Below are positions 1-44,826 of a stretch of 44,826 bases of DNA, in pieces; position 1 is the first letter of the stretch; the number at the start of each line of letters is the position of its first letter. The stretch comes from Chitinophaga pinensis (GTDB lineage Bacteria; Bacteroidota; Bacteroidia; NS11-12g; UBA955): contig CAMDAF010000019.1 of assembly GCA_945888525.1 (NCBI GenBank), forward strand, positions 1 through 44,826, read 5' to 3'. Below the pieces are notes generated by a model, which was not told where the DNA came from, searched no databases, and worked only from the letters and a program-made list of their open reading frames with translations. The position numbers and the translations under genes were made by a program.

Positions 1-620
1 GGACTGTTGGTGTTCGTTGTACGCATTGTGTTGCCACTGATGGTACAAAAGTTACCATGACCAGTAGAACTTGTAGCAGTCATTGAAGTTGAAGAATTTG
101 AAAACGCTACATAAGCACCGCCTGAAGTTGTTGCAGAGGTTAATGAAGTAAATTCGATGATACCATTTGAAATGGTGTTGTAATCTGAACCATTAAACAA
201 TCTGTAACCTTGAACGTACTGACTTGTGCTGGTGTTTCTAACTACTACTTTATCGAAAGTAAAATAGTCGGCACCGCTTAACAAGATAACAGCATCAGAT
301 ACACCAACAGATAAAATTTTGTTGTTACCATTAATGGTAACCTTGTTGGTTGATGATGTTCCAGTGATTGCGCCAAAGTTGATTTGAGCGGTCTCAGTGT
401 TGTCGGTCATTACATTGACTGTAACAGCTCCATTGACACCATTTGTGGTAATGGAATTTCTGAAAGCAAGCCAAGTAGCAAAGTTGGTTCCGCTCGTTGC
501 TGCTGTGTTGTCGATGGTGTAAGTACCAGACAACTGTGCATAAGCCGAGCTCATGAATGCCGCACAGAATAGTGTGAAGACTATTCGAAGGAATTTTTGT
601 GGTTTGTAAATTTTTCTCAT
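1..620 (-). CDS. Secreted surface protein, 5' part only (likely T9SS cargo, beta-rich)
   Basis: The frame is open from an ATG at 620-618 to the window edge, giving about 206 residues with no stop. Residues 1-30 form a signal peptide: basic start (MRKIYKPQKF), hydrophobic core, and a cut after AYAQ. The mature part is rich in Thr, Ser, Asn, Gly and Val with short alternating strands, like the repetitive beta-helix or adhesin-like proteins that Bacteroidota export. A consensus promoter lies 43 bases upstream (663-693). The C-terminus, where a T9SS sorting domain would be, is outside the window, so export by T9SS is inference. No family can be named from this part. Confidence 0.85.
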   Translation of the reverse strand, partial: MRKIYKPQKFLRIVFTLFCAAFMSSAYAQLSGTYTIDNTAATSGTNFATWLAFRNSITTNGVNGAVTVNVMTDNTETAQINFGAITGTSSTNKVTINGNNKILSVGVSDAVILLSGADYFTFDKVVVRNTSTSQYVQGYRLFNGSDYNTISNGIIEFTSLTSATTSGGAYVAFSNSSTSMTATSSTGHGNFCTISGNTMRTTNTNS

Positions 621-662
621 AATTAATAAAATTTATATTGATTTTTTATTATTTTAACACTC

Positions 663-693
663 CAAATATATAAACGATTTTTGAAACGCCAAA
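663..693 (-). promoter_or_regulatory. Promoter of the surface-protein gene
   Basis: On the minus strand TTTG (693-690), 19 bases, then TATATTTG (670-663). This matches the Bacteroidota consensus TTTG-N19-TAnnTTTG exactly. It would give a leader of about 40 bases. Confidence 0.8.
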
Positions 694-733
694 CAATTTC
701 ATAAAATACTCTACTTTTTTTGGTAATAATTTT

Positions 734-2809
734 TTAAAATCGACAAATGATTCGAAATCTATTTGAAATATTTATTTTTTTGCCATAAACATTGCAAAGC
801 TCCTTGTTTATGCTTTCTCTTTTTCTCTTCAATATTTTATGGCTGATTATCAAATTATTAGCACTTATTTTTGGTCTATATAATTGTTTTTTTTCTTCAC
901 CTTGGATTATGCAATACACTTTGCTTTGTCCACTTAAGTGTGCAGTATTTTGCATTGTCACAATTCTGTCAAAAAATTGAAATCCAAGTGCTTGAATTGA
1001 TCTAAAATTTGTTGATGTAAATGTATCTTTTTCTTGAATCATATATTTTGACTTTGTATTGTTTTTTAAAAAGAACCTATTTAAGTCATTTTTTATGCTT
1101 TTTTGGGTAAAACTCAAAGAATCTCCATAAACGAATGCTTTTTCACCATCCACGCAGACATAGATGTCTGCATTCTTAAAACCCATCAAACAAATGAACC
1201 TCTGTCTATTGCATTTTTCTTTCAAATAGTATTGATATGGTTTTAGAATCGAAAGCGCAAGAAGAATCAGAATTAAACTTGTTTTGGTTTTAAAGTAAAA
1301 AAAGTAAAGACTTAAAATGATTATGAGGTAAAGAATAATCAATTCAATGAATTCGATGTTTATATTTTCAATGACAGAATATGGCAATTGATCGGTCCAC
1401 TGCATAAATTTATCGTTGTAGTAAATTAAACGGTCTATGATTTTGCCAATATTAAAAGAAATCAAAGGGATGCTTGAAAATGGGAATATGGCCAGAATGA
1501 GAAATATAATTAACGTGTAAACTGGAATCACAATCAAATTGCTCAATATGAAATAACTTGGAAATTGATTGAAATAGAATATGCTGATTGGAAACGTCAG
1601 TATCTGGGCGCACAAGCTTACATTAATTAAATCTAAAACGGCTACCATCACTTTTGATTTATGTCTGTATGCTGCTCTAATTTTTGAATATGATACAACA
1701 ATTCCTAATACGGCTAAATAGGAGAGCTGGAATCCAGTGTCGAAAAAATAGTTTGGTTCGTATGCTAGCATTAAAAATGCTGATGAGAATATTGTATTCA
1801 GCGGGTTTGCGTCTTTGTTTACAATTTTCCCAATCGAAATTAAACTAAACATAACTGCGGCTCTAACAACTGAAGCTGACAGTCCTGACATTACAGCATA
1901 GAACCATAAGCAAGATAAAATTATCAGTGTTTTATACACCGCACCTCTTTTGATTTTATTCAAAAAGCCGAACAGAAAGTTTAGAATGCTAAAAATCAAT
2001 CCAGCATGCATGCCACTAACAGCCAGAATGTGCAAGGTTCCTGTTCTGGTAAAAATTAAATTAGTTTCCTCGTTTAAATCTGATTTATAACCCAATATCA
2101 GGGCCTCAGAGATGCCGTATGACATTTTATTTGGAATGTTATTTCTAATAATTTTTAAACAGTAGTCGCGGTATTTATAGGCTGACTTTTTTATGTGGTA
2201 GGCGTATTCATTGGTTTTGATCAGTTTATTGCCTTGGGTATTTATGGTGTATAGAATTTGTTTTCTCTTCAGATACGTTTGGTAATTAAAAGTACCGGGG
2301 TTATCTGAATGTTCCGGCTTCAATAAACTGGCTTTTAAGATGAAGTTTTCGCCTATGCTTGGTATGCTATAATTGCTATCAATTTTTAAATTTATAAGGA
2401 CTAGGCCACTGCAATTTATTTTTAAAAAAGAGGAGTCAAAAACCTGCTTAACCTCAGCCGTTATTTTGATCTTGTCATTTTTAGATTCTGAAACATCTGT
2501 AATTTCAACTTGTAAAGATCGAATGCCTTCGATTTTTGAATAATGGGTGTTTGAAACATTGGCTTGAGAAAAATGAGATCTGAATATCCCCACAGTGAGG
2601 AAAAGCAATGAAATGGCTAATGAGATCCATGCTTTTTGCTTGAATTTAAACTGAATTTTTAGCTTACTTGTTATAAGCAAATATGTACCTGCCAATGCTG
2701 TCAGCAAGTATGCGAAGGGTAGAGTTCCCGGAAAACAATTGTAAACGACTATACCAATGGTGAACGGAATCAATAACCTGGCAAATGGTATACTATGCCA
2801 GTTGATCAT
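734..2809 (-). CDS. comEC: ComEC/Rec2 family competence membrane protein
   Basis: Forms the inner-membrane channel that takes up single-stranded DNA during natural transformation. At 691 residues it has N-terminal membrane segments, then a DUF4131-type soluble region (about 85-200), then the Competence domain with the diagnostic HILAVSGMHAG near residue 258, followed by many hydrophobic helices to about 525. The C-terminal 150 residues keep the start of a metallo-beta-lactamase-like region but show no HxHxDH zinc motif, so any nuclease activity is probably absent, as in some other Bacteroidota homologues. It lies 8 bases after the EPI-repeat gene and is probably cotranscribed with it. Confidence 0.92.
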   Translation of the reverse strand: MINWHSIPFARLLIPFTIGIVVYNCFPGTLPFAYLLTALAGTYLLITSKLKIQFKFKQKAWISLAISLLFLTVGIFRSHFSQANVSNTHYSKIEGIRSLQVEITDVSESKNDKIKITAEVKQVFDSSFLKINCSGLVLINLKIDSNYSIPSIGENFILKASLLKPEHSDNPGTFNYQTYLKRKQILYTINTQGNKLIKTNEYAYHIKKSAYKYRDYCLKIIRNNIPNKMSYGISEALILGYKSDLNEETNLIFTRTGTLHILAVSGMHAGLIFSILNFLFGFLNKIKRGAVYKTLIILSCLWFYAVMSGLSASVVRAAVMFSLISIGKIVNKDANPLNTIFSSAFLMLAYEPNYFFDTGFQLSYLAVLGIVVSYSKIRAAYRHKSKVMVAVLDLINVSLCAQILTFPISIFYFNQFPSYFILSNLIVIPVYTLIIFLILAIFPFSSIPLISFNIGKIIDRLIYYNDKFMQWTDQLPYSVIENINIEFIELIILYLIIILSLYFFYFKTKTSLILILLALSILKPYQYYLKEKCNRQRFICLMGFKNADIYVCVDGEKAFVYGDSLSFTQKSIKNDLNRFFLKNNTKSKYMIQEKDTFTSTNFRSIQALGFQFFDRIVTMQNTAHLSGQSKVYCIIQGEEKKQLYRPKISANNLIISHKILKRKRESINKELCNVYGKKINISNRFRIICRF

Positions 2810-2817
2810 TTTAGTTT

Positions 2818-3639
2818 TTAATTAAATCTTCTTTTTATTAGGGCAAAAAATTCGGCAGCTAGTTGTTCGTGTTCATTCCAATCAAATTGATTGTTTATTT
2901 CATTTTCAATATAGTTGATCGCGCTAGGGTAGTTTTCAGCGCTTTGTATAGTATGGATGCAATTCTTGTATGCTTCACTGTTGCCATCGAACAAACCATT
3001 TATAAATTCAAATTTTTTGCCAATTGAAATTGCTTTTGCAAGATCTGAAATTGATGTTTCAGTAGACTTGTCTGCAAAATTGAGTACAGGTTGTTTGTTC
3101 TTAGAAATTTTTGAATTCACAGAGAATTCATCTGTTTCTTCTTCTTTGAATTTTGATGTTTGAATGCTTGGAGTCGTCTTTAAGGGTGTTTTTACAGCCT
3201 CTTCAATCATGCTTTCTTGATCAGGCTCTGCAAAAGTTTCAACTTCAATTTGAGCAATGGGTTCCTGAATAGGTGCTTCGGTTTTTTCAGCCCCTTTGAT
3301 TGGCTCTGCGATTGGCTCAACGATTGGCTCAAGGATTGGCTCAGTGATTGGCTCAACAATACTCGCTGGTTCAATATCCGGAATCTGAGTTTCAACAACC
3401 GTTTCAACTTGAACAGTAATTGGTTCATGCGGTTTTTGTATTTCCAACTTTGAAGCAATGTTTGATTCACTGACCTTTGTGCTTTGTATCCGCTTGGATA
3501 AATTAAAGCAATCAATGTTGTTTTGTTGAATCAAGGTTATGTAAAAATCAATATTGGTTCCGTTTTGGATTTCAATAATTGCTTTTTCCGAGGAATTTAA
3601 AAGTGATTTAATTTGATCGATGATTTCTTGCTGATTCAT
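2818..3639 (-). CDS. Uncharacterised protein with EPI repeats
   Basis: A 273-residue protein with three parts: an N-terminal helical segment (1-55), a Glu/Pro/Ile/Val-rich linker (about 70-150) carrying tandem EPI-x units, and a compact C-terminal domain (about 195-273) with a conserved look (FEFINGLFDGN..., ending FFALIKRRF). No signal peptide and no membrane segment, so it is likely cytoplasmic. I recall the C-terminal domain from other Bacteroidota hypothetical proteins but know no function. It sits just before comEC. The linker is encoded by a 12-bp tandem repeat, so its length may vary between strains. Confidence 0.85.
   Translation of the reverse strand: MNQQEIIDQIKSLLNSSEKAIIEIQNGTNIDFYITLIQQNNIDCFNLSKRIQSTKVSESNIASKLEIQKPHEPITVQVETVVETQIPDIEPASIVEPITEPILEPIVEPIAEPIKGAEKTEAPIQEPIAQIEVETFAEPDQESMIEEAVKTPLKTTPSIQTSKFKEEETDEFSVNSKISKNKQPVLNFADKSTETSISDLAKAISIGKKFEFINGLFDGNSEAYKNCIHTIQSAENYPSAINYIENEINNQFDWNEHEQLAAEFFALIKRRFN
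3298..3357. repeat. 12-bp tandem repeat, five units
   Basis: Five consecutive 12-base units begin GATTGGCTC and differ only in the last three bases (TGC, AAC, AAG, AGT, AAC). On the coding (minus) strand each unit encodes x-EPI. The unit is a multiple of three, so gain or loss of units would keep the frame. Confidence 0.9.
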
Positions 3640-3661
3640 GTAATATGGGCTAAATGCAATT

Positions 3662-3692
3662 CAATAATAATATTTTTTTCTCGATTTTGAAA
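3662..3692 (-). promoter_or_regulatory. Probable promoter of the EPI-repeat gene and comEC
   Basis: On the minus strand TTTC (3692-3689), 19 bases, then TATTATTG (3669-3662). Each box has one mismatch to TTTG/TAnnTTTG. The leader would be about 17 bases. Confidence 0.4.
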
Positions 3693-3708
3693 ATACTTTC
3701 AAATATTT

Positions 3709-3739
3709 TTTGAGGCTAAAATATTTTTGAGCAAATTTG
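3709..3739 (+). promoter_or_regulatory. Promoter of tdk
   Basis: TTTG (3709-3712), exactly 19 bases, then CAAATTTG (3732-3739), one mismatch from TAnnTTTG. The ATG at 3751 follows 11 bases later, so the leader is very short. Confidence 0.65.
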
Positions 3740-3750
3740 CCTTCACATAG

Positions 3751-4299
3751 ATGTCAAACAAAGGAAAACTAAGGATTTATTATGGCTGCATGTTTGCAGG
3801 AAAAACAAGTGCACTCATTCAATACATAAGTGAACGCAATTTAAAATCCAATGAATTTATCGTTTTTAAACCAGCGGTTGATGTTCGCGCTGGAAAATCC
3901 GTTATTGCTACCCACGACGGAAAAACACATGAGTGCATTGTATTTGAAAATGAAATGGAATTGTTTGATTTTATAACACCATTTACCAAATTGATTGCAA
4001 TCGATGAGGCTCAATTCTTCAATAAAGTTATTTTAAGTGATATAAAAAGAATAATCGGAAAGGGCATTGAAGTTGTTGCGGCAGGTTTGGATAAAGATTA
4101 TTTGGGCAGGCCATTTGGTTTAATTCCAGCTCTAATGGAGTTGGCAGATGAAAACATTCAGCTTCAAGCAAGCTGCGCATTGTGCGGGGGCCAAGCCGAA
4201 TACACCTACAGAAAAGTAGACAATAAAGTTTTGGTGTTAATTGGTCATTCGGATCATTATGAACCAAGGTGCGAAAAGTGCTTTAAAGAAAAGCAATAA
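3751..4299 (+). CDS. tdk: Thymidine kinase, type II
   Basis: Phosphorylates thymidine to dTMP in the salvage pathway. At 182 residues it is close to the usual bacterial length. The P-loop GCMFAGKTS is at 12-20 and the catalytic Glu lies in LIAIDEAQFF (E86). A structural zinc site is formed by C142/C145 and C174/C177. The short ATG start is supported by a promoter 11 bases upstream. It converges on nfu with only 6 bases between stop codons, and the 6-bp AAAAGC/GCTTTT hairpin around its stop is too weak to call a terminator. Confidence 0.95.
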   Translation: MSNKGKLRIYYGCMFAGKTSALIQYISERNLKSNEFIVFKPAVDVRAGKSVIATHDGKTHECIVFENEMELFDFITPFTKLIAIDEAQFFNKVILSDIKRIIGKGIEVVAAGLDKDYLGRPFGLIPALMELADENIQLQASCALCGGQAEYTYRKVDNKVLVLIGHSDHYEPRCEKCFKEKQ

Positions 4300-4305
4300 A
4301 GCTTT

Positions 4306-4539
4306 TTAATCAATGGCTACAACTGAAGTGACTTCAGGTAGAACTTTTTTAATGGCCTCTTCGATGCCAGCTTTCATCGTCATGTGGCTCATTGAACAGC
4401 CGCTGCAAGCCCCTAAAAGCTTTAGGGTTACAACATTGTTTTCATCAATATTGACAAGCTCAACATTGCCACCGTCCATTTTAAGGAATGGTCTTACTGA
4501 ATTAAGTGCTTCTTCAATTTTTGATATTTTATTGGTCAT
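4306..4539 (-). CDS. NifU-like (Nfu) Fe-S scaffold/carrier protein
   Basis: A 77-residue protein consisting only of the Nfu domain. It carries the cluster-binding pair C45-x-x-C48 in LLGACSGCSM, and the N-terminal region keeps the usual VRPFLKMDGGNVEL pattern. Family members carry a transient [4Fe-4S] cluster between paired subunits and pass it to target enzymes. Its ATG overlaps the 3' end of mrp by 11 bases, which suggests coupled translation; the two work in the same pathway. Confidence 0.93.
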   Translation of the reverse strand: MTNKISKIEEALNSVRPFLKMDGGNVELVNIDENNVVTLKLLGACSGCSMSHMTMKAGIEEAIKKVLPEVTSVVAID

Positions 4540-5593
4540 TTTTATTGTTTGAATTGAGTATAGCTATCTGCTGAACCAATTTGCCCGCAATCTCTGCAAA
4601 AATTTTGACATTTTGAATTTCTGATATTTTTCCTGAATCTGCGTCTTCCATCATGTCTGTTCTAATTGGCAATTTGCCTAAAATCGAGGTTTCAAATTGT
4701 TTTGATAATTTCTCAGCCCCTCCTTGTCCAAATAGGTAATAGATCTCATCTGGTTTTTGTGGGGGCGTAAAGAATGACATGTTTTCAACTATACCTAAAA
4801 TAGGTACTTTAACGGCTTCCATTTTAAACATCGCGCATGCACGGCCTGCATCAGCAACTGCCAATTTCTGAGGTGTGCTTACAATGACAGCTCCTGTAAG
4901 TGGAAGATTCTGCACCAAGGTCAATTGAACATCGCCAGTTCCTGGAGGCAGGTCAACAATTAAGTAATCTAATTCACCCCAATTGACCCCATTCATAAAT
5001 TGTTTGATTGCAGAAGAAACCATCGGTCCTCGCCAAACGATTGCTTCATTTGGTTTTGATAAAAAACCTATCGAGAATAGTTTAATGTTGCTGGAAACAA
5101 CAGGTCTCATGAGTTCTTTTCCATTGACCATATCCATTTCTATAATGCCATTTTCAACCCCAAACAATATTGGAATTGAAGGGCCGTAGATGTCAGCATC
5201 TAAAATGCCTACTTTGGCTCCAGCAGCGTTTAGAACTGTTGCAATACCTGCTGCTACTGTAGACTTTCCAACTCCGCCTTTGCCACTAGCCACTGCTATA
5301 ATGTTTTTAACGCTAGGCATAACATCAGATATTCGGGTTTGTGTACTGACCTCCGAGGTCATCTTAATTTGAATTTCTTTTGCCTCTGGTATAAAATGTT
5401 GAATTGCATTTCTACAGGCATTTTCAAGCATCTCCTTCATAGGACAGGCAGGTGTTGTTAAATAAACCGAAAATGAAATATTGAATTCAGAAATAAGCAG
5501 ATCTCTAATCATGCCTAAAGTAACCAGGTCTTTTTTTAAGTCTGGGTCTTCAACATTTGATAAAGCGCTAAGAACAGTTGCTGATTTAATCAT
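4529..5593 (-). CDS. Mrp/ApbC P-loop ATPase, Fe-S cluster carrier
   Basis: 354 residues. An N-terminal MIP18/DUF59 domain (1-75) with the TTPACP motif precedes a Mrp/NBP35 ATPase. The deviant Walker A SGKGGVGKST is at about 103-112, followed by DADIYGPS and DLPPGTGD. The family loads and transfers Fe-S clusters in the cytoplasm. The C-terminal CxxC of many homologues is not obvious here: the region after ENMSFF reads TPPQKPDEIYYLFG, a form I associate with Bacteroidota. It overlaps DUF6787 by 8 bases upstream and nfu by 11 bases downstream. Confidence 0.93.
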   Translation of the reverse strand: MIKSATVLSALSNVEDPDLKKDLVTLGMIRDLLISEFNISFSVYLTTPACPMKEMLENACRNAIQHFIPEAKEIQIKMTSEVSTQTRISDVMPSVKNIIAVASGKGGVGKSTVAAGIATVLNAAGAKVGILDADIYGPSIPILFGVENGIIEMDMVNGKELMRPVVSSNIKLFSIGFLSKPNEAIVWRGPMVSSAIKQFMNGVNWGELDYLIVDLPPGTGDVQLTLVQNLPLTGAVIVSTPQKLAVADAGRACAMFKMEAVKVPILGIVENMSFFTPPQKPDEIYYLFGQGGAEKLSKQFETSILGKLPIRTDMMEDADSGKISEIQNVKIFAEIAGKLVQQIAILNSNNKNDQ

Positions 5594-5888
5594 TTTTTCT
5601 TTTTTTAAATAATCCTACAATTCTCTTGAAGAATTTTTTTTCAAAATCAAGGAAGAAATTAAATTGCCCAAACAAAAAACCGTAAGCCAAAAGCATGATA
5701 TTGTATATTGGTAACACAGCCAAATAGAATAATACTCTATGCGAACTTGACGAGTCATTTGAAATGCCAATTAAATGTTTTAAAACCACAATTGTACTTC
5801 CTGTACACGTAAATACAATTAAAATTAGCAATACCTGAACACCAGATTTTACATTCCAACGGTTTTTTAATTTTTCAATGAAAGACAA
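5586..5888 (-). CDS. DUF6787-type small membrane protein
   Basis: A 100-residue protein with two hydrophobic helices (about 17-38 and 50-75), basic at both ends (MSFIEKLKNRW at the start, KKFFKRIVGLFKKRKN at the end), with FGQFNFF between the second helix and the tail. This layout matches DUF6787 of Bacteroidota, whose function is unknown. The start codon is TTG (5888-5886); no ATG is available, and the TTG gives the family's usual N-terminus. It is the first gene of the Fe-S operon, with a good promoter 20 bases upstream. Confidence 0.75.
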   Translation of the reverse strand: MSFIEKLKNRWNVKSGVQVLLILIVFTCTGSTIVVLKHLIGISNDSSSSHRVLFYLAVLPIYNIMLLAYGFLFGQFNFFLDFEKKFFKRIVGLFKKRKND

Positions 5889-5907
5889 TTATAGAAAATT
5901 TGAGGCG

Positions 5908-5938
5908 CAAAACTAGGTCATTTTGCCTTAAATAGAAA
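5908..5938 (-). promoter_or_regulatory. Promoter of the DUF6787-mrp-nfu operon
   Basis: On the minus strand TTTC (5938-5935), 19 bases, then TAGTTTTG (5915-5908), a full TAnnTTTG. It gives a leader of about 15 bases and supports the TTG start at 5888. Confidence 0.7.
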
Positions 5939-5977
5939 ATCATTAGAATACAGAAAATGTGACAAGTGAGAATAATT

Positions 5978-7132
5978 TTATTTGCTGTCCCTATTAATGT
6001 CAAGTTTTAGAGAAAAAATATTGCTGTACAAAGCCGGACCATTTCCTGAAACCGCACTTAAATTGGTTAATGCATAGTCTAAGGTGAAATTTCCAAATGT
6101 AAATCCAATACCAACATTGGGCATAATTGATGCTGTTTGTTTTCCCTTGCTGTTGGAGTAATGTTGGAAATTGTTAAAACCAGTTCTGAAATACAATCGG
6201 TTTGCATCGCTTAAATTATAAGTTACCTCCGCTCCGCAATATGGATCAATACTTAAGAGATTTGATTTGATCAAAGTATTTCTTTTGCCATCAAGGGTAA
6301 TATTAGCATCTATTTCTGCTAGGAATGTCCAGTTGTCGCTTTCCCAAGTTTTTGCAAAACCACCCAATATTCTTGGCAGTGTAATCTCTAAAGTGCTTTT
6401 TGGTATGGCATTGCCTGTGGTAGCCAAAATGTCTTTTTGGGCATCAGTGAATGTGTATCTCCAACTATTAAATGTTGATGTTGCATCGCGAACAACAATG
6501 CCAAGTGACCAGTTTTTCTTAGTGTTGTCAAACTTTACACCTGCATCGAATCCAAAGCCTGTCGCTTTGGCAAATGGCCCTACTTTTCTGCTGATAATTT
6601 TCATGTTGCCTCCCCAAGAGAAATCTATATTTCTCATGCTTTTGAAATCGGCCGATTGCGCATAGGATACAATTGCCGCAAAATCTGTGGTGTTAAATGA
6701 ACTTACGCGGGTGTAATCAATTTCTCCATTTCTAATCAAATCAAATGTGTTGGCAATGCCATCGACGCCAAAACGCACCAAACTGATGCCAATTGCGCCT
6801 TTGTCGCCCGCTTTAGTTGCCCATGAACCATAGTCGTAATTTGCAATTCCCGCAAAGTAAGAGGCGTGCATTAACGCAACTTGAGCATTGCTTTTGATGC
6901 CGACCAAACCTGCTGGATTCCAATAGCCAGAGTACACATCATTTGTTGATGCAATCATGCACCCTCCCATGCCAAGCGATCGAGCACCCACACCTATTTG
7001 CAAAAATTCATTGCTGTATTTAGTTGCATTTTGGCTAAATCCATTAATTGTAAAGGAAAATAGAATGGTAACTAGAAGCTGGCTTTTCATAGGTCTATGC
7101 AAATGTCTTAAAAATAATTCACTTTTCTTCAT
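5978..7132 (-). CDS. PorV/PorQ family outer-membrane beta-barrel protein
   Basis: 384 residues with a signal peptide ending NGFSQ. The mature start carries the family signature: QIGVGARSLGMGG and then YSGYWNPAGL. The rest alternates Gly- and aromatic-rich strands as in a FadL-like barrel, ending in a barrel-type strand. PorV and PorQ family members act in type IX secretion, shuttling or anchoring cargo at the outer membrane; which subtype this is cannot be settled here. The ATG overlaps the stop of the AcpH-like gene by 4 bases. A second possible start, MKSQLLV (7090), would give a neater signal peptide. Confidence 0.85.
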   Translation of the reverse strand: MKKSELFLRHLHRPMKSQLLVTILFSFTINGFSQNATKYSNEFLQIGVGARSLGMGGCMIASTNDVYSGYWNPAGLVGIKSNAQVALMHASYFAGIANYDYGSWATKAGDKGAIGISLVRFGVDGIANTFDLIRNGEIDYTRVSSFNTTDFAAIVSYAQSADFKSMRNIDFSWGGNMKIISRKVGPFAKATGFGFDAGVKFDNTKKNWSLGIVVRDATSTFNSWRYTFTDAQKDILATTGNAIPKSTLEITLPRILGGFAKTWESDNWTFLAEIDANITLDGKRNTLIKSNLLSIDPYCGAEVTYNLSDANRLYFRTGFNNFQHYSNSKGKQTASIMPNVGIGFTFGNFTLDYALTNLSAVSGNGPALYSNIFSLKLDINRDSK

Positions 7133-7773
7133 GTTTTGACTTCAATGGCCAAATCGTTTAGATTTTCTTTGATAAAATACAGTATTTCTGGTAGTTTTTT
7201 CTGCAGTAAAACATTGTCCTCATTGGTCCACTCATAATCAATTCCTACTTTTTGATACACCCTGTTCAACGCAAAACAAATTTTTTCATTGTGTTGGTAT
7301 TCAAAAATAAACTTAGAATTGACAAACCGCTCAAATCCTATTTGGAAATTTTGAGTGTTGGGCAATCCTATCATTTTTAGAAAAAGACAAATTTCTTCTG
7401 GGTTAACGAGGGATAGGTCTTGGTAAAATTGCGCGCAAAGCCCATCATGCTCATCCATTAATACCCGGTCTAGTAAAATTTCCATTAGCAAGTGGTTTAA
7501 AAACCATTTGCGAGGCCAATTGCATTCTTTATCCAAAGTATTTGATAAAAACCCTGTGGTTTGTTTGAAAAATAGTGAATTGTGAAATTTTCGATCGCAT
7601 TCAAGATGGGTTAAACTCCCATCTGCAAGCGCAATGAATGCTGGTCTGTTAAATTTGCCAATGGGTTTGATGCGGGTATTGCAATAGCTTTTAACCAAAT
7701 CGGGTAATATTAGTCCAGTATTAAAGTAAGGGTTCTTGGTTTTATAGAAATAATAATGGGAAAGAAAATTCAT
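7129..7773 (-). CDS. AcpH-like (ACP phosphodiesterase-type) protein
   Basis: 214 residues, all-alpha in appearance, with no signal peptide. The N-terminus MNFLSHYYF resembles the MNFLAHLHL of AcpH (DUF479), and the later pattern of His and Asp residues (THLECDRKFHNS near 69, NHLLMEILLDR near 112) resembles that family's HD-like fold. AcpH removes phosphopantetheine from acyl carrier protein. Similarity is modest, so the function is a suggestion. It is the first gene of a pair with the PorV-like gene, with its own promoter at 7782-7789. Confidence 0.6.
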   Translation of the reverse strand: MNFLSHYYFYKTKNPYFNTGLILPDLVKSYCNTRIKPIGKFNRPAFIALADGSLTHLECDRKFHNSLFFKQTTGFLSNTLDKECNWPRKWFLNHLLMEILLDRVLMDEHDGLCAQFYQDLSLVNPEEICLFLKMIGLPNTQNFQIGFERFVNSKFIFEYQHNEKICFALNRVYQKVGIDYEWTNEDNVLLQKKLPEILYFIKENLNDLAIEVKT

Positions 7774-7781
7774 CGTTGCTA

Positions 7782-7789
7782 CAAACTTA
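7782..7789 (-). promoter_or_regulatory. -7 element of the AcpH-like gene
   Basis: Minus-strand TAAGTTTG, a full TAnnTTTG, 8 bases before the ATG at 7773. No clear TTTG lies at the 19-base distance. Confidence 0.5.
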
Positions 7790-7841
7790 TTGAAAATATT
7801 TAATTTCGCTTGTTTCCATGTGAAATTGTTTTCTTTTGGTT

Positions 7842-7849
7842 TATCTTTG
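7842..7849 (+). promoter_or_regulatory. -7 element of tyrS
   Basis: TATCTTTG, a full TAnnTTTG. Transcription would begin near 7855, downstream of the ATG at 7810, so the start at 7885 is favoured. The -33 box is weak. Confidence 0.55.
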
Positions 7850-7884
7850 CCTCTTATATATTCAAACCTGTTACGTCAAGATTT

Positions 7885-9153
7885 ATGAAGCCTAAGCACA
7901 ATTTTATTGAAGAACTTCGTTGGAGAAATATGATACAGGACGTTATGCCTGGAACTGAAGATTTGTTAAACAGTAAAATCGTGAAGGGTTATATTGGTTT
8001 TGACCCAACTGCAGACTCCTTGGGCGTTGGCAATATGGTTCAAATAATGACTCTGTTGCATTTTCAAAGAGCAGGTCATAAGCCTATTGCATTGGTTGGA
8101 GGGGCTACAGGAATGGTTGGTGACCCGAGTGGAAAAAGCGCAGAGCGCAATCTGTTAAACGAAGACGTTTTAAACCATAACTTGGCTTGTCAGAAGGCAC
8201 AGTTGCAAAAGTTTTTAGATTTTGATTGTGGAGAAAACAGTGCAGAAATCGTCAACAATTATGATTGGTTCAAGCAGTTTTCTTTTTTGGACTTCATTAG
8301 AGATGTTGGCAAACACATTACAGTAAATTACATGATGTCAAAGGACAGTGTGAAAAACCGTTTGGAAAATGGTATGTCATTTACTGAGTTCAGTTATCAG
8401 TTGGTTCAAGGCTATGACTTTTATTATCTCAACAAGAACCAAAACGTTCAACTTCAAATGGGAGGAAGTGACCAATGGGGGAATATTGTAACGGGTACAG
8501 AATTAATTAGACGCATCGATGGTGGAGAGGCGTTTGCGTTAACAACTCCCTTGATTAAAAAATCTGATGGCACTAAATTCGGGAAGTCAGAAGGTGGAAA
8601 TATTTGGCTAGATCCAAAAAGGACCAGCCCTTATGCATTTTATCAATTTTGGTTGAGATCAAGTGACGATGATGTTCAGAATTACATTAGAATTTTTAGT
8701 TTAAGAACAAGAGAAGAAATTGAATCTATTGAGAAGCATTTGTTGCAAAAAGAACTAGCCAAAGAGGTTACTATTCGTGTTCACGGTGAGGAGGCTTATA
8801 ATAATGCTGTTCGTGCAAGTGAGATTTTGTTTGGAAAAGGAACTACAGAAGAACTTGAAACAATTGACGAAGAAACTCTATTGTCGGCAATGGATGGTGT
8901 GCCACAAGCCTTGTTAAGCTTAAATGACATTAAAAACGGAATTCCAATTGTGGATTTTCTAAGTGAAAAAATTAACCTCTTACCAAGTAAAACTGAAGCA
9001 AAGAAAATGCTGCAAGGAAATGGGATAAGCATTAATAAAAACAAAGTAAGCGATTTGGAATATACCATCTCAGAAAAGGACTTAATCAAAGGCAAATATA
9101 TATTGGCACAAAAAGGTAAAAAAGACTATTGTTTAGTCTTAATCAATCAATAA
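7885..9153 (+). CDS. tyrS: Tyrosyl-tRNA synthetase
   Basis: Charges tRNA-Tyr. With the start at 7885 it has 422 residues, normal for the bacterial type. It shows GFDPTADS (38-45), the [17 protein letters not shown] block, [10 protein letters not shown], and the KMSKS equivalent KFGKS (231-235), with a C-terminal S4-like RNA-binding domain (about 350-422). The HIGH motif reads GVGN (47-50), without the first His. A longer frame from 7810 would add 25 residues unlike any TyrRS and would begin upstream of the likely transcription start. pepA follows after 13 bases. Confidence 0.97.
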
Positions 9154-9166
9154 AAATAAAAAATCC

Positions 9167-10603
9167 ATGAAGTTTATAAAATCAGTAAGTAAGCCGTCAG
9201 ATAATGATCAAATGATTGTTATTTTAGATGCCAGCAAATTTAAAAAATCAACTTTTTTAGACAAGTCAGAAAATGAAGCAGTGCTTGCAGCGATTGAATC
9301 AAAAAGACCAATGATTCAATTTAATTCAGGGTTGATTTTGAAACTGGTTTTGCCAGTTTATGATACTGCCGGTTGGGAATTAAGTGAAAAGCTTAGAAAG
9401 ATGGGCGCTAAGTTTTGTGCTATTTTGAATGAGCACAAAGCAAAACATGCTTGTATTGTCTCTTTCGACAAACATTTGGCTTTGGCTATGTCGGAAGGCA
9501 TTATGCTTTCGAATTATCAGTTTTTGAAATATTTTACGGACAAAAAGAAAAGATCTAATAGCCTGCAAAACGTTCACGTATTAGCGGACACTGTTGAGGC
9601 GAAAGATTTAGAATATATAAATGCGGTTATTGATTCTACCTATATAGCGAGGGATTTAGTTAACGAGCCACATAGTTTTTTAAACGCAATTCAATTGTCT
9701 GAGGAGTTTAAAAAAATAGGCAAGGAAGCAGGATTTAATGTTGAAGTTTGGAATGAATCTAGAATTGCTGCTCAAAAAATGGGTGGTCTTTTAGCGGTAA
9801 ACAAAGGGAGTAAAATACCGCCAACATTTAACATCATGGAATATAAACCTAAAAATGCCAGCAATAAGAAGCCGATAGTTTTGGTTGGTAAAGGGGTGGT
9901 TTATGATACCGGTGGCTTGAGCCTAAAGCCAACGCCTATGAGTATGGACCATATGAAATGTGATATGGCAGGAAGTGCAGTTGTTGTTTCTGTTTTAAGT
10001 GCAGTAGCAAAATTAGGACTTCCAATTCATGTTATTGGTTTGGTGCCTGCAACAGATAATTGGATTGGTGAAAATAGCTATGCCCCTGGCGATGTTATAA
10101 CGATGTACAGCGGCACAACTGTGGAAGTTTTAAACACCGATGCAGAAGGACGTTTGGTTTTGGCTGATGCTTTGCATTTTGCGAAAAAATTAAATCCAAT
10201 GTTGGTGTGTGATTTTGCAACCTTGACTGGCGCAGCAGTTAGAGCTATTGGACCCTATGCAACTGCATTTATGGGCAATGCTGACGATAAATTAAAACAA
10301 TCTGTGTTTGAAAGTAGTTATTCTGTTTTCGAACGCTTGGTTGAATTTCCTTTATGGTCTGAGTATGCGGACGAGTTAAAATCTGAAATTGCAGATATGA
10401 GTAATTTGGGTAAAGGCGAAGGTGGTCAAATTAGCGCGGCTAAATTTTTAGAGCATTTTACAGACTACCCTTGGATGCACTTTGATATTGCCGGCCCTGC
10501 TTTCAACCACGCAGCTGATTCATATAAGCCAAAAGGTGGAACGGGTGTTGGGGTAAGGCTAATGATAGATTTCTTAATGAAGCAAAGTCAAAATGCAAAG
10601 TAA
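9167..10603 (+). CDS. pepA: Leucyl aminopeptidase, M17 family
   Basis: Cytoplasmic two-metal aminopeptidase that releases N-terminal residues from peptides. 478 residues: a variable N-terminal domain (1-160) and a catalytic domain with VGKGVVYDTGGLSLKP near 241-256, MKCDMAG, and NTDAEGRLVLADAL with the metal-binding Asp and Glu residues. Usual homologues read TFDSGG where this has VYDTGG, a conservative change next to the metal ligands. It follows tyrS closely and overlaps pdxA by 11 bases or ends 1 base before it, depending on the pdxA start. Confidence 0.95.
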   Translation: MKFIKSVSKPSDNDQMIVILDASKFKKSTFLDKSENEAVLAAIESKRPMIQFNSGLILKLVLPVYDTAGWELSEKLRKMGAKFCAILNEHKAKHACIVSFDKHLALAMSEGIMLSNYQFLKYFTDKKKRSNSLQNVHVLADTVEAKDLEYINAVIDSTYIARDLVNEPHSFLNAIQLSEEFKKIGKEAGFNVEVWNESRIAAQKMGGLLAVNKGSKIPPTFNIMEYKPKNASNKKPIVLVGKGVVYDTGGLSLKPTPMSMDHMKCDMAGSAVVVSVLSAVAKLGLPIHVIGLVPATDNWIGENSYAPGDVITMYSGTTVEVLNTDAEGRLVLADALHFAKKLNPMLVCDFATLTGAAVRAIGPYATAFMGNADDKLKQSVFESSYSVFERLVEFPLWSEYADELKSEIADMSNLGKGEGGQISAAKFLEHFTDYPWMHFDIAGPAFNHAADSYKPKGGTGVGVRLMIDFLMKQSQNAK

Positions 10604-10604
10604 T

Positions 10605-11669
10605 ATGAAAAAACCAATAATAGGTATAAGTCAAGGTGATCCGAATGGTGTTGGTTTGGAAGTTATAATAAAAGCTTTTGAGCATTTTATGTTATTTGAT
10701 CATTGCATTCCTGTATTGTATGCAAACCCGAAGTCATTTGCATTTTGCAAAAAAAATCTTGGACTTGAAGAACCTTCTTATGTTTTAATAAAAGATGTTT
10801 CTGAGGCCAAAGAAGACCAATTGAATTTAATTGCAAGCAGCAACGAAATTTTTGAAGTTCAATATGGTGTCCAATCAGATAAAGCCGGTGCTGAGGCATT
10901 GCTTGCTATTGACAGAATGCTGCAAGATGCCAAGGCGAATAAATTGGATGCAATGGTTACAGCTCCAGTAGACAAATCAAGCATCAAAACTGCCAGTGGA
11001 TTTACTGGTCACACCTCCCATATAACAGCCGCTTTGGGTGTAGAGGAATCATTAATGGTGCTCTACAATGACAATATCCGTGTTGGTCTTTTAACTGAGC
11101 ATTTGCCATTAAACCAAGTTGCCTCAGCTGTTAAGAAAGAACTTATTTTGTCCAAACTTAAGGTGGCAAATGAAAGCCTCAAACGCGATTTTGGTATCGT
11201 TAAACCTAAAATTGCCATCTTAGGACTTAATCCTCATAATGGCGATAAAGGAGCTATTGGTTCTGAGGAAAAGGATACAATTATACCTGCAATAGAGGAA
11301 GCTAAATCAAAAAATATTTTTTGTTTTGGACCCTACAGCGCGGATGGTTTTTTTGGAATGAAATCTTATCATAATTTTGACTTGGTTCTTGCAATGTACC
11401 ACGACCAGGGTCTAATTCCTTTTAAATCCATTGCATTTGAAGATGGCGTGAATTATACCGCAGGTTTGCCTGTTTTGAGAACCAGCCCTGACCACGGTAC
11501 TGCTTATGATATTGCCGGAAAAGGAATTGCCTCCCAACTAAGTTTTACCAATGCAGTATTTGCAGCAATTGATATTTATAAACAAAGAAATAATATTGAT
11601 ACTTTAAAAACAAATCCATTAGGATTTAGTGAATTAAGAAGAGAGCGTTTTAGATTGGAGCAAGGTTAA
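10605..11669 (+). CDS. pdxA: 4-hydroxythreonine-4-phosphate dehydrogenase
   Basis: Oxidises 4-phosphohydroxy-L-threonine in the DXP-dependent pyridoxal phosphate pathway. The start at 10605 gives 354 residues beginning MKKPIIGISQGDPNGVG, the family N-terminus; an ATG at 10593 would add MQSN and overlap pepA. The metal-binding histidines appear in TGHTSHI, GLNPHNGDKG and MYHDQGLIPFK, and the C-terminal block RTSPDHGTAYDIAGKG is intact. It probably shares a transcript with tyrS and pepA. Confidence 0.95.
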   Translation: MKKPIIGISQGDPNGVGLEVIIKAFEHFMLFDHCIPVLYANPKSFAFCKKNLGLEEPSYVLIKDVSEAKEDQLNLIASSNEIFEVQYGVQSDKAGAEALLAIDRMLQDAKANKLDAMVTAPVDKSSIKTASGFTGHTSHITAALGVEESLMVLYNDNIRVGLLTEHLPLNQVASAVKKELILSKLKVANESLKRDFGIVKPKIAILGLNPHNGDKGAIGSEEKDTIIPAIEEAKSKNIFCFGPYSADGFFGMKSYHNFDLVLAMYHDQGLIPFKSIAFEDGVNYTAGLPVLRTSPDHGTAYDIAGKGIASQLSFTNAVFAAIDIYKQRNNIDTLKTNPLGFSELRRERFRLEQG

Positions 11670-11737
11670 GAAACCTCCGAATAAGTGCTGTTTTGAGCTG
11701 TATTTAATCTCTAATTTTAAATTTTAACTAAAACAAT

Positions 11738-13777
11738 ATGTCTAAATTTGAGATACAATCGCCATTTCAACCAACAGGTGATCAACCTGCGGCTATTAAA
11801 TTGCTGGTTAAAGGTTTAGAACAAGGCGCTCATGCACAAACTTTACTCGGGGTTACAGGTAGTGGTAAGACATTTACCGTTGCTAACGTTATTCAAGAAG
11901 TACAAAGGCCAATTTTGGTGTTAAGCCACAATAAAACATTGGTGGCTCAACTTTACAGTGAGTTTAGTAATTTCTTTCCAAACAATGCTGTTGAATATTT
12001 CGTAAGCTACTACGATTATTACCAACCAGAAGCCTTCATTCCAAGCACTGGAACTTATATAGAAAAAGACTTAGCCATAAACGAGGAGATAGAAAAGATG
12101 CGTCTTAAGACTATTTCGACTTTATTGAGCGGTCGTCGAGATGTGATTATAGTGGCATCGGTAAGTTGTATATATGGTGCAGGAAATCCTTCTGATTATG
12201 AAAACAGCATTATACGGGTCAACAAAGGCCAAATTATAGCTAGAAATGCATTTTTGCATGAATTGGTGAATAGTTTGTACAGCCGCACAACCGATGAATT
12301 TAAAAGAGGTAATTTTAGGGTAAAGGGCGATGTTGTTGATGTGTATTTGGCCTATAATGATTTTGCCTATAGGATTTCATTTTTTGGCAATGAGATTGAA
12401 GAGATACAATCATTTGATCCTTCAAATGGTCAAATTTTGAACACCTTTAGCGATGTTGCCATCTATCCTGCCAATATATATGTTTCACCAAAAGAACGCT
12501 TGCATCAGGCCATTTATGAAATTCAGGATGACTTGGTGCTGCAAATGGAATACTTCAAGTCACAGGGTAAAAATCTGGAAGCAAAACGTCTTGAAGAACG
12601 GGTTAATTTTGATTTGGAAATGATGCGCGAGCTTGGTTATTGCAGTGGTATTGAAAATTACAGCCGTTATATGGATAGGCGCCAGACTGGCGAAAGACCA
12701 TTTTGCTTATTGGATTATTTTCCAAAAGATTTTCTATTAATTGTTGATGAGAGCCATGTCAGTATGCCTCAAATTAAGGCGATGTATGGCGGAGATAGAG
12801 CGCGTAAAATTAATCTGGTCGATTATGGATTTAGGTTGCCGGCAGCTATGGACAACCGACCATTAAAATGGGAAGAGTTTATCGGCATGATCAACCAAGT
12901 TATTTATGTCAGTGCAACGCCATCAAATTTTGAAATTCAAGAGTCAGAAGGCGTTGTGGTTGAGCAGTTAATAAGGCCTACTGGTTTGTTAGATCCTATA
13001 ATAGAAGTTAGGCCATGCACAAATCAGGTGGATGATTTGTTGGATGAAGTTGATGAACGGGTTAAGCGGGGAGAGCGGGTATTGGTAACCACATTAACCA
13101 AGCGAATGAGTGAAGAACTTGCTAAATATATGAGCAAATTGGGCATCAAATGTCAATACATTCACAGCGAGGTTAAGACCATAGATAGGGTTGAAATTCT
13201 TAGAAATTTAAGACTAGGGGTTATTGATGTGCTTATAGGAATCAATTTGTTAAGGGAGGGTCTTGATTTGCCGGAGGTAAGTTTTGTTGCCATATTGGAT
13301 GCCGATAAAGAGGGCTTTTTAAGGAGTGTGACCAGTTTGGTTCAAACCATTGGTCGTGCCGCAAGAAATGAAAATGGTAAAGTCATTATGTATGCCGATC
13401 GAATGACAGAAAGTATGCGTAAAACCATTGAGGAAACAGAGAGAAGGCGTGAAAAGCAAATGGCCTACAACACACTTCATGGAATTACGCCAACATCAGT
13501 GGTCAAATCAATTGATCAAATTATGAAGGAGACCAGTGTTGCAGATGCCAAGAAGGTTGAAGACCACTTTGCCTATGCGCAAGCAAAAAATCAATTTGAT
13601 CAAGCGGCAGATCCTATTTTCGAATACACAGATAAAGCGGGAATCGAAAAAGCAATTAAAGAAACAGAACGCTCAATGAACCGTGCGGCAAAAGATATGG
13701 AGTTTATTGAAGCTGCTAGGTTCCGAGACCAAATTGAAGTTTTGAAAAAACAATTGAAAAAAATCAGTGTCCATTAA
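11738..13777 (+). CDS. uvrB: Excinuclease ABC subunit B
   Basis: Damage-verifying helicase-like subunit of nucleotide excision repair. 679 residues, full length. Walker A GVTGSGKT is near 38-45, the beta-hairpin YYDYYQPEAFIP near 91-102, DESHV (Walker B) near 338, the VYVSATPS motif, and helicase motif VI with QTIGRAARN. A UVR motif (about 635-672) at the C-terminus binds UvrC. It lies 68 bases after pdxA; a weak promoter-like pair (TTTG at 11692, TAATTTTA at 11712) has a 16-base spacer, so I do not list it. Confidence 0.97.
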   Translation: MSKFEIQSPFQPTGDQPAAIKLLVKGLEQGAHAQTLLGVTGSGKTFTVANVIQEVQRPILVLSHNKTLVAQLYSEFSNFFPNNAVEYFVSYYDYYQPEAFIPSTGTYIEKDLAINEEIEKMRLKTISTLLSGRRDVIIVASVSCIYGAGNPSDYENSIIRVNKGQIIARNAFLHELVNSLYSRTTDEFKRGNFRVKGDVVDVYLAYNDFAYRISFFGNEIEEIQSFDPSNGQILNTFSDVAIYPANIYVSPKERLHQAIYEIQDDLVLQMEYFKSQGKNLEAKRLEERVNFDLEMMRELGYCSGIENYSRYMDRRQTGERPFCLLDYFPKDFLLIVDESHVSMPQIKAMYGGDRARKINLVDYGFRLPAAMDNRPLKWEEFIGMINQVIYVSATPSNFEIQESEGVVVEQLIRPTGLLDPIIEVRPCTNQVDDLLDEVDERVKRGERVLVTTLTKRMSEELAKYMSKLGIKCQYIHSEVKTIDRVEILRNLRLGVIDVLIGINLLREGLDLPEVSFVAILDADKEGFLRSVTSLVQTIGRAARNENGKVIMYADRMTESMRKTIEETERRREKQMAYNTLHGITPTSVVKSIDQIMKETSVADAKKVEDHFAYAQAKNQFDQAADPIFEYTDKAGIEKAIKETERSMNRAAKDMEFIEAARFRDQIEVLKKQLKKISVH

Positions 13778-13827
13778 AAATAAAGTTAAAAATTCCTTTG
13801 GCATGATTTGTGTAAATATCTAATCAA

Positions 13828-14205
13828 ATGGTAAAAAGTTTTATAATCATCGCAATTGCTTTATTGGGTTCAAATGCCGTAAAAGCTGCAAATGAAAGTT
13901 CCCGCGTTGCCCAGGCGATACAAACTGCAAATACTGCAGAGTTGGTGAATATGTTTAACTCTAGTATTGAATTGTTGACGCCCTCTTCTTCTGGTATTTC
14001 AACCAAAGAACAAGCAAAAATAGTATTGGATAATTTTTTCAAAAACAATACACCGCTTAAAGCGACTGTAACCCATGAGACCTCCGGAACCACAAACACA
14101 ATGTTTGTTATTAGTTTAACCACAAAGACCGGAACTTACCGTGTTTCTGTTGTTGGAAGTCTAAAAGGAGGAACATTTTTAATCAACGAATTTAAAATTG
14201 TATAA
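13828..14205 (+). CDS. DUF4783 secreted protein
   Basis: 125 residues with a signal peptide (1-20, ending VKAA) and a small alpha/beta domain that resembles a nuclear transport factor 2 (NTF2)-like fold: a helix with ELVNMFNSSIEL, a helix with KEQAKIVLDNFFKNN, then beta strands ending FLINEFKIV. This pattern matches DUF4783 in Bacteroidota, whose function is unknown. It stands before nadC, an order I recall from other Bacteroidota. A strong hairpin terminator follows it. Confidence 0.8.
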   Translation: MVKSFIIIAIALLGSNAVKAANESSRVAQAIQTANTAELVNMFNSSIELLTPSSSGISTKEQAKIVLDNFFKNNTPLKATVTHETSGTTNTMFVISLTTKTGTYRVSVVGSLKGGTFLINEFKIV

Positions 14206-14232
14206 AAAGAATAATTCTAAAATCAATATTTG

Positions 14233-14265
14233 AAAAGTACTGCGTTAATTTGCAGTACTTTTTTT
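14233..14265 (+). terminator. Hairpin terminator after the DUF4783 gene, abutting nadC
   Basis: Inverted repeat with an 11-bp stem (14233-14243 with 14252-14262), core AAGTACTGC/GCAGTACTT, loop of 8 bases, and a run of seven T ending one base before the nadC ATG at 14266. The loop contains TTAATTTG, close to a -7 element, so the same bases may both end one transcript and start the next. Confidence 0.75.
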
Positions 14266-15132
14266 ATGAATACAAATTTCAAGGATATAAGCGATTCTGC
14301 TGAGGTGCTTCAGATAATTGAACAAGCCTTAAGAGAGGACATTGGCAATGGCGATCATTCATCACTTTCATGCATAGATAAGGATAGGATTTCTCAAGCA
14401 CGCCTGATTTTCAAGGACAATGGCATTGCTGCGGGTTTGAATATTGCCTATAAAATCTTAAGAATGAACGATCCTAATTGCACAATAAACACATATTACA
14501 AGGATGGTGATTATTTAAAAAAAGGGGAAATTGCTTTTGAGGTGCTAGGCAATGCTCAGGCATTATTAAAAAGTGAACGCTTGCTGTTAAATATTTTACA
14601 AAGATTAAGCGGTATAGCAACTGTTGCCAATATGGCTGCTGAAAAAATAAAAGAATACCATACCAAGGTGCTGGATACAAGAAAAACGACTCCGAATTTG
14701 AGGGTTCTTGAAAAATGGGCAGTTTTAGTAGGCGGCGGAATGAACCATAGGTTTGGCTTGTTTGATATGGTTATGTTAAAGGATAACCATATCGATGTTG
14801 CGGGTGGAATAGTGCCAGCAATTGAAAAAGCAAAGCAGTACTTACTGGAAAATAATTTAGATTTGGGTATTGAAGTAGAAACACGCAACATAGAGGAGGT
14901 AAAGCAAGCATTAAGCATATTGCCAATTCAAAGAATTATGTTGGATAATTTTAGCCCTGAATTGGTGAAAGAGGCAGTTCAGATTATCAATGGACAATGC
15001 GAAACAGAAGCCTCAGGTGGCATAACTCTAGACAATATTGTTGACTATGCTGCTGCTGGTGCTGATTTTATATCATTGGGCATGTTAACCCATTCGGTCA
15101 GAAGCCTTGACATTAGTTTTAAAATTAAATAA
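14266..15132 (+). CDS. nadC: Nicotinate-nucleotide pyrophosphorylase (carboxylating)
   Basis: Converts quinolinate and PRPP to nicotinate mononucleotide in NAD synthesis. From the ATG at 14266 it has 288 residues. It contains ALREDIGNGDHSS near the N-terminus, KSERLLLNILQRLSGIAT, DTRKTTPNLRVLEKWAV, GGGMNHRFGLFDMVMLKDNH, and the C-terminal ASGGITLDN and GADFISLGMLTHS. A longer frame from a TTG at 14230 runs through the terminator hairpin and is not used. Other NAD genes (nadA, nadB) are not nearby. Confidence 0.95.
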   Translation: MNTNFKDISDSAEVLQIIEQALREDIGNGDHSSLSCIDKDRISQARLIFKDNGIAAGLNIAYKILRMNDPNCTINTYYKDGDYLKKGEIAFEVLGNAQALLKSERLLLNILQRLSGIATVANMAAEKIKEYHTKVLDTRKTTPNLRVLEKWAVLVGGGMNHRFGLFDMVMLKDNHIDVAGGIVPAIEKAKQYLLENNLDLGIEVETRNIEEVKQALSILPIQRIMLDNFSPELVKEAVQIINGQCETEASGGITLDNIVDYAAAGADFISLGMLTHSVRSLDISFKIK

Positions 15133-15150
15133 ATATTATTTAAATATTAG

Positions 15151-15158
15151 TAACTTTG
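15151..15158 (+). promoter_or_regulatory. -7 element of the T9SS-sorted gene
   Basis: TAACTTTG, a full TAnnTTTG, ends only 4 bases before the ATG at 15163. The mRNA would have little or no leader. No TTTG is seen 19 bases upstream. Confidence 0.5.
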
Positions 15159-15162
15159 CCAT

Positions 15163-15849
15163 ATGTTTAGAAAAATTACGCTAATTATTATTGCTCTAGT
15201 TGGATTGAATGCAAATGCTCAATTCACAATTGATGAGGACACCTTGTATGCTTTTGGTTTTGTAGGGGCTACTTCTGCCGATTTTTCGGATATCTATGCA
15301 CACACAGTTATTAGAAGCAAGGCGCCTTCACCTGAGACAATAAAATGGAATAGATTTAATGTTGTTTTGCCAAGTGCAGAGTGGTCAACAGGCATATGTG
15401 ATATTTTGTCTTGCAGAGGTCCAGAAATTGGCAGCGATTCTTTTACATTTAACAAAGCTGGAGATACTGGTATTTTGTCGTTCCATTGTTATGCAAAGAA
15501 CATCAGAGGAAATGGTTCATTTACGGTTCGTTTTGCGCGAGCAAATAATCCATTGGATTTTAAAGATGTTTACATCAATGTTCAAGGATGGGCTCCAACA
15601 GGCGTTTCAAGCAGCATGCGCACCCTAATCAATGTATATCCTAACCCTGTAAATGATTATGTAAATATTAATAACCCACTTATTGGTAAAGCTGATTTGA
15701 AAGTTTACAATGCACAAGGTCAGATAGTATATGAGTCAGGTTTTGACCACAACGCTAGAGTAGATGTGAGTAGTTTTTCTTCAGGTTTATACACCATAGT
15801 GGTTCAAGGTGAAAAAGGTTCAACAAGCACTACATTTGTTAAATCATAA
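15163..15849 (+). CDS. Secreted protein with T9SS type A sorting domain
   Basis: 228 residues: signal peptide (1-19, ending NANAQ), a beta-sandwich-like middle (about 25-140) of no family I recognise, and a C-terminal Por secretion domain (about 152-228) with YPNPVNDYVNI, LKVYNAQGQIVYE and DVSSFSSGLYTIVV. The C-terminal domain directs export by type IX secretion and is usually removed at the cell surface. The middle has two Cys about five residues apart near residue 80, possibly a disulfide. It is followed by a perfect bidirectional terminator. Confidence 0.9.
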   Translation: MFRKITLIIIALVGLNANAQFTIDEDTLYAFGFVGATSADFSDIYAHTVIRSKAPSPETIKWNRFNVVLPSAEWSTGICDILSCRGPEIGSDSFTFNKAGDTGILSFHCYAKNIRGNGSFTVRFARANNPLDFKDVYINVQGWAPTGVSSSMRTLINVYPNPVNDYVNINNPLIGKADLKVYNAQGQIVYESGFDHNARVDVSSFSSGLYTIVVQGEKGSTSTTFVKS

Positions 15850-15869
15850 ATAAATAAAAACGCAGTATA

Positions 15870-15902
15870 AAAAAATCCCGAAACATCGTTTCGGGATTTT
15901 TT
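15870..15902. terminator. Bidirectional hairpin terminator
   Basis: Perfect 15-bp stem (15870-15884 with 15888-15902) with a 3-base loop, core TCCCGAAAC/GTTTCGGGA, flanked by A runs on the left and T runs on the right. It works in both directions for the converging T9SS-sorted gene and obgE. Confidence 0.93.
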
Positions 15903-15920
15903 ATTATATCAATAGAGAGC

Positions 15921-16928
15921 TTAGCTCCATTCTTCTTTTCCGTGTTTGATTTTCTCCCAAAGGGTATCTTTAAGTTCTTGCAGGTTAAGACCTGCCACAG
16001 CAGAAATAAACAACGGTTTCATGCTTTTTAAATCTTTCTTCATTAAACCCATCAACTCATCGTCCATCATATCGCATTTGGTGATTGCAATGACGCGTTC
16101 CTTTTGAAGCAATTCAGGGTTGAAAGCCTTTAATTCATTGAGAAGGATTTTGTATTCTGCTTTAATGTCTTTGCTGTCTGCCGGTATAAGGAATAATAAC
16201 AATGCGTTTCTTTCGATGTGTTTAAGAAATCTATGCCCAAGGCCTTTGCCTTCGTGAGCACCTTCAATGATTCCAGGAATATCGGCCATTACAAACGAAC
16301 GGTAATCGCGGTATTCAACCATACCAAGATTAGGAACTAGAGTGGTAAAAGGGTAATTGGCGATTTTTGGTTTGGCCGCTGACATTACAGAAAGTAATGT
16401 TGATTTTCCGGCATTAGGAAAACCAACCAATCCAACGTCTGCCAAAACTTTTAATTCGAGTATTTTCCAACCTTCAATGCTGTCTTCACCTGGCTGGGCA
16501 TAAGTTGGAGCTTGTTTGGTAGGTGTTTTGAAGTGGGTATTGCCCAATCCGCCGCGTCCACCTTTTAACAGCACCTTTTCTTCGCCATCCTTGGTAATTT
16601 CAAACAATACTTTGCCTGTTACTTCGTCTTTTGCAATGGTTCCTAGCGGAACTTCAATAACTTCGTTTTTGCCAGATGCGCCAGTGCATAAAGCAGATCC
16701 ACCTGGATCGCCATCTTCAGCGTGAACGTGTTTGCGGTATTTTAAATGCAGCAAAGTCCATAATTGGGCATTGCCTCTAAGTTTTATGTCTCCACCCTTT
16801 CCACCATCACCACCATCAGGACCGCCTTGAGGAAGGCCTTTGGCGCGGTGAAAGTGCGCACTTCCTTTGCCACCTTTTCCACTTCGGAAAAAGATTTTTA
16901 CGTAATCTATAAAATTTGAGTCTAGCAT
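15921..16928 (-). CDS. obgE: GTPase ObgE/CgtA
   Basis: Ribosome-associated GTPase needed for 50S assembly and stress control. 335 residues: the glycine-rich Obg fold (1-158), then a G domain with G1 GFPNAGKST (near 168-176), G3 DIPG and G4 TKCD in place of the usual NKxD, followed by SAVAG (G5). It lacks a C-terminal OCT domain, as is usual in this phylum. It lies 27 bases after adk on the same strand and probably shares its promoter. Confidence 0.96.
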
Positions 16929-16955
16929 GGCTTTACGGAATTAAGTGTTAATCCG

Positions 16956-17534
16956 TTAGTGACTTTGTTCAACAATGATTGATTTAAGTCTATTAAATAT
17001 TTCATCAATACTTCCAACGCCGTCGATGCCGTGGTATTTGTTTTGATTGGCATAATATTCAGCTGCAACAGCTGTTTGTTCGTTGTATACATTGATTCTA
17101 TTTCTAATTATATTCTCGTCTATATCGTCTGCTCTTCCACTGTCTTTGCCTCTTAATAGAAGTCTTTTTGTTAATTCTTCCTCATCTACCATTAGCGCAA
17201 GCATCATACTGATTGAAGTGCCTTTAGATTCTAAAAATTTGTCTAGCGCTTGGGCTTGCGCTGTTGTTCTAGGAAACCCATCAAAAATATAACCTTTTGC
17301 CTCTGGGTGTTTTTCTACTTCTGCTTCAAGCATATTAATGGTAACCTCATCTGGAACCAAATTGCCCTTATCAATGAAAGATTTGGCTAATTTGCCGAGG
17401 TCAGTTTCGTTTTTTATGTTAAATCTAAAAATATCACCGGTAGATAAATGCACCAAATTAAAAGTGTCTACAAGTTTTTGAGATTGAGTTCCTTTTCCTG
17501 CGCCTGGGGGTCCAAATAAAACGATATTTAACAT
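16956..17534 (-). CDS. adk: Adenylate kinase
   Basis: Interconverts ATP, AMP and ADP. The ATG at 17534 gives 192 residues starting MLNIVLFGPPGAGKGTQ, with the P-loop at 8-16, FDGFPRT, and a short LID region around RGKDSGRADD without zinc cysteines. A longer open frame to 17642 is rejected, because a -7 element lies inside it at 17569-17576 and the extra 36 residues do not resemble Adk. It is divergent from wecB. Confidence 0.96.
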   Translation of the reverse strand: MLNIVLFGPPGAGKGTQSQKLVDTFNLVHLSTGDIFRFNIKNETDLGKLAKSFIDKGNLVPDEVTINMLEAEVEKHPEAKGYIFDGFPRTTAQAQALDKFLESKGTSISMMLALMVDEEELTKRLLLRGKDSGRADDIDENIIRNRINVYNEQTAVAAEYYANQNKYHGIDGVGSIDEIFNRLKSIIVEQSH

Positions 17535-17568
17535 TTTTTTATAGATAATTGTTAAGTCTTCTAACGTG

Positions 17569-17576
17569 CAAAGGTA
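17569..17576 (-). promoter_or_regulatory. -7 element of adk-obgE
   Basis: Minus-strand TACCTTTG, a full TAnnTTTG, 34 bases before the adk ATG, giving a leader near 29 bases. The -33 box is weak. Confidence 0.6.
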
Positions 17577-17649
17577 CTGCCTTAAACTGAATATTGTATA
17601 TTTAAAGACATATTTACTTAATTTCGCAGCGAAAAAAAACATTTATCTT

Positions 17650-18744
17650 TTGAAAAAAATCCTTATTGTGGTGGGCACTAGACCCAATTTTATTAAAGTA
17701 ACACGCTTTAAAAAAGTAATAGCTAATCATCCTGAGTTAGATGTTAAATTTGTACATACTGGTCAGCATTTTGACGAAAAAATGAGTCAAGTGTTTTTTG
17801 ATCAATTTGACCTAAGGCCTGATTTTATGCTCAATATTGGACAAGGCTCGCCAAATAGCCAGATGGCTAATGTTATGCTGGGAGTCGAGAAAGTTTGTCT
17901 AGAATACATGCCGGACTTATTAATTGTGGTAGGCGATGTAAACAGTACATTTGCGGCTGCTTTAACGGGCAATAAAATGGGCATTAAAGTAGCGCATTTA
18001 GAAAGCGGATTAAGAAGTTTTGACCGCGAAATGCCTGAGGAAATTAACCGCTTATTGACGGATGAGATTTCTGATTATTATTTTGTAACGGAACAAAGCG
18101 GTTTAGACCACTTGAAAGCAGAAGGCAAAGACCATGGGAATGTGTTTTTTGTTGGCAATACCATGATTGATAGTTTGGTGGAATTTGATGAAGAGGTAAA
18201 TAAAAGTCAAGTTATGCAAACAATGGGATTGGCCAAAGGTCATTTTGTGTTAATGACTATGCATAGACCTTCAAATGTGGATACTAAAGCAGGATTAGAA
18301 GTTTTAATTGAAATGATTAAGAACATCTGCAAAAATACAAAACTGGTTTTCCCTATACATCCAAGAACGGTTAATCGATTAAAGCAATTTGAATTATGGG
18401 AATCTATAGCGAATCTTGAGGGTCTTATATTTTCTGAACCTATGGATTATTTTGCGTTTCAAAATTTGACTGCCAATTGCAAATTTGTTGTCACCGATAG
18501 TGGAGGCATTCAAGAAGAAACCACCTACCGTCAAGTCCCTTGCTTGACCTTGAGAAATAACACTGAACGTCCTAGTACCGTTGATCTTGGCAGCAATGTC
18601 TTGGTTGAATATACCATGGAGGCACTCCAAAAAAGAATAGATGAAATTAATGCAGGCACTTATAAAAAAGGACAAATTCCTCCACTTTGGGATGGTAAAA
18701 GTACAGATAGAATTGTCGAGGCAATAAAGGGAATCTTAGTTTAG
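17650..18744 (+). CDS. wecB: UDP-N-acetylglucosamine 2-epimerase (non-hydrolysing)
   Basis: Makes UDP-ManNAc for surface polysaccharides. The TTG at 17650 gives 364 residues starting MKKILIVVGTRPNFIKV, the family N-terminus; an ATG at 17566 would add 28 unrelated residues and would overlap the adk promoter. Conserved blocks seen: HTGQHFDEKMS, VVGDVNST, HLESGLRSFDREMPEE, TMHRPSNVD, and DSGGIQEE. It stands alone, between divergent adk and the convergent glycosyltransferase-like gene, which it overlaps by 4 bases at the stop codons. Confidence 0.94.
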   Translation: MKKILIVVGTRPNFIKVTRFKKVIANHPELDVKFVHTGQHFDEKMSQVFFDQFDLRPDFMLNIGQGSPNSQMANVMLGVEKVCLEYMPDLLIVVGDVNSTFAAALTGNKMGIKVAHLESGLRSFDREMPEEINRLLTDEISDYYFVTEQSGLDHLKAEGKDHGNVFFVGNTMIDSLVEFDEEVNKSQVMQTMGLAKGHFVLMTMHRPSNVDTKAGLEVLIEMIKNICKNTKLVFPIHPRTVNRLKQFELWESIANLEGLIFSEPMDYFAFQNLTANCKFVVTDSGGIQEETTYRQVPCLTLRNNTERPSTVDLGSNVLVEYTMEALQKRIDEINAGTYKKGQIPPLWDGKSTDRIVEAIKGILV

Positions 18745-20129
18745 TGGCCGGTTTTATTTTGTTTATAGCTGCTGTATATAATTTGACCCAGCAGCACAAA
18801 TAGACACAATTGAACTTGTGCAAAACCAATTTGATACCATTCGAAATCTAAAGCAATTCCTATTGATCTAAGTGAAAAGTATTTTGACGTGTTGTTGAAT
18901 GAAACAAATAGGATGTAATAGGATGCTAAAAAGACATAGATCCATGAAAATAAATATTTACGGTAAGCAAATACTGCCGTTAACGGTATAAGGAAATATT
19001 GTTCGCTAATTGCAAGCGAAGTAGCAACTATACATAGGAGATAGATATTGAACATATCTGTGTTTTTCCATTTGTAGGCATAAAATGCTAAGGTGGGGAA
19101 AATTAACAACCAAATGAATTTATAGCCAGTAAAGATTGGAATCAATTTGAAGAAACCCATTTTTGTGATAAATCCTGGGATTGCTAAATCAAGTATGTGT
19201 TTAAGGAAAGTTTGGTTGTTGTTGAATTGATAAGACAATACATTTGTTTTTATGGCATCAAAATCATGGTAAAAGGGCAGGAAACTTAAGATAAAAATGA
19301 GGGCTGGTATTGTCAAAAGTTTAATACGCTCCTTTAGTAAAATCTCTTGATTAAAAAGCAACATTAATGGGAAGAATACCATTATGTGTTTAATGCTAAA
19401 GGATATGCCTAGTAAAATGGCTGCTACAGTGTATTTTTTGTCCTTTAAATTTATATATGCATAATACGCCAAACAGACCGCCAATATATCAAACTGTGAA
19501 TGGTGGCCAACAATAACGATGCTAATTGGATTAAAAAGCAACAACAGGATTAATAAATTATTCTTTGTTTGCTTAAAAATTGCTTTGTATAAGAAGACCT
19601 CAGCGGCGAATAGGCAAATAACAATATAAACATGAAATAATTTCTGATTGTAGGCACCAATGCTAGCGAGTAATTTTAATGCAGCCAAAATATAAGCCCA
19701 TATCGGCCCGTAATTGTACCTTGTGGTGTTTGCATAAACGCTTTTGCCCTCAAGTATAATGTCTGCTACAATTTCGTATGATTCTAAATCAAAATTGTGG
19801 CCTAAGATTGCCATAAGGATTCTAAGTAAAAGGCCAAAACTAAAAATTAATACCCAATATTTATTTGGGATAAAAATATCTGAAATTCTTGAAGACTTAA
19901 AATATAAACTCAACAAAAACCATAGGCTCAAAAGAATGTTTGTGTCAAATATTGCAAACCGCAACCGTCCAGTAATCATTCCGTCTGCGTCGCCAATGAA
20001 GTGTTCGAATAACTTTGCAAATCCATTAAAAAGAACAATTGAAATAAAAGCGTATATATAAGACAGTCGATGGTTTAACGACGTGTTCAAAAGTGATTTA
20101 ATTTCAAACAAAATTTGTTTATTTGTCAT
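18741..20129 (-). CDS. Polytopic membrane protein, GT-C glycosyltransferase-like
   Basis: 462 residues with about ten to twelve hydrophobic helices. The first large loop carries GDADGMITGR, and later come YNYGPIWAYI, NPISIVIVGHHSQFD and SFSIKHIMVFFP. This layout resembles polyprenyl-phosphate-sugar-dependent GT-C mannosyltransferases (GT87/PIG-M-like). The substrate is unknown; a role in glycolipid or polysaccharide synthesis, perhaps beside wecB, is inference. Its start overlaps the end of the archaemetzincin remnant by 11 bases (shared ATGACAAATAA), so the two were once coupled. Confidence 0.7.
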   Translation of the reverse strand: MTNKQILFEIKSLLNTSLNHRLSYIYAFISIVLFNGFAKLFEHFIGDADGMITGRLRFAIFDTNILLSLWFLLSLYFKSSRISDIFIPNKYWVLIFSFGLLLRILMAILGHNFDLESYEIVADIILEGKSVYANTTRYNYGPIWAYILAALKLLASIGAYNQKLFHVYIVICLFAAEVFLYKAIFKQTKNNLLILLLLFNPISIVIVGHHSQFDILAVCLAYYAYINLKDKKYTVAAILLGISFSIKHIMVFFPLMLLFNQEILLKERIKLLTIPALIFILSFLPFYHDFDAIKTNVLSYQFNNNQTFLKHILDLAIPGFITKMGFFKLIPIFTGYKFIWLLIFPTLAFYAYKWKNTDMFNIYLLCIVATSLAISEQYFLIPLTAVFAYRKYLFSWIYVFLASYYILFVSFNNTSKYFSLRSIGIALDFEWYQIGFAQVQLCLFVLLGQIIYSSYKQNKTGH

Positions 20130-20402
20130 TGATAAATTGCTTGCAATTTAAGCATAAATTTCTATTTGCACCTTCAATATTGCTCATTTTCCCTTTTGCA
20201 TCTAGCATCAGACAAAAAGTGTCTTGGCAATGCTTTAGACTAAGGTTGTGCCCCAATTCGTGTAAAATTTCTCAATATCAATGGTTAATTGAGGGAGAGT
20301 AGAAGGGTCAAAACCATCAAAACAAACCATTTGAATATTCGATGGTGTTGAACGGCTTTCGCTTGTTTGGCAAGAATTTACCATCAGCAGATACCAAACA
20401 TT
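20119..20402 (-). pseudogene. Archaemetzincin-like lipoprotein, internally deleted remnant
   Basis: Two out-of-frame pieces fill the interval between the TetR and GT-like genes. The upstream piece (20384-20235) reads MVNSCQTSES..., a lipobox-like Cys followed by a segment ending DIEKFY, which resembles the N-terminus of Bacteroidota archaemetzincins. The downstream piece (20271-20119) reads EILHELGHNLSLKHC, then C-L-M, then CLNC. The spacing fits the family pattern HExxHxxGxxHC-x4-CxM-x17-CxxC exactly, with Ser for Gly. About 100 residues expected between the pieces are missing. A possible further frameshift lies near 20385-20402. Family knowledge: zinc-dependent metalloprotease. No intact protein can be made. 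Confidence 0.75.
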
Positions 20403-20454
20403 GCAAGAAATCTGAAGCTTGCAAATAGGTGAAATTAATCTAAAAAGCCAACAA

Positions 20455-21096
20455 TTAAATGTGGTATGCTTTGAGCATCAATTTTACTATGGATTCTTTC
20501 TTGATGTTGTATTGCTCAAGAAATTGAGATTGGTTTGTGATATTTCTAACCAAAAGGGCTGACAAACCAATTGCATTGACTAAATCTAAAATTAATTCTG
20601 CAAAATTGTCGTGTTCAGCTTGGGATTTGTTTTTGTTCGTTTTTGACAAAATGCCTTTAAGGAAGTTGATTTCAAGCTTTTTATAAGGCCCGTAAATTTC
20701 TTCAAAAGTATTGTTTAGATCCAAAATATTTTCGTTTGACAAACTGGTTAATTTAACCAAATTGGTATAAACTTGGGTTCTATTCCAAAGATACTTTAAT
20801 ATTTTTGTTTCATCATCCGGCATATCTACAATATCAGATTGCAACTTATCCAATCCTTTTGTTAGCTGATTGTTAACTACTTGAACGAAAAGCTCCTCTT
20901 TGTTTTTGAAGTAATAATAAAGGGCTGCTTTGTTAAATCCAATAGAATCTCCAATTTCATCTAAGGTCGTTTTGTTGAATCCAAATTTTATAAAACACTC
21001 AGTTGATTTTTCTAATATTTCTTTTCTTCTGGAGTCATTTGTTGATGGCCTTCCAGGTTTCCTTTTGATGATTTTGCTTTGTGTTATAGTCTCCAT
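20455..21096 (-). CDS. TetR/AcrR family transcriptional regulator
   Basis: 213 residues from the ATG at 21096. An N-terminal basic tract (KIIKRKPGRPS) precedes a TetR helix-turn-helix (about 24-70) with TTLDEIGDSIGFNKAALYYYF and then the NKEELF that follows it in this family. The C-terminal half is an all-helical ligand domain I cannot assign. A TTG at 21114 would add six residues, but it lies within a TTTG promoter-like box (AAAATTTG, 21119-21112), so the ATG is preferred. It is divergent from mreB with 136 bases between; whether it controls the GT-like gene behind it is unknown. Confidence 0.88.
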   Translation of the reverse strand: METITQSKIIKRKPGRPSTNDSRRKEILEKSTECFIKFGFNKTTLDEIGDSIGFNKAALYYYFKNKEELFVQVVNNQLTKGLDKLQSDIVDMPDDETKILKYLWNRTQVYTNLVKLTSLSNENILDLNNTFEEIYGPYKKLEINFLKGILSKTNKNKSQAEHDNFAELILDLVNAIGLSALLVRNITNQSQFLEQYNIKKESIVKLMLKAYHI

Positions 21097-21196
21097 TTTC
21101 AGTATTGTTATCAAATTTTATGCCATATATGTCAATTTGTGAAGAAAATTATAAAAAAATTATAAATAAAAATCAAATTGTTTACGGTTTTTATCT

Positions 21197-21204
21197 TTAC
21201 TTTG
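21197..21204 (+). promoter_or_regulatory. -7 element of the mre operon
   Basis: TTACTTTG, one mismatch from TAnnTTTG, 28 bases before the mreB ATG. A TTG lies at 21178-21180, with a 16-base spacer. A tentative site. Confidence 0.4.
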
Positions 21205-21232
21205 CAGTAGCAATAATTACTTAATTCAAGAA

Positions 21233-22258
21233 ATGGGATGGTTTAATTTTTTTACACAAGAACTTGCAATCGACTTAGGCACTGCAAACACATTAATCAT
21301 TCACAAAGACCAAGTAGTTGTGGATGAGCCTTCAATTATTGCTATCGAGCGCAGTACAGGAAAGGTTATTGCGATAGGTCATGAGGCCATGCAAATGTTT
21401 GGCAAAGAAAATGATAACATAAAAACAATTCGTCCATTGAAAGATGGTGTTATCGCTGACTTCCAAGCTGCTGAGCACATGATTCGCGGCATGATCAAAA
21501 AGATCAACAAAAATGGCAAAACATTTTCGCCTCAGTTAAGAATGGTCATATGTATTCCGTCTGGTATAACTGAAGTTGAAAAGCGTGCAGTAAAAGATAG
21601 TGCTGATAGAGCTGGTGGAAAGGAAGTTTATATGATACACGAACCAATGGCTGCTGCCGTTGGAATAGGAATCGATGTTACAGAGCCAATGGGCAACATG
21701 GTGATTGATATTGGGGGTGGTACAAGCGAAATAGCTGTTATCGCCTTGGGTGGTATTGTTTGCGACCAATCAATTCGAGTAGCCGGAGATGAATTTAATA
21801 TGGATATCTCTGAGTACATGAAACGCCAACACAATCTTTTGTGTGGTGAAAGAACCGCCGAAAAAATTAAAATTAATGTTGGTTCTGCTTTAACAGAATT
21901 AGACAATCCGCCTGAAGATTATGCGGTATATGGCAGAGACTTAATGACAGGTATTCCAAAACAAGTTTTTGTGTCCTATTCTGAAATTGCATTGGCGCTT
22001 GATAAATCAATTGTAAAATTGGAAGAGGCTATCTTGAAAGCTTTGGAAAATACACCACCAGAGTTGGCCGCTGATATTTATCAAACCGGTATTCATTTGA
22101 CCGGTGGTGGCGCTTTGTTAAGAGGTCTTGACAAACGTCTTGCTGCAAAAACCAAATTGCCAGTTCATATTGCAGAAGATCCACTTAGAGCAGTTGTAAG
22201 GGGTACTGGAATAGCGCTGAAAAACATCGGTAAATTTAAATTTTTAATGAATTCTTGA
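21233..22258 (+). CDS. mreB: Rod shape-determining protein MreB
   Basis: Actin-like filament that positions the elongation machinery. 341 residues. The actin-fold signatures are intact: AIDLGTANTLI (phosphate 1), VIDIGGGTSEIAVI (phosphate 2), the adenosine motif HLTGGGALLRGLD, and the family blocks HEPMAAAVG and RVAGDEFN. It is the first gene of mreB-mreC-mreD-mrdA-rodA, with gaps of 3 bases or less between most genes, so the cells are probably rods or build their wall with an elongasome. Confidence 0.98.
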   Translation: MGWFNFFTQELAIDLGTANTLIIHKDQVVVDEPSIIAIERSTGKVIAIGHEAMQMFGKENDNIKTIRPLKDGVIADFQAAEHMIRGMIKKINKNGKTFSPQLRMVICIPSGITEVEKRAVKDSADRAGGKEVYMIHEPMAAAVGIGIDVTEPMGNMVIDIGGGTSEIAVIALGGIVCDQSIRVAGDEFNMDISEYMKRQHNLLCGERTAEKIKINVGSALTELDNPPEDYAVYGRDLMTGIPKQVFVSYSEIALALDKSIVKLEEAILKALENTPPELAADIYQTGIHLTGGGALLRGLDKRLAAKTKLPVHIAEDPLRAVVRGTGIALKNIGKFKFLMNS

Positions 22259-22261
22259 TAA

Positions 22262-23113
22262 ATGAATTCTGTATTCAAGTACCTTGAAAGCAAGCTTCAT
22301 GTTTTATTGTTTTTATTGCTTGAAATCTTAAGTATCATTGCTATTGTTAGGTTTAATACCTACCAAACTGCTTTTTATTACAGCAATACTAGAAAGTTAA
22401 GTTTGTCACTTCACGAAACCAACAGTTCGATTTTTAATTATTTTGGTTTGTACACCAAAAATCAAGCTTTGTACAATGAGAACATTGATTTAAGAAGAAA
22501 ACTGCGCTCTAATTATGTTGTTGAATCTAAAAAGATTTTTGAAATTAATGACACTGTTTTTAAACAACGCTATAAATATTTCCCCGCTCAAGTTATTACC
22601 AACTCTACCAATAGACAAAATAATTTTATTACCTTAAATAGGGGTAAAAGTTCAGGAATTGAAAAAGGAATGGGCGTTTTTTGTCCTGAGGGTGTTGTAG
22701 GTACTATCGTTGAAGTTTCTGATAACTATTCAATTGCTGTTTCGGTTTTAAATACAGAAGGATTTAAAGTCGTTCCGAAAATAAAAGAGTTAAACGATAC
22801 CAAGGGCACAGTGATTTGGAATGGGAAAGATCCAAACTATCTTAAATTAGAAAACATCAACAAGTATGAAGCTTTGAAAGTTGGTTTTCATATCGTAACC
22901 AGTCCATACTCCAAAAACTTTCCAGAGAATGTCCCCATCGGAATCATCGAAAGCTTAAAGTCAAGAACGACAGAAACGTTCTATGATATAAAAGTGAAAT
23001 CTGCAGTGAATTTTGGTAAAATTCAAACCGTGTATATTGTCATCGACTTATTTAAAGATGAAATTGAAAAACTAGAAGCTGAGTTAAATAAAAAGAATTT
23101 GAACGTAAAATGA
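22262..23113 (+). CDS. mreC: Rod shape-determining protein MreC
   Basis: 283 residues: one N-terminal membrane helix (about 12-30), a coiled-coil stretch (about 60-90) and a periplasmic beta domain with TLNRGKSSGIEKGMGV near 122-137 and PEGVVGTIVEVS, as in MreC. It links MreB to PBP2 and RodA. It begins 3 bases after mreB, and its TGA overlaps mreD by 4 bases. Confidence 0.96.
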   Translation: MNSVFKYLESKLHVLLFLLLEILSIIAIVRFNTYQTAFYYSNTRKLSLSLHETNSSIFNYFGLYTKNQALYNENIDLRRKLRSNYVVESKKIFEINDTVFKQRYKYFPAQVITNSTNRQNNFITLNRGKSSGIEKGMGVFCPEGVVGTIVEVSDNYSIAVSVLNTEGFKVVPKIKELNDTKGTVIWNGKDPNYLKLENINKYEALKVGFHIVTSPYSKNFPENVPIGIIESLKSRTTETFYDIKVKSAVNFGKIQTVYIVIDLFKDEIEKLEAELNKKNLNVK

Positions 23114-23640
23114 TAGTATCTATTCTCAAGTATTTAGGTTTGTTCTTCTTAATTGTTTTGGTGCAATTATTTATATTGAATAATATCTTTATTGGCAATT
23201 ATTACGGATTTTTATTCCAACCACAACTTATAGTAATGTTTGTGCTTTTATTGCCCTCATCTATGCAACATTCTTGGTTAATATTGATTTCCTTTCTTGC
23301 TGGGTTTTTGTTTGATGTGTTTTTTCAATCCTGGGGAATTCATGCAGCGGCAAGCACATTAATAGGATTCATTAGGCACTATGCAACCCGTGATATAGAA
23401 AATGTAATTGGGGCTCGTGATGAGGACAACCAAATATGGACATCCAAGAAAGGGCAGATTTGGAAATGGACCTATTTTCTAACATTTACGGCAATATATC
23501 ATTTTTTGTTTTTACTTATTGAGTCGCATGGGCATAATTTTTTTACGCGCTTGCTCCCTTCATTTATCTGCAGTACATTAATTGCATTTCTATTGATTCT
23601 ATTGTTAGAAAATTTGATTTATAAGCCAGCTAGAAATTAA
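23110..23640 (+). CDS. mreD: Rod shape-determining protein MreD
   Basis: 176 residues with about five membrane helices and few charged residues, the usual MreD length and character. Sequence conservation in this family is low, so the call rests on hydrophobicity and on its place between mreC and mrdA. The ATG overlaps the mreC stop (ATGA), which suggests coupled translation. Confidence 0.88.
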   Translation: MIVSILKYLGLFFLIVLVQLFILNNIFIGNYYGFLFQPQLIVMFVLLLPSSMQHSWLILISFLAGFLFDVFFQSWGIHAAASTLIGFIRHYATRDIENVIGARDEDNQIWTSKKGQIWKWTYFLTFTAIYHFLFLLIESHGHNFFTRLLPSFICSTLIAFLLILLLENLIYKPARN

Positions 23641-23643
23641 GCC

Positions 23644-25506
23644 ATGGAAAAAAGCAGTAGGCTATTTGTTTTTATTGGGGTATTGGTCTTTATAGGAATT
23701 GTATTTATTTGCAGATTGTTTTATTTGCAAATTATCGACACTTCAAATTATTACAAAGCTCAGGCTTACGGTTCAAATGATATTACCATATACCCAGATA
23801 GAGGAACCATTGTCGACCGTTTTGGCAAACTAATGGTATACAACGATGCTGTTTATGATTTAATGGTTGTGCCACAAAAGGCTAAAGACTTTGACAAGGT
23901 AGCTCTTTGTAAAGAGTTAATGCTCGACACAAGCGAATTCAACAAGCGCTTGAAAAAAGCATCTAAATACAATCCAAGAGAGGCTTCCGTTATTTTTAAA
24001 AATCTTCCGTTTCACTTGTACACCAGATTACAAGAAATAATTTACCAATATCCAGCATTTTACATTGAAACTAAAATTGACCGACGTTACAATATAAATG
24101 GTGCTGCCCACTTGTTGGGGTATATGGGCGAGGTAACTGAAAAACAGTTGGCCCTAGATAAATATTATAAACCTGGAGATATTAAAGGCGTTACTGGTTT
24201 GGAAAAATCTTATGAAATATATTTAAGAGGTAAAAAGGGAAAGAAGGTCGTTTTAGTCGACAAATTTAGCAAACAACAAGGAAGTTTTGCTGGTGGAAAA
24301 TTTGATAGTTTGCCTTCGGCAGGACAAAATATTATTTCAGCAATTGATTTAGATCTTCAAGTTTTTGCTGAGCAGCTTTTGGCAAATAAGATTGGATCCA
24401 TTGTGGCAATTGAGCCTGCTACTGGTGAGGTTTTGAGTATTGTAAATAGTCCTAATTACGATCCGAATTTATTGGTAGGTCAACGCAGAAATAAAAACTT
24501 TGCCTCCTTATTGTTAGATCCTTCAAAACCTTTGTTTAACCGTGCTCTGAAAGCTCCATATCCACCGGGTTCTACCTTTAAAACAGTACAAGCATTAATT
24601 GGTTTGCAAGAAGGTGTATTGACCCCCGATACCAAGTACCCTTGCCATGGCGGTTACCATATGGGTTCTATCACTGTTGGTTGCCACGCACATGGTTCAC
24701 CTTTAGATTTAAAGAATAGCATAACTAAGAGCTGCAACGCTTATTATTGTTTTGTTTATAGAAGCATATTGGACAATCCAAGATATGGATCAGTACAAAT
24801 TGCATATTCAAAGTGGGCGAAGTATCTGAACAGCTTTGGAATTGGGATTAATACCGGCATCGATTTGCCAGAAGAATCAGGCGGTATTGTTAAAAAACCA
24901 TCTTGGTTTGAACATGAGTTTGGTAAAAATTGGCGGTCTTCAAATGTGGTGTCTATGTCAATTGGTCAAGGTCAAATTGGATTAACACCTTTACAAATGG
25001 CAAATACTGCAGCAATTATTGCAAATAGGGGTTATTACTACACACCGCATGTGGTAAGGTCTATCGGTGATCATCATTTTGTGCCGCCTAGCTTTAAGCA
25101 AAGACATTATACAATGATTAATCCGATTTATTTTGATACGGTAATTGCAGGAATGGCAAATGTGTGCTCTCCTGGCGGAACTGCAGGTAGAACGGGGATT
25201 TCAGGAATCACAATCTGTGGTAAAACGGGTACTGCACAAAATCCACATGGTGAAGACCACTCAATCTTTATTGCTTTTGCACCTAGAGACAATCCCAAAA
25301 TTGCCATCTGTGTAATTGTAGAGAATGGCGGTTTTGGTGCAGATTACGCTGCTCCAATTGCCAATTTAATGATAGAACGCTATTTGGCTAAGGATAGAAG
25401 TGTTGCATCTCAAAAGCCTGAAATGCTTAGTAGAATGCTAAAAGCCAATTTAACAGGAAAACCTACCACCATAAAAGATTCTGTAATTGTCGTAAAGCCA
25501 AAATAG
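23644..25506 (+). CDS. mrdA: Penicillin-binding protein 2 (peptidoglycan transpeptidase)
   Basis: Cross-links peptidoglycan during elongation. 620 residues: one N-terminal membrane helix (9-30), a dimerisation domain beginning near GTIVDRFGKL, and a transpeptidase domain with the active-site triad STFK (S310-K313), SCN (near 363-365) and KTGT (from K527). The family motif PYPPGSTFK is present. It lies between mreD and rodA, its partner glycosyltransferase, with 3 bases on each side. Confidence 0.97.
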   Translation: MEKSSRLFVFIGVLVFIGIVFICRLFYLQIIDTSNYYKAQAYGSNDITIYPDRGTIVDRFGKLMVYNDAVYDLMVVPQKAKDFDKVALCKELMLDTSEFNKRLKKASKYNPREASVIFKNLPFHLYTRLQEIIYQYPAFYIETKIDRRYNINGAAHLLGYMGEVTEKQLALDKYYKPGDIKGVTGLEKSYEIYLRGKKGKKVVLVDKFSKQQGSFAGGKFDSLPSAGQNIISAIDLDLQVFAEQLLANKIGSIVAIEPATGEVLSIVNSPNYDPNLLVGQRRNKNFASLLLDPSKPLFNRALKAPYPPGSTFKTVQALIGLQEGVLTPDTKYPCHGGYHMGSITVGCHAHGSPLDLKNSITKSCNAYYCFVYRSILDNPRYGSVQIAYSKWAKYLNSFGIGINTGIDLPEESGGIVKKPSWFEHEFGKNWRSSNVVSMSIGQGQIGLTPLQMANTAAIIANRGYYYTPHVVRSIGDHHFVPPSFKQRHYTMINPIYFDTVIAGMANVCSPGGTAGRTGISGITICGKTGTAQNPHGEDHSIFIAFAPRDNPKIAICVIVENGGFGADYAAPIANLMIERYLAKDRSVASQKPEMLSRMLKANLTGKPTTIKDSVIVVKPK

Positions 25507-25509
25507 GTA

Positions 25510-26847
25510 ATGGAAGAAAAACTACACATCGATTGGTTAAGTGTTGTATTGTACATCCTAATTGTTTTATTTGGGGCAATAAATATTTATTCGGCAAACA
25601 GTGGAGTTGAAGAGGTTTTAAAGCTTGATTTTTCAAAAGAATATGGCAAACAGGTTCTGTTTATTGGCATTAGTGCCATCATCGTTTTCTTAATACTGTT
25701 AACGGATTATAAATTCTTTAATTTTTCAGCTTACGGAATTTATATAGTCGTTATTGGTCTCTTGCTTATTTTGTTAGCAACTGGGTCATTCAACAAGGGT
25801 GCTCAAGCCTGGTTTAAGATTGGTTCTTTTAAACTTCAGCCAAGTGAATTTGCCAAATATGCAACAGCATTGGCACTTTCAAAATATTTGGGTGGGTTTG
25901 ATATTAAATTTGAAGGAAGAAGGAATATATTAAGCACTTTTGGTATTATATTAATTCCAATGTTATTGACTTTGCTTCAGAATGATACTGGATCAGCTTT
26001 GGTTTTTGGCTGTTTCATACTGGTTTTGTTTAGAGAAGGTCTTTCAGGATGGTGGCTGATACTGGGGGTGTATATGGTTACCGTATTTGTAGTTACTATC
26101 TTATTGCCATCCATTCAAATCATCATTGCATTGTTGCTAATATGTGGCGTTTTCGTATATTTTAATCGCGTTAGAAAGCAGCTTGTTTTTTTAGCCTTAA
26201 CGGTTTTCTTGGCTTCGACTTTTTATATTTTAAGCCTCGACTTTGTATTTGCCAAAATTATGAAACCTCACCAACAACAGAGGATTTTAGTAACGTTGAA
26301 TCAAGATGTCGATGAGTATTATGCTAAAAAATCAAAGGGCTTTAGTATTTTCAAGTTTGAGAAATCAAAAGAGAAAGATAAATCAGAATCGAAAAGAGAT
26401 TACAGTTACAATGTTAGACAATCGAAGATAAGCATTGGCGCTGGTCGTTGGGTTGGAAATGGATTTAACAATGGAACCCAAACTAAAGCTAAATTGGTTC
26501 CAGAGCAACATACAGATTTTATATTTTGTACTGTGGGTGAAGAATATGGCTTTTTGGGTTCAACCTTATTTCTGCTCATTTATTTGCTGCTTATTGGCCG
26601 CGTGTATTATTTAGCAGAAAGGCAGAAAAATGTATTTAGTAGAGTATTTGGTTACAGCACTGCTTCGATACTGTTTTTTCACTTTTTTGTGAATATAGGA
26701 ATGGCCTTAGGTATATTGCCCGTAATTGGAATCCCGCTTCCTTTTATGAGTTATGGCGGTTCATCATTAATTAGTTTTAGCATGCTATTGTTTACGTTTT
26801 TAAAACTTGACGCAAACAGAATTAATGAAATTTCGAGATTAAACTAA
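25510..26847 (+). CDS. rodA: Rod shape-determining protein RodA (SEDS glycosyltransferase)
   Basis: Polymerises lipid II into glycan strands together with PBP2. 445 residues and about ten membrane helices. It has the SEDS blocks NKGAQAWFKIG and LQPSEFAKY near 95-117, QNDTGSALV, and the C-terminal IPLPFMSYGGSS. A lysine- and serine-rich loop around 275-300 (KSKGFSIFKFEKSKEKDKSE) is longer than in E. coli RodA. The end overlaps the opposing phosphatase gene by 9 bases. Confidence 0.96.
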   Translation: MEEKLHIDWLSVVLYILIVLFGAINIYSANSGVEEVLKLDFSKEYGKQVLFIGISAIIVFLILLTDYKFFNFSAYGIYIVVIGLLLILLATGSFNKGAQAWFKIGSFKLQPSEFAKYATALALSKYLGGFDIKFEGRRNILSTFGIILIPMLLTLLQNDTGSALVFGCFILVLFREGLSGWWLILGVYMVTVFVVTILLPSIQIIIALLLICGVFVYFNRVRKQLVFLALTVFLASTFYILSLDFVFAKIMKPHQQQRILVTLNQDVDEYYAKKSKGFSIFKFEKSKEKDKSESKRDYSYNVRQSKISIGAGRWVGNGFNNGTQTKAKLVPEQHTDFIFCTVGEEYGFLGSTLFLLIYLLLIGRVYYLAERQKNVFSRVFGYSTASILFFHFFVNIGMALGILPVIGIPLPFMSYGGSSLISFSMLLFTFLKLDANRINEISRLN

Positions 26848-27486
26848 ATGCGTCACATCATTTGCCTTTGCAATGTCAAAGGTTTTGCCATTGAATTTTA
26901 ATTCATACAAGCAAAGGTTGCTGTGGTCCCAATTCTCCATTTCTTGCAAAGGCGCCCCAGTCAGTAAACACAGGAAACTTCTTATTGCTCTTCCATGCAT
27001 ACAAATTAAAATGGTGTCTTCTTCTGCAGGTTTGTTCATCAATAGTTTTAATCCTTTTTCTTGTCTTTGGAACATTTCTAATGGAGTTTCTCCGCCTTCA
27101 ACAGATTGGTTTAATCTGCCGTTTTTCCAATTGTTAATGGTTTCATGGTAAAGTTTAACGGTTTCAGGATTTTGGATTTTCCCTTCCATTACACCCCAAT
27201 TGATCTCATTTAACGCCTCAAGGGAAGTGTGCGGAATGCCAGCTTCAATAAAATTATGGACACTTTGAACCGTTCTTTTTAGTGTTGAAGTGTATACATG
27301 CTTATAAGGCGTATTGCGGTAGGCATTGTGAAATTTAAGTGCTTGTTGTTTTCCGTTTGCGTTTAAATCACTATCAATGCCGCTGCCTTGAATGATGTTT
27401 TTAAGGTTAAAATCAGTTTGACCATGTCGAATCAAATGAATCGTTTTTCCTATCTTCGCGTCTTTATCGTTTATTATGAAATCCAT
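26839..27486 (-). CDS. Histidine phosphatase family protein
   Basis: 215 residues with the fold's catalytic set: RHGQTDFN (near 20-27) with the phosphorylated His, a second Arg in YTSTLKRTVQS, Glu in NEINWGVMEG, and CMHGRAIRSFL with the second His. Members act on phosphoglycerate, alpha-ribazole phosphate and others; the substrate cannot be told. The ATG at 27486 lies 11 bases inside the opposite thioesterase gene, and a perfect -7 element stands just upstream. The family's function here is unknown. Confidence 0.88.
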   Translation of the reverse strand: MDFIINDKDAKIGKTIHLIRHGQTDFNLKNIIQGSGIDSDLNANGKQQALKFHNAYRNTPYKHVYTSTLKRTVQSVHNFIEAGIPHTSLEALNEINWGVMEGKIQNPETVKLYHETINNWKNGRLNQSVEGGETPLEMFQRQEKGLKLLMNKPAEEDTILICMHGRAIRSFLCLLTGAPLQEMENWDHSNLCLYELKFNGKTFDIAKANDVTHLV

Positions 27487-27910
27487 CTTTTATGAGCCTG
27501 CAAATATAGAACTTGCTTCGCTTAATGACTATTGCAAAAATACAATGGTAGATTTTTTAGGCATTGAATTTATAGAATTGGGCATTGATTTTTTAAAAGC
27601 CAGAATGCCAGTGAATCAGCGAACAGTTCAGCCTTTAAGAATGTTAAACGGAGGCGCTAGCTTAGCTATGTCAGAATGTGTTGGAAGTATGGCTGCAAAT
27701 TTGGTTTTTGACCGCAGTAAACTAGTGGCCCTAGGACTGGATTTAAATGGCAATCATATTCGTCCTGTAATGGAAGGTTTTTGGGTTTATGCAACGGCAA
27801 AGCCATTGCATATTGGAAATACAACACAAGTATGGGAGATTAAGATAGAAAATGAAGAAGGTAAATTAGTGCATATAAGTCGCTTAACTATGGCTGTTGT
27901 TGCTCGTTAA
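27476..27910 (+). CDS. Hotdog-fold thioesterase (PaaI/MenI-like)
   Basis: 144 residues with one hotdog domain: GIEFIELGIDFLKARMPV, then the family motif LNGGASLAMSECVGS near 58-72 with the catalytic Glu, and the dimer strand ending SRLTMAVV. The closest types are MenI (1,4-dihydroxy-2-naphthoyl-CoA thioesterase) and PaaI. Its stop overlaps the menF start (TAATG), and menaquinone synthesis needs both steps, so MenI is the likely role by context. The ATG at 27476 overlaps the divergent phosphatase gene by 11 bases. Confidence 0.85.
   Translation: MKSIFYEPANIELASLNDYCKNTMVDFLGIEFIELGIDFLKARMPVNQRTVQPLRMLNGGASLAMSECVGSMAANLVFDRSKLVALGLDLNGNHIRPVMEGFWVYATAKPLHIGNTTQVWEIKIENEEGKLVHISRLTMAVVAR
27501..27508 (-). 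promoter_or_regulatory. -7 element of the histidine phosphatase gene
   Basis: Minus-strand TATATTTG, a full TAnnTTTG, 14 bases before the ATG at 27486. It lies inside the coding region of the divergent thioesterase. Confidence 0.5.
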
Positions 27911-28884
27911 TGGAATCAACTCCTTTTCAAAATATTGTCATTTATAGGCTGCCCCACCAGAAACAATTGCAATTGTTTCGTTCTGGCGAAGGGAATTCAA
28001 AATTTGTTTTTTCAAAATTTTTAAAGGAATCAAAACAAATTACAATGCTTGGACAAGTGCAAGCAATAAATGAGGAGAAACTAGAATCTATATTCAGCGA
28101 CTTGGTATTATTGAGTTCTTCTGATTGTAGGTCTAGTAAAAAGGAAGAATATATTGACTTAGTAGATTTAGCAAAGAGCTGCATACAATCTGGTCAATTT
28201 GACAAAGTCGTATTGGCCAGCAAAAAATGGGTATCCTCTGATATTGATGTTTTAAAAATTTATGCTGAGCTTCTAGAAAAGAATCCGAATGCCTTTGTTT
28301 ATGCTTCTTTTATTGACGGGGAAATAATGATTGGGGCTAGTCCTGAACTTTTATTAGAAAGGGATGCTGAGCAGCTTCAAACGGTCGCTTTGGGTGGAAC
28401 TGAAACCAGAGGAGTTTATTCTGAAAAAGAGAAAATAGAACATCAACAAATTCAGGCTTACATTGAATCGGTTTTAAAAGGGAATGGATACAATTTCATA
28501 AAACATGAAACCAATTCATTTAAGGCGGCCTCTGTATCCCATCTAATTACGCCCTATTCGATGAAGTCTAAGGGTTTGGATAATGATTTAGATTTAATAA
28601 CGCAACTGCATCCAACGTCCGCAATTTGTGGTTTACCCTATCAGGAATCGCTAGATTTTATAAAAGATAATGAGGGTTTCGACCGAAGATTTTATGCAGG
28701 TTATTTAGGTGCTGTAGAAGCAAATGGTAATTTTAAACTCTATGTAAATTTGCGTTGCGCTCAATTGTATAAAGATGGCGCAATGCTTTATGCAGGAGCC
28801 GGAATTAATGAACTGTCATCTGCAGAGGATGAGTGGGCTGAAATAAACAATAAGATGCAGACTATTGCTCAATGCTTGAAATAA
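27910..28884 (+). CDS. menF: Isochorismate synthase (chorismate-binding family)
   Basis: Converts chorismate to isochorismate, the first menaquinone step. 324 residues, shorter than enterobacterial MenF because the N-terminal domain is reduced. It has the catalytic-domain blocks in order: FDKVVLASKK, GASPELLLE, VALGGTETRG, LHPTSAICGLP, FDRRFYAGYLGA and LYAGAGI. EntC- or PabB-type roles are possible on sequence alone, but the coupled thioesterase favours MenF. A promoter for the next gene lies inside its last 30 bases. Confidence 0.85.
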   Translation: MESTPFQNIVIYRLPHQKQLQLFRSGEGNSKFVFSKFLKESKQITMLGQVQAINEEKLESIFSDLVLLSSSDCRSSKKEEYIDLVDLAKSCIQSGQFDKVVLASKKWVSSDIDVLKIYAELLEKNPNAFVYASFIDGEIMIGASPELLLERDAEQLQTVALGGTETRGVYSEKEKIEHQQIQAYIESVLKGNGYNFIKHETNSFKAASVSHLITPYSMKSKGLDNDLDLITQLHPTSAICGLPYQESLDFIKDNEGFDRRFYAGYLGAVEANGNFKLYVNLRCAQLYKDGAMLYAGAGINELSSAEDEWAEINNKMQTIAQCLK

Positions 28885-28894
28885 TTTACCTTTG
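28864..28894 (+). promoter_or_regulatory. Promoter of the DUF4834 gene
   Basis: ATTG (28864-28867), 19 bases, then TACCTTTG (28887-28894), a full TAnnTTTG. It lies over the menF stop codon, so the small gene can be transcribed alone. Confidence 0.65.
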
Positions 28895-28911
28895 CAAAAA
28901 GAATTTTTATT

Positions 28912-29118
28912 TTGATAAAGTTACTATTTAATATCTTTCTTATTTATGCCATTTGGCAATTCGTGAAAATGTTTTTTGTGCTTAACAAGACTCACAAACA
29001 TTTCAATGACAGAATCAATGATCTAGACAGCCGTGTTGAGAAAAAAGAAAAAAGTTTTGAAAAGACAAAAAACAAAGACGGCGAAGGCGAGTATATTGAT
29101 TACGAAGAAATAAAATAA
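28912..29118 (+). CDS. DUF4834-type small membrane protein
   Basis: 68 residues: one N-terminal hydrophobic helix (2-25), then a charged, lysine-rich tail ending GEYIDYEEIK. This ending and layout fit DUF4834 of Bacteroidota; no function is known. It starts with TTG at 28912, 18 bases after a good -7 element, so the leader is short. It ends 10 bases from the converging DUF4468-like gene. Confidence 0.75.
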   Translation: MIKLLFNIFLIYAIWQFVKMFFVLNKTHKHFNDRINDLDSRVEKKEKSFEKTKNKDGEGEYIDYEEIK

Positions 29119-29128
29119 TAAACTAAAT

Positions 29129-29881
29129 TTAGAAAGCGTCCTGATCGATTACAATAGGATCTTTCATTACTTTAGCCAATTCTTTAACTATTTCTTTAAC
29201 TACGCGGTCAACCGCCAATAGATATTGATCAGTGCCTTTATAGCCTCGGGTATTGTTTGCGTAAAATTCTATATACGTTTTGATTTGTTTTTCTGATCCT
29301 TTTTCGACGGTGTTGTGCACGAAATTTGTGAATTTGTACCTGTACTTATCCTCTTTAACTCGGATTTCTATTTTGAACGTAAGGGTTCCCGCTGGGGTAT
29401 TTGAAAAACTGTTGTTTTTAATATAAATAGGAATGCTTGGTCTGATCACCAGTCTGCCATTTTCGCCATCAGGCTTAAAATCTTCAATCAGTATTTCCTT
29501 TGGGAATAAAAGTGGTTTTCCAGTTTGTGCTCTGTAATCCTTGATATACCTTTTCATTAAGAAAAGTTTGGCACGCAAGTACAATGAATCGATTGTTCCA
29601 CCATCGTAGACATCATTTGGCATTGGTGTGAATGGCACAATCCCCATGTAGGTGACTAAGTCAGTGATCGTGTCAATAGGGGCTTTGAAACGCACATATT
29701 TCTTATAGGTAGGCGCCTGCATTTCATCGTTGCTTTCAGATATTGTAGTTTCCCCACTGAAAGAAGAATCTGTGAAACTGGTTGAATCGTAGTTGTAACT
29801 AGATCCAAAAGGGTCACTTTCGGTTTGGGCCATGGCACTTAAAAAAGCACTTGTGAAAATCAATAATAATAACCTTTTCAT
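29129..29881 (-). CDS. Secreted DUF4468-like protein
   Basis: 250 residues. Signal peptide at 1-18 (ending SAMAQ), a Ser/Asp/Thr-rich linker (19-60), then an alpha/beta domain of about 190 residues with SLYLRAKLFLMKRY, NGRLVIRP and VKEDKYRYKFTNF. The order of these elements resembles DUF4468 (a TATA-binding-protein-like fold), common in secreted Bacteroidota proteins of unknown role. The match is by memory of the pattern and could be wrong. It is divergent from the M1 peptidase gene. Confidence 0.8.
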   Translation of the reverse strand: MKRLLLLIFTSAFLSAMAQTESDPFGSSYNYDSTSFTDSSFSGETTISESNDEMQAPTYKKYVRFKAPIDTITDLVTYMGIVPFTPMPNDVYDGGTIDSLYLRAKLFLMKRYIKDYRAQTGKPLLFPKEILIEDFKPDGENGRLVIRPSIPIYIKNNSFSNTPAGTLTFKIEIRVKEDKYRYKFTNFVHNTVEKGSEKQIKTYIEFYANNTRGYKGTDQYLLAVDRVVKEIVKELAKVMKDPIVIDQDAF

Positions 29882-29945
29882 TTGTTCTGTGTCAATTAAA
29901 TTAGATTTCTTATTACAAATAAGATACCATTTTTTTCATGATTGG

Positions 29946-29976
29946 CAAATGTAGTAAAACCATTGATTATTTTAAA
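29946..29976 (-). promoter_or_regulatory. Promoter of the DUF4468-like gene
   Basis: On the minus strand TTTA (29976-29973), 19 bases, then TACATTTG (29953-29946), a full TAnnTTTG. The leader is about 57 bases, longer than most here. Confidence 0.6.
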
Positions 29977-29996
29977 ATGTTTTTATTGACAAACAT

Positions 29997-30004
29997 TATC
30001 TTTG
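29997..30004 (+). promoter_or_regulatory. -7 element of the M1 aminopeptidase gene
   Basis: TATCTTTG, a full TAnnTTTG, 15 bases before the ATG at 30020. No TTTG at the standard distance. Confidence 0.5.
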
Positions 30005-30019
30005 TCAATTCTAGATTAA

Positions 30020-31888
30020 ATGAAGAAATTATTCAGCATACCGCTAAGCGTCATTATTTTGTTTTTAGTTTCTTGCTCGCACAAAGAAATCAAGGTAATG
30101 CCATCTTTGACCGTATCCAACCATTCGTTTTCAAATTATGACTCTGTCAAATTAAATCATTTGTATTTGGACCTTAATGTTGATTTCAGTAATAAGGTTT
30201 TAAAAGGTAAGGTTGTTTTAGATATTGACAATTCCATGGGTTCGCAATTTTTGATTTTGGACACTAAACAATTGGTGATCGAAAAAGTGCAATTAGAGGA
30301 TTCATGCAATACACCTTGGAGTTTAGGCAAAGAAGAACATTATGTGGGTCAGGCCTTGGTTATAGAAATCAATAAAAACACTAAAAAGGTAGCTGTTTAC
30401 TATCACACAATTCCAAGTGCTGAAGCTTTAATGTGGTTAAGTCCTGAGCAAACATCAGGTAAAAGAAATCCATTTTTATTTACCCAAAGTCAAGCGATTT
30501 TGGCTAGAACTTGGTTGCCATGCATGGATGCCCCGGCAGTAAGGTTTACTTACAATGCGAAAATCACTTGTGACGCAAAATATATGGCATTGATGAGCGC
30601 AAGCAATCCTCAACATAAAAATAAAGATGGGGTGTATACTTTTGAAATGGACAAACCTATTCCAAGTTATTTAATGGCCTTGGCAGTGGGTGATATTGAA
30701 TTTAAATCTCTTGGCGAAAATTGTGGAGTCTATGCAGAGCCAGATATGTTGATTAGGTCTGCCAATGAATTCACTTCCTTGCCTTCGATGATTCAAAGTG
30801 CGAGTGAAATGTATGGAGAATATGCTTGGGGCCGCTATGATATTTTGGTATTGCCTCCGAGTTTCCCATTTGGTGGAATGGAGAATCCTCGTTTAACTTT
30901 TGCAACCCCTACAATTATTGCCGGTGATAAAAGTTTGGTCTCTTTGGTTGCGCATGAATTGGCCCATAGCTGGAGTGGAAATTTGGTAACGAATCAGACT
31001 TGGGATGACTTTTGGTTAAATGAAGGCTTTACTGTTTATTTTGAAGAACGCATTATGGAGAAAATTAATGGGAAAGATTATGCAGATATGCTTTCAACCA
31101 TAAGTTTAGGAGAATTAAAAATGACACTCAAGGATTTAATGGCAAATGCACCTGGAGATACCAAATTAAAACTAAATCTTCGGGGTCGGAATCCGGATGA
31201 TGGCGTGAGTGACATTGCATACATTAAGGGATGTATGTTTTTAAAATTAATAGAATCAAAGGTAGGTCGTCAGAAATGGGATAATTTTTTAAATCAATAT
31301 TTTAATGCTTACAAATGGAAGACCGTTAATACGGAGGAGTTTTTGGCTTACTTGCAAAACAATTTACTGTCTTTAAATCCAAATGCTAAGATCAATGTAA
31401 ATGAGTGGATATATGAGGTAGGGCTTCCAAGTGATTGCCCAAATATCCAAAGTCGAAATTTAAGAAATGTGGAATTGGCTGCTAAAAAAGTTAACGAAAC
31501 AAAAAGTTTAAAAGGTTTTGATACCACAGGTTATACCACACATCATTGGTTGCATTTTTTCAGGAATTTAGACGCCGATTCCATTGAGGATATTATGGTG
31601 CAAATGGATACAATGTATCATTTGTCTATGAGTAAAAATAGTGAAATTCAATGTGATTGGTATTTGTTGTGTATCGAAAATAATTATTCAAAAGCAAATC
31701 CATATATTGAAAAGTACCTTTTATCTGTTGGCCGGAGAAAGTTTTTAAAACCATTGTATGAAGCATTTTCAAAAACATCTGAAGGATTAATTATCGGACG
31801 TGAAATATTTAAGAAGGCTGAAAGTTCTTACCATGCTGTTTCTAGGAACACGGTTAAAGAAATTCTTCAAATAGAGTCGGAAGAATAA
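30020..31888 (+). CDS. M1 family aminopeptidase, lipoprotein
   Basis: Zinc aminopeptidase probably anchored at the cell envelope. 622 residues: lipoprotein signal with lipobox LVSCS (Cys near 19), N-terminal beta domain, catalytic domain with GGMENPRLTF and H312-ELAH316 with E335 as third zinc ligand (LNEGF), and a C-terminal helical domain (about 450-622) as in leukotriene A4 hydrolase. This makes it an LTA4H/Cc-AP-like member, not PepN-like. The CAP-domain gene follows after 41 bases, so the two may be cotranscribed. Confidence 0.93.
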   Translation: MKKLFSIPLSVIILFLVSCSHKEIKVMPSLTVSNHSFSNYDSVKLNHLYLDLNVDFSNKVLKGKVVLDIDNSMGSQFLILDTKQLVIEKVQLEDSCNTPWSLGKEEHYVGQALVIEINKNTKKVAVYYHTIPSAEALMWLSPEQTSGKRNPFLFTQSQAILARTWLPCMDAPAVRFTYNAKITCDAKYMALMSASNPQHKNKDGVYTFEMDKPIPSYLMALAVGDIEFKSLGENCGVYAEPDMLIRSANEFTSLPSMIQSASEMYGEYAWGRYDILVLPPSFPFGGMENPRLTFATPTIIAGDKSLVSLVAHELAHSWSGNLVTNQTWDDFWLNEGFTVYFEERIMEKINGKDYADMLSTISLGELKMTLKDLMANAPGDTKLKLNLRGRNPDDGVSDIAYIKGCMFLKLIESKVGRQKWDNFLNQYFNAYKWKTVNTEEFLAYLQNNLLSLNPNAKINVNEWIYEVGLPSDCPNIQSRNLRNVELAAKKVNETKSLKGFDTTGYTTHHWLHFFRNLDADSIEDIMVQMDTMYHLSMSKNSEIQCDWYLLCIENNYSKANPYIEKYLLSVGRRKFLKPLYEAFSKTSEGLIIGREIFKKAESSYHAVSRNTVKEILQIESEE

Positions 31889-31929
31889 TAATTTATATAA
31901 GAAATTGAAGTTTGCTGCGTTTTAACTGT

Positions 31930-34176
31930 ATGAAACTTAAAATTGTATTTTTATTCCTCGCGTTTTTGAGTTTTGGTTTACATGCCCAATTCGATGAAAA
32001 TGCTAAGTTAAAGTCTCTTTATGAAAAAGCACTTTATACCGATTGCATTGAAAAAGCAAATGAGTTTTTAGAACGTGATAGGGAAGAATTGTATCCATAT
32101 TTTTGGCAACTTAGGTCTTATTTAGCGATTCATTTTTCTAAATTTCATGAGAAGCAAAAAACTGCTTTGGATAAGGCCTTAAATATTGCGGTTAAGATCC
32201 ACAAAAAAGACAAGAATTCATTTTTCGAAAACGAGTACCCTGAAGTTTTTGAAACCCTTGAAGTCGAATGTTTAAAGGCCGCAAAATTAAATTGTGATGC
32301 GCATTTTGAGAAGTCAGAAAAGATTTATCAAAAGTTAATGGATTTGGAGTACAAATCTTCAACCCATTTTGCAAAATTTCTATGTTTGGAGTACCACAAC
32401 CAATACGAAGCATTGGGGCTGTTGGAGCAGCTAATCAATCAAAATTACAATGATTTTAAATCTGGAATACTGCCTCAAAAAGAAAACGAAAAATATTATA
32501 TTGAATTGTTAAACCGTTATTTTTCTCAGGGCCTTTCGTGGAAGATGAATCAATTGTTAAAGAAGACCAAGGAGATTTATCCAAATTCTGATTTGACCTA
32601 TTTGGCCTTTGTTCAAGGCTGTGAAACTAATTTTTATCTGTATAATTTTGACTCTGATTTAAGCGATTTGTTAAAATATAAGTCAAACTTGTTATCCATT
32701 GATAGTATCTATCCATCTTTCAAAAATGAAAACATACACCATCAAATTGATTTTATTATTGCTGCTAAATATTTGATTTTATCTGAAAATGATCCAGCAT
32801 ACGATGCTTACAAATTAATCAAAGAATACTTAAATGGATTTCCATTAGAGATAAGGTTGGACTCATGCAAAAATTTCTTCTTGTCCTATTTGCTAAGAAA
32901 CAAATCAAGGCAAAATATTAACTATAAAAAGGTATTTGCTTCTTGGACAGACCTCAGTAAATTATATCAAAAGTCGAGTTACCTAGAGGCAGTAAAATTC
33001 AATGAAAATTTCTTGCAAAAGGAAAATGAATTGCATTTAGCGACCTTATATCTTAACTATGGCTTTAAAGCTTTTCCTAATGATAAATTGAAATTAGCTC
33101 AAATTAAAAAGAATTTAGATGACCTATTGATTGCTAATCTTAAAAATGGAACTGCCAGTAAAGAGCTTGCTGCAATTATTGAATTAAGCGATAATTCTCA
33201 GATTAAAAGTTTGCTTTTAGAAGAAGACATCAAGTTAATGAATAGTATGTTGTTCCGAAAACAATATTCAGCACTTTCCCGTTTTGTCAATAAGGATTTG
33301 ATATTGTTTCCGCAGCATCCTAAATTGTTATCCATAAAGAAACAATTAGTCATAAATGATTACAGGAATCAAATTGCTCGGTATGATAGTGTAGATGAAA
33401 ATTTATATTTCTTAAAATTACCGGATGCTTCAAAATGTATTCCTGGCGTTTTAAGTGATTTGGGCAATTCAGCCGTTCTGACACAGCTTAATTATGTAAG
33501 AAGATTGGCTGGTATTTACGATTCATGCGTTATTAGTCCTGAATTTGCGCCTGCCTGTCAACAAGCAGCTTTGATGATGGAAGCGAATCATAGACTTGAC
33601 CATGCACCTAGTAGCAATTGGGCGTGTTATAAGCGCGAAGGAGCAGAAGCTGCAGGAAATAGCAATCTGTCGCTTGGTCATGGTTTTAACCATGCATTAA
33701 TGGGGCAGGTTAACGATGATGGTTCAAATAACTGGGCCTGCGGCCATAGACGTTGGATTTTAAATCCATATAACTCTACTTTTGGACTGGGAAGTACCGT
33801 GTATGCGATGTGTTTAAAAGTCTTTTATACGGAAAATTCATCGCGTGAAAAGTATGTGCATTCATTCAGCGACAGTCAGTTTGTTGCTTGGCCATCTGCA
33901 GACTATTTTCCTCTAGAAATGACGCCCAATCGCTGGAGTTTTTCTTTAGATGGGGCAGATTTCAAAAATGCAAAAGTAAGTGTTACATGCAATGGCATAC
34001 AATTGAGCGTGAGGATGGAACAAGAGGCTCATGGTTATGCCTTAGGCACATTGGTTTGGACATTGGGCAGTTTTCCTGTCAAAGACAAAGCTTATGTGGT
34101 AAAAATAAGCAATGTGTTGAACATGGATAATGTAAATAAAACATATACTTACAAGGTTGTTTTCCTAGAAATATAA
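31930..34176 (+). CDS. Secreted CAP-domain protein with helical N-terminal region
   Basis: The start at 31930 gives 748 residues and a clean signal peptide (MKLKIVFLFLAFLSFGLHAQ); a TTG at 31912 would add six residues. Residues 20-500 look like an alpha-helical solenoid (TPR-like, not clearly assignable). Residues about 515-635 are a CAP (SCP/PR1) domain with LNYVRRLAG, the His in RLDHAP, EGAEAAG and the marker GHRRWILNP. The C-terminal 120 residues are a beta domain with no T9SS sorting motif. CAP domains in bacteria have no single known activity. Order after the M1 gene suggests a shared transcript. Confidence 0.82.
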   Translation: MKLKIVFLFLAFLSFGLHAQFDENAKLKSLYEKALYTDCIEKANEFLERDREELYPYFWQLRSYLAIHFSKFHEKQKTALDKALNIAVKIHKKDKNSFFENEYPEVFETLEVECLKAAKLNCDAHFEKSEKIYQKLMDLEYKSSTHFAKFLCLEYHNQYEALGLLEQLINQNYNDFKSGILPQKENEKYYIELLNRYFSQGLSWKMNQLLKKTKEIYPNSDLTYLAFVQGCETNFYLYNFDSDLSDLLKYKSNLLSIDSIYPSFKNENIHHQIDFIIAAKYLILSENDPAYDAYKLIKEYLNGFPLEIRLDSCKNFFLSYLLRNKSRQNINYKKVFASWTDLSKLYQKSSYLEAVKFNENFLQKENELHLATLYLNYGFKAFPNDKLKLAQIKKNLDDLLIANLKNGTASKELAAIIELSDNSQIKSLLLEEDIKLMNSMLFRKQYSALSRFVNKDLILFPQHPKLLSIKKQLVINDYRNQIARYDSVDENLYFLKLPDASKCIPGVLSDLGNSAVLTQLNYVRRLAGIYDSCVISPEFAPACQQAALMMEANHRLDHAPSSNWACYKREGAEAAGNSNLSLGHGFNHALMGQVNDDGSNNWACGHRRWILNPYNSTFGLGSTVYAMCLKVFYTENSSREKYVHSFSDSQFVAWPSADYFPLEMTPNRWSFSLDGADFKNAKVSVTCNGIQLSVRMEQEAHGYALGTLVWTLGSFPVKDKAYVVKISNVLNMDNVNKTYTYKVVFLEI

Positions 34177-34179
34177 TAA

Positions 34180-35580
34180 CTATTTCAATTCAAGAAGTGC
34201 CACTGATTCGACGTGGTGGGTATGCGGAAACATGTCAACTGTTTGGATTTTGAGCACATTGAATTTTTCTGAAAGGATTGCAATGTCTCTTGCTTGTGTT
34301 GCGGTGTTGCAACTGACATACACAATTCTCTTTGGCTCTAGTTCCAAAAGCTTTTCTACCACACCAGGGTGCATGCCGTCTCTTGGTGGATCAGTAATTA
34401 CGACATCTGGTTTGCCATGTTTTGAAATTAAGTCATCATTTAAAACCAATTTCATGTCACCAGCATAAAAATGGGTGTTTTCAATATGGTTAAGAATGGC
34501 ATTTTCTTTTGCATCTATAATAGCTGCTTCAACATATTCAATACCGATAACTTGTTTTGCATTTTTGGCTACAAATTGAGCGATGGTACCAGTTCCTGTA
34601 TATAAATCGTATACATTTTCAGTGCCGCTCAAAGAAGCAAATTCACGGGTTATTCTATAAAGTTCTAATGCTTGTTTAGCATTGGTTTGGAAGAAAGATT
34701 GAGGTCTGATTTTAAAGGTTAAATCCTCCATTTTTTCGCTCAGGAACCCATTGCCTTTATGTGTTTGGACATTCAAATCACTCCAAGTATCATTCTTTTT
34801 TGTGTTAATTACATAACACCATTCTTCCACCTCAGAAAGAACAGGAATGAGATAGTCAAACATTGTTGTAATCAATTTAGGTTTGTCTTCCCCAACGATA
34901 AGAACCACCATCCACTTTCCATCGCTGTTGCATCTCATCATTAAGTTTCTCAAAAATCCATCTTGTTGACGAATGTCGAAAAAGCTTAGTTCGTTTTCAA
35001 TGGCATATTGCTTAAAAGTATCTTTGATTTTATTGGCATATTCGGGGGCTAGGTAGCAAGCGTTTAGATCAAGTACTTTATCAAACATTCCAGGTATATG
35101 AAATCCTAGAGCTGGAATTCTGCCTGGATTGGTTTTGTCAAAATGTTCCTCCCAGGCCTTATTGCTAAAAGTGAATTCCAATTTATTGCGGTAATGAAAG
35201 ACATCTTTACTGCCTAAAATTGGAAGGTATTGTCCAACTTCAACCTTTGCAATTCTTTGCATGTCATCTTTGGCTTGGGTTTCTTTAAATCCAAGTTGCG
35301 CAGAGTAGTCAACGTGTTGCCATTTGCACCCGCCACAAATTCCAAAATGCGAACAAGTAGGTTCAACTCTTAATGTTGAAGCAATATGGAGTTTTTGAAT
35401 CTTGCCTTCGGCGTATGATTTCTTTTGTTTTTGAACCATTACATCTGCAACGTCACCTGGTGCAGAGAAAGGGATAAATATCACTTTTCCATCGTGTCTT
35501 GCTATTGATTTCCCTTCTGCAGCGGCAGTTTCAATTTCAAGGTTTTCGATTAAATACGGTTTTTGAGTTCTTTTCGACAA
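34180..35580 (-). CDS. rlmD: 23S rRNA (uracil-1939-C5)-methyltransferase
   Basis: SAM-dependent methyltransferase of the TrmA/RlmD family. The TTG at 35580 gives 466 residues, beginning with a TRAM domain (about 6-65, with GKSIARHDGKVIF). An Fe-S set CSHFGICGGCKW follows near 74-85. The SAM motif is DLYTGTGT and the catalytic Cys lies in VSCNTATQARD. A longer frame to 35691 only reads the end of the thioredoxin-like gene in another frame and is rejected. The gap to that gene is 11 bases. It ends 3 bases from the CAP gene on the opposite strand. Confidence 0.9.
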   Translation of the reverse strand: MSKRTQKPYLIENLEIETAAAEGKSIARHDGKVIFIPFSAPGDVADVMVQKQKKSYAEGKIQKLHIASTLRVEPTCSHFGICGGCKWQHVDYSAQLGFKETQAKDDMQRIAKVEVGQYLPILGSKDVFHYRNKLEFTFSNKAWEEHFDKTNPGRIPALGFHIPGMFDKVLDLNACYLAPEYANKIKDTFKQYAIENELSFFDIRQQDGFLRNLMMRCNSDGKWMVVLIVGEDKPKLITTMFDYLIPVLSEVEEWCYVINTKKNDTWSDLNVQTHKGNGFLSEKMEDLTFKIRPQSFFQTNAKQALELYRITREFASLSGTENVYDLYTGTGTIAQFVAKNAKQVIGIEYVEAAIIDAKENAILNHIENTHFYAGDMKLVLNDDLISKHGKPDVVITDPPRDGMHPGVVEKLLELEPKRIVYVSCNTATQARDIAILSEKFNVLKIQTVDMFPHTHHVESVALLELK

Positions 35581-35591
35581 TTTTGGGAAGC

Positions 35592-36122
35592 TTATTCTTG
35601 AATATATTTGTTCATAACACCATTGAAAGTAGTGGTATCTAAGTAGCCAGTATATGGTGCAATGCTTGCGTTGTCTGTGAGCGTTTTCCATACATAAGTC
35701 ATGGGGTATCCGGGTACTCTGCCACCTTTGTTTAGGTAGCCCACCAATTGCTCAGAACTCATGGTTTCGCCATTCACAACATGTTTGGCGTTAACCTCTG
35801 GATTGAATTTTACTGCAATAAAATTTTTGTTCATTTTTTTAATGATGGCCGCGTTACCATAGGTCTGTTGGTCCATTACCTTGCACCAATAGCACCAATC
35901 GGTATAAACGTCAACCACTATCATTTTGTTTTCTTTTTTTGCTTTTGTAAAACCTTCTGACATGCTGTACCAAATTATTTTATTTTTGTCAATCGGAGAG
36001 CTTGTTGTACTTGGCTTTTTAACGGCTTTCTTTTTAGGACTAGACTGGGTTATAAATGCTGCACTTGCAAAAGCAATTATTAATAAAGCGATGAAGCTTA
36101 ATCTTGTTAAATGATGTTTCAT
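35592..36122 (-). CDS. Secreted thioredoxin-fold protein
   Basis: 176 residues from the ATG at 36122. Signal peptide (1-26, ending ASAAF), then a lysine/serine/proline linker and a thioredoxin-like domain with the active site DWCYWCK near 78-84 in the VDVYTDWCYWC context of the DsbD C-terminal/thioredoxin_7 type. Later GRVPGYPMTYVW supplies the cis-Pro. It is likely a periplasmic thiol reductant or oxidant. A longer start at 36146 is upstream of the expected transcription start. It lies before rlmD and is divergent from the DUF4175 gene. Confidence 0.87.
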   Translation of the reverse strand: MKHHLTRLSFIALLIIAFASAAFITQSSPKKKAVKKPSTTSSPIDKNKIIWYSMSEGFTKAKKENKMIVVDVYTDWCYWCKVMDQQTYGNAAIIKKMNKNFIAVKFNPEVNAKHVVNGETMSSEQLVGYLNKGGRVPGYPMTYVWKTLTDNASIAPYTGYLDTTTFNGVMNKYIQE

Positions 36123-36143
36123 GATAATAAATACTAAATCACA

Positions 36144-36174
36144 CAAATATAATCAAAAATAAAGCCAAAAAAAA
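36144..36174 (-). promoter_or_regulatory. Promoter of the thioredoxin-like gene and rlmD
   Basis: On the minus strand TTTT (36174-36171), 19 bases, then TATATTTG (36151-36144), a full TAnnTTTG, giving a leader near 15-20 bases before the ATG at 36122. Confidence 0.6.
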
Positions 36175-36178
36175 CCGG

Positions 36179-36202
36179 GACAAAAATTTGTTGTTTTTTG
36201 TC
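36179..36202. repeat. Small inverted repeat in the divergent promoter region
   Basis: An 8-bp perfect inverted repeat, GACAAAAA (36179-36186) and TTTTTGTC (36195-36202), with an 8-base spacer. It sits between the -33 box of the thioredoxin-like gene and the -7 box of the DUF4175 gene, so it could be an operator. It is also close to the local A/T-run composition and may be chance. Confidence 0.3.
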
Positions 36203-36234
36203 ATGCTGTGTCGCATAATCTTAGAACAAATCGT

Positions 36235-36242
36235 TATTTTTG
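36235..36242 (+). promoter_or_regulatory. -7 element of the DUF4175 gene
   Basis: TATTTTTG, a full TAnnTTTG, 14 bases before the TTG at 36257. The -33 box is not clear. Confidence 0.5.
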
Positions 36243-36256
36243 TGTGAACACAATTC

Positions 36257-39200
36257 TTGTCTTTGAACCAAGGGAATAAAAATATTTTAGAGACCAAATT
36301 AGATGAATACATTCATAAGTATTACATCAACCAATCTGTTCGTGGATTTTTATTAGGGCTTGCTCTTGTTTTATTTTACGTCTTGCTGGCTTTAATGCTG
36401 GAATTTTTCGGGCATTTTGGCAGCATGGTTCGATTGATTTTGTTTTTGTTGTTTGTTGGTATCACACTTTTTGTTGTTTCAGTTTCTGTTTTTATTCCGC
36501 TTCTAAGAAGCTATAAAGTTTTAAAATCTATCTCCAGAAAAGAAGCCTCAGAAAAGATTGGCGCTTATTTTCCTGAAATAAAGGACAAACTTTTAAATAC
36601 ACTGCAGTTGCAAGATCAAAGCTCAATTCTAGACAATGAATTGTTGCTTGCAAGCATTCAACAGCGCATTGAAAATCTCCAACCATTTGCATTTTCAACA
36701 GCTATAAATTTGACGAAATCGGCTAAGAAGTATGGTCGATACACCCTTTTTCCATTCTTGGTTTTTTTGTTTATTCTGATTTTTCAGAGCAGTATGATTA
36801 CCAAGCCAGCTAAGCGAATTATTGGGTTTAATCAGCAATTTGCAAAAGAGGCACCGTTTGAATTTATTCTTAAAACTAAAAATCTAAACCTTGTAAAAAA
36901 TTCAGATTGTGTGTTGGAAATTGAACTAAAAGGAAAACAAATACCTTCTGTGTTGTATGTGAATATTGATGGCCATTTAATCAAAATGGAACAAACAACT
37001 AAAACGTTATTCTCACATACAATGTATAATTTAAGTGCCTCCCATATAATTGTATTTACTGATGGCGAGTATGAATCTATACAATATGCTTTAAATGTTT
37101 TACCCAAGCCCAATTTAAATTCATTTCAAGTAAAATTGATTTATCCGCCCTATATAAATAAGAAGAACGAAGCAATAAAAAATACTGGCGATCTTACTGT
37201 TCCAGAAGGCACTAAGCTTGAATGGATATTTGATGCTGTTGACGCGGATTTGATTAACTTTAACATCAACCTAAAGGATTTTAAATTGGAACCCAAAAGC
37301 AAGGTCTTTTTATTTAATTACACAGCACTCAAAACTTGTAATTATAATATTGTACTGCAAAATAAATTCATACAAGAGCTTGACACTATAAAGTATTCAA
37401 TACAGGTGGTTCCTGATCGATATCCTGGCATAGTGGCTGAGCAAACCATTGATTCAATCAATTCTTTTAAATATTATTTTTATGGGAAATTGGACGATGA
37501 TTACGGTATCAGCAAATTGCAATTTGTATACAAAGGATTGGATGGAATATTAAAGTATTTGCCTGTAAATGTGGGGAAAAGTACCGATGAGATTTTTTAC
37601 TACATGCTTGATTTAACTCAATTTAAGGGGTCTGAATCTTCTGATTTCGAATATTATTTTGAAGTTTGGGACAATGATGCTGTTAATGGAAGAAAATCAA
37701 GTAAAAGTCAGGTGTTTAAAGTACAGACACCAAGTGAGGAGGAGTTAAGGGCAGATGCTGAGAGCAGCAGTAGTTCAGTTAAATCAAAATTAAATGAAAC
37801 GATGCGAGAGATCCAGAACTTGCAAAAAAAGAGTTCTGAATTAAGTAAGGATTTAATGGATAAATCTGAATTGGATTGGGCCCAAGAGCAAAAAATTAAA
37901 GACTTCATCAATGAGCAAAAGAAGCTCGAGCAAAAATTAGAGAACATCAAAGCCGAGAATCTAAAAAACAATGAAAAGCAAAAACAATTAAGTCCACTCG
38001 ACCAAGAACTCTTAGATAAGCAAAAAGAATTGGACAAGCTCTTTAATGAGATTTTAACCCCTGAGATGAAGGCGCTTCTGAAAAAGCTTGAGGAATCATT
38101 GAAACAGCAAAACAAAGATGCAGTTCAGCAGCAGCTTGAAAAGATGAATCAAAGCAATGATGAAATGAAAAAACAGCTTGATCGGACTTTGGAGCAATTT
38201 AAGCAAATGGAACTTGAAAAAAGGATCAATGAACATGCAAATGCATTAGAAAAGCTTGCACAAGAGCAGAAGGATTTGGCAAAGAAAACAGAAGAAAAAT
38301 TACTTTCAAAGGAAGATTTGGCCAAAGAGCAAGAGTCGTTGAATAAGAAATTTGAAGAGATTAAAAAGGATATCGAGAAGACGGATGAAAAGAATAAAGC
38401 CCTTGAGTCGCCCTTAGAACTTGAAGATACAAAAGCAGAGCAAGAAGCCATACAAGAGAACCTAAATGAAAGTTCAGAAAGTATAGATAAGAAACAAAAC
38501 AAAAAGGCCGCCGAAAGTCAAAAGAAATCTGCCGATGAAATGGAGAAATTAGCGGAGAAGATGAAGAAGTCTTTGGAACAATCTAAGGATGAACAGGCGC
38601 AGGAGGATTATTATACACTTAGGCAAATTTTAGAGAATTTGATTGAATTAAGTGTTCAACAAGAATCATTGATGTCTAGAATGAAAGAAATGCGTTCCTA
38701 CAATCCTAAGTATGTTGAGTTAAGTTCTCTTCAGCAAAAGCTAAAAGAGAATTCTAAAATGGTTGAGGATTCTTTATTGGCTTTGAGTAAAAGGCAGATT
38801 CACATAAAGAGTTTTGTGAATAAGGAAATTGGCAATATTAATTATAATATGGATGCTGCAATTGAATTCTTTGGCAAGGTTTGGATTGAAGGGGGTACTT
38901 CGAGACAGCAATATGTAATGACAGGCTTGAACAATCTTGCTGTAATGCTCAGTGAATCATTGAAACAGATGCAAGAGAGCATGAAAGAAAAGAATGAGCA
39001 AAAGAAGGGGCAGTGTAAAAAGCCTGGAAAAAAGCCTGGTAAACCTGGCCAATCAGGAAAACCTAAAATGAGTGGTATGAAGCAAATGCAAGACGAAATT
39101 AACAAGCAAATGCAAGAAATGAAGAATGGCAAACAGCAGGGGAAGAATCCAGGAACTGAACAATATGCTAAAATAGCCGCGCAACAAGAAGCCTTAAGAC

Positions 39201-39583
39201 GTGAAATTGAGCGGTTACAGAAAATTTTAAAAGAAGAAGGTAGCTCTGGCGCGCTTGGAGATTTGGAAAAGACAAAGCAACTTATGGAACAGCAGGAGCG
39301 TGATTTAGTGAATAAGCAAATCAATCAGGAAACCATGCGGAGAATGCAGGAAATTGAAACCAGAATGTTGGAGCATGAGCGAGCAGAGCGCGAGCAAAAG
39401 ACGGACAATAAACGTGAAGCAGAGCAAGCCAATGCGGTGGAGAATGAGATGCCTGCCGCAATGAAAGCCTATTTGGAGAAAAAAGCAAGAGAAATGGAAT
39501 TGTTGCGCAGTGTGCCAAGCAACTTATCGCCATATTACAAAGATAGGGTTAGGGTTTATTTCCAAAAAGTTGGAACGGTATGA
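36257..39583 (+). CDS. DUF4175-type giant membrane-anchored coiled-coil protein
   Basis: 1108 residues from a TTG (36257; another TTG is at 36263). Membrane helices lie near 29-50, 58-80 and 160-180. A beta-rich extracytoplasmic region follows (about 190-495, with IYPPYINKKNE and DDDYGISKLQF). A long Lys/Glu/Gln coiled coil runs from about 495 to 1080, broken near 915-960 by a Gly/Pro/Lys-rich linker (KKPGKKPGKPGQSGKPKMSG). This layout fits DUF4175 of Bacteroidota, function unknown. tsaB overlaps its stop by 4 bases. The coiled coil is rich in GAA/AAG codons, which create long false frames on the other strand. Confidence 0.85.
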   Translation: MSLNQGNKNILETKLDEYIHKYYINQSVRGFLLGLALVLFYVLLALMLEFFGHFGSMVRLILFLLFVGITLFVVSVSVFIPLLRSYKVLKSISRKEASEKIGAYFPEIKDKLLNTLQLQDQSSILDNELLLASIQQRIENLQPFAFSTAINLTKSAKKYGRYTLFPFLVFLFILIFQSSMITKPAKRIIGFNQQFAKEAPFEFILKTKNLNLVKNSDCVLEIELKGKQIPSVLYVNIDGHLIKMEQTTKTLFSHTMYNLSASHIIVFTDGEYESIQYALNVLPKPNLNSFQVKLIYPPYINKKNEAIKNTGDLTVPEGTKLEWIFDAVDADLINFNINLKDFKLEPKSKVFLFNYTALKTCNYNIVLQNKFIQELDTIKYSIQVVPDRYPGIVAEQTIDSINSFKYYFYGKLDDDYGISKLQFVYKGLDGILKYLPVNVGKSTDEIFYYMLDLTQFKGSESSDFEYYFEVWDNDAVNGRKSSKSQVFKVQTPSEEELRADAESSSSSVKSKLNETMREIQNLQKKSSELSKDLMDKSELDWAQEQKIKDFINEQKKLEQKLENIKAENLKNNEKQKQLSPLDQELLDKQKELDKLFNEILTPEMKALLKKLEESLKQQNKDAVQQQLEKMNQSNDEMKKQLDRTLEQFKQMELEKRINEHANALEKLAQEQKDLAKKTEEKLLSKEDLAKEQESLNKKFEEIKKDIEKTDEKNKALESPLELEDTKAEQEAIQENLNESSESIDKKQNKKAAESQKKSADEMEKLAEKMKKSLEQSKDEQAQEDYYTLRQILENLIELSVQQESLMSRMKEMRSYNPKYVELSSLQQKLKENSKMVEDSLLALSKRQIHIKSFVNKEIGNINYNMDAAIEFFGKVWIEGGTSRQQYVMTGLNNLAVMLSESLKQMQESMKEKNEQKKGQCKKPGKKPGKPGQSGKPKMSGMKQMQDEINKQMQEMKNGKQQGKNPGTEQYAKIAAQQEALRREIERLQKILKEEGSSGALGDLEKTKQLMEQQERDLVNKQINQETMRRMQEIETRMLEHERAEREQKTDNKREAEQANAVENEMPAAMKAYLEKKAREMELLRSVPSNLSPYYKDRVRVYFQKVGTV

Positions 39584-40251
39584 CGGTAAATAATATTCTT
39601 TGCATTGAGTCCTCATCTCAAATATGTTCGGTTGCCATTAGTGGCAATCAGGAAGTTTTTTTTATAGAAAGCGAGACAGCCCAAAATCATGCAGAATCGC
39701 TGGTAAGTTTGATTCAAGATTGTTTGACTTTGGCCAAATTAACAATCAAAGATATACATGCGGTTGCCATTAGCTCAGGTCCTGGATCCTATACAGGGTT
39801 GAGAATTGGCACAAGTACCGCAAAAGGTATTTGTTTTGCAATGAATATTCCATTGATTTCGATTGACACACTAAGATCCATCGCTTATGGAGCAAGGGCA
39901 ATAGAAGGCCTTTCAGATGGCTTAATATGGCCGATGGTTGATGCCAGGCGCATGGAAGTATACCACTGTGTATTTGATTGCGAATTAAATAGGTTAACAG
40001 AGGTAAAAAATGGAATAATTGGCGAAGATGGATTTACGCCAGCGGTCGTAGACTCAAAAACGCTTGTATGCGGTGATGGTGCAGAGAAAGCAGAATTTTT
40101 GCTGGGTTTGAGGCGTATTGTAAATGTTCCACATGCCAAATGTATGTGTGAGCAAGCGCAACGAAAATTTAGTTTACAAGAATTTGAAGATTTGGAAAAA
40201 TTCGAGCCATTCTATTTGAAGTTTGCTAATATTACTGTTTCAAATAAATAG
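39580..40251 (+). CDS. tsaB: tRNA threonylcarbamoyladenosine biosynthesis protein TsaB
   Basis: Partner of TsaD and TsaE in t6A37 modification. 223 residues with an ASKHA-type N-terminal domain starting ILCIESSSQICSVAI, the Asn-His of QNHAESL and the family marker SSGPGSYTGLRIG near 66-78. The C-terminal half is divergent, as usual. Start overlaps the DUF4175 stop (ATGA). A bidirectional terminator follows 36 bases after its stop. Confidence 0.93.
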   Translation: MTVNNILCIESSSQICSVAISGNQEVFFIESETAQNHAESLVSLIQDCLTLAKLTIKDIHAVAISSGPGSYTGLRIGTSTAKGICFAMNIPLISIDTLRSIAYGARAIEGLSDGLIWPMVDARRMEVYHCVFDCELNRLTEVKNGIIGEDGFTPAVVDSKTLVCGDGAEKAEFLLGLRRIVNVPHAKCMCEQAQRKFSLQEFEDLEKFEPFYLKFANITVSNK

Positions 40252-40287
40252 GCTGCGCTTTAATTTACTAGAATAATTTTGAACAAA

Positions 40288-40321
40288 AAAAATCCCGTCA
40301 AGTTATCTTGACGGGATTTTT
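40288..40321. terminator. Bidirectional hairpin terminator
   Basis: Perfect 15-bp stem (40288-40302 with 40307-40321) with loop TTAT, core TCCCGTCAAG/CTTGACGGGA, flanked by A and T runs. It sits between the converging tsaB and OmpA-type genes. It shares the AAAAATCCCG stem start with the terminator at 15870-15902. Confidence 0.93.
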
Positions 40322-40336
40322 AGTTAAATATTTTAA

Positions 40337-41824
40337 TTATTGAATTTTGATTTCAATTGTATTTTTAGTTTCAGTACCAGCATTGTAGTTGGTGATAATT
40401 CTATCTCTAGAGATACCGAACTTCTCAACTAAGAACTTAATCATTTCATCCATGCAACGTGTGTTACCTGCAGCATTGTATTTAGAACTTTTTCCTGCAG
40501 GACCATTAAGGATTAATTTCTTGTCAGGGCATTGTTTCATTTTGTCAACAACCGAGTATAATAATGCTTTAACTTCTTTGGTTAAACAATTTGCGCTGAT
40601 TGTTACCGGTGGGAAAGATACATTGTCACAGTTGCAACACATTTTAATTTCAACACCGTTAGCGTCAACTAAAGCACCTGGAGAAGAATTTAATTCTCTA
40701 TCTCTATGGTCAGGGATATTATCTCCATCGCTATCCATTGCTTTTCCAGTTGTAGCATCTACCATTGCACCTTTGTCAGTGAAAGGCTCTTGGTCTTGGC
40801 AATCTGGAACACCGTCCATATCTGAATCAACTGCCATTCCATTACCATACACCATACAAGAATCTGGAGTGGTATTGTCTTGGTCGAAACAATTTGTTAC
40901 ATGGTCTTTGTCATCATCGAATCCAAGGCAATCTGTTTTCTTTTTAACATCAGCCATTTGATCATAGATAGATTCAACTGGGCTTAACCAGTCGTAGTGT
41001 TGGGTATTTTTAGAACCAAATTTCCAACCGAAACTAGCACGCAAATATGAATAAGAATCAAACCATCTGTTCTCGAAAACTGCAGTATTATATACATCTA
41101 GATCATCACTTCTCAAAGAAGTGTGTCTGTATTCTAAACCTAAATCAAAATTTTTGCTAAGGTAGTGTTTGAAGCCGAAACCAAATGGAATGCTTAAATG
41201 TTTTGCTTGGAATTGCTCTTCAACTTTCTTACCTATATTAGGGTTTGGCGTTCCATTACCGAAGTATGAAGTTAAATACACGTCGCCTAAGAACAATCTT
41301 TGGTCAATGAATGTAGAGGTAGATTTGAAGCTTGTTTGACCGATACCTGCAAATACGTACATTTGAGTTTTGCGCAATGGGCGCAAGAATGAAATATTAC
41401 CTAAAGTAACATGTGCTTGTAAACTCCAATCGTTAACTTTACTTTCGAATTGGAAATTGTCTTTAAATAAAGTTGGCGCTTGGTAATCTCTTTGCCCTCT
41501 AAGACTAGCGAAGTTGTATTCAGCGCGCAAAGCAAATGTTTGAGAAATCGAGTACTTCACAAATGGAGCGATGTCCCATCCTAATTGCTTTTTGTCAGCA
41601 TCACCATGAAAAAGTGAAGTTCCAGCCATTAATCCAAGAGTGAATTTTTTTGCTCTTCTATCTAGGTAGTAGGAAGAATGAAGACTTTGTCCAGAATCGG
41701 TTTGAACACCAGCTACCCATTTTGCCTTAGCATAAGGGTGGCGTTTCCAAGTTGAATCTTGAGAGGCGAATGCAGAAAAGCTTATTCCGCAAAAGACTAA
41801 AAGGGTCAGTTTAAGTATTTTCAT
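40337..41824 (-). CDS. OmpA-type outer membrane protein with calcium-repeat linker
   Basis: 495 residues from the ATG at 41824; an ATG at 41842 is also possible. Signal peptide ending AFASQ, an eight-stranded-type barrel (about 35-270), then Asp-rich thrombospondin type 3-like calcium repeats (about 300-385, for example DSDMDGVPDCQDQ and DSDGDNIPDHRDR), and a C-terminal OmpA-like domain (about 410-495). Peptidoglycan-binding OmpA domains usually carry TDxxG and LSxxRA; here the loop reads NGPAGKSS and NTRCMDEM, so binding may be altered. Likely an envelope structural protein. Strong promoter upstream. Confidence 0.88.
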   Translation of the reverse strand: MKILKLTLLVFCGISFSAFASQDSTWKRHPYAKAKWVAGVQTDSGQSLHSSYYLDRRAKKFTLGLMAGTSLFHGDADKKQLGWDIAPFVKYSISQTFALRAEYNFASLRGQRDYQAPTLFKDNFQFESKVNDWSLQAHVTLGNISFLRPLRKTQMYVFAGIGQTSFKSTSTFIDQRLFLGDVYLTSYFGNGTPNPNIGKKVEEQFQAKHLSIPFGFGFKHYLSKNFDLGLEYRHTSLRSDDLDVYNTAVFENRWFDSYSYLRASFGWKFGSKNTQHYDWLSPVESIYDQMADVKKKTDCLGFDDDKDHVTNCFDQDNTTPDSCMVYGNGMAVDSDMDGVPDCQDQEPFTDKGAMVDATTGKAMDSDGDNIPDHRDRELNSSPGALVDANGVEIKMCCNCDNVSFPPVTISANCLTKEVKALLYSVVDKMKQCPDKKLILNGPAGKSSKYNAAGNTRCMDEMIKFLVEKFGISRDRIITNYNAGTETKNTIEIKIQ

Positions 41825-41852
41825 TTTGAAATGATTTTTCATTTGATGCTTG

Positions 41853-41883
41853 CAAAAGTACACATTCCTTGCTCAAAAAACAA
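41853..41883 (-). promoter_or_regulatory. Promoter of the OmpA-type gene
   Basis: On the minus strand TTG (41883-41881), a 20-base spacer, then TACTTTTG (41860-41853), a full TAnnTTTG. It places transcription downstream of the longest possible start (41863). Confidence 0.6.
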
Positions 41884-41950
41884 TACATGATGTGTGAATT
41901 TATTTTAAAAAAAACTTCAATAAGTATATAATTTATTGTAATTCAGATAT

Positions 41951-43534
41951 TTAAATACATGTAACATACCCTGAAGAGTGGCTGAAATTGAGCTTGTTTT
42001 TTAGCATAAATGCTACATTTTCATGCTTTATCAACAATTCAAGGCAATTCAATTTCCTTTCTTGTATCTGCTTGATATCAAAATAATTATGGAACGTATC
42101 ATCAAGTTTTTTCAATGAGTTGTTAACCTTTGATTTTTCAATTTCAAGCATTGATTTCTCAGCATTTTTAACCGCTTTTTCATAGCTTTTTCCTAGCTCA
42201 ACTAGTTTGATAAATTCAGATTTATCTATTTGGTTTACAGAGTCTTGAATTTTCTTTTTAAGCAAATTAAATGTGTTTATTTCTTGACTTAAGTTTATGT
42301 CATTGGCCCCTAAACTAAGGATATGTTTTTCGGGATTTTGACTTATTAACAAATCTACTTCAGAAATATTTAGTTTTTTGAGCAATTCCATGCTTTTGTT
42401 TGGTATAATCCACACGCTAGGCCTCAAAAATAGGCATGGTTTACTTATCTTATTGACTGTAAATAGGTTAGAAATTTGAATCCAATAATTTATTTCAGCA
42501 TTTCCACCAATGTAGGCTATGTTTGGTAAAATGGTTTCCTGAAACAATGGCCTCATAACAGCATTTGGACTGAAGCGCTCTGGATACATTTTAATGTCTT
42601 CTAGAATTTCTTCTTTGCTAAAAGTAATTTCCGTTCCAAGAACTGTGTAGCGATGGTTTTCAAAAGTTATTCTATTGCGAATCCCATCAGCCAAATAGAA
42701 AAAATTAATTTCTCTAGAATTGAGTTGGGTATGAAATCCCTTAGCCTTAATTTCTTCGCTTGCATTGTTAAACACGTTGAAATTAACTTGTTCAAGTATG
42801 TCTTTTTCAATGGTATTTATAAATTGTATTTTTAGCTCTTTTTTATCGGCATCAAGACATACTAGGCCCATTGGCCCAAATACCTTGTGTGCCAATTTTA
42901 TTGTCGCTTCTCCCAAAGTTTTTGATTTCACATAAATCTCTTCAATTTCTGAAAGTAATTGTTCGCTTTGAATGTTAAGCTTGACTTGTGATTTAATTTC
43001 TTCGATTGTTTTTTTGACTTCCTCTAATTTGAATCTTCCGCAGGCACCTGTCTGATTTGTTTGCCAAGTGAATTTATGGCCAAATAAAACAGTGTCTTGG
43101 ATCTCTTGGAAGTCGTGGTCTTCTGATGCAAGCCAATAGATTGGAATAAAGTTTTTTTCAGGGTATTTTGATTTTAACTCTTCTGTTAACTTTATAACTG
43201 CTAGAATCTTGTAAATGACAAAGGCAGGCCCCAAAAATAAATGCAATTGCTGTCCTGTGCTTACTGTGTATGTATTCGATTTAAGTAAACTTAGAATATT
43301 CGATTTTACCAGGTCGTTTTCTTCTAAATTTGACAGAAAACTATAGTCACTTTGTATGCATTTTACTAAGGTATTGCGGTAATCTTGGTCGAAATTCGCT
43401 TTTCCATCTAGCGCTTTTTCAATTGAATAGTATGGATTGTCTTCCCCTAAAAGTTCTATTAACGACTTGTCTTTTGTAACAAAAGCTTTGGTCGTATTTG
43501 AGAGGCTATTTATTTCAGAGAGTTTGAATTCCAT
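41951..43534 (-). CDS. bshC: Bacillithiol biosynthesis cysteine-adding enzyme
   Basis: Adds cysteine to GlcN-malate in the last step of bacillithiol synthesis. 527 residues, the usual BshC length. Blocks seen: VSTGQQLHLFLGPAFVIYKI near 92-111 and PIYWLASEDHDFQEI near 131-145, both diagnostic. A Lys/Glu-rich coiled-coil segment lies near 410-495. It abuts rimO with no spare base between the two, so it is probably cotranscribed. The other bsh genes are not in this window. Confidence 0.93.
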   Translation of the reverse strand: MEFKLSEINSLSNTTKAFVTKDKSLIELLGEDNPYYSIEKALDGKANFDQDYRNTLVKCIQSDYSFLSNLEENDLVKSNILSLLKSNTYTVSTGQQLHLFLGPAFVIYKILAVIKLTEELKSKYPEKNFIPIYWLASEDHDFQEIQDTVLFGHKFTWQTNQTGACGRFKLEEVKKTIEEIKSQVKLNIQSEQLLSEIEEIYVKSKTLGEATIKLAHKVFGPMGLVCLDADKKELKIQFINTIEKDILEQVNFNVFNNASEEIKAKGFHTQLNSREINFFYLADGIRNRITFENHRYTVLGTEITFSKEEILEDIKMYPERFSPNAVMRPLFQETILPNIAYIGGNAEINYWIQISNLFTVNKISKPCLFLRPSVWIIPNKSMELLKKLNISEVDLLISQNPEKHILSLGANDINLSQEINTFNLLKKKIQDSVNQIDKSEFIKLVELGKSYEKAVKNAEKSMLEIEKSKVNNSLKKLDDTFHNYFDIKQIQERKLNCLELLIKHENVAFMLKNKLNFSHSSGYVTCI

Positions 43535-44826
43535 TTAAACAAGTTTGCCAAACAGATCAAAAGATTCAGCATCTATTATTTCAATAGTAGCAAAATCACC
43601 TATCCTTACGAAATTATCAGCTGCTTTAACCAAAACTTCGTTGTCTACTTCAGGTGAGTCGCCTTCGGATCGGCCAACAAAGTAGGCGCCTTCTTTGCGG
43701 TCGAAAATAACTTTAAGGCTTTGACCAATCTTTGCCTGGTTCTTTCTCATAGAGATGTCTTCTTGCAAGGCCATTAATTCTTCCGCTCGTCTTTGCTTTT
43801 CTTCTGGAGGCACATCGTCAACTAGAGTGTGCGCATGGGTGTTTTCTTCATGTGAATAGGTAAAGACGCCTAAACGGTCGAATTCAAAATCTTGCACAAA
43901 TTGCTTTAACTCTTCAAAATCTTCAATACTTTCGCCTGGGTGCCCAACCAGAATGGTGGTTCTCAAAGTGATTCCAGGTACTTTTTCTTTTATAGTATTA
44001 AGCAATTCATAAGTTCTTCTCCGAGTTATACCGCGCCTCATGATTTTTAAAACATTGTCGGAAATATGTTGAACAGGAATATCTAAATATTTACAAATAT
44101 TATTTTCCTCAGCCATTAATGGCAAAATTTCTTCTGGGAATTGAGAAGGGTAAGCATAGTGCAACCTAATCCATTCGAGACCATCAACCTTAGTGAGTGC
44201 CTCTAATAAATCTTTGAGTTTGCGTTCGCCATATAAATCTAATCCATAATAGGTGCTATCTTGAGCGATTAGCATAATTTCCTTGGTGCCATTTTTGACC
44301 AAATTTTTGGCTTCTAAAACAATTTGTTCAATTGATTTGCTTACGTGCTTGCCTCTCATTAGTGGAATCGCGCAAAACGAGCACGGCCTATTGCAGCCCT
44401 CACTTATTTTTAAATAGGTGTAGTGTTGAGGTGTTGTAGTTAGCCTTTCGCCAATAAGTTCATGTTTATAGTCAGCACCCAGAGCGTTCAAAAGCCCAGG
44501 CAATTCTAATGTCCCAAAAAAAGCGTCAACTTGCGGAATCTCTGCCTCTAGTTCATCTTTATATCTATGGGATAGGCATCCTGTAACAAATAATTTATCA
44601 ATCCTGCCAGCTTCTTTTTCGCTTACATAAGAAAGTATGGTGTCTATACTTTCTTGTTTGGCATTATCAATAAAGCCACAGGTGTTTACAACAATAATAT
44701 TGGCATCGTTTTTTTCAGACTCGTGTGTAGCTTCTAAATCATTGCCTTTCAATTGGCTTAAAAGAACTTCGCTGTCAACAAGGTTTTTGCTGCAACCAAG
44801 TGTGATAATATTTATTTTATTTTGTT
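43535..44826 (-). CDS. rimO: Ribosomal protein S12 methylthiotransferase, 5' end outside the window
   Basis: Radical-SAM enzyme that methylthiolates a conserved aspartate of protein S12. The frame runs to the window edge (430 codons and two bases) with no start; a TTG at 44752 would drop the first cluster cysteine. Visible in order: TLGCSKNLVDSE, NTCGFI and VTGCLSHRY (the N-terminal Fe-S cysteines), the radical-SAM CxxxCxxC in GCNRPCSFCAI, and a C-terminal TRAM domain (last about 65 residues). RimO-type block MRGKHVSKS follows the CxxxCxxC. Confidence 0.95.
   Translation of the reverse strand, partial: QNKINIITLGCSKNLVDSEVLLSQLKGNDLEATHESEKNDANIIVVNTCGFIDNAKQESIDTILSYVSEKEAGRIDKLFVTGCLSHRYKDELEAEIPQVDAFFGTLELPGLLNALGADYKHELIGERLTTTPQHYTYLKISEGCNRPCSFCAIPLMRGKHVSKSIEQIVLEAKNLVKNGTKEIMLIAQDSTYYGLDLYGERKLKDLLEALTKVDGLEWIRLHYAYPSQFPEEILPLMAEENNICKYLDIPVQHISDNVLKIMRRGITRRRTYELLNTIKEKVPGITLRTTILVGHPGESIEDFEELKQFVQDFEFDRLGVFTYSHEENTHAHTLVDDVPPEEKQRRAEELMALQEDISMRKNQAKIGQSLKVIFDRKEGAYFVGRSEGDSPEVDNEVLVKAADNFVRIGDFATIEIIDAESFDLFGKLV

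Follow-up and report, generated by a model that had tools for sequence, protein, structure and literature searches.

Between a gene of TetR type (a name that we take from its sequence) and a membrane gene, the minus strand of the window, that is, the whole stretch of 44,826 nucleotides analysed here, carries two pieces of one gene in different frames, and the question that they raise is which gene this was, what broke it and whether the loss is recent. The initial annotation placed an archaemetzincin remnant at 20119-20402 and reported an N-terminal frame ending in DIEKFY and a catalytic frame lying in another frame at the 10-mer GAAATTTTAC. Both frames are seen in the sequence as described; the interval itself is real but too short at its N-terminal end, where the piece runs upstream to 20435. 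In this study, the interval is assigned, with a probability of about 0.93, to the pseudogene of a lipoprotein-like archaemetzincin (M54) that was functional until late and whose middle was lost and frame shifted by a 298-bp deletion (Table 1).

Table 1. Features of the archaemetzincin remnant and of its two neighbours; positions are those of the window.
Feature	Position	Strand	Basis
N-terminal remnant, from ATT 20435-20433 to the Tyr of DIEKFY, 58 codons	20262..20435	-	Gap-free alignment to the N-termini of G009 and G010, both with ATG at that column
Deletion junction (GAAATTTTAC); 298 bp absent relative to G009 and G010	20262..20271	-	Comparison with open genes
Catalytic remnant EILHELGHNLSLKHC...CLNC...NDK and stop, in a frame unlike that of the N-terminal remnant	20119..20271	-	PF07998, NF033823
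Premature TAA of the N-terminal frame, due to the frameshift	20235..20237	-	Frame reading
Former archaemetzincin stop and start codon (ATG) of the next gene downstream, overlapping by 11 nt	20119..20129	-	Overlap of the same length in G009 and G010
Downstream open membrane gene, GT87-like	18741..20129	-	Below Pfam cut-off; 82% identity to G010, 81% to G009
Upstream TetR-type regulator gene, syntenic anchor	20455..21096	-	Synteny comparison

The catalytic frame runs on the minus strand after a TGA at 20274-20272 to a TAA at 20121-20119, reads EILHELGHNLSLKHC-x4-CLM-x17-CLNC...NDK* and translates as EILHELGHNLSLKHCQDTFCLMLDAKGKMSNIEGANRNLCLNCKQFINDK. The N-terminal frame, also on the minus strand, runs after a stop at 20480-20478 to the TAA at 20237-20235 and holds ...LLMVNSCQTSESRSTPSNIQMVCFDGFDPSTLPQLTIDIEKFY, that is, ...DIEKFY; its former lipoprotein-like signal region ends in LLMVNSC, which we take to be a lipobox. 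The only other copy of the 10-mer in the window lies at 7482-7473 of the minus strand.

The 50-residue catalytic piece passes the Pfam family PF07998 with 25.6 bits against a cut-off of 24.4 bits. It also matches NCBIfam NF033823 (E = 4e-10), at 39.9 bits and thus below the curated cut-off of 145 bits, under which the open protein of G010 likewise falls (105.3 bits). A match of both pieces to PF07998 had been proposed as a check, and only the catalytic piece gave one; the N-terminal piece had no Pfam match at E values up to 1. Aligned without gaps to the syntenic open genes, the N-terminal piece is identical to G009 at 23 of 58 residues and to G010 at 20 of 58, and for neither genome did any of 20,000 shuffles score as high. 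The proteins of G009 and G010 start with a lipoprotein-like signal, presumably with a lipobox, and the open orthologue of G010 matches the archaemetzincin structure 2x7m at E = 9.3e-14, while 3lmc is matched at only 0.026. The M54 identity of the interval is confirmed by the score of the catalytic piece together with the intact syntenic M54 genes of relatives, and a chance match to the motif is ruled out by this family match and the synteny.

The archaemetzincin consensus given in PMC3427221 is HEXXHXXGXXHCX4CXMX17CXXC, and the glycine of HEXXHXXGXXH is described there as strictly conserved. The catalytic pattern, which had been described as kept, is indeed kept in its spacings and in its His, Glu, Cys and Met residues, but the motif reads HExxHxxSxxHC and not HExxHxxGxxHC, the glycine having become serine. 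The remnant therefore has the spacing of the zinc and Cys4 signature in common with the archaemetzincins of M54 (MEROPS/Pfam PF07998; structures 2x7m, 3zvs, 4axq and 3lmc), whereas 99 codons, this glycine and the start codon are missing from it. For comparison, 34 chosen loci, less L031 and L127, in which there was no frame with the full motif, gave 32 archaemetzincin rows, including the paralogue from the window's own genome. The motif glycine is Gly in 31 of these rows and Asn in the remaining one, G008 (L024), where an assembly error is possible; the same is possible for a stop inside the match of G001 (L127) and for stops inside that of G022 (L020). The standard motif spacing is likewise kept in 31 of the 32 rows, the exception being the own-genome paralogue, L001.

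Loss of a catalytic residue, as in the remnant, is also a feature of CarG and of the non-proteolytic archaemetzincin-like proteins of NCBIfam NF033824; CarG of Myxococcus is described in PMC3427221 as a bacterial archaemetzincin with a regulatory function and with another residue in place of the catalytic Glu. Both the remnant and the G010 protein match NF033824 under its cut-off. However, the regulatory role of CarG is established there, whereas the frame of the remnant is broken; CarG is a precedent for the loss of activity and not for a broken frame.

The locus was compared across a genus set of 17 members (16 and the window's own genome), among which G009 and G010 are the closest relatives by the tetR and GT genes. 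Eighty tetR loci were returned, and 15 of them were read gene by gene. An intact gene at the syntenic locus of relatives, which had been put forward as a check on a loss by deletion, was found: in five of the nine loci with a tetR gene at least 56% identical (L042-L050), namely L042-L045 and L048, an open archaemetzincin lies directly behind tetR, the genomes being G010, G009, G015, G012 and G005. A relative of the window's GT87-like gene follows the archaemetzincin in G010, G009, G015 and G012 (82, 81, 50 and 39% identical, respectively), and not in G005; the genes beyond it in these four loci are, we assume, wecB and adk. The GT87 label is a weak one, since the window's 462-residue protein scores 21.8 bits against a Pfam cut-off of 25 bits, that of G010 scores 17 bits and that of G012 falls in no family. 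The other four loci (L046, L047, L049 and L050) have no archaemetzincin frame behind tetR, and where the genome has one it is on another contig; they carry a different gene of 539-553 codons at this place, and the two that were scanned (L046 and L049) encode PMT_2 proteins. The archaemetzincin motif was also absent from the six further tetR loci that were read (L051-L056). The slot between tetR and wecB is thus variable in the genus, holding an archaemetzincin with a GT87-like gene, an archaemetzincin alone or a different large gene.

Relative to both G009 and G010, 298 bp (99 codons and one base) are absent from the window between the DIEKFY helix and HELGH, the gap opening inside the Tyr codon of [KQ]KFY and closing at the first His codon in HELGH, in agreement with the loss of about 100 codons that had been postulated. 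The G010 gene has 204 codons, of which this is about half; the corresponding distance in G015, G012 and G005 is 301, 301 and 307 bp. The offset between the frames of the two pieces is that predicted by a 298-bp loss, and no further indel was found in the 174 and 141 retained bases (58 and 47 codons) compared with G009 and G010. The start codon is also lost, with ATT where G009 and G010 have ATG, and the N-terminal frame contains no ATG, GTG or TTG upstream of 20384. With the frameshift, the 99 absent codons and no ATG, there is no continuous frame with a start codon and an N-terminal domain, and no active protease product is expected from the remnant. The three lesions, namely the deletion, the loss of the start codon and the loss of the glycine, may have arisen in any order.

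The genome has a second archaemetzincin at G000:C6:21410-21928 (L001 1264-1932), open over 222 codons. In the archaemetzincin tree, from which the window remnant was left out, it pairs with G009:C73 with a support of 100/100; its zinc motif reads HEIGHNHGLTKVPGHHC, compared with HEIGHNHGLPHC in this partner, and so contains a five-residue insertion. An intact gene elsewhere had been named in the initial annotation as a possible objection; the search turned up this diverged paralogue, and the contigs searched yielded no copy with the standard motif.

Two other accounts of the broken frame were weighed against the pseudogene. It is very improbable that the 298 bp were dropped in the assembly of a metagenome-derived contig and that the cell carries an intact gene. 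Such an artefact would be in keeping with the 63 contigs of the window's own genome and with the nature of the nearest relatives, which are metagenome-assembled; however, a dropped segment would leave both the start codon and the metzincin glycine unchanged, and both are changed. Furthermore, the lost middle part, sought elsewhere in the assembly, matched only the diverged paralogue on C6, by which its presence on another contig is ruled out, and the usual assembly k-mers far exceed any repeat of up to 10 bp, which also counts against an artefact. Slighter still is the chance that the catalytic fragment survives under selection as a separate small Cys4 zinc protein, 45 codons long with TTG 20256 as its start or 29 codons long with ATG 20208. 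In favour of this reading, there is no clear sign of relaxation in the catalytic piece along the window branch, in-frame start codons exist and the stop of the fragment still overlaps the GT start; on the other hand, a recent loss accounts for the same pattern, and a product from either codon would be without a whole HEXXH and without the conserved glycine. It is just as improbable that the fragment is kept as an independently translated zinc-binding miniprotein (29-45 residues) that would, by way of the 11-nt overlap, set how the GT87-like gene is translated. Coupling to this gene had been thought to be retained. The stop/start overlap does persist, but with the N-terminal frame closing at 20237-20235, some 105 nt short of the GT start (20129), coupling is not kept; only if the fragment starts independently at one of the two codons above would the overlap be more than a relic.

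For the pseudogene, the cause of the deletion can be judged from the intact alleles, which can reveal the length of a repeat, as the frame overlap of the product cannot. In G009, AGTTTTA (7 bp) stands exactly at both deletion ends, whereas G010, G015, G012 and G005 share 1, 0, 0 and 1 bp at the aligned ends, so that a repeat at both ends is found in one of the five relatives. In the G009 gene, 0.19% of the breakpoint pairs 250-349 bp apart share at least 7 bp and 1.1% share at least 5 bp. A downstream copy of the 10-mer would encode Glu-Ile-Leu ahead of the His; in all 32 rows the Glu position is occupied by V (26), I (3) or L (3), and at the Ile position I occurs in none of the 32. The 10-bp repeat that had been proposed is consequently retained only as a short one: the full length is unlikely because the sole repeat, in G009, is of 7 bp and because Glu and Ile would be needed where the rows have neither, while some 5-8 bp centred on TTTTA would be a plausible length. 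We would liken the case to bacterial pseudogenes in which the stretch between two short direct repeats has been deleted; here, too, the frame is shifted and the junction shows possible homology over a few bases.

On this evidence, the following course is the best supported. The place between tetR and the GT87-like gene was occupied by an archaemetzincin that seems to have remained functional until late in the lineage; what was probably a single 298-bp deletion then took out the central part of the protein and shifted its frame. The probable mechanism is slippage or illegitimate recombination between short repeats, some 5-8 bp long and with a TTTTA core. That a short repeat was the cause is somewhat favoured. 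A deletion unconnected with any repeat, with a blunt or chance junction, is the less probable course for the same pseudogene, though a serious one: in four of the five syntenic genes the aligned ends have only 0-1 bp in common, whereas the exact 7 bp at both ends in G009, and the fit of the window's upstream side AAATTTTA and of the LHE codons TTA CAC to a shared TTTTA, speak for a repeat.

The timing of the loss was approached through substitution counts in the window, G009 and G010 only, G005 having been left out (its helix motif differs). For the catalytic piece, dN is 0.071 on the window branch compared with a mean of 0.052 on the other branches, an excess of 0.018 with a bootstrap range of -0.042 to 0.083. 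The N-terminal piece has a dN of 0.493 on the window branch compared with 0.117 on the others, about four times faster, and this rate, taken alone, would suggest an older loss. Of the controls, GT gave 0.058 and 0.053 (ratio 1.10) and tetR gave 0.043 and 0.015 (ratio 2.78, range 1.44-5.69), by which the window branch itself may be longer. Fast N-terminal divergence was rejected as proof of an old loss, since other archaemetzincin pairs show the same contrast between the N-terminal and catalytic parts. Of 465 pairs compared, the 20 with a catalytic-part identity of 0.65-0.85 (overlapping pairs, not independent, with G009-G010 among them) have N-part identities of 0.22-0.69. The N-part identities of the window, 15/36 (0.42) to G009 and 14/36 to G010, lie inside this range, and a Fisher test of amino-acid changes in the N-terminal compared with the catalytic part was not significant (p = 0.23). 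Because the identity of the window's N-terminal part lies in the range of other pairs, both pieces look like a gene in use until recently, although timing is coarse because synonymous sites are near saturation (dS of 0.88 or more where defined). With no clear excess of amino-acid change in the catalytic piece, the loss, when set against the split from G009 and G010, looks recent, as had been supposed.

The case is one of ordinary gene loss, well resolved, with its before-state in five relatives. Little is known of archaemetzincin function. With one copy broken and the other carrying an altered zinc motif, this lineage may do without an archaemetzincin, and comparison across the tetR-archaemetzincin-GT-wecB slot is a natural way to approach the role of the enzyme.
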